64,000 nt of DNA from Cytospora piceicola (taxonomy: Eukaryota > Ascomycota > Sordariomycetes > Diaporthales > Cytosporaceae), in contig JALQBC010000013.1 in the NCBI GenBank assembly GCA_023375675.1, forward strand, positions 806,001-870,000. Direction: 5' to 3'. This document shows positions 1-64,000 of the stretch, one piece after another (position 1 is the first letter of the stretch; the number at the start of each line of letters is the position of its first letter). The notes beneath the pieces are model-generated. The model made no database searches and was not told the origin of the DNA. It worked only from the letters and a program-made list of their open reading frames with translations. The position numbers were made by a program, and so were the translations under genes.

Positions 1-3000
1 GAGCGGATTGAACCGTACTTCGGGGGCCTGTCTAGCAACTGCCCGAGACGACGGGAATAGGCAGGGCCTGTCAAGTGACAAAGTGACAGCAGCCGGCAGC
101 GACTGTCAACAGGTACAGAAGCAGCTTATCTCTCGAGACGGAGATAACGTATGGCTGGCAGTGGCAGATAGGGTCGCTGCGTGTAATCGTCCGGAGCTGG
201 GGTATAAATGCCCGATCAGCGATATAATCCGGGGAAGTTTCAGGGCAATCTGGGGTGGCGCCAATCAGGGCAGCAGGCCTTGCGTTTAGGGCAGCTGCAG
301 ATCCGGCAGTTTGGGACCCTTTGGTGGCACTTGTCCCTGATTGTCCTGCAGGATAGGCTGGATCTTACCGGGGAGACGGGGTGACAAGGGATATCAGACA
401 GGCTGCGGGATCAAAGCGTGGTCCCGGGGCAGCGTTTGACAGATTGTCGAGGTCAACTTTGGGCAACCTGGAGATAAGACAAATGACGGTGACAGGTCGT
501 AGAGTTTGTGTGTGTAAAGAAAAGGCAGAAGGGCGAGGGTTTATACGTAATTAAAATGGATCGTCGCAACAATCGCTGTGGGGGATAAAACGACGTTCGG
601 ACCGTAGCGCCTGGAAGGACCAACAAGCTCGCAGTGGCTTGAGCGCGACCTGGGCCGGAGACCAACCTCTAGCGTGCTGGGGGGTCCCCTCACCACTGGT
701 GATCACAGCGCGTGTTGAGTTTGCCTTTCGTCGATTTGTCCGCTGTGGGCCTTTAGGTAACGCGAACCGATGGTGTCACGGTCCACTGGCCCTGAGTCGA
801 GAAAGGGGAGGTGGATGGCCAAGGTATAAAGGTCACCTCGGAGCACCTTCTCTTGGTAGTCCAGAAAGTCAGGAGGGGGCGCAATGCTCGATGGGCGCGG
901 ATGAAAATCTGCTGGCTCTCTCGTGGTCGCCAAAGGAATGACCTCTCTACCGCCCCTCCAACAATGGGTCTTCCCTCGAATCGGATCTCTCCACGCAGCC
1001 CAGTGAGGAAAAAAAAAAAAAGGAGGCTCGACGGTCGTGATTTTGCAGCAGTTGCCGGCGGTGTCTGACCGGTTCCGCCTCCGCAGCAGCTGACTTGAAC
1101 CTAGCTGCAGGGACGAATGAGTTGGGCTTTGGATTGGATCTCGCAGTTGATCGCGAAGAGACCCAGGGGTTGCAGTGCAGCGCTCTCTGGATAATTTGTG
1201 ATTGGATTTCCCGCTGGATGGCCGCAACGCTTTCTTTCGATATCTCGTCGGCTTTGGATGTTTGATTGTCCGCAAATGACAGAAGTCCAGATGGCAACAC
1301 GACACGAGCGAAAATTTTTGTCAAGAAACGAAACAAAGCATCCAAGCGAGTCCCAGGCAGAGCTGGCTTCCGAGTTCCAAGACGGAGAGGACGAGCGGAG
1401 CCCGTCGCAAAAAGTTGGGGAGCGGGTATTTTAGTCACGAGGAAAAGGGGTACTCGAAGTGGATGTCACCTGGGATGTCACCTGGTATTGCTGCAGACTC
1501 CTCACCACCCTAATGCCGCACCATTTCGTGGTCTTTTTGATGACGATGAGTGAGAGAGAGCCGGAGGCAGTTGAGGGGCATTGCAAGCCTCATTTGGATA
1601 AACAACTCACTTCCCTGCTCGTCTCAAAGTTGAGGACCGGTATGGCAGCAGTACGGAGCCCCATTGAGTGAAGGAGTCTTCGCTTGATGCCAGGTCATGC
1701 GTTGGTGTCAAATAACAACTCGTTCTTAGGTGCAGACCCCTTCCACGAGGAGAGTAAGAGAGAGCATTTGGGCAAGCCGCCTTCACTACTCCCACTCGCT
1801 ACTGCTTCTTGGCTGTTGGCCGCTTTTCGAGCTGATACCTTTTGCATTCTGGGCGTTGGGCATTTCTCTCTCTCCTTGTTTGCAGGTTGCAGTACATTAG
1901 CGTCAAGCAGCAGGAACAAGGCCAGGAAGGCGAGACCCTTCATGCACCCCTGAGGAGCTGAGGACCCAGTCGCGACTCCAGTTGCTGCTCGGCGGACGAG
2001 AAGCTACTGTAGGTACATACTGTAGCTTTGCTTCGGTCTCCCCAGACTGCCAGAACAATGTTTCGTTGGCAGTCAGCCAGGCAGCTGTAGCAGTGAGGTG
2101 ACATTGGGGACTGTGCTCCTCCGGAGCTGATGAGCTGAGAACGGGGCTGTGGATTCCTGCGGTATTATTTTCGTGACGGTTGTCACCTCGCGGCTTCCAT
2201 AGCTTGAGGTCAGGCGCGACGGTCGCGGGAGCGTCCTCTAGGATGATGAAGAGGCGAGCGAGGTCTGGTCACCAAATCCGGAGAGGTGCCGGAACACGGC
2301 CGAGAATGTTCTTCATCATCGAGTACTGAACCGGTTTGACGGAACCTGGAAGCTCTGGAAAGTGCCACGAGCCGGCCACGCGTTGGCCACGAGCCGCCAT
2401 CTCATCAAGCCGCGATCCATGTTCCCGTTCCTGATTCTCGACGTTGGGGGGAATCGTAGTTTACGCGAGTCGTCGCCTCGGCTACTTCGGCGGGACATTA
2501 GGGCGAGGTCTACCAAACCTGATACTGGGGACCATCTTTGTCGGACGATGAGGGACCGTCCACCCGGTATTTGTACTCCCATGTTTTGCAATTTTGTCGC
2601 AATTTGCCGGTTCGTCGTGTTGATCGGAGGCTTGAGTGCTGCCCTTTCATGTATGAATTGATCTATGGTTCATGCTGAAGCCGAAAAGAGGAGCAAATGG
2701 CAGGTTACATGCGAGTCAACGTTGGTGTCGTCTAAGTCGGAGATCGCCGGTGATGAGCGATCTTAGGTCCGTCTTCGCTCTGCCGTTTTCTCAAAGAGGA
2801 GAGAAGAAGAAAAAAACCAAATCCCAAGCCGTCGACAAAGCTTGCAAAATGTACAAGCCTTTCTCGAGGGTATAACGTGGGAGTTCGAATTCCACCACCA
2901 AAACACAAGTTTTCCATGGAGAAAATCTTGCCTTGAAATTCAGATCGAGGAAGAATTGTGCATCGATCACATGTTGAGGTTGGTGATTTTTCGAAAACCA

Positions 3001-6000
3001 AACCTCAAATAGTCGCAGATGAGAGAGATCAAAATGCGATCAAAATTTGCCTTGACACCATGAGGCGGGTCTGACTGAACAAGCGATATCGGGCACTTGG
3101 CACCCCACATACCGCAATTCAGGGCTGCCGAGGCCGGGGGGACGACGAGAACCCGTCAGCCCCGCCTGCCAGTCAGCCAGTCAGCCAGCCAGGCAGCCTG
3201 GCAGCCTGGGCAGGCACGGCAGAAATTGTCTAGCAGTAAATAAAGCACACTTTAGCATTCTTGGCCCTCTTGCATGCGCCAGGAGACCAATCCCTATCAT
3301 CATGATGGTCAGATGCCTCCTTCAAGCAGCAGAACGAGGCTGCCAGCCACCTGACCAAGGTGCAATCGCAAAGGCATGGCGCTTCCATCCATTGCTGGGC
3401 AAGCATCAGGCAGGCATGGAAATCCTAGTGCTGCAGTGCTGGTCCGCGCAGGCAGGCAGGGTGGCAGGCGGGGTCTGAGGACATGAAGACACGGATACAT
3501 CAGCGCAAAGTATTTCTCTTCTCGGATGTTCCCCTCGTTCCAGGGGGCAGAAAAACTGATCTCACTCACTTTTTTGCGAGTTCCAACCAGCTAGCCAGCT
3601 AGCCAGCCTCCAGCTCCCCTGGTTGCAGCATTATATCATCCCTCCTTTAGGAAATCGGGATGGCGTCACGTAAAACTCTGAGCTCTTAGTGGATGTTGAT
3701 CGCCCCCCAAATGCTGCAACCTCACAGGCCTCGTTCATGTGCCGTTTAACGTGCAGAGCATCCTATCATCGTCAACAACCTTTCTCGCCATCACCCTTGC
3801 CCATGGCAGCATGACGACTCTAGTATGTAGAACATCATCAGCCCTGTTGATGTCGGGATCTTATCATTTGGATTGACTGGTGGCTGGCGACCAGTGACAC
3901 TATCGGCTGCACCCGCAAAGAAGGGCCGCGGAGATGTGAAAAGAAGGATGCTGCGGATGCTGCGGATGTTGATGTTGATGTTGTGTACGACGACGAAAGT
4001 TGATCATCTGGGAAAGGCAATTCTGGGCTAGAAAAGAAGGCAGTGAGTGCCTCGCCAACACGGCAACAACCGCAGTGCAGTGAAACAATGGTCAGTGACT
4101 GGGTTGATGGTGTTGAGTCTGCCTGACGGTTATGCCACCTCCAACGATCCAGCTCTTTTTTGCATCTCCTCGGAGACCAGCCCCCCCCCTCCCAAGCCTT
4201 GCCCCTCCCCCCCTGAAAGAGCTGGGGTAGGTGGGGTGGAAGATCGAAGCTAGGACTGTATCGTCTCTTCGTCTGAATGCCTCAACCAGGCAAGTCCTTC
4301 CGTAGCCAATCAGTCTCAAGTGGTCCATGCCCTCGGGACCTCGACACCTATGAGTTTCCTTCAACGTCCCCTCGAAAGTCGAGTAAAACTCAATCTGGTG
4401 TTTGCGGACTGTCTATCCTCAAAAGCACACATCGGCGACAATGAAGATGTGTGCTGCTCCTTCACCAGTCTCGAAGTCCAGGCCCGGCCGACTTTGACCT
4501 CCTAAACCGGAATCCCCACGTGCTTCTTTCGATGCAGCTACCCTTCACACCTGCAGTTGCCGGTGTCGCCTTCGTAGCTGCAGCATGCGTGATGCATATT
4601 TAGGTAGCTTTGCATTCCCCCGGGTCGCCTCGGGTGCCTACATACTTGGCGTTCGAAGATGGGTATCACGAGGGGTGCTGGCTACTACTTGGCGGCTTTT
4701 GTTCCTGATACTCCGGGGCAACTGAGGGGGGGAGGGTTCCCTCCATCAGGATGGCGTTATTCCGCAGACGGTGAAATTGATTATCAGAAGAAGAATTGTT
4801 TTGGTTGTTGTAGATGCTGCGGCCGTCGTTGTTATATATGCGCCATCTCATCGCCACTTTTCAATACGTCAATTCTTCATATATATGTACATGTATGGTA
4901 CTATGGTATACTACTGTGTATATATGCTCAACCAGAAGCAATGAAAGCGGGGTTTAGTGGTGGATTACAGCGAGACAGGGGTTGAGATATGACACCTTCT
5001 AGAAAGCTTCTAGCGTACCCCGATACATGGGCCAAGGGAGGGGCCTATCTGGCACTCTTGCACCCAATATGTACGAGTCAATATATTCATGACCTGCAGT
5101 TTGTCTGGACATACCTTCTTTAGGCACCTAGGTAGGTAGTACACTGTCTACCTTGATCGGGGCACTTTGCCTCTTCTAAGTGCTGTTGAGTTGGTGCAGG
5201 TTGAACGCCTTGATGCTCAAGTGTATTGCCTACGGCCCTTATATCGCGTTGCTACCATCAACACATCCCGTGGTGGACTAGACTGGCTTATTGCAGGTGC
5301 AAGATGTAGGGGACTGAAAACAAGAACCGAAGGCACGAGTAAAAGCGATGCAGTCCCGCGACAACATCTTTGCAAGAGCCACAGACATACCACCAAGCAC
5401 CAAGACTGGACTGAAGGATGTCAAGTCGAGACGAGATGCAATCGGGTTGAGGTTGTGAATAGTGGGCAACGTACGCAGTCCCGCCAGGTGACATGTGTGG
5501 ACACCTCTATCCAGCTGGCCCAGGTGACACTTCAATCGATTGTCCTATTGTCCTGGGCGATGGAGAGCAATGCGCATCGTACGGATCTGTACGCCCTTGG
5601 TTGAACTCGGCACTCGACTCCTTCTCGGCCAAGACCCCTCGCTCGAAGGGCACCTGGGGGAAGTCTTGACTTCTTGGTTCATATCCGTTGGTTGGTTTCC
5701 TGTGGAGGATACTTCCTGGAAAGCCCCAAATTATGGTAGCATAGTGTGTTGGAACCTGGATGTTTATGTAAGCTTCTAATCAGGGTATAGTTGGGTATAG
5801 TTATGCTTTCCTCCTGCTAATAGAAATTGTGTTCATTCAATGTTGATGCATCACGTGTGGATAACGCGGACTGCAAAGAAGGACAGGCGCTGGCTGTAGT
5901 CGAGAGCATACCTACAGTACCTAGGTTCGGTAGGTGGAACAGAGGGTCCACGCATAGCAAGGCTCAATGGGCAACTTGGAAGCCTGGGAATGTCGTTGGA

Positions 6001-6432
6001 AGTACTTGTGTGCCTAGATACCTACCTAGGTAGGTAGATTATGAGGAAACATGTAGGTACTGGAAAAGTGGTAGCTGTTTGGTCGCCCGTTTGCCCGGTC
6101 CACAGTGAATGCGGCTCGTGCCGAAGGACTGGTTCCGTACGTGCTTTTGTCACTATTTTCGTGTACTGGGTAGTGTACTGGGCTTGCACTGTAAAAGTAA
6201 TCAACCCCAGGGAGCTCGGACCATGTTTACTTTCTGTAAGTAAGTAAACAGCCCCGCACACCTAGCAACCACAACCATCCAAGACGCGTTTGTTTGGAAT
6301 CAATCCATTCCACAACAACCCAACACAAACGTGCAACTACTACAATACCTAGGTACCCACTGCCATAATCTGGCCCCGAGACAATCAATTTCGTCATCCT
6401 GTTTGGTCTGCATCGTCCGATCCGCCACCATC
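1..6432. other. gene-poor intergenic region
   Basis: No open reading frame here shows a recognisable domain, a convincing splice structure or protein-like composition. The stretch contains low-complexity patches: an A run near 1010-1021, imperfect CCAG/GCAG repeats near 3165-3215 and 3585-3608, and a GAT/GTT trinucleotide patch near 3950-3985. Copies of a CCTAGG-centred palindrome lie near 5126-5141, 5910-5937, 6016-6036 and 6346-6357. The last kilobase presumably includes the promoter and 5' UTR of the gene starting at 6433. A weak small-secreted-protein candidate (1695-1943) is listed separately. Confidence 0.6.
1695..1943 (-). CDS. possible small secreted protein (weak)
   Basis: An ATG at 1943 opens an 82-residue frame whose first 20 residues look like a signal peptide: a Met-Lys start, then a Leu/Phe/Ala-rich core. 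The remainder is hydrophilic and has only two cysteines. No domain is recognisable, and no intron or neighbour supports it. It lies in a region with no other gene evidence, so a chance frame is quite possible. If real it would be a small secreted protein of unknown role. Confidence 0.18.
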   Translation of the reverse strand: MKGLAFLALFLLLDANVLQPANKEREKCPTPRMQKVSARKAANSQEAVASGSSEGGLPKCSLLLSSWKGSAPKNELLFDTNA

Positions 6433-8623
6433 ATGGCTCGTCGTCGATCTGCTCGACTGGCCGGCGTCTCCACGGTAAGTAAACAAATCAACCCGTAACA
6501 GCACATCCGTTTCCAAAGACTCGTCGCTGCTCACACAAGACGTATTGTAGCCACAATCGAAGACAGCTGCTCCTGCAAACCTCAACTCTGTCACCGAGCG
6601 CGAGGAGAGCCCAGCCAATGAGGTATTTCAAAGACGCGACACCATGTCATCCCCAAGCCGAGCCCGACCTCCCCAGACCCCTTCGACTGCGTCCCTGGTC
6701 AAGCCGCCAATGTCCGAGATGCATCCAAGCAAGGCCCATCCAACCATGGCTGCTCCGTCCTCTGCTCTACGACTCGGCTTTACCGATATCAAGCCGACGA
6801 CCTCCACGCGCCCTGGCGTCGGTCCACAGCAGTCTACGCCCTCTAAATCGAACCTGCCCTCCTCGACTTTCACTTACCAGTCCACCCGCGCGAAACTAGA
6901 GTCTACCCTTGGCCCCGAAGCCCAACGAGTGATGGACGATATTCGCGATGATGCTGACAGGATCAGGGCTGAGCTTGAAGCGCAGCGTGAACTCGAGCGT
7001 CTCGAGGAGGACCAGGTCGGCGCGCGCAAGTTTGCCCAGCCCAAGGGCAAGGCTGGTCGCTACTCCGCAGTCCACATGTCTGAGTTCAAGAAGATGGATT
7101 CTATCGAGAACCATCCTTCTGCTTTCCGAGCCACGCAAGGTCGGTTCACACCTGCTGCGGCCCCCTCGAAGGGTACCAAGCGCTCTCAGTCCAAGGCCAA
7201 TCTGGACGACGCAGAGACTCCTCCGGTGAAGACTCCGGCCAAAGTTCAGTCATCAAAGTCATCGAAGAAAGTCAAGACTCCTGTCCAAGAGCCGAACTCT
7301 CCCCTCAAGCGCACCAAGCAGCGCGCTGACGATGATGCTTCCACGAATCGACCCACCTCCCAAGATGGTAGCCATATTCCTCGACCTAAGACGCCCGGCA
7401 AGAGCGCCCCTGGCATTTCTAGTGGCAAGTCGACTCTTACAAATTTGAGATCACCGACTGAATCATCTACCGCCCGGTCTGCTTCCACGAAGACTCCGTC
7501 GGCGACTCAATCCTTGCTCAAGTCTCCTTCGAAGGTCACCTTGACCGGTCTCACGAAGTCTGCCACTGTCAACGCCTTGGATGGCACGGATGCTGGCAAG
7601 GAAGAGCCCTCGGCCAACTTGCGCACCCCAAGTCGGTTTGATAGAGTCAAATCATTCTTTGCTAAGCACAAGGCCACGGCTTCAGCTTCCAAACCTGGTA
7701 TTCCAAGGCCTGCTTTCGGAGTATCCAAGACGCCTGCTCCTGCGCAGGCCCAGAGGGATATCCCTGCTGCCCCTTTGACTACTCCCGGAAAGTCATACTC
7801 GAATCGGATCGACTTCACGCCCGCGCCCAAGCACGCAGCTTTGGCGCAGAATTCCCCCTCTCCTGTCAAGTCTGGTATTCCTCGTTCCAAGACGACCAAC
7901 AACCTGGTCAACTTCCCATCCTTGGATTCGGTCATGGAGAATGCTACCGCCGATCATGTGTCATACCCCGATCTTTCTGGCTTCCGACCCTTACCAGAGC
8001 TACCTGTCAAGGCCCAGTCCGTCGAAGAGTCGGACGACGAGTCGCCCCCGGCCTCTGTCCAGCCTCCCGTCGCAGCCCCGGGCACTTTCAGCTTCCGCAG
8101 CGACCATACTATTCGATTTGACAGTGCCTCACCTAAGGGCTTCGGCGCCCAGTCCGGACAAGCAAGCGTACGCCAGGTCCGCCCGTCCATTCTGCCACCA
8201 CCTGTCCCCGGCGCCTTTCCATCAAGCAACGCGCCCGCAACGTCCGCGCCCAAGGGCAAGGAGAACATGCCGCCCCATAATCCACAGGCGTTCGATGTGA
8301 AGGGCTTCCCCCACGGTGTGGGCAACAAGAAGCGGCTGCGCGTGGAGGACGACGACGAGGAGGCGAAGAGGGAGGCTGCGGCGCGCGCGGCAAAGAAGAA
8401 GAAGGCTGCCAGTGTGCCTGAGGGTGAGGCCTTGGTGGCGCCCAGACTCGCGTCGGCGCACAAGGGTATGAGAAGTGCCAGCAAGACGTTGAACAAGACA
8501 CCTGCCCGGTCTACAACGAAGTCAAAGGCCGCTACGGCCACTGCTACGCCACCTAAGCGCAAACCTACGACCATCAGCAAGAGCCGGCTTAGTTATCTGG
8601 CGATGCCGAAACAGCGAAAGTAG
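6433..8623 (+). CDS. KEN-box and SxIP-motif protein, likely mitotic/microtubule-associated (hypothetical)
   Basis: Two exons: 6433-6474 and 6551-8623, with a 76-nt GTAAGT...TAG intron, phase 0, giving 704 residues. The upstream start at 6433 is preferred over the internal ATG at 6644 because the short first exon is open, has a clean donor and joins in frame. The protein is Ser/Thr/Pro/Lys-rich and mostly disordered, with a short charged coiled-coil-like stretch (about residues 95-125) and repeated TP sites. A KEN box (residues 584-586) is an APC/C degron motif, and SHIP (288-291) and SGIP (455-458) match the SxIP motif that binds EB1. A basic stretch near 607-630 could be a nuclear localisation signal. 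Known: KEN boxes and SxIP motifs are typical of cell-cycle-regulated microtubule plus-end or spindle proteins. Inference: a mitotic microtubule or kinetochore-linked protein. I do not recognise a named orthologue. Confidence 0.82.
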
Positions 8624-9603
8624 ATGAGCGCGTGTGGGTTCTGTGGCCGTGCACGGAGTTTGTATCCAGCACGACGACTCGGGCGACTTTGTTACGAATC
8701 TCGACGATGACTTCGGTAAACGACTTGTTGTCCATGGCTTGGTACATTGGGAGTGCCACATGAGGCGTGTACGAGAGATACATGAGGGAGAATCTGGGCT
8801 TCCCAGGAAGCTGTCCAAGATTGCATATTGGCTTCTGGGTCAGCCTGACGGTTGCATATTGTTCGTTAGCGGGACGTACCCCGATTCAGAAGAGGTTGCG
8901 AATTGTTGGAAACCAATGGAGTTATTGGAACATGCAAGCACTGAAATCGTGGAGCAGAGTCGATGTATGAAGAGACCCGGTTGCTTGCTGGGGATTGCGG
9001 ATCTTCTGGCTATGGTTTACCTTTGCTTTCACTTGCATTACAGCATGATTTTAACGCCCCATTGGGCATTTTATTGTACATTGTGGGAGGCGTCCGAAGC
9101 TGTGGATTGCCCTCCGATGGAGTATTGAGCTGGTCTGGAAAGGGAAAAGGAAGCCTCAGGCAAGAAGCCTCGGTGCGGCGTTGATATTTGCTTCTCAAAT
9201 TTTGCTCCGAGAAGATGTAGCATTACGAATAGGCGGGAGCTACCGAGGTAATTTTAGAAATGTGAAAACTGTGTTGTTACTAGTTGGGGAAGAGTGTTTC
9301 AAGCACTGCTGTTTTGGCCCGGACGGATCTGCGGATGTCTGTTGCTGCTTCCTCTCGCCTTTGCGTCTGTAGGAAAGGGCAATGGATGAAGGATGAAGGA
9401 GCCCTTCAAGACTCGCAGACTGGGTTTAAGGCGACTGGTTTCTCTGGTCTTGCTACTATTCCAAGGCACCCCTTTTGTCATCCATAACGGTATCATAAAC
9501 TCACTGTTCCGGATCCTGTCAGTCATTAGTCGATACATCTACTCCACACTCGTTGATATCACCCAGAACCACCCACTCAGACCAGCTCGCCCTCTAATCA
9601 AAG
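8624..9603. other. intergenic region
   Basis: This is the 3' side of the KEN/SxIP gene and the promoter side of the LIM-domain gene, which are transcribed in the same direction. The small frames seen here have no protein-like composition or recognisable domains. I see no RNA gene or repeat. Confidence 0.6.
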
Positions 9604-11151
9604 ATGTCCAACCTACCACAAACCCGCCGCCGCACCATCGCCAGCGGTGCAGGCCACACCCGGCAGCCGCCCCCCGCCGCCCCGACAACGCCCCCGGAGA
9701 CCTCGTACCTCTGCACCTTCTGCTGGCGGCCGCGGCGGACCCGGACGACCCCGAGCAGGGCCGTCGGCCGCGGCGCCCGGCTGGCGTGCGAGCCGTGCTA
9801 CGGCGCGCTGCTCGGCCTGGCCGTGTGCTGGGTGTGCGGCGAGGTCGTGTTCCGCGGGGACGAGTGCGTGAGCCTGGGGTGGTGCTTCTGGCACCGGGGC
9901 TGTTACGGGTGTCTGGTGTGCGGGGACCGGAGGGTCGTGGAGGGGGTCACGGTCGGGGAGCTGTTTGAGGATGGGGATGATGACGATTATGATGATGATG
10001 GGGATGGAGGGGAGAGTGGTGATATTGATAGCGTGGGCGGTAGTAGGGGGAGGGAGGTCGATGAGGTCCCCTTATGTGGGAAGTGTGCCGACGAGATGAC
10101 GAGGGATCAGGCTGGTGATGAGCAGTTGGTTCCTATGGCGCTTGGGAGGATTGATCGGTTCGATGGGGGGTTGTCGAGGAGGAGGTGGGAGGCGGGCATG
10201 GGCAGGCTCCCTCAGAGGCAGACCGAACTGAGGGCAGATCACACCCGAGGAGTTCGAACGGGGGACAAGTCTGCAGAAGATGGTATGGGAGTTCTAGGTG
10301 GGCAGTCCCAGGGAGAACCAATTGCTCAAGACCAGAGAGGCGAGACCAGTACGACGCATACTCGACCACTCGACAGAGCAGGGCCGGATAGACGCCATGC
10401 CTCATCGCCTGTCTACGTTTCCATGCGGGATCCTGTCGGAGGACCTTCCTTCAGACCAAGCAAGACGAAGCCGATACCCAGGTGGATGCGGCATCTTCCC
10501 AGCCAGAAAGAGTCCGCAGATGACTGCACCAGCCGTCCGGCATCCAATCTTGACGACTACTTCTCGCCTACAGAAACGAGCAGCACCGACTCCGACACTG
10601 AGCCCGGGGCAGGGGTCCCAATACCACCATCATCCCCGCCGCCACCACCACCACCCCCTCCAGTCCCGCCGCATACCATCCCCGTGAGACCAGCTGTTCC
10701 ATCGATCTGCGAGATTCCGCCGACACCACCTGCGGGTCCTGGTACATCAACACGGACCGTTCCATCCCCAAGACCGGACCCTAATGTCCCCCACACCACC
10801 GCCCGGCGGGATCCCGCGTTCTCTCCCTTCCACATGTCCCGCCCCTTCACCCTCATCGCCGAGGAGCCAGCCCAGCGCCCGTCGTCCAAGCTGGGGGCGG
10901 GCCGCGTGCCCCCGAGCAGACACGTGCGCTTCATCAGCCCGCCCCAGGCCTCCTCCTCCTCCTCCACAGCGCCGGCCCGCCGGCCCGGGAGGCCGTCGGG
11001 GTCCTCCGAGTACCTGGAGAGGTACTCGAGCCGCCACGACAGGCATGTCGGTGGGGACGGGATGGTCGGGCCCGTGGACGATGCAAAATCGCCGGGGCCT
11101 GTGATGTCGTTCCAGGACCAGCTGAAGAAGGTGTTTGGGCTCTCCTCCTGA
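9604..11151 (+). CDS. LIM-domain protein with acidic insert and proline-rich tail
   Basis: Single exon, 515 residues, ATG in AAGATGTCC context. An N-terminal Cys pair set (C37-x2-C40, C62-x2-C65) could form a zinc ribbon. It is followed by a LIM signature: C75-x2-C78-x18-H97-x2-C100 for the first finger, then C103-x2-C106 opening the second. The second finger closes only at C158-x2-C161, because an Asp/Glu/Gly-rich insert (about 120-145) has expanded it. The rest is disordered: a poly-proline tract (about residues 345-355), Ser/Pro-rich sequence, and a conserved-looking amphipathic end with FQDQLKKVFG. Known: LIM domains are double zinc fingers that mediate protein-protein contacts, often in cytoskeletal or signalling scaffolds. 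Inference: a scaffold protein, function unassigned. GC content is high in the first third. Confidence 0.78.
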   Translation: MSNLPQTRRRTIASGAGHTRQPPPAAPTTPPETSYLCTFCWRPRRTRTTPSRAVGRGARLACEPCYGALLGLAVCWVCGEVVFRGDECVSLGWCFWHRGCYGCLVCGDRRVVEGVTVGELFEDGDDDDYDDDGDGGESGDIDSVGGSRGREVDEVPLCGKCADEMTRDQAGDEQLVPMALGRIDRFDGGLSRRRWEAGMGRLPQRQTELRADHTRGVRTGDKSAEDGMGVLGGQSQGEPIAQDQRGETSTTHTRPLDRAGPDRRHASSPVYVSMRDPVGGPSFRPSKTKPIPRWMRHLPSQKESADDCTSRPASNLDDYFSPTETSSTDSDTEPGAGVPIPPSSPPPPPPPPPVPPHTIPVRPAVPSICEIPPTPPAGPGTSTRTVPSPRPDPNVPHTTARRDPAFSPFHMSRPFTLIAEEPAQRPSSKLGAGRVPPSRHVRFISPPQASSSSSTAPARRPGRPSGSSEYLERYSSRHDRHVGGDGMVGPVDDAKSPGPVMSFQDQLKKVFGLSS

Positions 11152-11738
11152 GTTTTGTTGGCTTGTTATGAGAATCCTGTTATGTTAGTATTAATAGGGT
11201 GTTAGTGCTATAAGAATCATTATCGTGCGGATCACATGTGACCATCCAGGTGACGATTGCACAGACCGAAGATTGGATAATCCAGTACATACGCACCCTT
11301 GTGGTGGCGGGATGCTTTATAGAAAAGTTTGAACCTACATCAGCTCACCTTCGAGCCACCGACGCAAACATAAACAACAACTGGAGCTGACTGAAACGTC
11401 ACCCCACTGTCCGAATTCGACCGTCGAGGTGTACAAAGAGCCATTGGCCATAACCTCACGACCTCCACCGTGATGCCTCAACTGTTACCAGATGGAGACA
11501 GTGTGATTGCTCATCGTTGCGGGGTATTTTACTGATCGATACCGAACATATGAGGCACTGATTGGGAGGAAACAGTATTCTGCTTCTGTGTCTTTGCTTT
11601 CGACCCTTTATCCTCGCCAGTATCTTCATGTAAGAGACATCTCATCTCACGTCGCATCCGACCCCCTTTGCCCCCCCCCCCCCATCCCCACCATATTCGC
11701 CGCCGCCGCCGCTTCCTTCCTTCCATTCATCACCCAAA
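11152..11738. other. intergenic region
   Basis: The 3' flank of the LIM gene. It contains a C10 run near 11672-11685 and GCC-type triplets near 11700-11712, just before the pseudogene. No gene is supported. Confidence 0.6.
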
Positions 11739-12000
11739 ATGGCCCCTAACAAAAGATATCCCACAAAATTGGCGCAACCGGACACCTCGGCGGCGCCCTG
11801 GTAGACCTGCTGCAGCGGGGACCCCCAGACGTCCCAGCCAAAGCCCTGGTCCGTCTTGAGGATGAGGCGACCAAGCTGAGGTCTAGACACCCAGTGGTGG
11901 AGACCGTCATAGGCGGAGCTCACGAGCCTGGACGTCCTGGGGGGGGGGGGGAGGCCCCGCAGGGCCGAACATCGTGGTCGACTGCGCGCCCGACACCATA
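11739..12000 (+). pseudogene. NAD(P)-binding Rossmann-fold (NmrA/epimerase-like) gene remnant, frameshifted
   Basis: The plus strand encodes, in pieces, the start of a Rossmann dehydrogenase-like protein. From 11765 one frame reads KIGATGHLGGALVDLL and then ALVRLEDEATKLRSRHPVV, the nucleotide-binding GxxGxxG loop and the usual beta2 Arg. The frame shifts near 11913 to ELTSLDVLG, and shifts again after a G13 run (11939-11951) to NIVVDCAPDTI at 11968-12000. The plausible initiator ATG (11739) is out of frame with the GATG loop; a 14-nt insertion flanked by ACAAAA repeats separates them. After about 12000 similarity fades. This is a 5' fragment broken by at least three frameshifts. Known: this fold binds NAD(P) in NmrA-like regulators and short reductases. 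The exact subfamily is uncertain. Confidence 0.62.
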
Positions 12001-12788
12001 TCAACATCACGTATCCATCCACATGTCGTCTCAAAGCCATCGGTTTCCGGCGTGCCGTGTGCACCGTCACACCATGTCTCATCACCGCTGTGCTGCTCCA
12101 CTGCTGCGGCACCATCATCGATCAGACAGACAGACAGACAGACAGACATGTCGTGACACCCGCCGCAGCCGAGACATACCAGGCCCGTGGCATCGTGACA
12201 CCACCAACGGTCGCGAGTGAGGACGAGCCCGTGGAACTCGGCTGTTACCCGAGACAAACAGAAGGAAAAATGCGGTTAGCCAGCCCGGGCACTGAGCACA
12301 AGGGTCTCACCACACCAGTCAGTGACAACGAAGAGGTCAGACGACAGGACACCTTCGTAGGTAGGCCTTGCCTTGTGAGGGCCGATGCTACCGTGTCTGA
12401 CCGACACCAGATCGTATCGAAACGGGTAGCTTGGCAATATGATATGAGGGCAGAAGGCGAGGTGAGAGGTAGTTCGTAGTAGTAATCAATAATGGTATTG
12501 GAAACCCTGAAGAGCCGTATCATGCATTTCCTCTCAAACGCCTAGAAAATCCTGAACTCCCTCCCGTCGAGTGTGACGGGTATGCAATGCTCCTTCTGTG
12601 TGGTCTGTCCGGTATGCCATCCCTCCACCCCTGGCGCCTTGGCCCAAATCCTTAAAACACCAATGGAAAGTCGACAAGTTGCGCGACGTGGGAATCCGAA
12701 AATGAACGATTCAGGCACGCCATGCGAGTGAAAGAAACAGTGCGACAAGCATCAAACATCACTGGCCTTGATCATCAAACGCAGGCGT
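12001..12788. other. intergenic region
   Basis: Lies between the NAD(P)-binding pseudogene and the 3' end of the arylsulfotransferase. It includes a short CAGA tetranucleotide tract near 12122-12148. Decayed downstream parts of the pseudogene may be present but I cannot recognise them. Confidence 0.5.
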
Positions 12789-14700
12789 TCATGTCCTCTT
12801 TCGGGTGAACATCATGAGGAGCAATATGACCGCGGAACAGGACATGAGAAGCAGAATGGAAGAATCGTAGCCATCGAGCCGACCGCAGCCGATTGTGCAA
12901 TAACCTGCAGCTCCACCGAGGTGCTGGGGAGAGGAAGAGAAGAGCATAAGTAATAGTGTTCCAAAAATTGAGAGATGCAATGCTGCAGACGCATGCTTCA
13001 CGGGGAAAGAAGGGGAAAACGCTGGCGGGGGGAAAGGGGAACCTCTGTCCAGTTGCTTACAGTTGTGCCAAGTTCCATATCCCACACGTCTGTGGTGCCC
13101 AAAATTGTGCCATCTGATGCCAGCGCATTTGCGACAAGATACATAGCCTCGGTCTTGAGGGGAACGACCGTCTCGTATCCTTCCTTTTTCACATTTTGCG
13201 TGAAAGTGATGTTTTCTTTCCGGTTCCCCTCCATCTACGTTGGCGAAACGAAGTTAGCCCCACGCGATATGGACAACGCTAAGCGTAGAAGTTGGGATTC
13301 AAACTTACAATGTCCCATGAGTGCACCTCGGTCGCGCCATTCCAGCTCACATACGCAAAGTTCTCATCGCCTGCGATGCTTGGTTTCCATGTCGGATAGG
13401 CGGTCCAGTCCATCGACCATGCTCGGTATACCGGCTGCGTGTTTGATGGCCCGTCGAACCACGGGCCCACCATAACGTCCAAGACGATTTCGCCGTCCTC
13501 GGTATATTCAGTAATGACCGGTGTGGTTCCCCAGCTTACGAGAACGTTGCCGTTGTCCAGCTTCTGGAACCCACCCATTGCCCAAGCCGCGATGTTCATA
13601 GGGTGGTAGTACTCGTGCACTATCTCGGCGGTCATATTTTCGGTATCGATCCGTAGGTGAAGACCTCTGGAGCAGCCCTCAGTGCAACCGGGAGAGGGGT
13701 TGGCCGGCTCCAGATCGTGATTGTCGAACAAGGTGATCTCGGTGAGGTCGTCGTTTATGAATCGCGCCGTGTGTTGGAAACCAAAGTTGGTGGCATTGCC
13801 GCCACTCAGATCCGTGAACTGGTTGTTCTTACCACCAAGCTGCCATATGATGGAGCCGTCCTTGCCACTGATGTATACCAGTGACTTGATGCGGCGCCCG
13901 GATACCAAGAAGTTGCCCTCATGCGTCTTTTGCATGCTATTAATATGGAAGAAATCCCAGCCGACCTCCTCGGTGGGCGCGCCATAATCGTTTGGGCCCC
14001 AGTAGACCTCGGTCTCGTTGAGGTCGAAATGATGACTGGCGCGCCAGAGGAACTTGAGCTCGCCTGTCGCAATGTCGATCTCCTCGAAGATGCTGTCCAG
14101 GAGCAGACCGTCCTCGGGACCGCCGCCGGGTGCATTGGTCATATCATAGGGAATTCTCTCGTAGGCCGTGATCAGGGCGGTCCCATCTTCGGTCAGTTGG
14201 CACTCGTGGGAATCAGCCAGGGTGTTGATCCTTTGGGTCGAGATGTTGTAGACTTGCTGGTAGGACGAGTCGTACAGCAAGCATTCGCCCAAGCCATGCC
14301 CTCTATAGTCCCGACCTTCCCAGAACGTGAAATATGGCAGGCCATTGTACATTTGTATCCTTGGGTTGTTCGCTGAGGCCCATTTTGGGTCGCCATAGAC
14401 CATGCTGAGATCCTTGGTATCGACGATGAAGGGGGTAGCTCCTTGGTCTCCAGCTACCGAGGACAGGAATAGATATTTGCCCAAGCCGGACTTTTCTGGG
14501 TGCCATTGGTTGACTTGGAACAGGAGGCCCAGTGTGTCTGTTGATTTATACGACTGGTTAGGATGTACTCCATAATCGCCCAGGTTGTATGCCTGGTAAT
14601 CGGTCACATACGCCTCTGGGCGTTCCTCGGCGGCGACGAGACCAGCTCCGGTGGCTAAGAAGCCGAGAAGGACGGCGGGAAGGCGGGCAGAGGAATGCAT
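12789..14700 (-). CDS. fungal arylsulfotransferase (ASST-type), secreted with C-terminal membrane anchor
   Basis: Three exons on the minus strand: 13309-14700, 13061-13234 and 12789-12923. The introns of 74 and 137 nt are both GT-AG and phase 0; total 566 residues. The start at 14700 is the first ATG; residues 1-25 are a signal peptide (Leu/Ala/Gly-rich core ending LVAA). The body matches the fungal arylsulfotransferase family: a beta-propeller-like series with conserved WHPE, DSHE, HINS, QHTARF and NHD clusters, and many N-glycosylation sites. Exon 3 adds a Cys-containing segment and a C-terminal hydrophobic helix followed by RKR, so the mature protein is probably membrane-anchored facing outward. 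Known: ASST enzymes transfer sulfate between phenolic compounds without PAPS. Substrate here is unknown. Stopping at exon 1 would lose the TM tail; the two downstream exons are strongly supported by frame continuity. Confidence 0.87.
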
Positions 14701-17570
14701 TTGTCTGGCGGGAAACGGGCTTGGCGGCACCAGATTAGGATGGCTTCATCTGAGTCGGGAGGGGGAGTCGGGGCCGGTAGACCAAGACCAGTTGTCGTGG
14801 ATGGGGCAGAGGATGTGTAGAATCAAACTCCTGTCATGGCATGCATGGCCTAAGGGTCAAGACAGGCGTGCGACGCGCGCAAGATGGGAAGCTGTTTTAG
14901 TATTTAAAGCTGTCATCAACAACAGGCGGAAGCTGGTACGTTTGGTCTCTTGACCAGGGTCCAGCTCCGAGTGTCTTGGGTCTGGGGCCCTTGTTGACTC
15001 GCGAACGTGGTGTCGTCTCCACCAGGCCGATGGAAATTGGAAGAGGGTCTAAAGTTCCCTGCTGTTATCGATCTGGCGAAGATGGAGATGCCGATCGCAG
15101 GAGGTGAGCTCGGTAGTGTAGGGGAGGCCCTGACAATTGTGTGTGCGTATAATAAACAACCTTGGAAACTACAGGCTTGAGTGTGTGTGAGGCTAGGAGA
15201 GACAAGGAGAGACAAGGAGAGACAACCTTGAAGAGAAGCTTAACGTCTTGCGGACCGTTGAGGCTGGAATTTGGGAAACATAAAAAAAAAAAAAAAACAG
15301 CAAACACAAATGGACGGAATGGAAAAATGGGGGATGAAGGAAGTTAGAGCGGGAAGAAAATCAGTCAGATCCGGAAGCAAATATCTGGAGCTAAGGAAGG
15401 GGCCAGGATTTGTGACACTGTCGAGGCACATGTAGAGCTGGCAGGAGTGCACAGTATGATTTCGAGGGCCAGACAGTAGGTATACCTTGTCATTGATCCA
15501 TTCGTTGTATGATTTTTAATTTTTTACTGGGCAGCCTTCTGAGTTGTTCGACTTGAACAGTGTACGAGAAGGAGACGAGTGGATGACAACTTGGCCCATT
15601 CGGGTGGCCGTTGTTGGAAAAACACTTGTTTGGAGATTTCCAAAGTTCCAGACTGTCAGTCAGTCAATCAGAATGGAGACGCGTGTATCACCCACAGTAC
15701 CGGTACTTACCGTCAGGACTGATCCACCCCCCTTTTTTGGCACTTGTCCCTTACCGACCATTCCCCAGGCTGTTAACTGTGGCACCCATGTACTGTATAA
15801 GTATGTAATGTACGTACTGCTCTGCTGCTGTACCACAGGCCGGCTTGAGCCTCCCCTAAAGTGGGTTGGTTGGTGGGTTCCAGGGTTCCTGCACGGTCCA
15901 CAAGTACTGTACATAGAACATTGTGAGTGTTATGATCGGCTCTTCCCCAGTAACCCTTTCTGTATTGCGGCACATCAGGAGGGTGGGTATGTGTCGTCAC
16001 AGGCTTAATATAGAGCACACAGTGACAGTACATGCAATCAGAACTTGGGGTTAGAAGTAGAAACGCCTAGGCGCACGCAAGATTGGCAGGCAAAAAGCCG
16101 GTGCTGATGAAGGCAAGGCGTTGGAATATTGACGGGAAGGAAGGAAGGGTTTGTTTCCAGATGTTATTTTTACTTATTAGCTTGCTTATCCAATTGGGCT
16201 GATGGATAAATTCTGTCGTGGAAGTCGGCCATTAACCTGATACGGGCTACGGCAGGGCGTTAGGTCCTTGGCACGAAGAACCTTTGGAATATAGTACCAC
16301 AGTACATTCGTCACCTACTTAGTAGGTACCTAGGTACCTAAATATCAGACATGAATAGAGACTTTCAGTTTCATATCCCACCATAATAACCTACCTACTT
16401 AAGTACCTAGGTAGGTAGGTATGTTGTAGATACCTAGGTACGTATGGTCTGTGTATATGCCAGGTGGTAGTGCAATGTACATGGCCGTCACGTCACCAGG
16501 CCGCCTGGCCTCCGAAGCGGTACTCGGTTACTTAGTTTAGTGGTTAAGTATAAGACCCACGCAGCCAAGTGCGGGCAGTACCTAACGGTACATGTAGATC
16601 GCTCACAACTGACTGCCCAGAAGTTGTTGTTTCAGCGGCCACCCTTTGAAATGGTTCGGAAAGGGATGAAACAGACAAAAGGTTGATTGCTTATCTGTTG
16701 CTCACGCTATCACGCTGTCACATTGTCACGCTGTCCACGCCGTCTGGCTGGTCATGTTCGTGTACTGGCAGACTGGTACTGTAAATCTGACTCCTGATTT
16801 TCAACCTTCTACTTGATGTGCAGAGATCTGCGTGAACGGAATGAGCCATACCCTAGGGTAATCTTCCAAAGGCTTTCGTCGCCTACGATACTGCCTCATG
16901 ATGCGCAATGCTGTTGCAGACCTACAGTCTCATGTTTGGAGTCGGCTTCAACTCATCTCCTACTGTAGCGTGGTAGCGTACACTTATTAAGCAGCTGACG
17001 ACGACGACCACGACGACAGCCACGACGACAACCACGACGACAACACGCCAAACAAGATGAGACGACGTGTTGCTCTGAAGCCCAGCACTACTGGCACCGG
17101 GGACTCCCCGGTCTCGGCCAGTGTGACCCCTGCATTGGATGGCTGCCGGCTCCACCTCCAGGGCTGACCTTGAACAATGTCCTGGCTGTCGGTCAGTCTG
17201 GAGTCTGGAGTCTGGAGACGGGGAATGGGAAACCTGGGCGGACCCGGGACGGCCATCGACCGACTCCCGACCGGCTTCTCGAACCGATTCCCGACGTCGC
17301 ATGACGATCTTCAGCAGTTCAATTTCCAGATGCCAACTGCCCCGTTTCCGAAAGGCGCATGTGCAGCTTGGCGTACCGGCCCACGGCTGCACGGATGGTG
17401 CTTGATCACTGATGGCACTTGCTACACCATTTGATGCAGCCGCTGCTGGTGACTCGCCTTGGTGCAGGCTGTTGTTAACTTGGAACTGGATGTTACGTCT
17501 GTGATCCGTACAGCAACCCATAGATCAGGCGGTATCTGAGCTAAACACCAAGAACACGAGTACCTCGCGA
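14701..17570. other. intergenic region with simple repeats and CCTAGG palindromes
   Basis: No gene is supported. Visible structure: a tandem AGGAGAGACA-like patch near 15195-15225, an A15 run near 15282-15296, a dense cluster of CCTAGG/GTACCTAGGTAC palindromes at about 16312-16342 and 16388-16441, and ACGACGACC triplet repeats near 16996-17045 that create spurious poly-valine frames on the minus strand. The right edge abuts the AT-rich block. Confidence 0.6.
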
Positions 17571-17799
17571 CGCTGTCATATAGCTATATCTTCAATCATT
17601 CCTTTATATACGCAAGCTCTATCTCATTTTACAGGTAGTATATTAGCCTTTTTCGCCTATAAAACGTTCGTACACTAACAGCCTATTAGCCGATAACGAT
17701 TTACGTTTATAAAACGGCTTAATACTAACAGATAATATATATTAGCTATTAGGTTAAGGTTTTTTTTTTAAGGTTAAGGTATCTTTTAGAAAGGGGAGG

Positions 17800-17823
17800 G
17801 CGGCTAGCTAGCTAGCTAATTAG

Positions 17824-17855
<32 letters not shown>

Positions 17856-17870
17856 TTAATTAACTAACTT

Positions 17871-17923
<53 letters not shown>

Positions 17924-18052
17924 TTAAATAAGTAAATAACTAATTAAATAATTAAATAACTAACTAAATAACTAATTAAATAATTAAATAACTAACTAAA
18001 TAAGTAAGTAAGTAAGTAAGTAAATAAGTAAGTAAATAAGTAAATAAATAAA

Positions 18053-18085
<33 letters not shown>

Positions 18086-18250
18086 TAATAAGTAAGTTAA
18101 TAAGTAAGTAAGTAAGTAAAGAAGTATATAAGTAAATAAATAAATAAATAAGTAAGTAAGTAAGTTATTAAGTAAGTTAATAACTAAGTAATTAAGTAAG
18201 TAAGTAAGTAAGTATATAAGTAAATAAATAAATAAGTAAGTAAGTAGAGT
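17800..18250. repeat. degenerate TAAC/TAAG tetranucleotide satellite
   Basis: Begins as GCTA units (about 17801-17825), continues as TAAC units to about 17935, passes through TAAT/AAAT variants, then becomes TAAG units to about 18245. Register is largely kept throughout. Short returns of TAAG units occur at about 18738-18800. The gradient of unit types suggests one ancestral tetranucleotide array altered by point mutation. Confidence 0.85.
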
Positions 18251-18735
18251 TATAACTGTATTTTTATATTTTATATTTATATTTTTAAAAATATAAAAAT
18301 ATATATATTTTATATTTATATTTTTAAACTTTTATATTTATATTTATATTTATTTTTAAACCTTTATATTTTATATTTTTATATTTTTAATATAAAAATA
18401 TAAATATATTATATAAAATTATAAAGAACTATATAAAAGTATAAATAACTATTATATTATTAAGTATTATAGTTATTACTATAAAAGTTCTTAAAGTATA
18501 TTAATATCTATTTTATTTAATTTTATATTTATATTTATATAAGTATATATCTTTAAATTTTTATATTTTTATATTAAAAATATAAAATATAAATATAAAA
18601 ATATAAAATATATATTTATATTTATATTTATTTCTGACCCTTTATATTTATATTTATATTTATTTCTAACCTTTTATATTTATATTTTTATATTTTATAT
18701 TTATATTTTTATATTTATATATATTTTATAACTTT
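18251..18735. repeat. TATATTT-type AT simple sequence
   Basis: Almost exclusively A and T with recurring TATATTTATATTT and TTTTTATATTTTA strings. Two near-copies of a segment containing a TTTATTTCTGACC/TTTCTAACC core occur at about 18625-18675, so part of this is a short tandem repeat in addition to the AT bias. No coding content. Confidence 0.75.
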
Positions 18736-19080
18736 ATAAGTAAGTAAGTTAATAAGTAAATTAATAAGTAAGTAATTAAGTAAGTAAGTAATTAAATATA
18801 TAAGTAAGTAAATAAAGTAAATTAAAAAATAATAATAAGCTTATTTACTAAAAAGGCTTTTTTAAAAAATAAAATATTTAATAATTAAATATAATATAAT
18901 AATATATTTTAAACGTTATTTTCTTATATTCTTTATAGCTTTAAATAGTAAAATACTTATTTATTTATTAGTTAATTAAATTATTTATTAACTTATTTAC
19001 TTATTTACTTTTAACTTAACTACTTATTATTATTTAACTTATTTATTAGTTAACTTATTTTATATAATATATTTACGCTT

Positions 19081-19285
19081 TATAAAAGGCTAGCCCTTAA
19101 GTGGTTACAGAAAGAGATCTTATTACTGTTTATAATCTTCTATAAGGGAAGATTTTAAGTAACTGCTATAATAGTATATAAAGCAAAAATTATACTACTC
19201 TTAAGTGTTATAGTATAAGTATAACGTTATAACGTAGGCTTCGGCCTATATATACCGAAGCCTTTATAGGCTTTAGCCTATAATA
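19081..19285 (-). repeat. left (3') LTR of element A
   Basis: Direct repeat of 32987-33192. The left, outer half keeps more G/C than its partner (for example TTACAGAAAG versus TTATAAAAAA). The right, inner half has lost more (CCTATAATA versus CCTGTGACA). Confidence 0.88.
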
Positions 19286-19749
19286 TTAGCCCCCTCCTTT
19301 TTAAGTGTATCTTTAACCTTAAAGGTTTATACGCTGTACATTACGTAAAAGTACGCTTATAAAGACCTTTAGTATTACCTACTTAAGTCTGTTACCTTTT
19401 ATAGCCCTTCGAATATACTCTTTCTCTTTCCTTTTCTTTTAACTATTAATCTTACTATAAGTGCCCCCTTCTCTTTTTCTTCTATTTTAATTACGATAAA
19501 GGTTTTAAGCCGTTATATAGCTATTTCTATATCGTTTATAAGCGGCTTAATCCTTAACGTTTATTTATTATAGCTAAAAAGCGAAGGTATAGCCTGTCGT
19601 CGTCCTTTACCTACACGTTGTCTATAAGTAAAGCGTTTACTACTACTAACTAAAAGAAACGAGATTGTATTTAGAAAACTAAAGCTAACTTTTTTCGCGA
19701 CGTTTTAATTACTTACCCCGATAATATTTATAAAGTCTTTTACTTCGAG

Positions 19750-19959
19750 TGTCACGATGTACTAGAATGATAGAGGCAAAGCTGCAATTCCAATATAGAT
19801 ATGAGCATTTTAGCTAAAGAGGAAGGGAAAGGCTTAAGCGTAGCTAAGGCCCTTCCTAAAGGTCTAAATACTAAAGTACGGTAAGGCCTAGTAGGTCACC
19901 TAGTCTGTGCGTAGGCGCCAGGTCAGGTAACCCTTAGCCCTACGCGCCGTTCCGTTATA
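19750..19959 (-). repeat. left (3') LTR of element B
   Basis: 210 bp, colinear without gaps with 26551-26760. The outer (left) half is less mutated than its partner, and the inner half more so (ending GTTATA where the partner keeps GTCACA). Confidence 0.9.
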
Positions 19960-21379
19960 TTACCCCCCCCGTAAAAAAAATAAGCGGCGAGCGAGTTAAA
20001 CTGCTAGCCTTCAGAGTACGACTGTTTTCTAAGCAGAGGTAAGGTACCTTCGGGATAAACTACTACGCCAGGGGCCTATAATCCCTAACGACGGGGTATC
20101 TCTATAGTCGTGCTAACTAATCGCTAGGTAGCCTTATATAATCACTTACTTTACTAATCGTATACTTCTACGTATCGCCGCTATTAGCAACGTCGCTTTC
20201 GTCGCTTTCCTTATTACTTTACGTATACCCTTCCGTACTTACGATAGTTTATTATCGTTAGTATAATCGCTATCGGCAACACCTAACCTATAGGCTAACT
20301 CCTAGTCGTCTAAGCGTTTCGAAAGGCCTTCGTATTTAAGGTATTAATTATAAAACTCCCTTAACTTTACAGGTATATTCTTAAAGTTAGCCGCGTTATA
20401 GTACTTTAAGTTAGGGTCTTAGCTACGCTATTAAACTTAATATTAAAGTTTATTATATTATACTCGTAAGGATAATACTTTATCTACTTCCTATTTATTA
20501 GCTCTGTTTATTTTATCTGCTAGCGGTTACTTATATTCTTAGCTTAATAACAGGTTATTAAAGTAAAAACAAAAACGGTTAGTATAAAATATATTCGATA
20601 TCCGTTATAAACTTAAGACCTTTAGCTTATACGAGTAACCTTTTATAGTATAGATATAATACGTTTAGCAGGTAAGTAGTATATCGAGCTTTTCGTTAAA
20701 ACGGTCTGAAAATTATAGCTTTTTAATAATAAATACTTTATCCTCGACGCCGAAATTAAGCTTATAGCGGTATTTATTTACTTACGTTACTATACGGTCT
20801 TATATACGTTTTAATATAGCTTAGGCTGTCTCGATATAACCTTTTAAAATATCTGCTATCTGCTAAGTATCGGTATAAGCTAACCTTTCTCGAACTATAA
20901 AGCCCTTTATATCTAATATATAAGCTTTTTAATTAAACTATAATAGTATTAAGTAGCTATAAGTAACTTTAAATAGTATTATACCTTTTAATATATTATA
21001 AGGGGTACTAGCTTAAGCTATATCTATCGTAGGTAAGGCTTTAAGCTAGTTTTATTAATAATAGTTAGTATATATCTGTAAACGCTAGTTTAATTATTTG
21101 TAGTAATTTTTAACTTATCCTGCGAATTAAAAGTATTTAACTATAAATAACTTTTAAGTAAATCCTAAGATTTTCGATATTTTATTCGTAAAGTCTGTAA
21201 TAAACTAAAAACTTCTGTCGAAGCTAATAGTTTAAGGTAAACTATATACCCGGAAGAGACTATAGTAATATATTTATACTATATCTTTAACGGTAGTTAT
21301 ACAGTAGTATATAATAGATTATATCTTTTTTATTAGCTTATTAATAATATTAAATATATTATCGTATTTAGACTTACTT

Positions 21380-24300
21380 ATTAGTATATACTTAAAATCT
21401 ATAACGATATAGTACTATTTCCGTAATAGTATAAGAAGTAAGCGGAGTAAACTAAAGATTTTATTATAAGGCGCCTTTACCGAACGATATAAGTAGTTAC
21501 CGATATATACATCGATGTCTTTAGCTATTCCTAGCTACTAATATTTAGTAGTAACTAATCGGCGAGTTTTATTATAGCTTAGGTAAGCTGTAATAATACG
21601 GCTATATACCTCTTTAATAACTCTAATATAAAGATTATTCTCGGCCGAAACGACTAATCGCCCTTTATAGAGTATATAGTCCTACAGGAATAACTAATAA
21701 AAGGTACCTTTATAAGCTTTCTAGCGGTATATCTTTAGGTTTATATTTAACCGATTCGCCTTTAACGTTACCTCGGCTAATAGTACTCCCGACAGAGGTA
21801 GTACCTTATTATTTTCTTTTAAAACGTATAGCTTATATACTTTAAAAGAGTCGGAAATAAACGGCTTAGTAGTAAAAACGGCTATATCCGTCGGGTTACT
21901 ATCTATATAGCGGAAAATAACTATCTCTCGCTCGGCCTTCTACCTAGCTTTTAAAGTTTTTAATTCCGTAGCCTTATATAATAAAGAATTAGCGATCGTA
22001 TTATTTAGTCTTAGTCGGTAAGTTATAATATAGTAGTATTATAAAAAGGTCTCGGCCTAGTTCGCTTAACGTTAGTTTAGCAGGCGTTTAGTTATAAAGT
22101 ACTCGAAAGCTTTATAGTTAGTAATAATAGTAAATAGTTAAAGCCTTTATTAACTAATTAGCTTAACACGCTACACCTTTAAAGCTTAAACTACAGCTAT
22201 TAGCTCTTTATCGTAGATTAGATAGTTAAGAGTAGGCCTGTATAAAGTCTCGGAGTAGAATATAACGAGGTACTAAGTACCGTCGTTAGTAATCTAAAAC
22301 AAAACGCCGGCCAGTACGCTATTAGATACGTCTGTCTCGACCTTAGTTTCCCTGTCTATATAATAATATTATAGTAAAGGTATATTAATTAATATATCCT
22401 TAAAAAACTAAAAAGCGTTCCTTTTAGTTTTATTTTAAATCTAAGCTGTATACTTACGCGTTAGTACTATTAATAGCTTTACTAGTCGGCTATATTTAAA
22501 AACAAATTTTCGGTAGAAGTTATAGAACCTTAAAAAAGACTATACCTCTTTTATAGTAATCGGGGCCTTTTAGTTTCGGACTACTAAGATCTTCTCGGGA
22601 TTTACTACTACTCTATTAATACTAATAATAAAGCCTAAGTACTTAGTCTTTATTATATAGAACTCGTATTTCTTAAGGTTAGTATATAGTCCGGCTATAT
22701 AAAGCCTTTCGAATATCTACTAAATATATTTACGATATTCCTTTAATAAATTAAAGTAAATTAGAATATCGTCGATATATATATAAACGTACTTATTAAG
22801 ATATTTTTAAAGTTAGTTATTAATAAATCTTTAAAATATAGCTAACCTATTAGTTAAGCTAAAAAGTATTACCTTATACTTATATAAGTTATAACGTACC
22901 CGGAAGGTTATTAATTCCTCGTCCTCCGGCTAGGCTATTCTGATTTTATAGAAGGCTTATCTAATATTAATTTTAGTAAAAATCTTTACCTTTAAGATTC
23001 GAGACAGTATTTCCTCGATTAAAGAAAGTAAATACTAATCTCGCTTAGTAATAGCGTTTAGTTTCCGATAGTCTATATAAAATCGCAGTCCTCTATCGGC
23101 TTTATAAAAGAAGAGTACTAAGGAAGCCTATAGGGTTATACTACTCTCGATAAACCCTTTTTTAAAGCTCTTAGTAATATACTTCCGATATACCTCGAGC
23201 TCTTTTAACGATATCTTATATAATAAAGAATACTTTAAATCCTCGGGTTTAATTCCTTCCTTTAAATAAATATAGTAGTCGATATACCGGTAAAGAGCTA
23301 ATATATCGGACTTATACTTACTTTAGCTATTAAGTAAATAGTAATATTCGAGCGGTACTATTTATAATACTTTTTATCGGAGTTCTTCCTTATTATACGG
23401 TAAAATCTCTTTATACTACTCTTCTCGCTTATTTATAATTAACTTCTCGATCTTATACAGATTAATATAACTAATTAAGTCTTCCGATTAGCTAGCGGTT
23501 TTAATAAATAATAAAGTATTTACTATATATACGTCGATCCGGTATTTATACTATCTAATTCTATCTCTCTTTAAAATATAAGCTTTTTAAGTATTATATT
23601 ACGTTTTTAAAAGGTCTTTATAGTAACGTAAAGGTAGAAATAACGAAGGGATCTGTTTAAACTTATATATACCCGGCAGGTCGGGCTCGTATAGCTTATA
23701 GTCTATAGTCCTTAAGCCTTTATCTTATAATAAACAGGACTATATAAAACCGTGTATTAGTAGGCGTAATACGGATAAGTACTATATCTTAAACGTCGGT
23801 AATTAAATAAAAACTGTTTCCGGTAACGCTTTTAGTATAAGCTAACTGTTGTCTGTTATAATATATTCTAATTCTTTAATACGTTATTTAATTAATTATT
23901 ATACCGTATAATAGCGTAAGTCTTTATCCTTTACCTTCTTTTATCTTTATTAACGTTTATCGTCGCGGTTTATAGCCTGTTTTCGTTAACAGACTTCTTT
24001 ATCTTATTTTAAGTTACGTATTTAGTATATATTATTATCTATTAGTATATCTGTAAAATTATAACTTAGTATTTACTTTTTAGGGTAATAAAGGTATCGG
24101 CCGGTATAGTCGATTATAATATCGTAGTGTTCGAACTATTTCCTACCGAAAATAATATTATATTTTATATTAAGTATAAGAAAAGGGAGACTTAACTTTA
24201 TCTTACCGTATACTCGTAATATAACGACTAAGGCTACGTTTAACAGTTAAATAGATTTACCGTCGTACCCCTTTACTATCTGTAGGTTAAATCCTATAAT

Positions 24301-24800
24301 CTATTAAGGTTAAAGTAATTTTTTTACTTATTATATAAATTTTAAACCTATAAATATATATCCGCCCGCTCCTATATTAACTAAAGCTTTTATAATTAAA
24401 GACAGTCTATTATTAACTATCGAATATAATACGGTAAAAGTATTACTTTTTAAATATTTTTAAAGTAAGTCGAATAGTAAGTTATCCGGCTACTTTTCCT
24501 TTAGTACTGTATACTATCTGCTTTATATCGACACATTCCTTAAAAAAGAGTTAATTTATTTTAAAGTTACTTATTTCCCGAGTTACTATTATCGCTCTTT
24601 ACGTTTAGCTTATCGTTAGTCGACGTAATAGTTAGTAGAGGCTATTAAGGGAAAAGCTTACTATATAAGTAATTAATACGGTTACTCTATTAGGCCGGCT
24701 TCCTATCGTTATTCTTAAAAGCATCGGGACACTTAAATAATCGATAACCTTCTTTCTTATATATAAAATACTTTCCTTCTTTAACTAGTTTTTTAAACTC
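21380..24800 (-). pseudogene. gag-pol relic of element B
   Basis: Minus-strand translation recovers diagnostic gypsy motifs interrupted by stops. A gag zinc knuckle near 24725-24778 reads KYFIYKKEGYRLFKC, which matches C-x2-C-x4-H-x4-C with two Cys and the His replaced by Tyr. The RT catalytic box near 22762-22788 reads VYIYIDDIL with both Asp retained. The integrase zinc finger near 21450-21615 reads EVYS...TAYLSYNKTRR...NYLYR, where the His and Cys zinc ligands are again Tyr. These changes are G-to-A on the coding strand. No functional protein is possible. Further flanks up to the LTRs are probably coding relics too but are not individually recognisable. Confidence 0.85.
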
Positions 24801-26550
24801 CTTTTTACTTAGCAGGTTAACGATAACGATATTATAATAAGGCTGTCTAAACCCTTTACGTCCTTTCGGCGCGGATATACCGGTTTAAGTTATATTACTA
24901 ATCGATAATCGGTTACTTTCTAATTAAGCGGAAGCATACGTTTTCTCTCTCTTAACCTTAGCCGTAATAGTAGTCTAAGTATTAGTAAAATCTACTTATT
25001 AAGCAAGTTAAGAAAGCTTTATATATTCTATAGAATTATCTAAAAACTAGACGGCTAAGGCGTTTTAAAATATAGGCGTTAAACAACGCTAAAACTCGTC
25101 CTTTTAGGTTACTTAAGGCTTAAAAAGCTCTGCTATAAAACGAACGAAAGCGTTCTGGAAAGCTTAATACGAAATAGCAGACTTATTATAAGATTCGAAG
25201 TATATTATATTTAACGTATCCTACTTATTCTGCGTTTTTCTCTTTCGGTTAAAGTTACTATACTATAAGTCTAAGTATCGGAATATAGACTTAACAGTAA
25301 AAAGTCGCTTAAAGTTTTAGTAATTAAGGTACGGTATAATATTCTTAGTAAAGATTCCGGCTATACAGCCTATAATATAATTAATTTTCGAGGATTCGGT
25401 AGGAAACTAGTTTACGTTATCGTATAAACGATTTTAAACCTTTATCTTTTAAACTTTATAAAAAACCTTATCTTACTTAAAGTCGTTATAAAATTTAGAC
25501 GTATTATTAACCTTTACCGTACGGCGAACCTTAGTCTTACCCTTTATAAACTAAGTATATAACGAATTAAAAGTACTATTTCGACGATATCTCTCCTTTA
25601 TATCGGGTAAAGGGTTATTATATATTAAATAAGTAAGGTCGACTACTAGTTAGTTACTATCGGTAAGCTAAGCTTAAAGCTTATAAATACGTTCGTTACG
25701 TAAAACGATTTCGTCGAGTATCGTATTATTTAAGACAGGCTTCTTTATATTAGTTATATTATATAAACCTTTTATTACGTTAACCGCCTTAACTCTAAAC
25801 TTAGTCGCTTACTAGTATAACACGTTAAAGTTCTAGTTTAGCTCGACGGCTACCTAATAAAAGTCTTCGACTTAAGTTATTAAAGCCGCTATATTTAAAG
25901 ATTAAAGTTTATATTCTTAGAAAAGAGTATCGATATTCTCTATAAATCGGTTTTTAAAGATAATTAAGTTTATCGAGCCGTTTACCTAAAGCTAAGCCGC
26001 TTTACCTACTTCGGTTAAAAGCTTAAAAACGTATTTAAAGCCTTCCTCCTAAGTCTTATATAAAACAGCTAATTAATAAACCTTCTCGATAAAGTTATCT
26101 TTAAAGTTACTAATAGAAAACGTATACCTGTATTCGTAAAACTTCTCTTCCGATAAGTTATATAGGAAATCGGTAAACGTAAGGTCGGTTTCTAAAATAC
26201 TTTCGTAGTCTTTAAAGATACCCTCCTCTATCTTATACTAAAAGGTTATAGTACTAGTAATCTTTTTATCGAGGTTAATAATACGATAAGAAGGAGTAAT
26301 ACTAAAACGTCGTCGTAACGGGGTTTTAAAGGTTTTATCTTCCCTTAGCAAGGTCGATAAAAACTTATCGAGGTCGAATCTAACCTCCTTCTAAGCTTTC
26401 TTAGCCCGTCTATCTTAATCGTCTCGCGCTATCGTAGCAGTTATCGCGTTGTTACTTCGGTGCATACGACGTTTGTTTAGAGTTAGTTCTGTTAGTATTA
26501 TAAGCCTTCTCAGGCTAAAATAATTAATTAATTAAAGTAAGCTAAAATAA

Positions 26551-26760
26551 TATCACGATACACTAGAATAATAAAGGTAAAGCTACAATTCTAATATAAA
26601 TATAAGCATTTTAGCTAAAAAGGAAGGGAAAGGCTTAAGCGTAGCTAAGGCCCTTCCTAAAAGTCTAAATACTAAGGTACGGCGAGGCCTAGTAGGTTAC
26701 CTAGTCTGTGCGCAGGCGCCAGGTTAGGTGACCCCTGGCCCCACGCGCCGTTCCGTCACA
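26551..26760 (-). repeat. right (5') LTR of element B
   Basis: 210 bp, partner of 19750-19959. Its right, outer half is the least mutated sequence in element B (GGCGCCAGGTTAGGTGACCC region), while its inner left half is more AT-shifted than the partner. Confidence 0.9.
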
Positions 26761-28999
26761 TCGAGTATATTTACCGCTTAGCTAAAGATCTTAACGCGTT
26801 TTATTATAACTACCTCGGTAAGTAATAAGCTAGTTAAAAGCTTATTTTAAACGGCTTATACTTTATTAACCTCTCCGGTAAGTTAAAAAGCCTGCTATAC
26901 GTTTTATACGTATAGTAATAATAGAAAGAATACCGGTTACTTATATACTCCGGTAAGTTTCTTTTTTTAAAAGCCGTTTACGTTATAGTACTAACCTACT
27001 CGGTAGCTATTTAAGTATTTAAAGCTAATCGAGGCTATCGAAACCTTAGCTAAAAAAGCGAAAGAGTTTAATTCTTAGAATTATAGTAAGCCTTCCTTTT
27101 TTTTATCGTAAGCAGGCTTTAAACGGCTAACTTATTTTTATAGATTCTATAAAGGTATAAGACGTCGTTAGTTTTATAGTAATTTAAGCCTATAAATAGT
27201 TATAAAGTAAAAAGGATACTTAAATAAGCAGTTTAAGTAATAGTAGTATTTAAGCTATAAACGGCTTATATACTACTAATATAAACTTAGATAATAAAGT
27301 CCGGGCTTATCGTATAAGTAGTAAGTAATACTGTATTTATTAAGTAGCGGTTAACTCTTTTTTAAAAATAAAAGAATAACCTTACTTAAAGTTTTATTAC
27401 TATTATTTATAGCTTAATAGTTAAGCTTAATAAGCTAAAGAATAAAGTAGTTAAGATTAAGAAATTTATTATCTTATATATAAGCCGTAACTCGAGCGAA
27501 AGTAAAAGTTAGTTAATATAGTTATATATATAAGTACGTTATAAACTGTTCTTTTATTCGGTTTAATAAGTCTAAAAGAAAGAATAAAAACGTAAAGAGT
27601 TACTACCGCTATTAAAAAAAAAAAAGGTTTATAGTCTAAGCAGGTATATAGCTAATATTAAGTAGCTCGCTCTCTTTAAGCTAACTAAATTCTATTTTAC
27701 TAATACTACTTTATCGTTTCGGCTTATATAATAAGTTAATACCTATTGGTACGAAATAATATAGGTTTTCGTATTATTTAATACTAACCGTCTACTATAC
27801 TAATAATAAAAACGTAATAGCTTATTATAACGAATTACTATAACTATAGTATAATAGATTTTCTCTTTATTTATATAAAAGAACCGTTATAGTTATAAGC
27901 TAACCTATAGCAGCTTTTATACTCGTCGAGTATAGCTATATTCTCGAAGTTTTCTAATAGTTCTTAAAAAAGCTAAACCTAACTAATTTATTTAACGTAA
28001 ACTTTATATTTTAATATTATACCTACTTTAAGTCTGCTTTATACCGGCTTCTTATATACGTTAAAAATAGTTTTAATATAATACTTAAGCTTTACCTTAT
28101 TTCTACCCTTTTCCGGGACGATTAAAAGTAGCTAGTAATTATAAAAAGCTTAAAATAAAAGCAGGTCGTTACTTACTTTTAATAAAAGATCTATATAAAA
28201 ACGTAGATATATACCTAATAACACCTTTAGTTCTATAGTATAAAAGTTTATTATAACAGATATATAATACTTCTTATATAGTTAAATAAGTTTTTTAAAA
28301 GGTTAGTTAGTTTAAACGTTCTTAAAAAACAGTTAAACGTAATCTCCGATAATAAAACGCTTTATAAGGCTACGTCGTTAGTTAGCTACTCCTTTTATTT
28401 TTTATTAAGTAACGGCTATAGCCGTTTAAACGAATTCCGTTATATCCTTAAGCTATTATATAAAGTCTTTAGCTTAAACGTACGGCTTATAAGCCGGTAT
28501 AACTAAACGCTATACTTATTAAATTAGCTTAGTATAATAGCTATATTAAAAGAAAAATAGGCTAATACCGATTATAAAAGTATCCCGGTTATTAATAATA
28601 AGCTACGTTTTTAAAAAGAGTAAGCTTTAGTCGAACTAAGTATATATAATAAAAGCTTATAAGTAATCGAAAACCTTTTAGTTAGCCTATTCGGTAATAC
28701 CGTCGGTTTCGAGGTAATATATAGTGTTTAGTCGCTACTTAATACTAATAAGATTATAGAAACGTTTTTAAAATCCCTTTACTTAGTTAAAACTATAATC
28801 GTTAATTAAGGCGTTAAAGAAACTATAGAATCGCTAGTAATAGTTTAAAAACCGCTTAATATAGGCTTTAGCTTTTATCGTAATTATAGCCTTAAATATA
28901 ATAGCTTTATTTAGCTTATTTATAATAACTATAAAAAACTTAAAGTTTTTTAGATATTCTTAAAGTAAGTAAGTTATAAAGTCGATAAATAACTTGCTT

Positions 29000-30420
29000 T
29001 ATATCTGCTTAAAAACTAAAAAAGGCTTAAAAAAGTCTTTCTTTTAGTATTATTAAATAGTTTTCTTTCTGTAAACGTTATAGTTTTTTATAAAATAACG
29101 TATTATACGATATATCTTAGGCTAAAAGTACTTATAACTAAATAGTAAAATAGTTATATTTTACTTAAAATAGCTAAAGATATAAAAGTTATAAGTATTT
29201 TAAATAAGGCTAGTATATAATAGCTTTTACTTAAATACCTATATATTCTTTTAAAACCGGAGAATATAATTGTTATCTATTTTATACTTTATAATCGAAA
29301 CGTTAAAAGGCGTATTATCTATTATCTTTATATTAGAAAGGAAGCTTTTAGCCCTTTTATAAATAGCTTAAATAAAATAAAGATAGTTTACGTTATATTT
29401 AAAAGCAGTATTCTATATATTTTATAAGTTTTTATAGGTAAACAGCTTTTCGCTTTAAAGAACTGTTTTACTATTAACGATAAAGGTAGTAAGTTAAGTA
29501 AAGCCGCTCCGACGTTATTCTAAAGATAACTATTCCTTATAAAGTAGTTAGATATTCCGACTTATAAAACGTTTATTATTTATCTTTTTCGATATATTTT
29601 ATTCCCTTTTAAATAGTATATTTAGTCACGTTATAATAGCTTTCTTACAGTATTCGAGTTAAAAGCGGAAACGTAAGAGTTCTTTTAACTAATAAACCTA
29701 ATACTTTAAAAAACGTTAAGTCGTTATAAAGTACTTTAAATTCTTATAGTCCGAATAAATAATAAACAAGAAAGCCGTACTATAGAGCTCGACGTCTTAT
29801 ATACTTAAGCAGCTTATAATAGTAAAAAGTTCTTTATTATAAATTTTATAATTACTTTCTGTAAACGTAAGTCGTTATAAGTAATATACTACCGGGCAAA
29901 GTAGTTTATTATAACTTTACTAAGATAAGCAGCCTTTTAAAGAATACTTAAAGCTATTTACTTTAAGAAATATATAAAGGTTTAAATTGTATTAGGCTAA
30001 AACCGGTTCGGTAATAAAGTAATACTTAAGCTACTCGAAAAAAGCTTTTTACTTAAGTTTTTAATAAAAAAAAGTCTTTTTTTTCGTAAAAAATAGAAAA
30101 AGGCCGGCGATTTTTAAGTAATTTTTAATAAACTATTAGTAAAAGTTAATAAAGCCGAAAAAGCTACGTACGCTTTTAAACGTAGTCGAAGCTTTTTAGT
30201 TTTTAATAATAAGTAGTTTCTTTAGGTTTATCTAATATCCGACCCCGGCTTTAATAATAAACTTAAGATATTTCGTTTTTTATACGCCGAACTTATATTT
30301 AAAGATATTTAAGTTAAAACTTATAGCTTATAAAACGTTTAAGATCTACTTAACTTTAATATTATAGTTTTAATATATTTTATTAAAATAAATAAGTACG
30401 TTCTCGAAGTATATTAAGTA
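29000..30420 (-). pseudogene. pol relic of element A (RT to integrase)
   Basis: Minus-strand reading gives a gypsy reverse transcriptase end: YFENVLIYFNK (about 30380-30412) in place of the usual Y-x-D-D box. This is followed by KFGV, KYLKFII, RSFFGFINFY and ITEPVLA, the familiar stretch leading into RNase H. Further along, about 29052-29100, RYFIKNYNVYRKKT corresponds to the integrase NC-x2-C-R zinc finger with Cys to Tyr changes, followed by an SIDFI-like core motif near 28985. Several in-frame stops are present. The second catalytic Asp of the RT box reads Asn, consistent with a RIP G-to-A change. Confidence 0.8.
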
Positions 30421-32986
30421 AGTAATATTAAAGTATTTATATAATACTAAGTTAATATATCGTTAAAAAGTAATAAATACTCCGGATAAGCTAAAAGGTA
30501 TTATTAATTATTCGAAAAAGCCGAATTAAGTCCGGAAGGCTATTTTCTACTTATCCTCTTCTTTAATATAAAGCTTATAAAAAACTACTCGAATATCGAG
30601 CTTAATAAACTACTTTACTTATAAGATACTTATAAATGTTTTCTTAATAAAAAGGAGAAAGTACCGATCCGTTCGAGTAATAGTATTAAAAGCACGATAG
30701 TTTATATAAAAATAAACGTTTTTACCGGGCTTTTTAATAAAAATAACCGACGCGTTTACTAATAAGCTATTTACTTATATATAGCTTTTATCGAGTAGCT
30801 TAGTAAATATCTTATAAAAAACTAAAAGCTTATTTCGTAATATTCTGTATAAAAGGCTTTATAAAGCCTTAACTAGCTTACTATTTATATTAAAAGTAAA
30901 GTAAATCTTATAGTTAGCTTTTAAGTAATACGGTAAAAGCTTATCCTCTTTATTTTTATCGAAAAGTTTAATAAAGTAAGCGAATCTTTATAAAAAGCGG
31001 TCGGTAACCTATACTTCGGTTTTTAAAGCGAATATTTTATTAATATCTATAAGTATTATAGTAAAAAGTTATATAGTTATTATTTATAAACGCTTACTTT
31101 ACCGTACTTTAGCTTTAAGGATAAACGTACTAACGCTTATAATAATATACTTCGAGATAAGAGTAAACTTTTATTCTTATACCTTAAAGTTACCTGCTCG
31201 TCCGATTATAATACGATACTTATAAGCCGTATAGGTAATATATTCTGTTTCGGCTTATAGCTTTTTTAAAATAATACTATAGTATAAATATAAGATAATA
31301 TAGGCTTAAACGTAATATTTATATCTGTTAAGGTTAACGTTTAAAAAGGTTATTTTTAAAATAACTTCCGGAAAAGTAGTAGTTTTAAAGCCTGCTGCTT
31401 ATTTTAAAGTATAAAGGGAGATAAGAAAGTATATAAAGTAAAGGTTATAAATAAGCTAGTTACTAACTATAAAGTAGTTTTTATAGCCGGTATCTATTAA
31501 TACGTTAATAAATTTAATTTAATTATATAATAGGTTAACTATAAAAAGAAAACCGTTTATAAGCAGCTTTATAGCTTTTAGCTCGAACTTAATACTTTTT
31601 AGCTTTTATATACGATTAGGTATAAAAACTATTTATTTTCTGTTTAAAGGCCGATTAAATTCTCGTTTTTCTTTCCTTCCCTCCGGGTAGTAATAATTTA
31701 AACGCTATTTCGTAGAAAAGGCGTAGTTAATAGTAAATAATAGTAGTTCGTATAATAATCGGACCGAGCGTAACGTAAATAAAGGTTTTCGTTTTTACGT
31801 TATTAAATCTCTTTATTATTTACTTAGTATATTCGCTACTTTTTACTTTATCCGGCTTTTATAACGTTTACGTCGGTTATTATAACGTCGTCGTTTTTAT
31901 CGGTAACGACGTAATATATCGTTATTAACGTTTATTATCTTAATTATTTAAACGTATTTATATAAAAAGTAGCCGAGTAACTACTCTTCTTTTTCGAGCT
32001 TAAACGTTTTATATTTCTTATAATCTTAAGTACGGTCTTAACTTATTCTATATAATAAATCGGTATATTTACAGGTATAAGTTTTTTCTTTAGCTTATCG
32101 TTAATCGCTTTTAAAAAGATAATAAGCTTAGCCTTATTAGGCTAAAAGGTCCCTTTTAATTCGGAAAGCACTTATTTTTAGTTTATATAAAACAGAAAGA
32201 ATTTTTAGTTTTCGCCTTATATAGTCTTAAATAACTCTTATTCTACTTATACTAGTATATTTTCGTTATAATAATAACTATAAAAGTATACTATAAAAAT
32301 AATAAGGTTATAGTCTTAATTAAGCTTACCGGTAGTATAGTAAAAGCTAATAAGCTTTTTCGTTACTCTTTTTAAGCGATTATAAATCGTATAGTATTTA
32401 TTATAGTTACTACCGATAAAGTCTATATCTCGATCGAGTTTATATTTTATCTATATTTCTTATAAAAGGTAATATATCTAATTATTATTAAACTTCTCGA
32501 GCTAAAAGAAAGGCTTACGCTTTTCGTTAGTTAAAAAGTCTCGGTTTATATTATTACGTTTTAAGCCTCGGTCGTTATATAAGCTTAAAAATAGTAGTTT
32601 TCTAAGCGTAAGAGTAGGTTCCGTTCGATTTCTATCGAAGGGCGCTTTTCTTATAACCGATATATTACTAGCTTACGACTAGGTATAAATTTAATTAACG
32701 GCCTATTTCGTTTCGGCTTTTTAAAAGGCGTTTATAAACTACTTTTATAGTTTATAACGGCTTACTTTACTATTTTCGCGTAGTTTTAAAATAACTTATA
32801 TAAGTTTATTACGTTTATTAATACGGTTTCGTTTATAAGCCTCGAATTACTACCTTTATAGCTGTTAAAAAAGGTTTAATATAAAAGCAGGTCGTTTTAT
32901 TTCGGGTAAAGACTTATTTAATATTATTTTAAGCTATAACTACTCTTTAGTAGTGCTATCGCCTGTTATAATAAATAGAAGATTAT

Positions 32987-33192
32987 ATATAAAAAGCTAG
33001 CCTTTAAGTAGTTATAAAAAAAGATCTTATTACTATTTATAATCTTCTATAAGGGAAGATTCTAAGTAGCTACTATAATAGTGCGTAAAGCAGAGATTAT
33101 ACTGCTTTTAAGCGTTATAGCGCAGGTATAGCGTTATAGCGTAGGCTTCGGCCCGTATGTGCCGAAGCCCCTGTGGGCTTTAGCCTGTGACA
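32987..33192 (-). repeat. right (5') LTR of element A
   Basis: 206 bp, partner of 19081-19285. The right, outer half is rich in surviving G/C (AGGCTTCGGCCCGTATGTGC region) and ends CCTGTGACA. The left, inner half is strongly AT-shifted. Confidence 0.88.
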
Positions 33193-34012
33193 CGCTTTAC
33201 TTATACTATTATAAGTATTTTTAATAGTTTATAGTTTAGTAGTAGAAAGTATTTATATTTATTAATATTAATACTTATATAGCTTTTATAAACTTTTATA
33301 GTAAGTATAATATAATAAACTTTATATTAATAAATATAACGTTACTTATAAGCTAATCTATAGCCTTTAATATAACTTTACTTAAAGTTTTATTAAAATT
33401 ATAGTTTTTAATAATAAGCTTTATAATAAGCTTTATAATAGTAGTATAGCCTATAGTATTTAAAATTTAAGTAAGCTACTAAGATTATATAGCTATTATA
33501 AATTAAATAAAAATTAAAGGCTTAAAAAGATTTATAGTTTTAAACGTATTAATAGCTTATATAAGCTATAAAGTTAATATAGTTTTAAGTATATTAATAG
33601 CTTATATAAGTTATAAAGTCGGCGTAGTTTTAAGCGTATAAACGGCTTATATAAGCTAAAAAGGCGTTATAAGCTTTATAAAAGGTATAAAAGTCGTAGT
33701 AAAAGCGGTAAGTACGTTTAAAGAAGGTATATCGGCTATAGGTTTAACGGCGTTATCTGTTAAAAGGCTTTAAAAGGTTACGTCGGTTATTTTTATATAT
33801 AGAAATAATAAAAACAGACTTTTTAATATTAGTTTAATTAAATCTATAGTTTAATTAGGTAAAGACAGGCTATAAATAGTAGGAATATAGGCCGTTTATA
33901 TAGTTAGTTAAAAGGTTAAGTTAGTAGTGGAAGGAAGAAAGTCAGACCTCGCGTGTGGCGGGGTGGCAAAACCTAGTATGCGATACGGCAACTAAACAAT
34001 CCCCTGACCGCC
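33193..34012. other. AT-rich flank and block edge
   Basis: The remainder of the RIP block to the right of element A, including three 45-bp tandem repeats (listed separately). From about 33935 base composition changes abruptly to normal, and the 3' end of the CoA-ligase gene follows within about 80 bp. No gene is supported. Confidence 0.7.
33536..33670. repeat. three 45-bp tandem repeats
   Basis: Units start at 33536, 33581 and 33626, each beginning AGTTTTAA and containing GCTTATATAAG. Differences between units are almost all transitions, as expected from RIP acting on a tandem duplication. Confidence 0.8.
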
Positions 34013-36027
34013 TCACAGCTTCGCGGGAACCTTCTCGTCCGCCTCCTTCGCCTTCTTCACCTGGTCCCGCAGCACTTTCCGCAAGATCTTGCCGGCAGGG
34101 CTCTTTGGAACCGCGTCCACCAACACTACACCACCCCGCAACCTCTTGTGGTTGGCCACCTTGCCATCCACCCACTGGATGATCTGCTCACTTGTGAGAT
34201 CCTTGGTGCCGGGTACGACGTATGCTCTGCGCAAGTGAAAAGCCACGTGTGTTAGCCAGCCTCAAATACTACGGTGTAGCGCAAAAAAGAAAAGGATATG
34301 CAGCTGTCCTCCTCTCAATACACCGGGCGACTCGCATCGCCGGGCAACAGTTGGGAGCGACAGCTTTGCTCGCTCACCTTGGTACTTCGGTGTCATCCTT
34401 TTCGACCCCGATCACGGCTGCGTCTGTGATCATCGGGTGCGACACCAGCGTTGCTTCAAGTTCCGCTGGGGCAACCTGCAACCCCTTGTACTTGATCAGT
34501 TCCTACCAGCAGTTCGTTAGCACTGACTGTTCAGCGTCATGGTTTCCACCGCCTGCCGACGGAGATCTAGGGACAGCCTTGCCTTCTTCCGGTCCACAAC
34601 GTAAAACTTGCCGTCCCTGAACAGCCCAATGTCGCCCGTGCAAAACCAGCCGTCCACAAAGCTATCCGCGTCCGCCTTTTCGTTCCTCCAGTACCCCTTC
34701 GTGACCACCGGCCCCCTGACCCACAGCTCACCCGCCGCGCCCGGCTCCACGTCCCTCCCGTCGTCATCTACAATCCGCGCCTCGTGGTTCGCAACCAGCA
34801 TGCTGACGCTGCCCGTGTGCTCCGCCAGCCCGGGCGGCATCTGCGTGATGGCCCCCGTCGTCTCGGTCAGGCCCCAGACCTGCGTCAGCCTCGCCTGCCC
34901 CCTGCCCATCTTCTTCTCCGCGTCGGCCTGGATCTGCGCGCTCAGCGGCGCCGCGCCGCCCGTGACGTGGTCGACGGTGTCGAAGTGGTCCGTGATCCCG
35001 CCGTGCTTGGCGATGGCCAGGAGCACCGGCGGGACGGTGAAGAAGGTCGTGACCCGGAACGCCCTGCAGTAGCCGATGAACCGCGCGAGGTCGAACCGCG
35101 GCATCCAGTACACCGTCCCGCCGTGGTACGTGGGGTTCACGACGTAGCCCTGGGCGCCGGCGATGTGCGCGGCGGGGAGGTGCGCCAGCGTGCGGAACCC
35201 CTGGCCCGGCCGCTCGCGGGCCGCCCACGCCCGGCCCGGCTCCATGTTCACAAACGCCGCGGCCACGACGTTGCGCTGGCTCAGCCGGACGCCCTTGGGC
35301 AGGCCCGTCGTGCCGCTCGAGAACAGCACGCACACGACCCAGCCCTCCAGCTCCCCCGGGTCCGTGCTCCGCGCCCACGCCAGCGCCCGCGACGGCGACA
35401 GGTCCAGCTTCCCCCCGCTGCCCCCCGCCTCCCTCAGGTCCAGCCCCGGGTCGTCCCCCAGCATCAGGAACCGCGCCGGCGGGAACCCGGCCTTCCTCAC
35501 CGTCTCCTCCACCACCGCCTTTGTGTACCCGTCGCACACGATCACCTTGGGCTCGACCAGCCCCACCAGGTATGCCAGGTCGGCCGCCGTGGACGAGGGG
35601 CTGGCCGCGCTGTAGATGCCCCCCGCGGCGACGGTGCCGAAGTACAGCACGGGCAGCATGTAGTGGCCCATGGTCATGACGAGGACGACGTCCCTGTTGG
35701 GGCCGTGCCGCCCGATGCCGTGCCGGTGCCGCAGCGCGTGCGCGAGCTGCTTGGTGAGGTCCCGGATGCCGGCCTTGGTGAGGTACTTGTTCTGGGGGTC
35801 TGCGGCGTCGACGTGTAGGAGGGTGTCTTCCGGGGCGTCACACCATTTCGAGTCTGGGGTGGGGGGAAAAGGATCATGTGAGTTTGTGATGCAGAGCGTG
35901 ACGGGCGAGAGGGAGACCACGACTTACCGAATAGTATTGTGAGCAAGTCCAGGTTGGGTATGTCCATCTGGTCTCCTGCCTTGTATACGACACCGCCATC
36001 CGGCCCGCGGTGAACGACGCTCGCCAT
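34013..36027 (-). CDS. 4-coumarate-CoA ligase-like / acyl-CoA synthetase, peroxisomal
   Basis: Four exons: 35928-36027, 34583-35853, 34378-34502 and 34013-34226; 569 residues. The start at 36027 is the first ATG. Introns 1 and 3 are GT-AG. Intron 2 (34503-34582) uses a GC donor (AAG|GCAAGG), the only choice that rebuilds the conserved DRKKELIKYKG junction. Family motifs of adenylate-forming enzymes: [10 protein letters not shown] (about 212-221), VWGLTETTG (359-367), WFCTGD (about 436-441), and PKSPAGK with the catalytic Lys near 545. The last three residues AKL are a PTS1 signal, so import into peroxisomes is expected. Known: such enzymes make acyl- or aryl-CoA from a carboxylate, ATP and CoA. 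The substrate cannot be read from sequence. The gene is very GC-rich and lies about 80 bp from the RIP block, yet is not RIP-mutated. Confidence 0.92.
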
Positions 36028-36077
36028 GATGATATCCAGTTCCCTTGGGCTACCTCGGTTACTCACTAAGATGCAGG

Positions 36078-36290
36078 CTAGATCGCAATCAGCGGTATCA
36101 AGAGCACCGCATAGATGAAGACAGCCAGACTTATAGCAACGTATTTTAATAAGGGGCTAATGTAAGCTTCAGAAGTGCGAGCTTTGGACATGTCGAGGTC
36201 GAATGCTGTCCAAGCCAGAAGAAGTTCAGATTGGGCCTTCGCCCAAACGGAAACACCAGATCCGGTTATTGTGTCTTTAGCATACAGCAT
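36078..36290 (-). CDS. possible small tail-anchored membrane protein or fragment (weak)
   Basis: An ATG frame of 70 residues ending in a strong hydrophobic segment (about residues 47-70, from PLLKYVA to the last Ile), as in a tail-anchored protein. It sits just upstream of the CoA-ligase start, on the same strand, only 50 bp away, so part of it may overlap that gene's promoter. No family is recognised. It could be the last exon of a decayed membrane-protein gene. Confidence 0.22.
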   Translation of the reverse strand: MLYAKDTITGSGVSVWAKAQSELLLAWTAFDLDMSKARTSEAYISPLLKYVAISLAVFIYAVLLIPLIAI

Positions 36291-37639
36291 ACATCATCCA
36301 GCTCCTGGCTGCTGGTTGTTGATAGTGGGCGGTGAAGTAATGGATGGGTGTTGGATTCGGTGGAAGGATGGATATTAGATGGACAGCTCAGCAGCGAGAA
36401 GGTCAACAATCATCGCATAACAACTGCAGCTAGCATACGCATTTCGTCTAGGGAAGCAAATACTATAAAACCTACATGTTCCCAAAGGGAGACCAACGAA
36501 GCTTTCCCCGCACTGTCACCATCCCGCGCTTCACGGTGTCAACCTCCGCCTACAGGGCGGGATACCGAGGCACGCATTGCGTGGACGTTTCTTTGTTTCT
36601 TTTCCTCTCTCTGTGTGTGTCGGTGTTCCACAGCTCCCTCTAACCTCGGCACGCCATCCAGGTTTTGATTTGTAGAGCTCCCCGCGGAGGCGTGGCTACT
36701 CTGGAAGCCCGTGGTCCGGGGAGTTTAGGGGTTGTGCCGGAGCTTTGGAGTGTGGCGTCTTGCCCGATGTCTGGTGGCCGATACGATACAGAGGGCAAAG
36801 AATGTCTACGTTGTTTTAGATTGATCGGTATAAGAATCTTTGAGAATGGGCCTCTCGCGGTCAACGTCAAAGTCGATTGTCTGGACTGCAAAAGAAGAGG
36901 GTTCAAAACTCAAGGGGGACGAGGGAGGTCGGGACTTGAAGGTGGCTTGCCGGAGTAGAAACGAACAGTGGTGGGGAAGTCCTCAGCTTGCCGAAATTGA
37001 CCCGAGTTCCGACATCATGTCTTCAACTTCACCTCGTCACCTTCACATTGACCTTCACATTCACCTTCGCCATGTTCAGAACAAAGAGCACAAAGCAGGT
37101 GCTCAAGCTCGTGTGTGTAGAGGTATTGATTTTCTGTTTCTTGATAAACCATGCTCATGGATCCCAAGTTCTGCAATGATCATGCTTCCTCCCTTTTTGT
37201 CAACATGTTGGTCGTACTCTTCATCCTACACTCCCCGAATCTTTGCCCACGCTTATGGAACGATCGCATTCCCCAGTTCCCAGTGTATTACTGTCTCCAA
37301 TGCGATAGCTCGACAGAGCCTCTGTACTCGTAAGTATGCCACATCCGTAGCTCGTTCATGGCAGCAGCTCTCTTCTTGGGCCACAGCCTGGTACCTGATA
37401 TCCCCCCAGCTCTAGGAAGCACCGTGGTTGCTGGTCTGCTGGACATTCATCGCCCGGTTGTCCACATTGGCATGCACCAAGATACCAGCTGCCTGGGAGA
37501 AAGATTCTTCTACAGGCCCAGAGGTGCCGCACAATATTGTATCGATCGTCAACGCTGGGACCGCCCACCATGCTTTCCAGTGTGCCGATGGGATCTTGAT
37601 CATGGATACCGTCGTCTCTGACGAAAGCCCAATTGCGAT
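36291..37639. other. intergenic region, coding status unclear
   Basis: Several frames of 60-190 residues overlap here on both strands, none with a domain, signal peptide or convincing splice structure. The 37356-37652 stretch is open on both strands. A decayed gene is possible but I cannot assign one. Confidence 0.45.
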
Positions 37640-38953
37640 TTAATGCCCCCACTGGCGCTGTAGACGAGGATAGATGAAATGATTATGGCGATCAGCTTGC
37701 GGACGCCTGCATAACGAGCAGACCCTGGAGAAGGGGCAGTCATGGTCAAATTCATGACTAAGGCTAGCATAGCAGTCCAATATCAGGAATCCAAACCACT
37801 GATTAAACTCTGTGGAGGGTTCTTGTAAGTGCCACATGTGGGATGTTGTAGCTTGTGCCAGATGATGAGCAGGCCTGGTGACGAACTCGAAAGGCCTGGT
37901 GTAGACCCTGCCTGCCCCCGGACCAAAGGTGATGGCATCGAGGGGAGGTCCCAGGATCTGCACTCCGTCTGGACGGGTGACCCCGTAGGAGTTGATCGAA
38001 GAAGACCAGGACCACATCTGAGTGATAGCCTTGAAGTCTGCCACGGGGCCGGATGAGACAAGCGTTCTGATGTTGTTGAGGTGAGCTCGCACTCTGTCCT
38101 GCATTGGAGTCGGTTGCATGTTTTCACCCATGTCAGGGTAGGCGATTGAGAAGGTCTTCAGCTGTGGGAGTTTCTCAACCAACTTCAAAAGCTGGCCGCG
38201 GGCTTGCGACTCTACACGCACGGTATGCATGTCTGGCTGTAGGCTCAGCTTGAGGGAAAAGAAAATTCCATACGAGATGCCAACGACAAGGTGGGCGAAG
38301 CGATCACAAAGGACAGGACGGCCCTCGAGGCAGCGGGGGTCGAAGTCGAAGTCGAAAAGAATCTTGTCGCAAGCTGCGTTCCACCAGATTTTACTTCCTC
38401 TCTGTTCGCCGCCATTGAGGAGGGGGATACTCGCGCGTGACTCGGCACAGAGCTGGAGGACAGCTGGGACTGTGGTTCGTTGCTTGACGATCGAGAACGA
38501 GATGATGCAGTCGTGTTTCTCGAGTTCGTACTTGTGCTTGGGGCAATGATCAGACTTGGCCTGGACGATCATCTCGTTGTCGTCGGGCATTGACAGCTTC
38601 CAAATTGTGTCGCGGATCTCAAAAGGAAGAACAAAGATGCCCGTGGTCTGAGTACCATTCAAGCATTTCTGGGCGTCCCTGAGGTCGACGGTAGACATTC
38701 TGGCGAACTGTGAAGGGAAGCTGTCAGCATTTTGAAATCAATCCCTGTATTGAGACAGACTTACACTTATGCGTGACTGTGGGAGGACAGAGAGCGAGGA
38801 GTTGTCGCGGAGCTCACGAGGAAGCCAAAACATACCCGTGCTCCGAGTATGTTTCACGCGCTTCTGGGTGTGCTTCTGGGCGCACTTCTGGGCGCACTTC
38901 TGGGGGCGCTTCTGGGCGCACTTCTGGGCGTCCTTCAGGTCGACGGTAGACAT
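37640..38953 (-). CDS. 2EXR-domain protein with duplicated N-terminal exon
   Basis: The core reading frame starts at 38698 (352 residues) and carries the 2EXR signature FVLPFEIRDTIWKL near its N-terminus, a fungal F-box-like motif of unknown function. Upstream, a second ATG at 38953 opens a related frame (MSTVDLKDAQKC start). It can be spliced in phase 0 through a 57-nt GTAAGT...CAG intron (38708-38764) into the core frame, adding 66 residues for a total of 418. The extra exon repeats the core N-terminus but has a KCAQ/KHTQ repeat expansion and a broken 2EXR motif. Both starts are possible: the short form uses the same intron as a 5' UTR intron. It is divergent from the second 2EXR gene at 39483. 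Confidence 0.75.
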
Positions 38954-39057
38954 TTTGGCGAACTGTGAAGGTAAGCTATCAGCATTTTAATATCAATCCC
39001 TGTATTGATGCAAACCTACAGTTATGTGTGACTGTGGGAGGAAAGAGAGCGAGGAGT
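38608..39057. repeat. tandem duplication of the 2EXR gene 5' end
   Basis: Copy 1 is about 38608-38802 and copy 2 about 38804-39057. A 136-bp core (38667-38802 and 38922-39057) aligns without gaps at a 255-bp offset and includes the start codon, the 5' intron and 5' UTR. Copy 2 is longer because a 12-bp unit (CTTCTGGGCGCA) was amplified at about 38865-38937. Confidence 0.85.
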
Positions 39058-39482
39058 GTACTGACAATTCTCTGCGTCTTGTTGTCTTGGTTGGAAGAAT
39101 TGCAGACCTTTGTGAAGCCAGCTTGAAGACTACAGGCTCGCTCTGGGGCTCACGCCGTACAAGGTACATAGAATAGCCTGCCGGCTTCTGGACAGCTCTA
39201 TATCAGCCTTGACTTTCTGGCTCGGCCATTGGTCAAGTGCAGTACCTACTTGAGTACCTAAGTACATGTATCAAAGCTGAGAAGAAAGTGGGTCGACACG
39301 TTAAATAGTTGTTAAGTCTGAAGTGGAAGCCTTTCACCTAGGTGCTTCTACTTTTCTACCTACTTTACAACACGTCCTTACTGTTGACGCATCGTCCATC
39401 AACACGCACAACTGGATCATCTCTTTAATCAACAGATTGCTTTCAGTACACCATAGGCAAACCATCCAAGTCAATCACAAAG

Positions 39483-40478
39483 ATGGAGGAGGATTTCGAT
39501 GAGTATGTCACGGTGGTTCGGGTTCAACAGTTGCCGCCAGGGCATCATCCGTCCCAAAAGCCAGCAACCCTAGTGAGTCCGACAGCCAAAGAGGCCAAGA
39601 AGCCTACAGACTTCCCATACTTCAGTTCCCTCCCTCCTGAGCTTCAAGACGAGATCTGGGACTATACAGTCACGAATGTGGACCAGAGGATTTTCCACGC
39701 CAAGCTTGGCCCAGTGCAGCGTCAATACAATATTTCCTTCTGGAACTGCCCCAAGCCCCCCGCAGTTCTTCATGCCTGTCAAGCTTCCCGAGCTCTTGCA
39801 AAGAAGCGACTGTCCCTCATCTTCAACGATAAGGAGGGGAATGGGACGTGGTGGAACCCTGAGGTCGATATCCTCTACTTCGACAGCGACGTACGCACCA
39901 GTTGGAGCCTGGCAAGATACAACTTGATCAACAAGGGATTCAACTTGTCCATCCAGCGTATTGCCATCGACTGGCGAATTTGTCTCACCACTCTGACACC
40001 TCGACGAGCAACAGCACCTGGAGCTCAGCCGTACGATGGAGACAAGGACTTCACTCGTTTGATCGCACGGTTCCTGAAGGACTACCCCAGCATCAAGTCC
40101 ATTTACATTTTCTTCCCCGAGAAGCAGCCCATCAACATATTTCGCGCTTCTGAGCCAAGTGCGATCAAGACTATCCCCATCGCCGGTCTTACCGACATCA
40201 CCAATGAGAGCATACTGCTTGGCGATGGCATCAGCCGTCTCCGTACATGCGTTTGCAAGCTCTCGTGCCCCATTTTTCGAGGATATTGGTTCAAGAAGCT
40301 GTGCAGTGACGCCTCCTGGCTCGAAAAGATTATCAACGACAAGACGATCGACTTGGAGACCCGACAGTTCACAATGCACCGAGCGTGGCCCGCTGGCTTG
40401 GATTTGAGTGGAACGAAAGTAACCAGTCATCTTCCTCGGCCTGGCCAGAACGGATGGCGCAACGACGTGCCAAACTAG
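39483..40478 (+). CDS. 2EXR-domain protein
   Basis: Single exon of 331 residues with ATG at 39483. The 2EXR motif lies at about residues 44-65 (FSSLPPELQDEIWDYTV). The rest follows the usual 2EXR protein plan, with a WWNPEVDILYFDSD stretch that has a counterpart in the neighbouring gene (WWNAACDKILFDFD). It is transcribed away from the 37640-38953 gene, sharing about 530 bp of upstream sequence. The two are paralogues but quite diverged. Function of 2EXR proteins is unknown; they are strongly expanded in some Sordariomycetes and Leotiomycetes. Confidence 0.85.
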   Translation: MEEDFDEYVTVVRVQQLPPGHHPSQKPATLVSPTAKEAKKPTDFPYFSSLPPELQDEIWDYTVTNVDQRIFHAKLGPVQRQYNISFWNCPKPPAVLHACQASRALAKKRLSLIFNDKEGNGTWWNPEVDILYFDSDVRTSWSLARYNLINKGFNLSIQRIAIDWRICLTTLTPRRATAPGAQPYDGDKDFTRLIARFLKDYPSIKSIYIFFPEKQPINIFRASEPSAIKTIPIAGLTDITNESILLGDGISRLRTCVCKLSCPIFRGYWFKKLCSDASWLEKIINDKTIDLETRQFTMHRAWPAGLDLSGTKVTSHLPRPGQNGWRNDVPN

Positions 40479-42655
40479 GCAGGCATGCCAGGAGAACATT
40501 TTAGATGGTCCTTGAAGGTGGTAAGTTACTCTCCATCTATCAGCCAGGTAGAAATGCTCCAACTTCAGCTGACTGGAAGAAGAAGGGAACACCAACGATC
40601 AGACGAAATTGACAGGATGTAAACAATGTTCAACGTCCTACGAGATCACGACAATCGATGCGGGTAACAAATAAGGTGACTGCATGTGGGATCCAAGAAT
40701 CGAGAACGAGACAATGCTACTGTGCGAGCGGAAGGCTCATACATGTACTTCAGTCTTGAAGCTACGAACGAGACGATTTTCATAAGACACGTGGTCATAG
40801 GCTACGTGATACAGGATACAGAGGTTTGCATGAGTATTGAAGAGTTTGTAAGATGTAGATGTAGGGGAGATGACGGGGCAGATGGAGCTTCATGCAAGGG
40901 CTCTCTAGGCATCGGCACACAGCCTCAGCCTCTCAGGAGCAGATATCGAGCCCAACTGCCCAGTGTGGTCAACGTCGGGCTGAATGCCGCAACAGCGGGC
41001 GTATGGGTGTAATAGAATGACAATACAGACAGAATGCCATGATTTTAAGAAACAAGTGCAACTCCGAATGTTCAGGAATTGTGTAAGCCTTGACATTACG
41101 TTACACCTAGACCACTTCAGAGAGGGCCTCGACACTGGGTAGAAGATTTGCGAACTCTATAATTACTTGCCCACTGTTACCTCCAGACTTCCTGAAATTA
41201 ATCCAAGAACGGCCACCCGGGAATAGAGTGCCCGTTTGTGCCGCATATCTCATCTTTCCAAATAATCCAGGAACCCTACCCCCTAATTACACCGGGCGTC
41301 CGAATACTCGACTAGTAAAACGCGGGCCCCGTTATACCCTTTATATATCACACCACGTTGAGCTGCATAGGGATGTATGCATTCCAAAGGTTTTGGATAT
41401 TTCTTTAGGTAATAATTATCACAGGTAGATCCGTCCAATGCCCTCTGCCATACCCCCTATGTCACTTCGGCTTCTTTACTTCGCATTCGCAATCCTCCTC
41501 ATAGTCGGAGTTGCAACGACCCCAGCTGCACCACTACATCATGATTGATTGATTTCGCAAAGTTCGGAACCTTGGGACGAGTGTTCTGTTGTTTTGTTCT
41601 GTGCTCCAAATTTGCTTTATTTTATGCTGTGTGCAATGTGGTGTGTATGGTCTGTTGTGTGTTTTGGTTCCTCAGGCTTCCTTCGCATAGGTCATGTTTC
41701 TTACTCTAAGTGTATGCTTGGTAAAAATAAAAAGGAGTGTCCGAGAAAACATTCGCAGATCTTCGGCGGCTTAATATACATGGGTTGGGGGGGGGGGGGG
41801 CGGATAGATAGTAACCGTGATTGAGTCTGTAGATGCATGTGAGCTGCTACGGACGAGCTACTTGCTAGCGATCGATTTGAATGACTGCCTAGATGAGCTG
41901 ACGATGTAAATACTGGGGCGGATGGATAACAATCGTGATTGAGTCCGCAGACGAGCCACTTGCTGGCGATCAACTTGAGTACCCTAGGGTAGACTGAATG
42001 ACTGCCCAGATGAGCTGACAAGTAAAATACCATGTTAGGTAATATTACTGAGCTACTTGCTGGCGATCCGACAGCCAACGGGATGGCATAGCGGCAAGAT
42101 AGGGGAGACATCCTCAGTTGTATGGTCGAAAATTGGTGTGATCTTGTTCGGTTACATATGAAACTGACCGGATAACGCTCAACGTTCTCTTCGAGACCTG
42201 CGGACTTGATTGCTTGTCGGGCATACTCTGGTGAGACTTTCATCCTTGTTTTCACCCTGTCCCATTCTGGATTGATACGCACAGATACCTTGGAGAAAGC
42301 AACATTGAAATTGCAAGATTTCCCTGGGTCGAGCTAGCCGAGCGCAATGCACGTTAGTCGTCTGAGCGGCTGGGGTTGTCTTCTGATTTGTTGGCAGGAC
42401 ACAGGTGCATGAAGCTATCCCTCCTTTTGACCGATACCGACTCGAGGATCATTATCAATGCACCACGGCCCAACGTTGGTTCCAGCCTGCCAACATAAGT
42501 AAGTATGCAGGCGCCCAGATGAGGGGTACAATAAATGCGCGACGCCTGTTCTGAAATGATAATTCCCATCCTTCTGTCGTTCTCCCTCATCACTTGGCTT
42601 CCAGTCTAACTCCCACATCATATCAACAACCGAAGACCTGAACCCTCAACTGATC
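40479..42655. other. intergenic region with possible gene relic
   Basis: No intact gene is supported. A short minus-strand stretch near 42160-42290 reads RINPEWDRVKTRMKVSPEYARQ in pieces; it looks protein-like and ends at a GTCAGT donor-like site, so it may be one exon of a decayed gene, family unknown. A G14 run lies at 41787-41800. Nearby, copies of a GAGTC...GATGAGCTGAC segment at about 41820-42020 form an imperfect duplication. Confidence 0.45.
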
Positions 42656-43657
42656 ATGGAGGACCATAGCCTGCGAAAGCTCGCGAAATGTTCATATGGC
42701 GTTGCCGACCAGCTCGCCGTAGTCGTCGTCGAGGATTTCAGCCCTGATATAGCCATCTCCGATCTTCAGAACGCCGTCAAAGGCACCGGTGCTAGAGGTT
42801 GGGATGTATACTTCGACGCGAACTCATTGATGACGACTTTGGAGGTCAAATTCGAGGACAAGGAGCGCGCGGAATCATACATTGCGAAATTCAATGCTTG
42901 GGTGTGTTCAAAGATGCCATACAATGTTCATAATGCTCAATAATGGAACAGAGATAACCTTTCTGATACGTCACTTGTGACTAACACCAATCTAATCCAG
43001 GTCCTTGGACTCGAAAAGATGGAACTGAACGCTAGGCTGGCAACTGCTTCCAACGACGGTCAGTCGAGCCCTACCGTGACCTCCCTGGCGACAGGCCGCG
43101 CCTACACACCAACCTCGACCACGGCTGACGGCCTGTCTGAGACAGCTTCGACGGTAGGCATCGGTCTGCTTTCCGATGATGTGCCATGGCCTGGGAAGAC
43201 GTACAAGATCCGGCATCGCGAATCTCGTCGACTGATCACGTTAGCTGAAGGAACACTCCGATTGCAGCTTCCGGAGGCTACGAAAGCGACTGGTGGAACT
43301 TACTGGTTCTGCGCTGAAAACAACGGCTGGTGGGGCTTTCGAAACTCTATCTCAGGAACATACATAGGATATAGCGTTATCACATCGGTGGATTATACCG
43401 CCACCACGGGAAGATTTACGGCAAATACGCAACAATATGGGGCTGAACAGTGTTTTTGCATCCGGCGCCATCCAGAAGGGGGCTATGTTATCCTTGTGAG
43501 GTACCTCAAAGAAGGGCTTCGCCAGATGGTGGTCAACGAGGGAACGGGGCAACTAGTCGCAAAAGCACATGGGAGGTACAGATTTTCCGAAGAGGCAAAC
43601 GATCCAGTGCGGAATGAAGTCCTTGGTGAAGCTCAATGGTTGTTCGAAGAAGTTTAG
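42656..43657 (+). CDS. hypothetical protein with C-terminal beta-trefoil-like domain
   Basis: Two exons, 42656-42901 and 43001-43657, joined in phase 0 across a 99-nt GT-AG intron with a CTAAC branch site (near 42981); 300 residues. The N-terminal 80 residues look like a small alpha/beta domain (VVVVEDF... WDVYFDAN... LEVKFED). The linker is Ser/Thr-rich. The C-terminal half (about residues 150-300) has the alternating pattern of lectin- or fascin-like beta-trefoils, with YKIRHRESRRLITL, WFCAENNGWWGF and YVILVRYL. No signal peptide is present, so it is probably intracellular. Inference: a fungal ligand-binding protein; the specific family is not recognised. Confidence 0.75.
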
Positions 43658-43956
43658 ATACGGGGTTTTACTTTATGTACTTGTGGTGACACTTCTCGTT
43701 CCTTGGACGCGCAATGGGAGCAGTAGACAGGAATATCGAGAGCACTTTCACATGAATCTTGGAGTAACCAGGAACTGGAGCATTTCCTGAATGCAAGACT
43801 TTTTATATGGTTATTCTCTCTTATCTCAATTATTGTTATTATTATCGAGTTTGTAGATAGAAACCACCAAGAACTTATCGCCTGGTTCCAACATCAAACA
43901 ATGGACCTTCCGGGGTCAGACTACATCTCATGCGACTCCCAAGCCATTGTAAAAAG

Positions 43957-44514
43957 TCAAAGCGCCCATCCGCATTCACCCGTAAGGCCACCGAACGAAT
44001 CAGTCAGACCTCTCCCAATTTGGAGATTCCAGCTGACGAAGTAGGCCCAGCCGCCCAGGTCCCCACACTTCTCATCTAGGAGCTGGTTGACAAGCTTGTA
44101 ATACCCAACACTGAGAGGTAGTTCGTAGGAAGGGTTGTAGTTACAGACATATAGCTGAGTGGTCTGCGATTTGGTCCACTCTCTCCAAATATAACCAGTT
44201 CGGTTGAACGCCCTGCCAGGATCGATCGTGTGTTGGAGGAATTCGCCCTCGAGGATGTTTTCGATATCATTTCTGCTGATGTTCGGGCTAGAAGGGTTGC
44301 TGCACCCGTAATCTGCTATTGGCAGCCCAATAAATTCGTAAGTACCGTTGGCCGGAGGCATAACATCTGATCGTTTTGATGGGTCTGGCAATGGGGTCAT
44401 GGTAAAGGCGGGGATGGATGTGGTGTTGGTTGTCTGTCCCCTTCTTGTCCGAGTCGTGGAAGTGGCAACACATGCGACTGCGAAGATACTTGGCAAATAA
44501 TATGCAAACCGCAT
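43957..44514 (-). CDS. small secreted cysteine-containing protein (effector-like candidate)
   Basis: Single exon of 185 residues. Residues 1-20 form a signal peptide (MRFAYYLPSIFAVACVA). The mature part has four cysteines (in YGC, YVC, EKC and GEC contexts), enough for two disulfides, and several NxS/T sites. The chain is Tyr/Trp/Gly-rich, typical of a compact secreted fungal protein. No known domain is recognised. It lies tail to tail with the beta-trefoil-like gene in a gene-sparse accessory stretch. Inference: secreted, possibly acting outside the cell or on a host; no evidence on the target. Confidence 0.7.
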   Translation of the reverse strand: MRFAYYLPSIFAVACVATSTTRTRRGQTTNTTSIPAFTMTPLPDPSKRSDVMPPANGTYEFIGLPIADYGCSNPSSPNISRNDIENILEGEFLQHTIDPGRAFNRTGYIWREWTKSQTTQLYVCNYNPSYELPLSVGYYKLVNQLLDEKCGDLGGWAYFVSWNLQIGRGLTDSFGGLTGECGWAL

Positions 44515-44962
44515 AGTGTAGACTTTGCTTGCGTCAAGTGTCTTTTCTTGGAATTATTAAGGAGATAAATTCTGTGTCCACCCTTGTAAAGGTCGATATT
44601 CTTGTGTTGGGTTTGATACCTTGGAGGTACTGGAAACCTTGGAGTTTTAAGGGCTTTTATAATTTGCAGAGGCTTATACCTAATAATGTCACTATCATTG
44701 TCGATAAAGCCAGCCAGGCTTCACCCTGTGATTTGGATTCTACTCTATTATTCATTGGCGAAGGTAAAAGGGTAAGAGTCACACTTTAAGACCAGAACAG
44801 GCTGTTGTGACCAATGGTATAGATATACATAGATATTTGCGAGAGTCAATGGCCAGTTGAGCAACTCAGGCCTTGATGAGCGCTATCGGGTTAAGGATCT
44901 ATCGACATCAAGATATTATCGTCGTTGGCTTCAGTGTTCTCATCACAGATGCCTGTCTACAT
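44515..44962. other. intergenic region
   Basis: Promoter side of the small secreted protein and 3' side of the next minus-strand gene. Nothing else is recognisable. Confidence 0.55.
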
Positions 44963-45784
44963 CTAATCTAAGAACTGCACAAAGCCATGCTGCCAATTTA
45001 ACTCGTGCCTCAGCTCATGGATGAGCATCCGGATCTCTCCCTCAGTAGAGCCTGACATGACATACACCTGATTGGGCCCGTATTCGGTGTGGTCAAACAT
45101 AACCGTTGACAGCACCATTCCGCGTCCCGTCTTGTCCCTCTTACCCCACTCCCACTCGGCCACAGGTGTGCGTACTACAATAATGGCTCGTCGCCACTCG
45201 CCCCGAGGCACGTCGTAACGCTGAATATACCAGTCCTTGCCGTTGTTTTCACGTGCGGCGATCTCGGCCCGCTGATGCGCGACGCAGCGCTGTACGGCGG
45301 CATCTTCTTCGGCCTCAGTGGCTACCCGCTGATGCGCGACGCAGCGCTGTACGGCGGCATCTTCTTCGGCCTCAGTGGCTACGACCGTCTTGGTCCTACG
45401 AGTAGTAGCCAAAAACGGGGTAGCGAAAAGCCCGTACTTGGCAGCCTCCTCCTCCGAGTTTGTTGTTGTCACAGGCGGCAGAGAGTAGACGTCTAAGCGC
45501 TCGTAATCAGCGCCAGAAGTTTGAAATCTGTCTTTAAGCACGTCTTTTTCAAGCGTGAGCGCAACTGTCTCCAGCTCGTAGGGAGTGGTAAGAGAGGCGG
45601 TGTAGTAGACTTGCAGAGAGGGTCGGGGGCGCGGCTCTGTTGGTATGGCGTTGCTGTCACAATCGTCGGGGTCAGGCATTAGTTGCCGTATGGGTGAGTA
45701 CACAGTGACGAGCGGTACAAAAGGGTCCGAGTGCGATCTGAGTGTTTCAAGCCGCGTGCCTAGATTAGGACATTTGACAGGCAT
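44963..45784 (-). CDS. hypothetical protein with HExxHxxNxxH motif and internal 19-residue duplication
   Basis: Single exon of 273 residues, ATG at 45784. A 19-residue segment (VATEAEEDAAVQRCVAHQR) occurs twice in tandem, encoded by two identical 57-bp units. Near the C-terminus, HELRHELNWQH (residues 256-266) fits HExxHxxNxxH, close to the metzincin zinc signature HExxHxxGxxH. The protein ends only seven residues later, however, with no Met-turn, and has no signal peptide. It could be an intracellular metallopeptidase-like protein, a truncated one, or a chance match. A missing 3' exon is possible. No closer family is recognised. Confidence 0.6.
   Translation of the reverse strand: MPVKCPNLGTRLETLRSHSDPFVPLVTVYSPIRQLMPDPDDCDSNAIPTEPRPRPSLQVYYTASLTTPYELETVALTLEKDVLKDRFQTSGADYERLDVYSLPPVTTTNSEEEAAKYGLFATPFLATTRRTKTVVATEAEEDAAVQRCVAHQRVATEAEEDAAVQRCVAHQRAEIAARENNGKDWYIQRYDVPRGEWRRAIIVVRTPVAEWEWGKRDKTGRGMVLSTVMFDHTEYGPNQVYVMSGSTEGEIRMLIHELRHELNWQHGFVQFLD
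45269..45382. repeat. perfect 57-bp tandem duplication
   Basis: Units 45269-45325 and 45326-45382 are identical base for base. The length is a multiple of three, so the host frame stays open. Identity implies a recent event, and the units are too short to be expected RIP targets. Confidence 0.95.
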
Positions 45785-45927
45785 CTCTTTGATTGTGACT
45801 GCAGGTTGTGCTTGAGTTAGTAACGAATAATGTTGTTGTTGAGAGCGACGCGAGCACGGCTGTAAGTGCCATCTGACCCTAACCCTGAGTCAACTGGTGA
45901 CACCTGGCTGACAGCCCTACCTGCACC

Positions 45928-46158
45928 TTAGATTTTCTTCCAAGGGCCCTTCCGTTTCCCTTTCTGTTCCTCTTCTTTTCCCTTTAGCGATGATTCGATT
46001 GACATTCGTAATATACCTGATTTGAGAGCCTTAGCCTCTTGTATGTCTCGTACCGTGACACGCGGGGTAAATGAGATGTCGGGGTCAGGTGAACCTGCCT
46101 TTGCGTGCGCTTTTAACCAATGTGTAAGGATTTTGTGTATTGCACTGTCGCGCACCAT
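45928..46158 (-). CDS. possible small basic protein or terminal exon (weak)
   Basis: A 76-residue ATG frame with protein-like composition (HKILTHWLKAHAKAG..., then a Lys-rich end GKRKGPWKKI). It could be a complete small protein or the last exon of a gene whose 5' part is lost. No domain is recognised. Confidence 0.28.
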   Translation of the reverse strand: MVRDSAIHKILTHWLKAHAKAGSPDPDISFTPRVTVRDIQEAKALKSGILRMSIESSLKGKEEEQKGKRKGPWKKI

Positions 46159-46925
46159 AAGGATGCTTCAATGTTGGACTGGTGCCAGGGGTTGTTACGT
46201 ATCTGATGCTGGAGTGTTACAAGGAGCAGACCAGCTGGTGGCATGAAATGCTTCACAAGCTAGTCCACGATGGAAAGAGCGGGTCGACTATTGTCTTCAA
46301 GCCTCAGCTTTTTAAAGAGTGGAGGGCGTGCTTTGAAGAAGGCGAGTGGAAAGAGGTATTCGAGGGGAAGGGGACAGAGGGAGAGAGATTGTATCTATTT
46401 ATCCAAGCCCCAGATGCTGATAGAAAAGTGTTGCAAGTCCGGTTGATCCTGACTGCCAGGTTGGGCTCCGCAAGAGTCGGTGGATTGTGCAGAGTAGAAG
46501 GAGTAGGATGTACATTTGTTGCATGCTCGATAGGTATGTGTTTTGAAAACTTCAATGTTGGGAATTTACTCGATTAGTTTTCTTCATCTTCATCTCAAAC
46601 TGTAATTGTGCCCAGCGTATATAAAGGTTATAATTGCTTGCCGCTTTCATGTTCTGGAAACTCTCTGTTTGATAGTAATATGACACGCATTTGCATGCGT
46701 TGATAAGACTGAACTATATATGAATTTATTTACAAGAATAAAAGCCAATCCCGGACTTTGGTATCGGAAAAGCAGCCCAACTCCCAACACCACCGCCATT
46801 TAAGTATCGCATTAGACTTCTCTTGCATATCTTGGCCTATTCATATAGCCAAAGAAAGGCGTTATACATTAGTGAAATAGTTATATGCACCTGGAAACTT
46901 GTCTCGAATTTCCCCTGAGCGGTAA
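46159..46925. other. intergenic region, one weak frame
   Basis: A plus-strand frame from ATG 46206 to 46577 has protein-like sequence in its first half (YKEQTSWWHEMLHKLVHDGK) but no recognised domain and a poor second half; it may be a gene fragment. The rest is AT-leaning 3' flank of the P450 gene. Confidence 0.4.
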
Positions 46926-48585
46926 TCATGCTGTGCGGTTCGTCACAATCATCGACAGAGAACCACTCAGGAAGGGATTCCCCTTTATGTTTGATGCCTG
47001 CTTCTGGATGAGGTGGAAGTTGAAATTCCTAAACAGCTGTAGAAATGGTCAGCAAATTTCGCTCTTGCACTCTGATACTTGGGTGGAGCCGTAGTGACTT
47101 ACCTCGACCATGACCTTGTTGAGCTCGATGAGAGCAACCGTTTTTCCAGGGCAGCCCCAACGACCAGAACCAAAGACCAGCTCCGTCTGCTTGCGCATCA
47201 TCGCCCTTGACTTTTGATCTGCCTCCAGCCACCGCTCAGGTCGGAACACATCAGCATCCGCACCAAATACGGATGTCTCATGCGTCACTGCCCAGGTGCT
47301 GTGCCCAATTCTTGTGCCGGCAGGGAGGAATTTTCCGTCATACATGTCGCCCTCCGCACCGACCTCCTTCATTATGAGACCACCGAAAGGCGGGTGGACC
47401 CTCAGTCCTTCCCAGATGACGGCCTGGAGATAGGGGAGCTTAAGAGCTTCTTCGTTAGTGACCGGTGATGAGATTTTGTCATCCATAATGGCTGATTCGA
47501 TTTCGTTCCTAATCTTGGTAGAAATCTCTGGGTTCGCTGCAGCATACGACACGGTCATGTTGATAGCGTTGGCTGTGGTATCTGAACCTGCGATGATCGG
47601 GAACATAACTTCTGACTCTGCAGAGCGTCTATCCAGGCCATGACGAAGGAACGAGCCCTTTGGGAAGGTTAGTATCAGTTGACTGTATGGAAGTGAGACG
47701 GGAACTTACGAGTAAATCTTGGTGATCTTTGGCATCTGGTTGGAACCGGGATGCCACAAGCTCTCGAGCCATTCCCATGAGATAGCCAACTCCCCAGCTA
47801 TCAGTAGGCTTGGGACCGAATAGTTTCAGGATCGTATCGGATAGGAAGATCTTATGGAGCGGCGGAATATCCGTGAAGACCTGGATCCACTCCAACGCCA
47901 CCTTCACAATGGCAATGATCCCACGCACGTCGTCATTCTTCTTCAGCAGACCCAGAGGTTTTCCGAATGCAAGCACGGATTTGGAATCGTGGGCGTAGAA
48001 GTCCGCCAGTCTTCCAAAGTCGACCGGCTTGACATCTTCACCAGACAGGTATTCACGCCTGATCAATTCGACCAATGATTCGACTTGGGACTCGATGTTG
48101 GCCTCGAGGCCGGGGTTGTCCTTGCCGGTATATCCTGCGGCGAGCTTAGAGCGGATGGACATGTGGGCAGACTTTTCCATAACACTGCCCATCATGTCGT
48201 GATAGGGGTCAAGTCTCGTAGCTTTGTACCAACTACTACGCTCGTAAGTGGATCGTGCTGCTGACATCCGGCGGAGGTGGTCTGGGTTGGAGGCGAGTAG
48301 GTCATTAGGACCAATCCTCACGAGAGGACCGTACTTCTTAGAGATGTTGAAGTATTCGAGGTGAGCCCGTCCCGAACGACGAAACCGGAACATGGGGAGG
48401 TAGGAAATGGAGGCGAACAGTGGACCGGGAAATGCCGAGAGACGACGCCATGTCCTGAATCTGGTGACGGCCAGATATAGGAGTACAATGAGCAGTGAAG
48501 AGACAAACAAAGTAGCATGCTTCGGATCCCATTCCATCTGCCGGGCTTTCGCCACGATGGTTGAGACGAAGAGGTCCAGAGTCAT
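46926..48585 (-). CDS. cytochrome P450 monooxygenase (pisatin-demethylase-like, E-class)
   Basis: Three exons: 47710-48585, 47103-47657 and 46926-47036, with introns of 52 and 66 nt, both phase 0; 513 residues. The first in-frame ATG is 48585. An N-terminal membrane anchor (about 23-43) is followed by the FPGP hinge. The I-helix AGSDTT is at 315-320, the K-helix ExxR at E375-R378, FRPERW at about 430-435, and the heme loop FGSGRWGCPG at 454-463 with Cys461 as iron ligand. The FGSGRW form of the loop is usual in the fungal pisatin-demethylase/benzoate-hydroxylase-like group. Known: an ER-anchored monooxygenase needing a P450 reductase. Substrate unknown; no polyketide, NRPS or terpene gene is next to it, so a pathway cannot be inferred. 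Confidence 0.93.
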
Positions 48586-50256
48586 TATGGCCACAGACAC
48601 TTGTTATAGGGTAGGGTAGGTAGTAGAGAAATAGAGTACTGGTTACTCAGTAGTGACTGTCTTCCCGAGTAAACGACAAGTAATACTGATAAAACTGATG
48701 ACAACAAGAAATGATATAGGGTAACGTCTTCACTTGAAGCATTTCCAAAACACCAACGATTCCTCCCGTATTTATGGAATGACCTCGGAAGGTCCACACC
48801 CACCGAACTTGGAGGCGCCCATCCTAGCGAGATCACGAGGCTCACCTCAGGAGTCACCTCGGAGGAGCCTTCCTTGCATCGCCTCATTCCTGACTGTGTA
48901 CCTGCTCAGGGTACGGCAGGGCACCGGGAAAATGGTGTGCCTGAGCAGTGCCACCGGTACCAGTCATCGCCTTGGAAGGACGCATCCCTCCTCGGTTAGG
49001 TCGGCCGCTCCCATCTGGTGCACCATCCGAGAGTGATATTGATATGCAGCGGCGTCAATGAGGTTGAATGGTCGATGGCGAAGTCTCCATATCCGGAACC
49101 ATCACGAAGGCCGAACTTGCAGCCAACATATCGAGTTCTTGGTGTTGAGTGGCGTGTATATAAGCATGGGTCCTCATCCTCCCTAGTACCTATTCGTTTC
49201 AGCCGCCCCCAAACAGCCACCATAGGGCTCCTTTCTGGCACATGGCAGGGTTACATCGGCAAGATTTGTCAATGAAGCGGCCCAGATGGTTGGTACGGAT
49301 TGCTCTCGCGCGAAAGGAGACGGCCTCGGCTGGTCTCTGGTGTGGCACCAGGGTCGATTATAGATCATGCAAGGTGACAGTGACGTCCCGGTTAACCCAA
49401 AGCGTAAACATCAACGATCCGATGGCTTGGTGGAGTAAGAAAATCCCAGGCATAAGGGACCAAAGTAGCTCATGAAGAACCGGAAAGTTGGGAAAAGAGG
49501 GTCCCAATATGGATATTCCCGTTCCGGCTCAGCTCTCCAGGCGGTCCCTGCTTACAGGGCGGGCGCGTGTCTTCGGTCGTAACCGACGCAATATCTAGTC
49601 TTGGATTATCGGTTCTCCTTTTCCTCGGATGTAGGACGGGCGGCTCACAAGCTGGAGGAGGGTGGGCTTCAGCTGCGATTCGATGCAGCAAAGATAATCG
49701 AGAGCTGTGCATGTGTAGTTTGTACGTATGTTGCTATGTACCTAAGTACCGTCTCACGGCCCGAATATTGACTCAGGCGGAGGATGGAAAAGAAGGGTAT
49801 CTGACTTGGCGGCTTAGGGCTGAATCCTGAGTCCACCGAGCTGACATCAGAGGAACGATGGCGAAGCAAGTGGTCTAGTGACCATAATGATTCTATTTTG
49901 GCTGAGTGTGCGTACATGGATGCCTGCAATTACCGAAGCAACTATCAGGCAACAGTATATTTTATCGCTATGATTGTTAGTAGGCGCGTAATATTCTTGT
50001 GACGGAATCGGGACATATATTACGAAGAACATGAAATCATATTGCACACGAGTACGATCGATTGCCCCAGCGGATTCATTCAAGTACCCACAGTAGGTAA
50101 AAACAATTTTGAATTGTGTGAACTTTATCGCCGTCTCGATTTTTGTTTTTCAATTATTTTTTTTTTTTTCAATCCAAGGCAAACAAGAATGATTAAATCA
50201 AATATGCGCCCTACCCGAACTCAATCGGGTTCTCGAACGCAAAAATAATGCCTCAA
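48586..50256. other. intergenic region
   Basis: Promoter side of the P450 gene and 3' side of the next minus-strand gene. Small frames on both strands lack protein-like composition. A T12 run lies near 50158-50169. Nothing else is supported. Confidence 0.55.
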
Positions 50257-50573
50257 TCACTTGCTCAGATGCAATGCCTCCTTGACTTTTCCCAACTTGG
50301 ACGCGTTCTGGTCATGGGCATGTTGGTCGCTAGTGCTGCCACTTGTGTTGTTAGCCTCGAGAGCGGCGGTTTGCACCCGCTCGCCGGTATTGGCGCCATT
50401 CCCTCGGATCTGGAAATGGCACATCAGTGGCTGAACATCCTGGATGTGAAGAAAGACGTGCGCCAATCAGTCAACATTGAGCAACACGGGCAGCTTACCC
50501 TCTGCTCCTCGGTCTCGGCCTGCTCCACAATGTCATGGGCCTGAGCGGCCGCGTTATCTGTGATGCCGCTCAT
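50257..50573 (-). CDS. small hydrophilic two-exon protein
   Basis: Exons 50499-50573 and 50257-50409 join in phase 0 across an 89-nt GTAAGC...CAG intron, giving 75 residues. The product starts MSGITDNAAAQAHDIVEQ and ends KVKEALHLSK, is highly charged, Ala/Asn/His-rich, and lacks a signal peptide or membrane segment. This composition is like small fungal stress- or conidiation-associated proteins that are intrinsically disordered, but I cannot name the family. The splice structure and a frame that opens and closes cleanly make it more than a chance frame. Confidence 0.62.
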
Positions 50574-52132
50574 GGTGAGATATGACTGTGATATGATAGA
50601 TTCCTTCTGGGGCTGCAGAGATGTGGAATGTGTCTTTGACTTGTTGCATTGCTTGCGAGCTGGAGGAAGAATACCTAGTGTCCTAAATCTGGACCTGGGG
50701 TCGTCTTTGCTAGGTTTATATAGACAAGCTCTGAACACCATCTAGGGCACCACGATCACTTCCAATCGTCATTCTGCAGCTACTTCTGGGCATGATGTTC
50801 GCCTGGACGTCATATGGTGCACAGCGGAGGGGTTACGGCCATACAGTTTCATCAGTTAGCACAACAACCACCTGACAACTCCGCAATGATCATCGTCAGC
50901 GCAGTTGAAGATCCAATGATCGGTAGTGCTTCCTTGAAACGTCACACGTGATGTTGTACTACACACCTTCCGCAGATACGTCTGGCTGGGGACGACACTT
51001 CCATCGTCTAGGTACCCTAGGGTAACCAGTTGACTGGTCGGCAATGTGAAATAAATAAGGGGTCGTTGTGACAGTAAATTTGAAAGTAGAAAATATTTTT
51101 CTTAGACCGGGAAATGTTTCTTGTCCAAATAATGGCCAGTGGCGCTTATTGTTGGAAGACTAATGACCACTAGAACTAGCCAACTAGAAGGGTGACCGTC
51201 CGTATTTGATCTAGCAATAATCTGGTCCTATACATAGTGGCTGTGTCACACCTGCTCTTGGTCGTTCGTCCAATGGAGTGGATATTTGCATGTTGTTGGG
51301 GCATTGCACTTCTGGTTTAGATCTTGGTGGCTTTATAGACGCCAAATCAAATTTGACGATGCATCAGATCATGCCGACTTCTGGTTGAATGTAGGCTTAG
51401 CTGTTTTTTCTTGTCGAGCTGAGGTTGCCCTGGTGTTCGGGAGCATAAAGACTTCAGCTGTGATCAGTATTGGCGTTGCACCACAAAGTTGAAGTGTAAA
51501 TCGAGGGATCTTGATTGATACATACATGTATATTATGGAATCCAGGAAGTCCTCCCAAGAGGGATGATCGATATGTAATGTTACCAGTATCTCTAGGCCT
51601 GCCAGTATAGTTTAACACATGTCACATATACAACCGCGAATTACAGTTTTATAAAGTCTCTGTTTCATCATTGAACCCCGGATGAACACGTATATCTTAA
51701 TTTCTGTCAGAATAGTTGGCATATACGGCGTAGCCCTTCATTTCAAGGTACGGAGAAGAGGGACTTTAATGACGAGGTTAGGCGGCCGTCCAACTAATGT
51801 TGTGACAATAAAATTAAGCCCTCAATCGGTAATTTGACGCCATAGGTCACGAGAGGGCAAGATTCGCGCTGTTGGGAAGCAGCATGTGATGTTACCACTC
51901 AATGACATTGTGCAGACATTCATCTTATCTATAAGAAAACTCCGTGACTGTTTTCCCAACTGCAAGTGGCCTCAGGTGCCCTATCCCTGTGTATGAATTC
52001 AGATTTCGTACAAACACTTCACGAATCTTGAATTCAGGATAAGTCTTAGATTGTGTGTTCGCATAGCAGTAGAAAGAACATTGACGAATACTGAGTGCAT
52101 CTTCAAGCCTCGAGTTATTCCTTGCTACGATC
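50574..52132. other. intergenic region
   Basis: No supported gene. AT-leaning, unremarkable sequence with a CCTAGG-type motif near 51010-51022. Confidence 0.55.
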
Positions 52133-52360
52133 ATGGCCGGCCTCACCGATGACCCGAAGGCAGGTCTTAACCACGTCCTCCTGAGGCTCAAAAAGAAGCA
52201 GGAGGCGCTTGGCGACAATTGCGTTGCTACTACCACTGAAGACATCACGTCTTTTTCTCTTGCGTCTTCAAAGTTCAACATGTGGGTAAGCGGCAGTCAA
52301 CACAGCCTGCCTGAAAAGACCATGCTAAAGACAACCGTTCCTCAAAGACAGTCTGAGTAA
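52133..52360 (+). CDS. possible small protein or first exon (weak)
   Basis: An ATG frame of 75 residues beginning MAGLTDDPKAGLNHVLL with a Lys/Gln-rich segment. After codon 50 the sequence has a GTAAGC donor-like site (...AACATGTGG|GTAAGC, near 52285), so the first 50 or so residues might be the first exon of a gene whose second exon I cannot place. No domain is recognised. Confidence 0.28.
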   Translation: MAGLTDDPKAGLNHVLLRLKKKQEALGDNCVATTTEDITSFSLASSKFNMWVSGSQHSLPEKTMLKTTVPQRQSE

Positions 52361-52635
52361 CAGACCAAGTACACAGAGAGGTGAAATGGCCAAATACTTG
52401 TGAGTAAGTATGAGAACAAACTAAAAGCAAGAAAGACAGAAAGACCCAGCAAACTCAGAACTGCCTGATTTGTATACATACCAACACCTCCACCATATGC
52501 CAGCTTATACACATGTGTATATATAATTAGCAAACCAAAAGAAGACAGGTTCATCATGCTGGAATCCAGCGCTGCCTTCGTGACCAGGCACACTGAATAC
52601 ATGTAGGTTAAAAGTGAACCAAAATGCAAAAAGAC

Positions 52636-52642
52636 AAAAAAA
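52636..52642 (-). terminator. RNA polymerase III terminator of tRNA-Pro
   Basis: Seven consecutive T on the minus strand, 11 nt downstream of the tRNA discriminator base. This is the standard Pol III stop signal and supports the tRNA locus being an active Pol III gene. Confidence 0.8.
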
Positions 52643-52665
52643 GAAGTTGTTGTGGGTCTGGCCGG

Positions 52666-52675
52666 GGATTGAACC
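52666..52675 (-). promoter_or_regulatory. internal B box of tRNA-Pro
   Basis: GGTTCAATCC matches the Pol III B-box consensus GGTTCGANTCC with one change. It begins two bases after the 59-nt insert, so the insert leaves the B box intact but lengthens the A-box to B-box distance by 75 nt in total. Confidence 0.8.
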
Positions 52676-52782
52676 CGCTGTTATATTGTTAGATATTGTT
52701 GCTCGGAATTGTATTTGAACATAGGATGCTACTCACGGACCTCGCGCAATGAACTCAGAGTACACCCTAAGCGCGAATCATA

Positions 52783-52793
52783 CCACTAGACCA
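52783..52793 (-). promoter_or_regulatory. internal A box of tRNA-Pro
   Basis: TGGTCTAGTGG matches the A-box consensus TRGCNNAGTNGG closely and is positioned normally at tRNA nucleotides 8-18. Confidence 0.8.
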
Positions 52794-52800
52794 CCAGACC

Positions 52801-55800
52801 TAGGATTGTTGAAAAGCGATCCCGGGTGGAGTTTATATTGCAAGTCTCACATGACTCAGTCTGCGATACCACCTTAGGGTAGTCTCCTCGTTGGCAGTCC
52901 GTATGATTTAATCACCGTAATAGTCGGTTTCTTGTAGCTTACAGAATGTTTTCCAGAAGCAGAATCGTCTTGTTTGCGGGCCCGGACCACATTGTGCGTC
53001 GATGCAGGTTGGGTCAACGGAAAAGTTGAAACATAGTTCCGGGTAATGTCATAACGCTGGTAAGGGAGACGTTCTGATCAAAATGCTAGGACAATAGGTG
53101 GACCTCGTGGATGAACTACCATCTACTAGTTCATCCACACTTGTACATCCATAATAAACTATCTAGCACGCTGTGTAAGCTAAAGTTGATATGGATACCG
53201 CCTGGGAGTCTAGCGGATATATCGACCACCCCTTGCGTAGAAGACGGTTTGAACCTGTCCTTCTTGAATGGTGCAGACGAAGATGTGCAAACGAAATTCA
53301 TCAATATTTTGTTCAAAATCAATGCTTACCATGAGCTATTGTAGTTTACGTATTAATCCTGTTCAGAGTGTACGTCAGTCAACTGCTATCTTTAACGCGG
53401 TTACAGCTCACAACAGTTATTCGGGCAGTTTACTCACCATTCAGTGGCAATGACAGGAACGAGCTCTTCTTGTCGCCGACTATGTCGAACACTCGGCATA
53501 AACGATACGGCCGCAGCTCTCAGAATCCAAGTCATTGCTGCTGGTCTTCAAATTTCTGGCCGCGGTATTCGCAATGGGTCCAGTGTGACGAGTATTAGGT
53601 AGCGTAACGTGTCGTCACTGTTCGGACATATCGTGTACGAGAATACCATGACAACCTTATCTATTTGGGGTACGTTAAAGACAGCCATGTTGAGCAGGTT
53701 AGATACGAATCTCATGGCCTGGAATCTTGAGGTAGATTGACAGTAGTCTTTCGTGGATGATCATATATCAATAAGTAACGGATTCTTTCCCGTGCTAGCA
53801 GTCAGGAGTAGGATCATGCATGAAGTCGGATCTAATTCGTCTGAGGAAGATCTTGAAATCACACGTATGCGTCATATGGCATGTAACCAGTTGACCCAGG
53901 CCAGGAGTTTTCAACTGCCTTTCGGGGTCAGATATGCCGACAGGGAGGGCCAACCCCAACCTGCTCACCGAGAAAAGCTACATATTCACGTGCCCTAGCA
54001 TTTGTGTGACCGAGAGGTCGTGCTGAACCTATTGGCTCCCGTCCAACGTCGGTGGCTGGATTTCTGCACTAGTACAAGTACAAGAAGGAATCGCTTTGTA
54101 TGTGTTACACCACCAAAAGCAGTGACGGTCCATGCCAGGACTTCAAATATCCAACAATTCCCACGTCGACGGGTCTGAAAACCCAGACAGTCCGTCGTAT
54201 CACCGCAAAACCTTGACTTTCCACTCTATATTTGGGCAGTTGACCGGTTCGTATCGTGCCGCGCTCACGGAAGCTGCTGCATCACTGGCTTCAGGTGAGA
54301 GTAACAATGCTACGGGTGAACGACGGGCAGCTGTCTCAGACCGAAGTATGAATGTCGCCGTCTTCCACCCAGGGTGACTATTACATACCGCCAAGCACTG
54401 CTGTAAATGCTTATTATTCGCAGATAGTTGCAGGCCAGCACGAAGCTTTCGACGCATCTGCCCCTCCCAGTTCGTGGCCGAAGATCGCAATACATGAGAC
54501 CACGACCAGTGATTTAGAGCAGTCGTATCAGCTTATGTTTCTGGCAGCGTGCTAGAACTGCAAGTTATCGACTTGGCTCCTCTCTATCGACCGGTTCTAG
54601 GAAGCTCATCAAATCTTGGTATCCTCGTGAGTGCAGTCACATGAAATCACCTATTTTATGGTGGAACTTTCCATCCTGGCTGGGATTCAGCATTGCTAAT
54701 TGCGCAAGTTACCAGGGACTTTGTGGAAAAATCGTGGGCAGCGCCTATCCCCAGGAAGAGAAATCCCAGCAAGGCTTTTTTTATGGTAACATTTCTCCCC
54801 ATTGGAAGATTGCTCGCTCGAGGAGGAAAACTCAGCACCGCATTCGCGTTCATTCCGCAGCTGTCTCTTACCCAAAGCGCCTAAACCTTTGCACCCAATG
54901 GCCATAAGGATTGGTGCAGAGGAAGCAATAGACAGTGAACGGCCTCCACAAAGCCTTTGGTGCAGGGAACTCACCTTCCTCGATCGTCAAACTTGACGTG
55001 TTGCGGAACTTCAAGCCTGGAATAGTGGTGGCATCTTCTGTTTGGGTGAGTACCGTAACAGACAGATGGAACGACATCTACCATTACGGCTCACTTGGAG
55101 CAAACCATACCATAACTCTCTATCGCCCACAGCGACGCTGGGAAGAACTACGCATATTCACCATCACTCACTCGAAGCACCATCAGATCCAAGACCGACA
55201 CGAGCAGAGATTTTGTTGGGGAACGAACTATTATTACCCTGTCATCCACGGCAGCCGCTGCCTAAGGCGAGATCATGCCGATCAAGGCGCGCTACGACTT
55301 TTCAACTGCTGACACTTCTTTTGCGAACCGGTGGTAACCTAATCGGATTTTAAAATCTTCCACCGTTCCAATGATTGAAATAGTTCCACAGAAGTCAGCT
55401 TCTGAGCCGGTTGGAAATGCGTCTCTAGATGAGAGTGCCTACCATGCTCTTGTGCCAGCCTGGAACAACGATAGCGCATATTGCCATAAATAGAGCTCGG
55501 TATCAACAGCCTACTACCGCGACCGATGAGCTTTGCATGACCTTTCAGCGGTGCGTTGTGCTTCCCTGTGCTAATCGCAAAAGGGAGTGTTTATTGAATG
55601 ACTTCCAGTAAACGACTGGCTGAAAATCCGTTCTTCCGACTACTAAACATTTGGCCAGTCAGTTTAGTAGGGTACCGGTATTCACACAAGTTTCTGCCTA
55701 TCGATTTGGCATTACTTACGGTATCTCTTGCTGCAACGTGAAAGCGTCTGATTTCAGATGTTTGCTACTCGAAGGAAAGCCTTACTGTGACTATTTACGG

Positions 55801-56321
55801 GCAACCTAGTAGAAAAACATCGGTGGTCAGAAGCCCCTGTTCATTTCATATCCTGAACGAGTATTCATTCTACTTCGAAGCAGTTGCCTGCTGTATTGTG
55901 GTATGTATATAAAAGCAATTCATTCGGAACTGTCATACAAAGGTGGGATTCTGGAAAGCCTTATGAGCAACCTTGGAGCAAGTATGAGCACTATCTTTGT
56001 CTCACTGCAGCTGCAACCACCTGTAGTATTTATACATATGTACACTTTGCTGTCACACGTTACCCGATTGGGTTTAGTCCCATTTCAAGAAACGTGATAT
56101 GGGGGCTGAGCTACTGCGGGGCATTCTCAACCAGGCTTCCCTCTGTCATCTCACTTCATCCTCCCAACTCCCTCTTTAAGTCTCATTCCTCAAGTGACTC
56201 ACTCTCCTTTGCGACCAACCAATGAATAGGGCAGTCCTACGCAAGGAGGCCGCCTGGTAATAAACAGAGGCCCGAAATTAGAATCGCCGCTAATCAAAGA
56301 CCGAGTACTTGATCTTCAGTG
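52801..56321. other. gene-poor intergenic region
   Basis: 3.5 kb with many short overlapping frames on both strands, none with a domain, signal peptide or believable splice structure. The sequence may include old decayed genes or transposon relics, but none could be identified. Confidence 0.5.
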
Positions 56322-57970
56322 ATGCCGATGAGGAAGCTTCGAAATTGGCGCGCGACGCGACAAACGAGATCTAGGGCTAGGAAGCCGAAGGAGGCAAAAA
56401 TTGCAAGCGCTATGGTCGCAAAACCAACCGACGGACAGTCTGGACCGTCTACACTGTCCATATTCATCAACGACTTCACAGATTCTGACAATGAGGCCTC
56501 GGCTGAGGTCTGGGCAATGGGACTAGAGCGGAATCCGAGTATCAAGGGCATCTACGTTGCAGAGCCTCGTTGGGTCAATCTGGGCTATTATATGACAAGC
56601 GAAGAGTTTGGAGAATGCATTGGTCTTGTCGGAAGACTCCAGCCGCCTCTTGAGCACGGCGATCCTCCCTTAACTACGGTGCTCGCCGGGCGTATGACAA
56701 TGGAGATCATCGACAGCAGCCAAGTTGATGGCAGACCGCTGAGCAACGTTGAAAAGGGCCTGGTAAGCAGATAACACCCGAAAGGCTGCAGGAGACCCTT
56801 ATTTAAGTTGGGCACTAACTATTTGGATAGCTTAAGCGTTGTATCAAGCCCGACAATGCAGGCGAGCAGGACTCAATCAAGCACGCAAAACTCGTTGCGA
56901 TGGACTACTTGACTACCATGAGAGCTCGCTGTAAACGTTTCGATGCTTACGTTGATGTTCATTGTTTGGATCGACTGGAGATTCCTATCAATCTCAAGAC
57001 TCATTACCATGAGGAGCTTGTAGCCCGTACCGCTGATGAGCTGCAAGCATTCCGCAACATTACGAAAATTCGAACCGACGATGACGATGACGAAGGAATG
57101 AAGCAAAGAAGGACTGATCTGCAAAAGTGGTATAGCGAAGCACTCGACAGGAAGAAGGCTGAATTCGGTGGCGAGTATCCAATGGAGGATCTGGACAGCT
57201 ACGATCATCTCAGGGACGAGATTCGAAAACACGACACAACGATTGCTTTTGGGGGTGCTTCCTTAACAGTACTTCAAGAAATACTTGAAAAGGAACCTCT
57301 GCTGGGAAAGAAAATCCACTACTATCAACAGGGTGGAACATTCAACTCTAAGCTTAACATCCTGGGAAACCCATACAACTTTGCCCTGAACACTAAAGCG
57401 GCCGAGTACGTATTTGTACACTACGACAAACTAGCCAGCTTCAGATTGATACCCACGGATACTACGAAGAAGCTCGAGTGGACCGTTAACGGACTGGCGA
57501 AACTCTCGCCTGCTGTGGGAGTTCGTTCTCTCGCATTCCATGGGAGATACGATCCTTGGCAAATGATCTCGCCAAAAGAGTTAGCCTCCGGGTCAACCAA
57601 GACGGATGAGTACATGGCCTGGCGTTCTGAGTGGATTAACGACCCTAAGTACTCTTCACCAGATAGCAAAGGGTATAAGGCTGTGATGGCCGACCTAACG
57701 GCTTTTCTGGCCGCTTTCACAGATGCTTTCAAAGTATTCAAAACGAACGAAGGCGTCATCAAGCAGTTCACCACCAGAGTTGCTATGGAGCAGTCGATAC
57801 CCGACAGTAAGCAGATGGTCTTACGGAGAGCTAGGGATGAAGAGCCCTCAACCATAGAATGTTTGATGCTGGAGATGCCGAATCTTCCTCAGGGACAGGA
57901 CGCAGTGTTAGTGGAGGACGCGTTGGGTCTCGTAGAGTCGGCCTTGGAGACGATCTCTACGGGAGTTTGA
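56322..57970 (+). CDS. divergent nucleoside-hydrolase-like protein
   Basis: Two exons, 56322-56762 and 56831-57970, joined in phase 0 over a 68-nt GTAAGC...TAG intron with a CTAAC branch; 526 residues. The start is the first ATG (56322); a later Met at residue 31 is an alternative. An N-terminal strand followed by D51-x2-D54-x-D56 resembles the Asp-rich metal site of inosine-uridine nucleoside hydrolases, although the exact DxDxxxDD spacing is not kept. Further on, GGTFNSKLNILGNPYNFALN (from residue 315) then KAAEYVF matches the conserved GG...N...D.AA.. segment of that fold. A charged insert lies around 225-240. It is longer than the usual 310-350 residues. Inference: nucleoside-hydrolase fold, activity uncertain because metal ligands look altered. 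Confidence 0.6.
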
Positions 57971-58740
57971 CTCTTTTAGCGACGAGGGAAAGTAAAGAAA
58001 GAAGAAAACACATTGGCTCTCACAGCTACTGTTTATTTCCGAACGACTACTAGCCAACGACATTGGGCTGTTGGACAGATCCATGACACGAGGTCCGATG
58101 TCAAATAGCAAGTTGTTCTCACAGTTGTTGTGAAGCTAGCATCCTTTGGCCTCGACAAAGCAGGTCTAAAGCAAACCAACCGTGGAATATAAGCTCGGAT
58201 TTCTTTTGTTAAGCTCGTTGATGATTACTTGGCTCGTACTTGCAACCTGGGAATACGTATGACTGGAGTTAGGAGCTATGACGATGACTCGGTTAAGACA
58301 CGCTGTTGTGGTTACGATTGGCAGACGGGCTCAACTCGATGGATTGGATCGTTTCATAGACAAATTGCGAGGATCGATACGTATGCTCAATGTACTATAG
58401 ACTTGGAGTGAAGGGCTAGCCGGGAACGAGTCACAGGTCCATGGTACCACACGTAACGCTATAATGTTTGAAGCAAGCTTTTTCCGCATCATTGGGGAAG
58501 CCCTGGAGGTTCCAGTACAGTACTGTTTGCTTCATCTTAAGTTTTGAGCCCTATTCAAGCTTCCTTCGTACATAGCATCTTCAACGAACGAGTTACCCCG
58601 GACCGCAATAGTGAGCCATCCATTGGCTTTGTTGAGAAACAGGGCATGCCAGAACTTGAGGCCGCCCAACGACGCAGTGTGTTGTCGCACTCTCAAGTTC
58701 TAGACAAGTGTGCACGTGTTCAACCTCCAGTTTCCGCAGA
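57971..58740. other. intergenic region between convergent genes
   Basis: 3' flanks of the nucleoside-hydrolase-like gene (+) and the exchanger gene (-). No further gene or RNA is supported. Confidence 0.55.
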
Positions 58741-59928
58741 TTACTCGCCACGCAGGATCGTAAACTCGACAGCCAAGAAGCCACCGTAACCCATCAACAT
58801 CAGCGCGCCCAACATCTGCCTCACACCCGCAACCTTACCAACAGCCTTCCCGCCAATGCTAATCACGGCCGCCAAGGCCAAAGCAGAAGCCCACATCCAC
58901 CAGGCCTCGATGCGCGCGATGCTGACGAAGCTGGGTTCCCCATCTTCGGGGTGGTCGTGCCAGTCATGGCTCGCGATGCTCCATGAGCAGATGCCCAGGC
59001 ACAGCGTCAGCAGGAAGACGTTGCTCCCCACGGCGTCGGCGACGAGCAGGCCCGTGTGGCCCTGGGAGCCGCTCATGACGGCGAGGAACTTCTCGGGCAG
59101 CGTCGTCGCCAGGGACAGGACGGTGGCGCCGAAGGCGCCGTCGGACATGTTGAACGAGTCGGCGAGGTGCGCGGACGTGTGCGAGAGGATGAAGCCGCTG
59201 ATGGCCAGGGCGGCGAAGCCGCACAGGAGCTTGAAGATGGGGGCCAGGTTGTGGGTGACCTTCTGGAGGCTGAACGTGCCCCTGGGCTTGGCGAGCCCGA
59301 GGAGGGAGCTGTGCTCGTCGGCGTCTTCGTGGTGCCCGTTCGTGTGGCCGTGTGAAGACGAGGATGAAGAGCTGGACGAGGCATCGTCAAGGTGTTCGTG
59401 CGCAGCGGCTCCAGACTCAATGTCCTCGGCATCTGCGTCGTTCGGCTCGGTGTAGAACATTCCCCGCCAGATGGTCCAGAGCACCACGACTACGTATGCC
59501 ACGAAGGCGATAAGCAACAAGGTCGCCACGACACGGTGCCACAGGATATCAGCCAGGGCGAACAGCGCCACGACGCTGGTCAAGCCCAGCAAGCCCAGGG
59601 ACGCCGTCTTGGACATCTCATCGAAGCCCTCCCAGGTCCCGGTAGAGAAGATCAGGCCCAGCGCAAAGGCACCGAAAATGTTGGCGATAGAGCTGCCGAC
59701 AACATTGCCGACAGCCAGAGCCGGGCGCTCCTGCGCCAGACTGAGGGACACGACGGCCAGCTCCTCCCATTCCGCGCCGGCGATCAGGATGGCGATGAGG
59801 ACCTCGGGCAGGCGGAGACGCGTCGCGAGGTCGGTGGCGCTGGACACGAAGAGCTTGGCGCCGCGCTCCAGGAGGGAGAGGCCGGCGACGAAGGCCGCGA
59901 TGTTGAAGATGGTATCGAAGCTGGCCAT
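58741..59928 (-). CDS. sodium/calcium exchanger-family membrane protein (CaCA superfamily)
   Basis: Single exon of 395 residues with about ten hydrophobic segments and two internally related alpha repeats. Repeat 1 (about 51-88) contains GAEWEEL and GNVVGSSIANIFG. Repeat 2 (about 267-312) contains ATTLPEK and VADAVGSNVFLL. Each GN/GS-rich strand is the ion-binding signature of Na_Ca_ex domains. Repeat 1 has AGAEWEEL in place of the common GTSLPE, so ion selectivity may differ. The cytosolic loop between the halves (about 160-225) is acidic, with nine Ser and a His-rich stretch. Known: such carriers exchange Ca2+ for Na+, H+ or K+ across vacuolar or other membranes. The transported ion here is not certain. 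Confidence 0.87.
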   Translation of the reverse strand: MASFDTIFNIAAFVAGLSLLERGAKLFVSSATDLATRLRLPEVLIAILIAGAEWEELAVVSLSLAQERPALAVGNVVGSSIANIFGAFALGLIFSTGTWEGFDEMSKTASLGLLGLTSVVALFALADILWHRVVATLLLIAFVAYVVVVLWTIWRGMFYTEPNDADAEDIESGAAAHEHLDDASSSSSSSSSHGHTNGHHEDADEHSSLLGLAKPRGTFSLQKVTHNLAPIFKLLCGFAALAISGFILSHTSAHLADSFNMSDGAFGATVLSLATTLPEKFLAVMSGSQGHTGLLVADAVGSNVFLLTLCLGICSWSIASHDWHDHPEDGEPSFVSIARIEAWWMWASALALAAVISIGGKAVGKVAGVRQMLGALMLMGYGGFLAVEFTILRGE

Positions 59929-61115
59929 CTTGGTATCAGGCGGGCTTTTTTTCTGTCAATGATGAAGGTGGAAGGGAAAGATTCTTTTCTCTCTCTCTTT
60001 CGGTCTCTTTCACTTGAAACCCCCGCTCCAGGGACGTTGAAATAAGAATTCTCACCGCCTGGCTCGAGCTCTTTGACCGGGGCGTCCTGCTCCATCTGGG
60101 TCGCGTGTCAGTATCGCGTTTGTCGACGATACCCCAGTCGGGCCCGCCTGTGGATTGCCCCATGGTGTGGTGACCCGCACGAAACAACAGGGGCCATCAG
60201 CACCCTAACCCTTTATTGTTGAGCCCAGGTTGTGAAGGACTGGTCGGGTTGAGGCATTGAAATACATTGGAATATAAGATTATATAGTATTCACAACCCA
60301 ATAGACAGCTTTTGATAATTCCATCCGAATTATCGAGACAACGGTTACGATCCCGGTCGGTGCATGTGGATGGGGGTTAGCTTCGTAAGTAGGCGCTGAC
60401 AAGAGACCGAAGGGGGCCAAGTTTGATACTGTGTTATGATTTACTGATAGAATGCTTTCGTGACTTATATATAGGGCATGGACTGGGACAAAAGAAGTGA
60501 GATGGTAAAACCAGGGCAGTGAAATTTATCCGTAGTTATTTAGTCTAGACTAATAGTGACCGTACTTGGTTGTAGTTACGGCATAAACTATAGACACTTA
60601 TTTTACAACATTGGATAAAATACAGTGATATTGGTTCGTCACGCGACGGATTGAGTAGTCGAGTTACGATAGTTGAGTACTTCTGGGATGTTTCGTTAGT
60701 ACGCAGTTGCATATGGTAATAATACAATGAGCCTGGCTACGAAAGGATAATGGAGGTAGGTCCAGATTCAAGCCACATAATAATCATTTCGGTCGTAACT
60801 ACATTATTACAGCGAAAAATAACACGAACCAATACACGGTAACTCATGATGATGTAGTCCAACACTCCTCCCACTGGCCCTTACAGCACGTGCACTCCAG
60901 GTTGTACCGAGAGTGTGAACTTTTGAAGTCGATGTGGGAGCTGAAACAAGAAAATCAAAAGATAAAGACAGAAAAAAACAAGAGAAGGAAGAGAAGGAAA
61001 GATTCAAGAAACGGAAAGATTCAAGAAACGGAAAGAAAAGAAAACAACACTGAGCACTTGAGCATATTGGAAATATGATGAGGTGAAAGGGACATACCAG
61101 CCCGTCAGATACCGC
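59929..61115. other. intergenic region
   Basis: Promoter of the exchanger gene and 3' flank of the AAA+ gene. Contains CT-rich sequence near 59985-60010 and a GAAACGGAAAGATTCAA direct repeat near 61000-61040. A short minus-strand open stretch near 59936-60187 could be a 5' UTR exon of the exchanger; no protein is supported. Confidence 0.5.
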
Positions 61116-64000
61116 CTACCCCTCCTGCCACTGCAATTGCCCAGGTGGATAACCGCCCCCTCCGATCGACGGAGGGTTGTTCGACTGTCTCTTCCCCCCG
61201 CCTTGAGGGCTTCCCGCTGCGTACACGCCTTGGATGCTCTGTTCGAAGCCTGGCGGACTGGTAGGTAGTTGCTGCTGCGACTGCTGTGACTGCGGAAATG
61301 TCGATGCTGTGGGCTGTGGCGAAACCCGGGTTTGTCCTTCTCCTTGCCCGCCGGCAGGGCCGCCGACATTCATTCCCGGGTTGATCCAAGGTTGGCTTGC
61401 AGAGACCTGCGGCACCTGCATCTGCATCTGCAACTGATTTGGAGCTTGAGTGTACATAGGCTGTGGAGAATACTGATAGTGCTGTGGCACGCCCAGATTA
61501 GGTACTCCTTGATTGGTCATTGGAAAGGCCTGTTGTTGGTAACCTTGCTGAGGCTGTACAGGAAACTGTTGTTGGTACACTTGCTGGGGCGGATGTTGGG
61601 GTTGCACAACTTGTGGCTGGTGCTGGCCCTGAGATGCGACCAGGAAAGCCTCCTTCTTGCTCATGAAACGACCACCCATGCCCTGCGTCGCCACAACACG
61701 GTCTTCTTCGTCAATCCATATGGCTCGCACTCTACCTTCCTTGGCACGAGTTGATGAGCTCGAGCCATAAATGGAATTCATGTATTCCGCGAAATGGAGA
61801 TACGCCTTCTGAACCACTTCGAAGTGGTACACCTTGAGGTGAACGGGGGCGTTGGGCAACCGGACAGCTTCGTGGCTGTTTCCCTGAGCCTCAAACTCGG
61901 CTAGTGCCAACGCAGTTTGACAGGCATTGCGGATCTGGCGACCGTTCCAGCGCGTCTTTGGGTGTGCGTTATAATAAGCAGAAGCAAAATTCTCGACGTT
62001 GTCGATGTCGATTCTCCGCCCCTTTTTCTCGAATCGCTCCTTGATCATCTTTGTGTTGATCTTGAACACCTGGAGAGTCTTGTCCATATCCAATTCCGGA
62101 TAGTATAGGCTGACATGGATACGCGAGGTAAAGGCTTCGTCAAAGTCGCCCACACGGTTTGTTGTCAAGAAGAGGACCCCAGCGTAGTACTCCAAGACGC
62201 GAAGAAACACTGGAAGATTTGGTAAGTCAATGTCAAGATGCCCAGCACCGGCTTGGTATCTGCAATAGCAACTTACCCGCAACGAGCCCATTCCGTTGGA
62301 AGTCCTCTTTGTTCCTCTGCGCTAGAAAGACGTCGGCTTCGTCTAGGAGCAGAATACAATCCCACTTGTTGGCTAAGGTGAAGTTGATTTCTAGAGACTT
62401 CTCAACCTCCTTTGCAGTAGTACCAAGATCACCTACTCTCGGGAAACGCGTTGTGCCCATTAGCATTTGCTTGCATACAACATCGTAGAAGCTTTTTGTA
62501 TCCTACTTACCACAAGTGATTTGAAATAAAGGTTTCTTGAACGACTCAGCAACACCCTCTTTCCACCATGTGAGCAATATACCCTTAGACGAGGCCAACG
62601 GCGGGGAGAGGGCAAAGGAATGACTTGACTGCACTCACCAGCTGTTGAAGTTTTCCCAACCCCGGGCGCACCGTGGAGAAGTAATATAAGACCCTTCCCT
62701 AGAGTGCGTTAGCTTGTCACATAGTGCATGGAGAAACTTTCCAGACTAGAGGCCCACCTTTCCCTTTCACGATATCTACTTGATCCACCTGGCCTGTTTG
62801 TGATTCCTTGTCTCGGAAGTGCTGTGCCACTAGTGCCTGGATCATAGGCTTCTGTCCCTTTTCCAATACAAGACGATCGAAGGCCGTTTTGGGTTGCTGT
62901 TCCTCCGTGTGGTCTTGAGGACCCTTGTTCTTGTTGCTAGGATGGGCGGAGATCTCAGAAGGATGGAGGTCAGTGAGATAGGACAGGTCCAACTGAGCTG
63001 AGAAAACGCGCTGTCAGTATACCAATCTCCAACATGTGGCACTTGGGCACGGAGAAGAAGTAATCACCCCATTGCCTGCTCCGTAAGACAAAGCCAAAAA
63101 CACGGTAGGACATGATTACACGCTCATCATCCGAGATTGCATAGGAGTTCTTCTCAGGGCCATTTCTCAGCTCCCCAAGAGGCTGCGGAATGATAGCAAT
63201 TGAAGGCTGCTCGCTCGGTCCTCCTATCTTAGGTAGAAGACCGTTGACATAGTCTTGCCTCTGAAGGTTGTCGATGTGCGCGTCGTACCAAATAATGTCA
63301 CCCCTGCAACAGTCTGCGCTGCAGAAGATGTCGTCGTCGTCGTCGTCGGCCTCGCCGTCACTGTCTGTTTTGTCGGGACTCTTGGGAACAGAATTTCCTA
63401 GCATTATCTCCAAATTGGGTTTCCAAGCTTGCTGTCTCTCATTATCGATTGAGAAGGCTGTTTCGAAGTCAATGACAACTTGGCTCTCCACCTCGTCACG
63501 TATTCCCAATGTGGGCCCGGCGTAATACATTGGTTTTATCCCTGCGACCTCGAGGAATCTTGCGCCTCTGTTGATGAGCTTTTGTCTGTAACGGCTCTCT
63601 GGCGGACATCTGTTGAGGTTGAGCCATTCACTCTCGCTGAAGTTCTTCCTTGTCGTAGGATGGAGGCGAAGAGGGTAGACTGGGAGTGAAGTGACATCCA
63701 TCTCGCCGTCGAACTTTCTGAAGTCGAAACTCCTCGAGACAGGCCCAACCCTATGCCCATCAAAGTCGATATAAACACAAGTTATACTGAACGGGGCCTT
63801 CTTCTTCTTGTCCCCCGAGCCCCAGACCCAGGTTTGCCAGGCAGGGACAACGCGGTGGCTGGGGCTCGTTACGTAGGTCACTCGGTAGGCCTGCTTGCCA
63901 TCACGGCCAATTACCTCCATCCCTGGCCGGAAAAGATACCAAAGATCTGAGAAGAAGATCTTGCGGCATTCCTGGCTACTGAGGTAGTTCTGTCTTGCAA
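61116..64000 (-). CDS. DUF7025/AAA+ ATPase with Q-rich tail (5' end outside window)
   Basis: Six visible exons on the minus strand: 63068-64000 (continues past the edge), 62758-62997, 62639-62698, 62511-62558, 62277-62432 and 61116-62209. All five introns (59-80 nt) are GT-AG, phase 1, joining without shifts. The N-terminal part has the DUF7025 hallmark DLWYLFRPG near 63920-63960 and an Asp-rich insert near 63330. The AAA+ core shows Walker A GAPGVGKTST (62640-62670), Walker B ILLLDEADVF (in 62277-62432) and the sensor/arginine-finger stretch TTNRVGDFDEAFTSRIH after the 62210-62276 intron. The last 150 residues are Gln/Pro-rich and disordered. Known: this fungal AAA family is large and poorly characterised; the core resembles BCS1/Rix-type ATPases. 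Role unknown. Confidence 0.92.

Follow-up and report, generated by a model that had tools for sequence, protein, structure and literature searches.

Results

Six tRNA-Pro genes carry a GT-AG insert in the T arm

Six of the ten tRNA-Pro genes found in the genome of Cytospora piceicola are interrupted, at the same base of the T arm, by a 59-nt insert which we take, with a probability of roughly 0.8, to be a real U2-type (GT-AG) spliceosomal intron in functional genes. This reading is built on the anatomy of the insert, its copy number, its pattern of conservation, its fit to the coding introns of the same genome and the absence of a bulge-helix-bulge motif at its ends; from these we infer transcription, splicing and charging. 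One of the six genes lies in the window (the whole 64,000-nt stretch of DNA that was analysed), which is part of contig C7 of a 43.6-Mb genome in 99 contigs. The features of this gene are as follows.

52833..52837, minus strand: TATAA at -37, upstream of the gene; TATA-like sequences are found at four of the six insert-bearing genes
52654..52800, minus strand: tRNA-Pro(AGG) gene with two introns, the one in the T arm putative; 147 nt, with the discriminator C at 52654
52782..52793, minus strand: A box region, TGGTCTAGTGGT, used in the A-box search pattern
52749..52764, minus strand: anticodon-loop intron of the ordinary type, 16 nt, after base 37
52737..52748, minus strand: middle exon, TGCGCGAGGTCC, its last base being T-stem base 49
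52678..52736, minus strand: GT-AG insert in the T arm, 59 nt, between bases 49 and 50
52731..52736, minus strand: 5' splice-site-like GTGAGT (GTRNGT in all six inserts)
52713..52720, minus strand: B-box-like GTTCAAAT within the putative intron
52688..52692, minus strand: branch-like CTAAC with the branch A at 52689 (TCTAAC in all six inserts)
52678..52682, minus strand: 3' splice-site-like AACAG (AACAG in five inserts, TATAG in one)
52654..52677, minus strand: 3' exon, comprising the remainder of the T arm, the 3' strand of the acceptor stem and the discriminator C
52666..52675, minus strand: exonic B box GGTTCAATCC, within the 3' exon
52636..52642, minus strand: terminator-like run of seven T residues, 11 nt downstream of the gene

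The insert starts with GTGAGT and ends with TCTAACAATATAACAG. A sequence-only reading of this DNA had described a complete tRNA-Pro(AGG) gene with a 16-nt anticodon-loop intron, a 59-nt GTGAGT...CTAAC...AACAG insert and a T7 terminator, and all of these were recovered at the same positions on the minus strand. The same reading held that only excision exactly at GT and AG rebuilds the T stem. Indeed, this cut yields five T-stem pairs, and cuts displaced by -4 to +4 yield four at most; the exon context being identical in all six genes, this is one test and not six. Once the insert is removed, ARAGORN calls tRNA-Pro(AGG) with an i(37,16) intron (52764-52749). The call is unchanged when the cut is shifted by up to three bases; in view of this tolerance, seen with the AGG genes, it is the T stem and not the program that marks the exact cut. 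Sequences with the three signals are rare by chance: none of 400,000 random 59-mers of the same composition combined GTRNGT, CTRAC near the end and YAG.

Distribution of the insert within the tRNA-Pro family

The tRNA-Pro set was assembled from a search with the whole gene and a scan of the genome for the A box. Allowing up to three mismatches, the scan returned 44 matches (27 in the reversed control); all ten with no or one mismatch are tRNA-Pro genes, and 20 of the 34 others were given a locus. The insert is found in four of five AGG genes, two of three CGG genes and neither of the two TGG genes:

AGG, with insert: C7 (window), C1:939654, C1:939931 and C36:111555
CGG, with insert: C90:658990 and C1:75298
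Without insert: AGG C20:190610; TGG on C9 and C32; CGG-type C1:2122561

Thus, the comparison with other tRNA-Pro genes of the genome that the sequence-only reading had called for added five carriers of the insert. That reading had also held that several intact AGG genes elsewhere would mark the window copy as a pseudogene; only one was found. A query with the mature sequence retrieved this intact gene and matched the four interrupted AGG genes over their 5' portions; the intact gene has a C in the variable loop where the interrupted genes have a T. The CGG-type gene at C1:2122561 (plus strand) is unlike the other Pro genes in that its acceptor stem differs (GGGCAAT) and its anticodon intron is 28 nt long. 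Two interrupted AGG genes form a tandem pair (C1:939662-940089), separated by about 134 bp; their inserts have 7 mismatches in 59 positions.

All six inserts are 59 nt long and conform to GTRNGT...TCTAAC...YAG, with the donor, the AG acceptor and the branch consensus expected of spliceosomal introns, the last at the distance usual in this genome. An A box, a B box and a T-run terminator are present in all six genes, the T runs being of 5 to 7 residues. With both introns out the cloverleaf is complete: after removal of the T-arm insert, ARAGORN gives tRNA-Pro for five of the six, the gene on C36 being called Phe(aaa) through the use of another loop. As they stand, none of the six is called by ARAGORN, and all are absent from the 58 matches of the Rfam tRNA model, in a census in which 63 of 1659 candidates were scored; the window gene, tested individually in its unspliced form, was detected neither by ARAGORN nor by Rfam at gathering scores or at E<=1.

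Some side observations concern other parts of the window and of the genome. ARAGORN named a tRNA-Ser(act) at C57:598078 and a tRNA-Asn(att) at C82:64643, the latter near a contig end; to our knowledge, these anticodons are not expected in a fungal nucleus. The 135-kb contig C65, dense in tRNA genes including ones read as (tca), is probably the mitochondrial genome. The window also encodes an arylsulfotransferase-like protein (13282-14700), whose best matches among named organisms are in Diaporthe amygdali (84%), Coniella (75%) and Discula (70%), with up to 89% in a few sequences lacking a name; judged by this one gene, the genome would probably belong to the Diaporthales.

Searches for the insert at other sites

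No copies of the insert were found at other genomic sites: at least seven matching pieces were obtained (E<=10, five candidates scored), all of them in tRNA-Pro genes including that of the window. As judged from this distribution, the insert is not a recently dispersed element or introner. Since the sixth interrupted gene was itself too diverged to be listed, diverged copies could exist elsewhere.

The genome was also surveyed for other tRNA genes with inserts at the T-arm position and a CTAAC or CTGAC branch motif. The pattern CTAAC..CAG ahead of GGTTCAA had nine matches, five of them Pro genes (16 in the reversed control); ahead of GGTTCGA it had four (11 in the reversed control), with no tRNA among them. 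A looser pattern (CTAAC-N-AG-N-B box) had 14 matches against 23 in the reversed control, namely six Pro genes, a coincidence at the anticodon loop of a tRNA-Val and seven others. The pattern is therefore not enriched genome-wide, and the evidence is carried by the tRNA context. The CTGAC version had 37 matches (22 in the control), nine of which fall in tRNA-Arg or tRNA-Asn genes already listed. Among the 27 loci tested further (20 of the 28 other CTGAC matches and the seven CTAAC ones) there was no tRNA with a T-arm insert, two being tRNA-Ala and tRNA-Lys genes. Hence the genome search for similar inserts, another proposal of the sequence-only reading, was positive for the six tRNA-Pro genes, that of the window included, and negative for other tRNAs among the matches tested. 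Scans of viral, bacterial and archaeal contig collections with the insert pattern gave no match. The SRP RNA gene was matched end to end in 274 nt, without a large insert.

Divergent inserts with conserved splice signals and exons

Conservation was measured among paralogs of one genome, at 11 signal positions (GT..GT, CTAAC and AG) picked with the spliceosomal consensus already known. None of these positions differs in the eight AGG-CGG pairs of inserts, against 23-34 of 48 non-signal positions in ungapped alignments (Fisher p <=0.0021) and 17-26 of 52-54 in gapped ones (p 0.0019-0.0217); as the six genes share ancestry, these comparisons are not independent tests. The inserts of the two CGG genes likewise differ at 0 of 11 signal positions and elsewhere at 18 of 48 without gaps (p 0.011) or 16 of 49 with gaps (p 0.022), and their mature bases are identical (73 of 73 compared). 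The AGG inserts resemble one another too closely for the contrast to reach significance within that group (p 0.2-0.5). Within an isoacceptor, the non-signal positions of the inserts show up to 18 differences in 48, and the mature sequences 0-1 in 73; the single mature difference is at the boundary of the anticodon intron and hinges on the placing of that boundary. In gapped alignments, the 60-nt upstream flanks resemble one another by 45-58%, no better than shuffles. Downstream flanks reach 49-71%; 4 of 15 pairs score above every one of 100 shuffles, which T-rich trailers common to the genes probably explain. On this comparison of sequences, conserved exons and splice signals amid a freer remainder are what is expected of a functional spliceosomal intron in a functional gene.

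These data bear on the view that the six genes are pseudogenes, in which an old insertion was never removed and multiplied along with the gene. Intact genes do exist for AGG (C20) and CGG (the C1:2122561 type), as well as two for TGG, and the presence of one intact gene each for AGG and CGG means that the interrupted ones could be dispensable. Moreover, according to a passage of Yoshihisa (2014; PMC4090602), eukaryotic tRNA genes with short D- or T-arm insertions are for the most part regarded as pseudogenes. Decay, however, does not readily account for mature sequences that, within an isoacceptor, stay within one base of each other while inserts drift and upstream flanks are unrelated, nor for T runs behind six of six genes and invariant splice signals, and it would make four of the five AGG genes found dead. 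We consider it unlikely.

The inserts resemble coding introns and lack a bulge-helix-bulge

Coding introns for comparison were located by kinase homology; 18 were picked from 20 regions, two of which gave none. Picks were ranked by their donor and acceptor letters; length and branch motif are therefore the only properties unaffected by the selection, and the GTAAGT-like donors of the set are in part circular. The 18 introns have a median length of 60 nt (47-111, the 111-nt pick being doubtful yet counted). Fifteen contain CTRAY (shuffles predict 2.2), and their branch A is situated 7-24 nt before the end. The tRNA inserts, at 59 nt and with the branch A 12 nt from the end, fall within both ranges, and ATCTAACAA occurs in two kinase introns and in three of the four AGG inserts. 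At the tRNA inserts the donor follows an exonic C; for the coding introns this base is a G or an A in 16 cases out of 18. The kinase set was preferred to coding introns defined ab initio since the latter showed a weak contrast (branch motif behind 17 of 31 donors and 9 of 33 in the control). Thus, the inserts share length, branch motif and branch distance with spliceosomal introns of ascomycete protein-coding genes, as represented by these 18, which in contrast reside in mRNAs.

The insert could instead be cut out by the tRNA splicing endonuclease, as is thought of non-canonical introns in Cyanidioschyzon merolae and archaea. The tRNA-Pro gene already has one intron of the endonuclease type, and non-canonical introns in D and T arms are on record for C. 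merolae, archaea and nucleomorphs in a passage of PMC4090602, which says of the nucleomorph ones that the removal mechanism is unknown. In C. merolae, cryptophyte nucleomorphs and archaea, as here, there are tRNA genes with an interruption in the T arm, and some of them carry two or more introns. However, the cases from C. merolae and archaea rest on bulge-helix-bulge motifs, according to portions of PMC4090602 and PMC3978253, whereas the tRNA-Pro insert has spliceosomal signals in place of such a motif. At the T-arm boundaries, no 4-bp helix bordered by a 3-nt bulge at each splice site was found: the central helix has two of four pairs in five genes and three of four in one, a pairing equalled by 37.6-89.2% of shuffled inserts. 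Removal by the endonuclease would also leave unexplained why GTRNGT, TCTAAC and AG are held amid drift, and we regard it as quite improbable.

A B-box-like motif within the insert

The TFIIIC B box has a GGTTCGANTCC-like consensus. Its core, GTTCRA, is found about 17 nt from the start of all six tRNA inserts and in one U6 intron (see below), and in none of the 18 coding introns; the remainder of the consensus is not kept in the inserts. The A box lies 73-93 bp from this motif and 119-138 bp from the exonic B box. In six other intron-bearing tRNA genes measured, the A and B boxes are 70-98 bp apart, suggesting that the intron may supply a better-spaced B box. It seems conceivable, and we propose it tentatively, that the intronic GTTCRA serves as an extra B box for TFIIIC, restoring the usual spacing.

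The same motif might suggest that the insert is retained in a stable RNA with another role, as a promoter element or as a long variable region. Nearly the whole T arm lies 3' of the insert, so that four of the five T-stem pairs can form in spite of it. Yet, taken by itself, the insert is predicted to fold no better than the shuffle mean in five of six cases (for CGG_C1c, -9.3 versus -6.2), and retention does not predict conserved splice signals. It is a very improbable explanation.

U6 genes as a second case of GT-AG introns in a Pol III-type gene

Two U6 genes were found in the genome:

C68:682185-682353, minus strand: U6 gene interrupted by two introns of the GT-AG type (53 and 60 nt), whose branch-like motifs are ACTAAT and CTGAC
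C63:24720-24818, minus strand: uninterrupted U6 gene; the base just after ACAGAGA departs from the family consensus

U6 would thus be a second Pol III-type gene in this genome with such introns. In the C68 gene, TATAA lies at about -28; intron 1 contains an A-box-like motif (+21), and intron 2 a match to the B box, GTTCAAGTC (+121). For the C63 gene, no TATA was found in the 60 nt upstream, nor a B match within 500 nt. As C63 has no visible promoter elements, C68 is possibly the main U6 gene; C63 is possibly a copy made from spliced U6 RNA. The best local alignments between the tRNA inserts and U6 intron 2 centre on the B-box-like motif. Common descent of the two is too weakly indicated to be claimed, the score being reached by 0.1-6.3% of 1000 shuffles (0.4-13.1% when the interior only is aligned). 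No similarity to U6 intron 1 was seen (17-72% of shuffles reach the score).

Spliceosomal introns mostly occur in Pol II transcripts, which raises the notion that the insert is removed only from a Pol II transcript reading through the tRNA gene; this can hardly be credited, as the same intron and T runs of the Pol III type persist at six loci whose upstream flanks are unrelated, and as the U6 transcript of Schizosaccharomyces pombe, a Pol III product, has its mRNA-type intron spliced out according to a passage of PMC10484740. A Schizosaccharomyces U6 gene has a B-box match inside its intron, to go by the title of Frendewey et al. (1990), cited there. Action of the spliceosome on a Pol III transcript is therefore not without precedent in print and, from the U6 sequence found here, probably occurs in C. 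piceicola too.

Discussion

The sequence-only reading had proposed that one Pol III-type gene contains a spliceosomal intron alongside a tRNA intron of the ordinary kind. Six paralogs sharing the site, exons and signals held amid drift, the fit to coding introns and the GT-AG introns of U6 all argue for this proposal. The spliceosomal intron would be removed as follows. Pol III would produce a pre-tRNA containing both interruptions; the spliceosome would recognise GTRNGT, TCTAAC and YAG and, by joining bases 49 and 50, would complete the T stem; the anticodon intron would be removed separately by the tRNA endonuclease and ligase. In the literature searched, mainly open-licence and represented by titles and abstract openings among the matches listed, no tRNA gene was described as having a spliceosomal intron.

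The closest parallel is provided by the U6 snRNA introns of Schizosaccharomyces and others, likewise GT-AG introns in a stable RNA transcribed by Pol III. Unlike U6, the tRNA-Pro host also has an endonuclease-type intron, and two isoacceptors and six copies are involved. The U6 intron, which lies near catalytic bases, has been ascribed to reverse splicing for that reason (a passage of PMC10484740), an argument inapplicable to a tRNA. A broader and rather speculative scheme, which we regard as somewhat doubtful, is that Pol III genes of this fungal lineage carry spliceosomal introns holding part of their own promoter: a second B box in the T-arm intron of tRNA-Pro, an A-box-like motif and a B box in the introns of U6. 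Such introns would be kept since their loss weakens transcription, and reverse splicing may have carried them from one Pol III gene to another; the tRNA would then need both the spliceosome and the tRNA endonuclease.

On the practical side, the majority of genes for an isoacceptor can escape tRNA finders, as the six described here escaped ARAGORN and, among the candidates scored, the Rfam tRNA model. Nuclear tRNA introns are taken to be the business of the endonuclease, and mRNA introns that of the spliceosome; if the present reading is true, a tRNA needing both would make the supply of a proline tRNA dependent on spliceosome activity. The spliceosome would then be able to process a pre-tRNA. 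These genes would also offer a natural system for asking how spliceosomal introns enter, and persist in, genes transcribed by Pol III.
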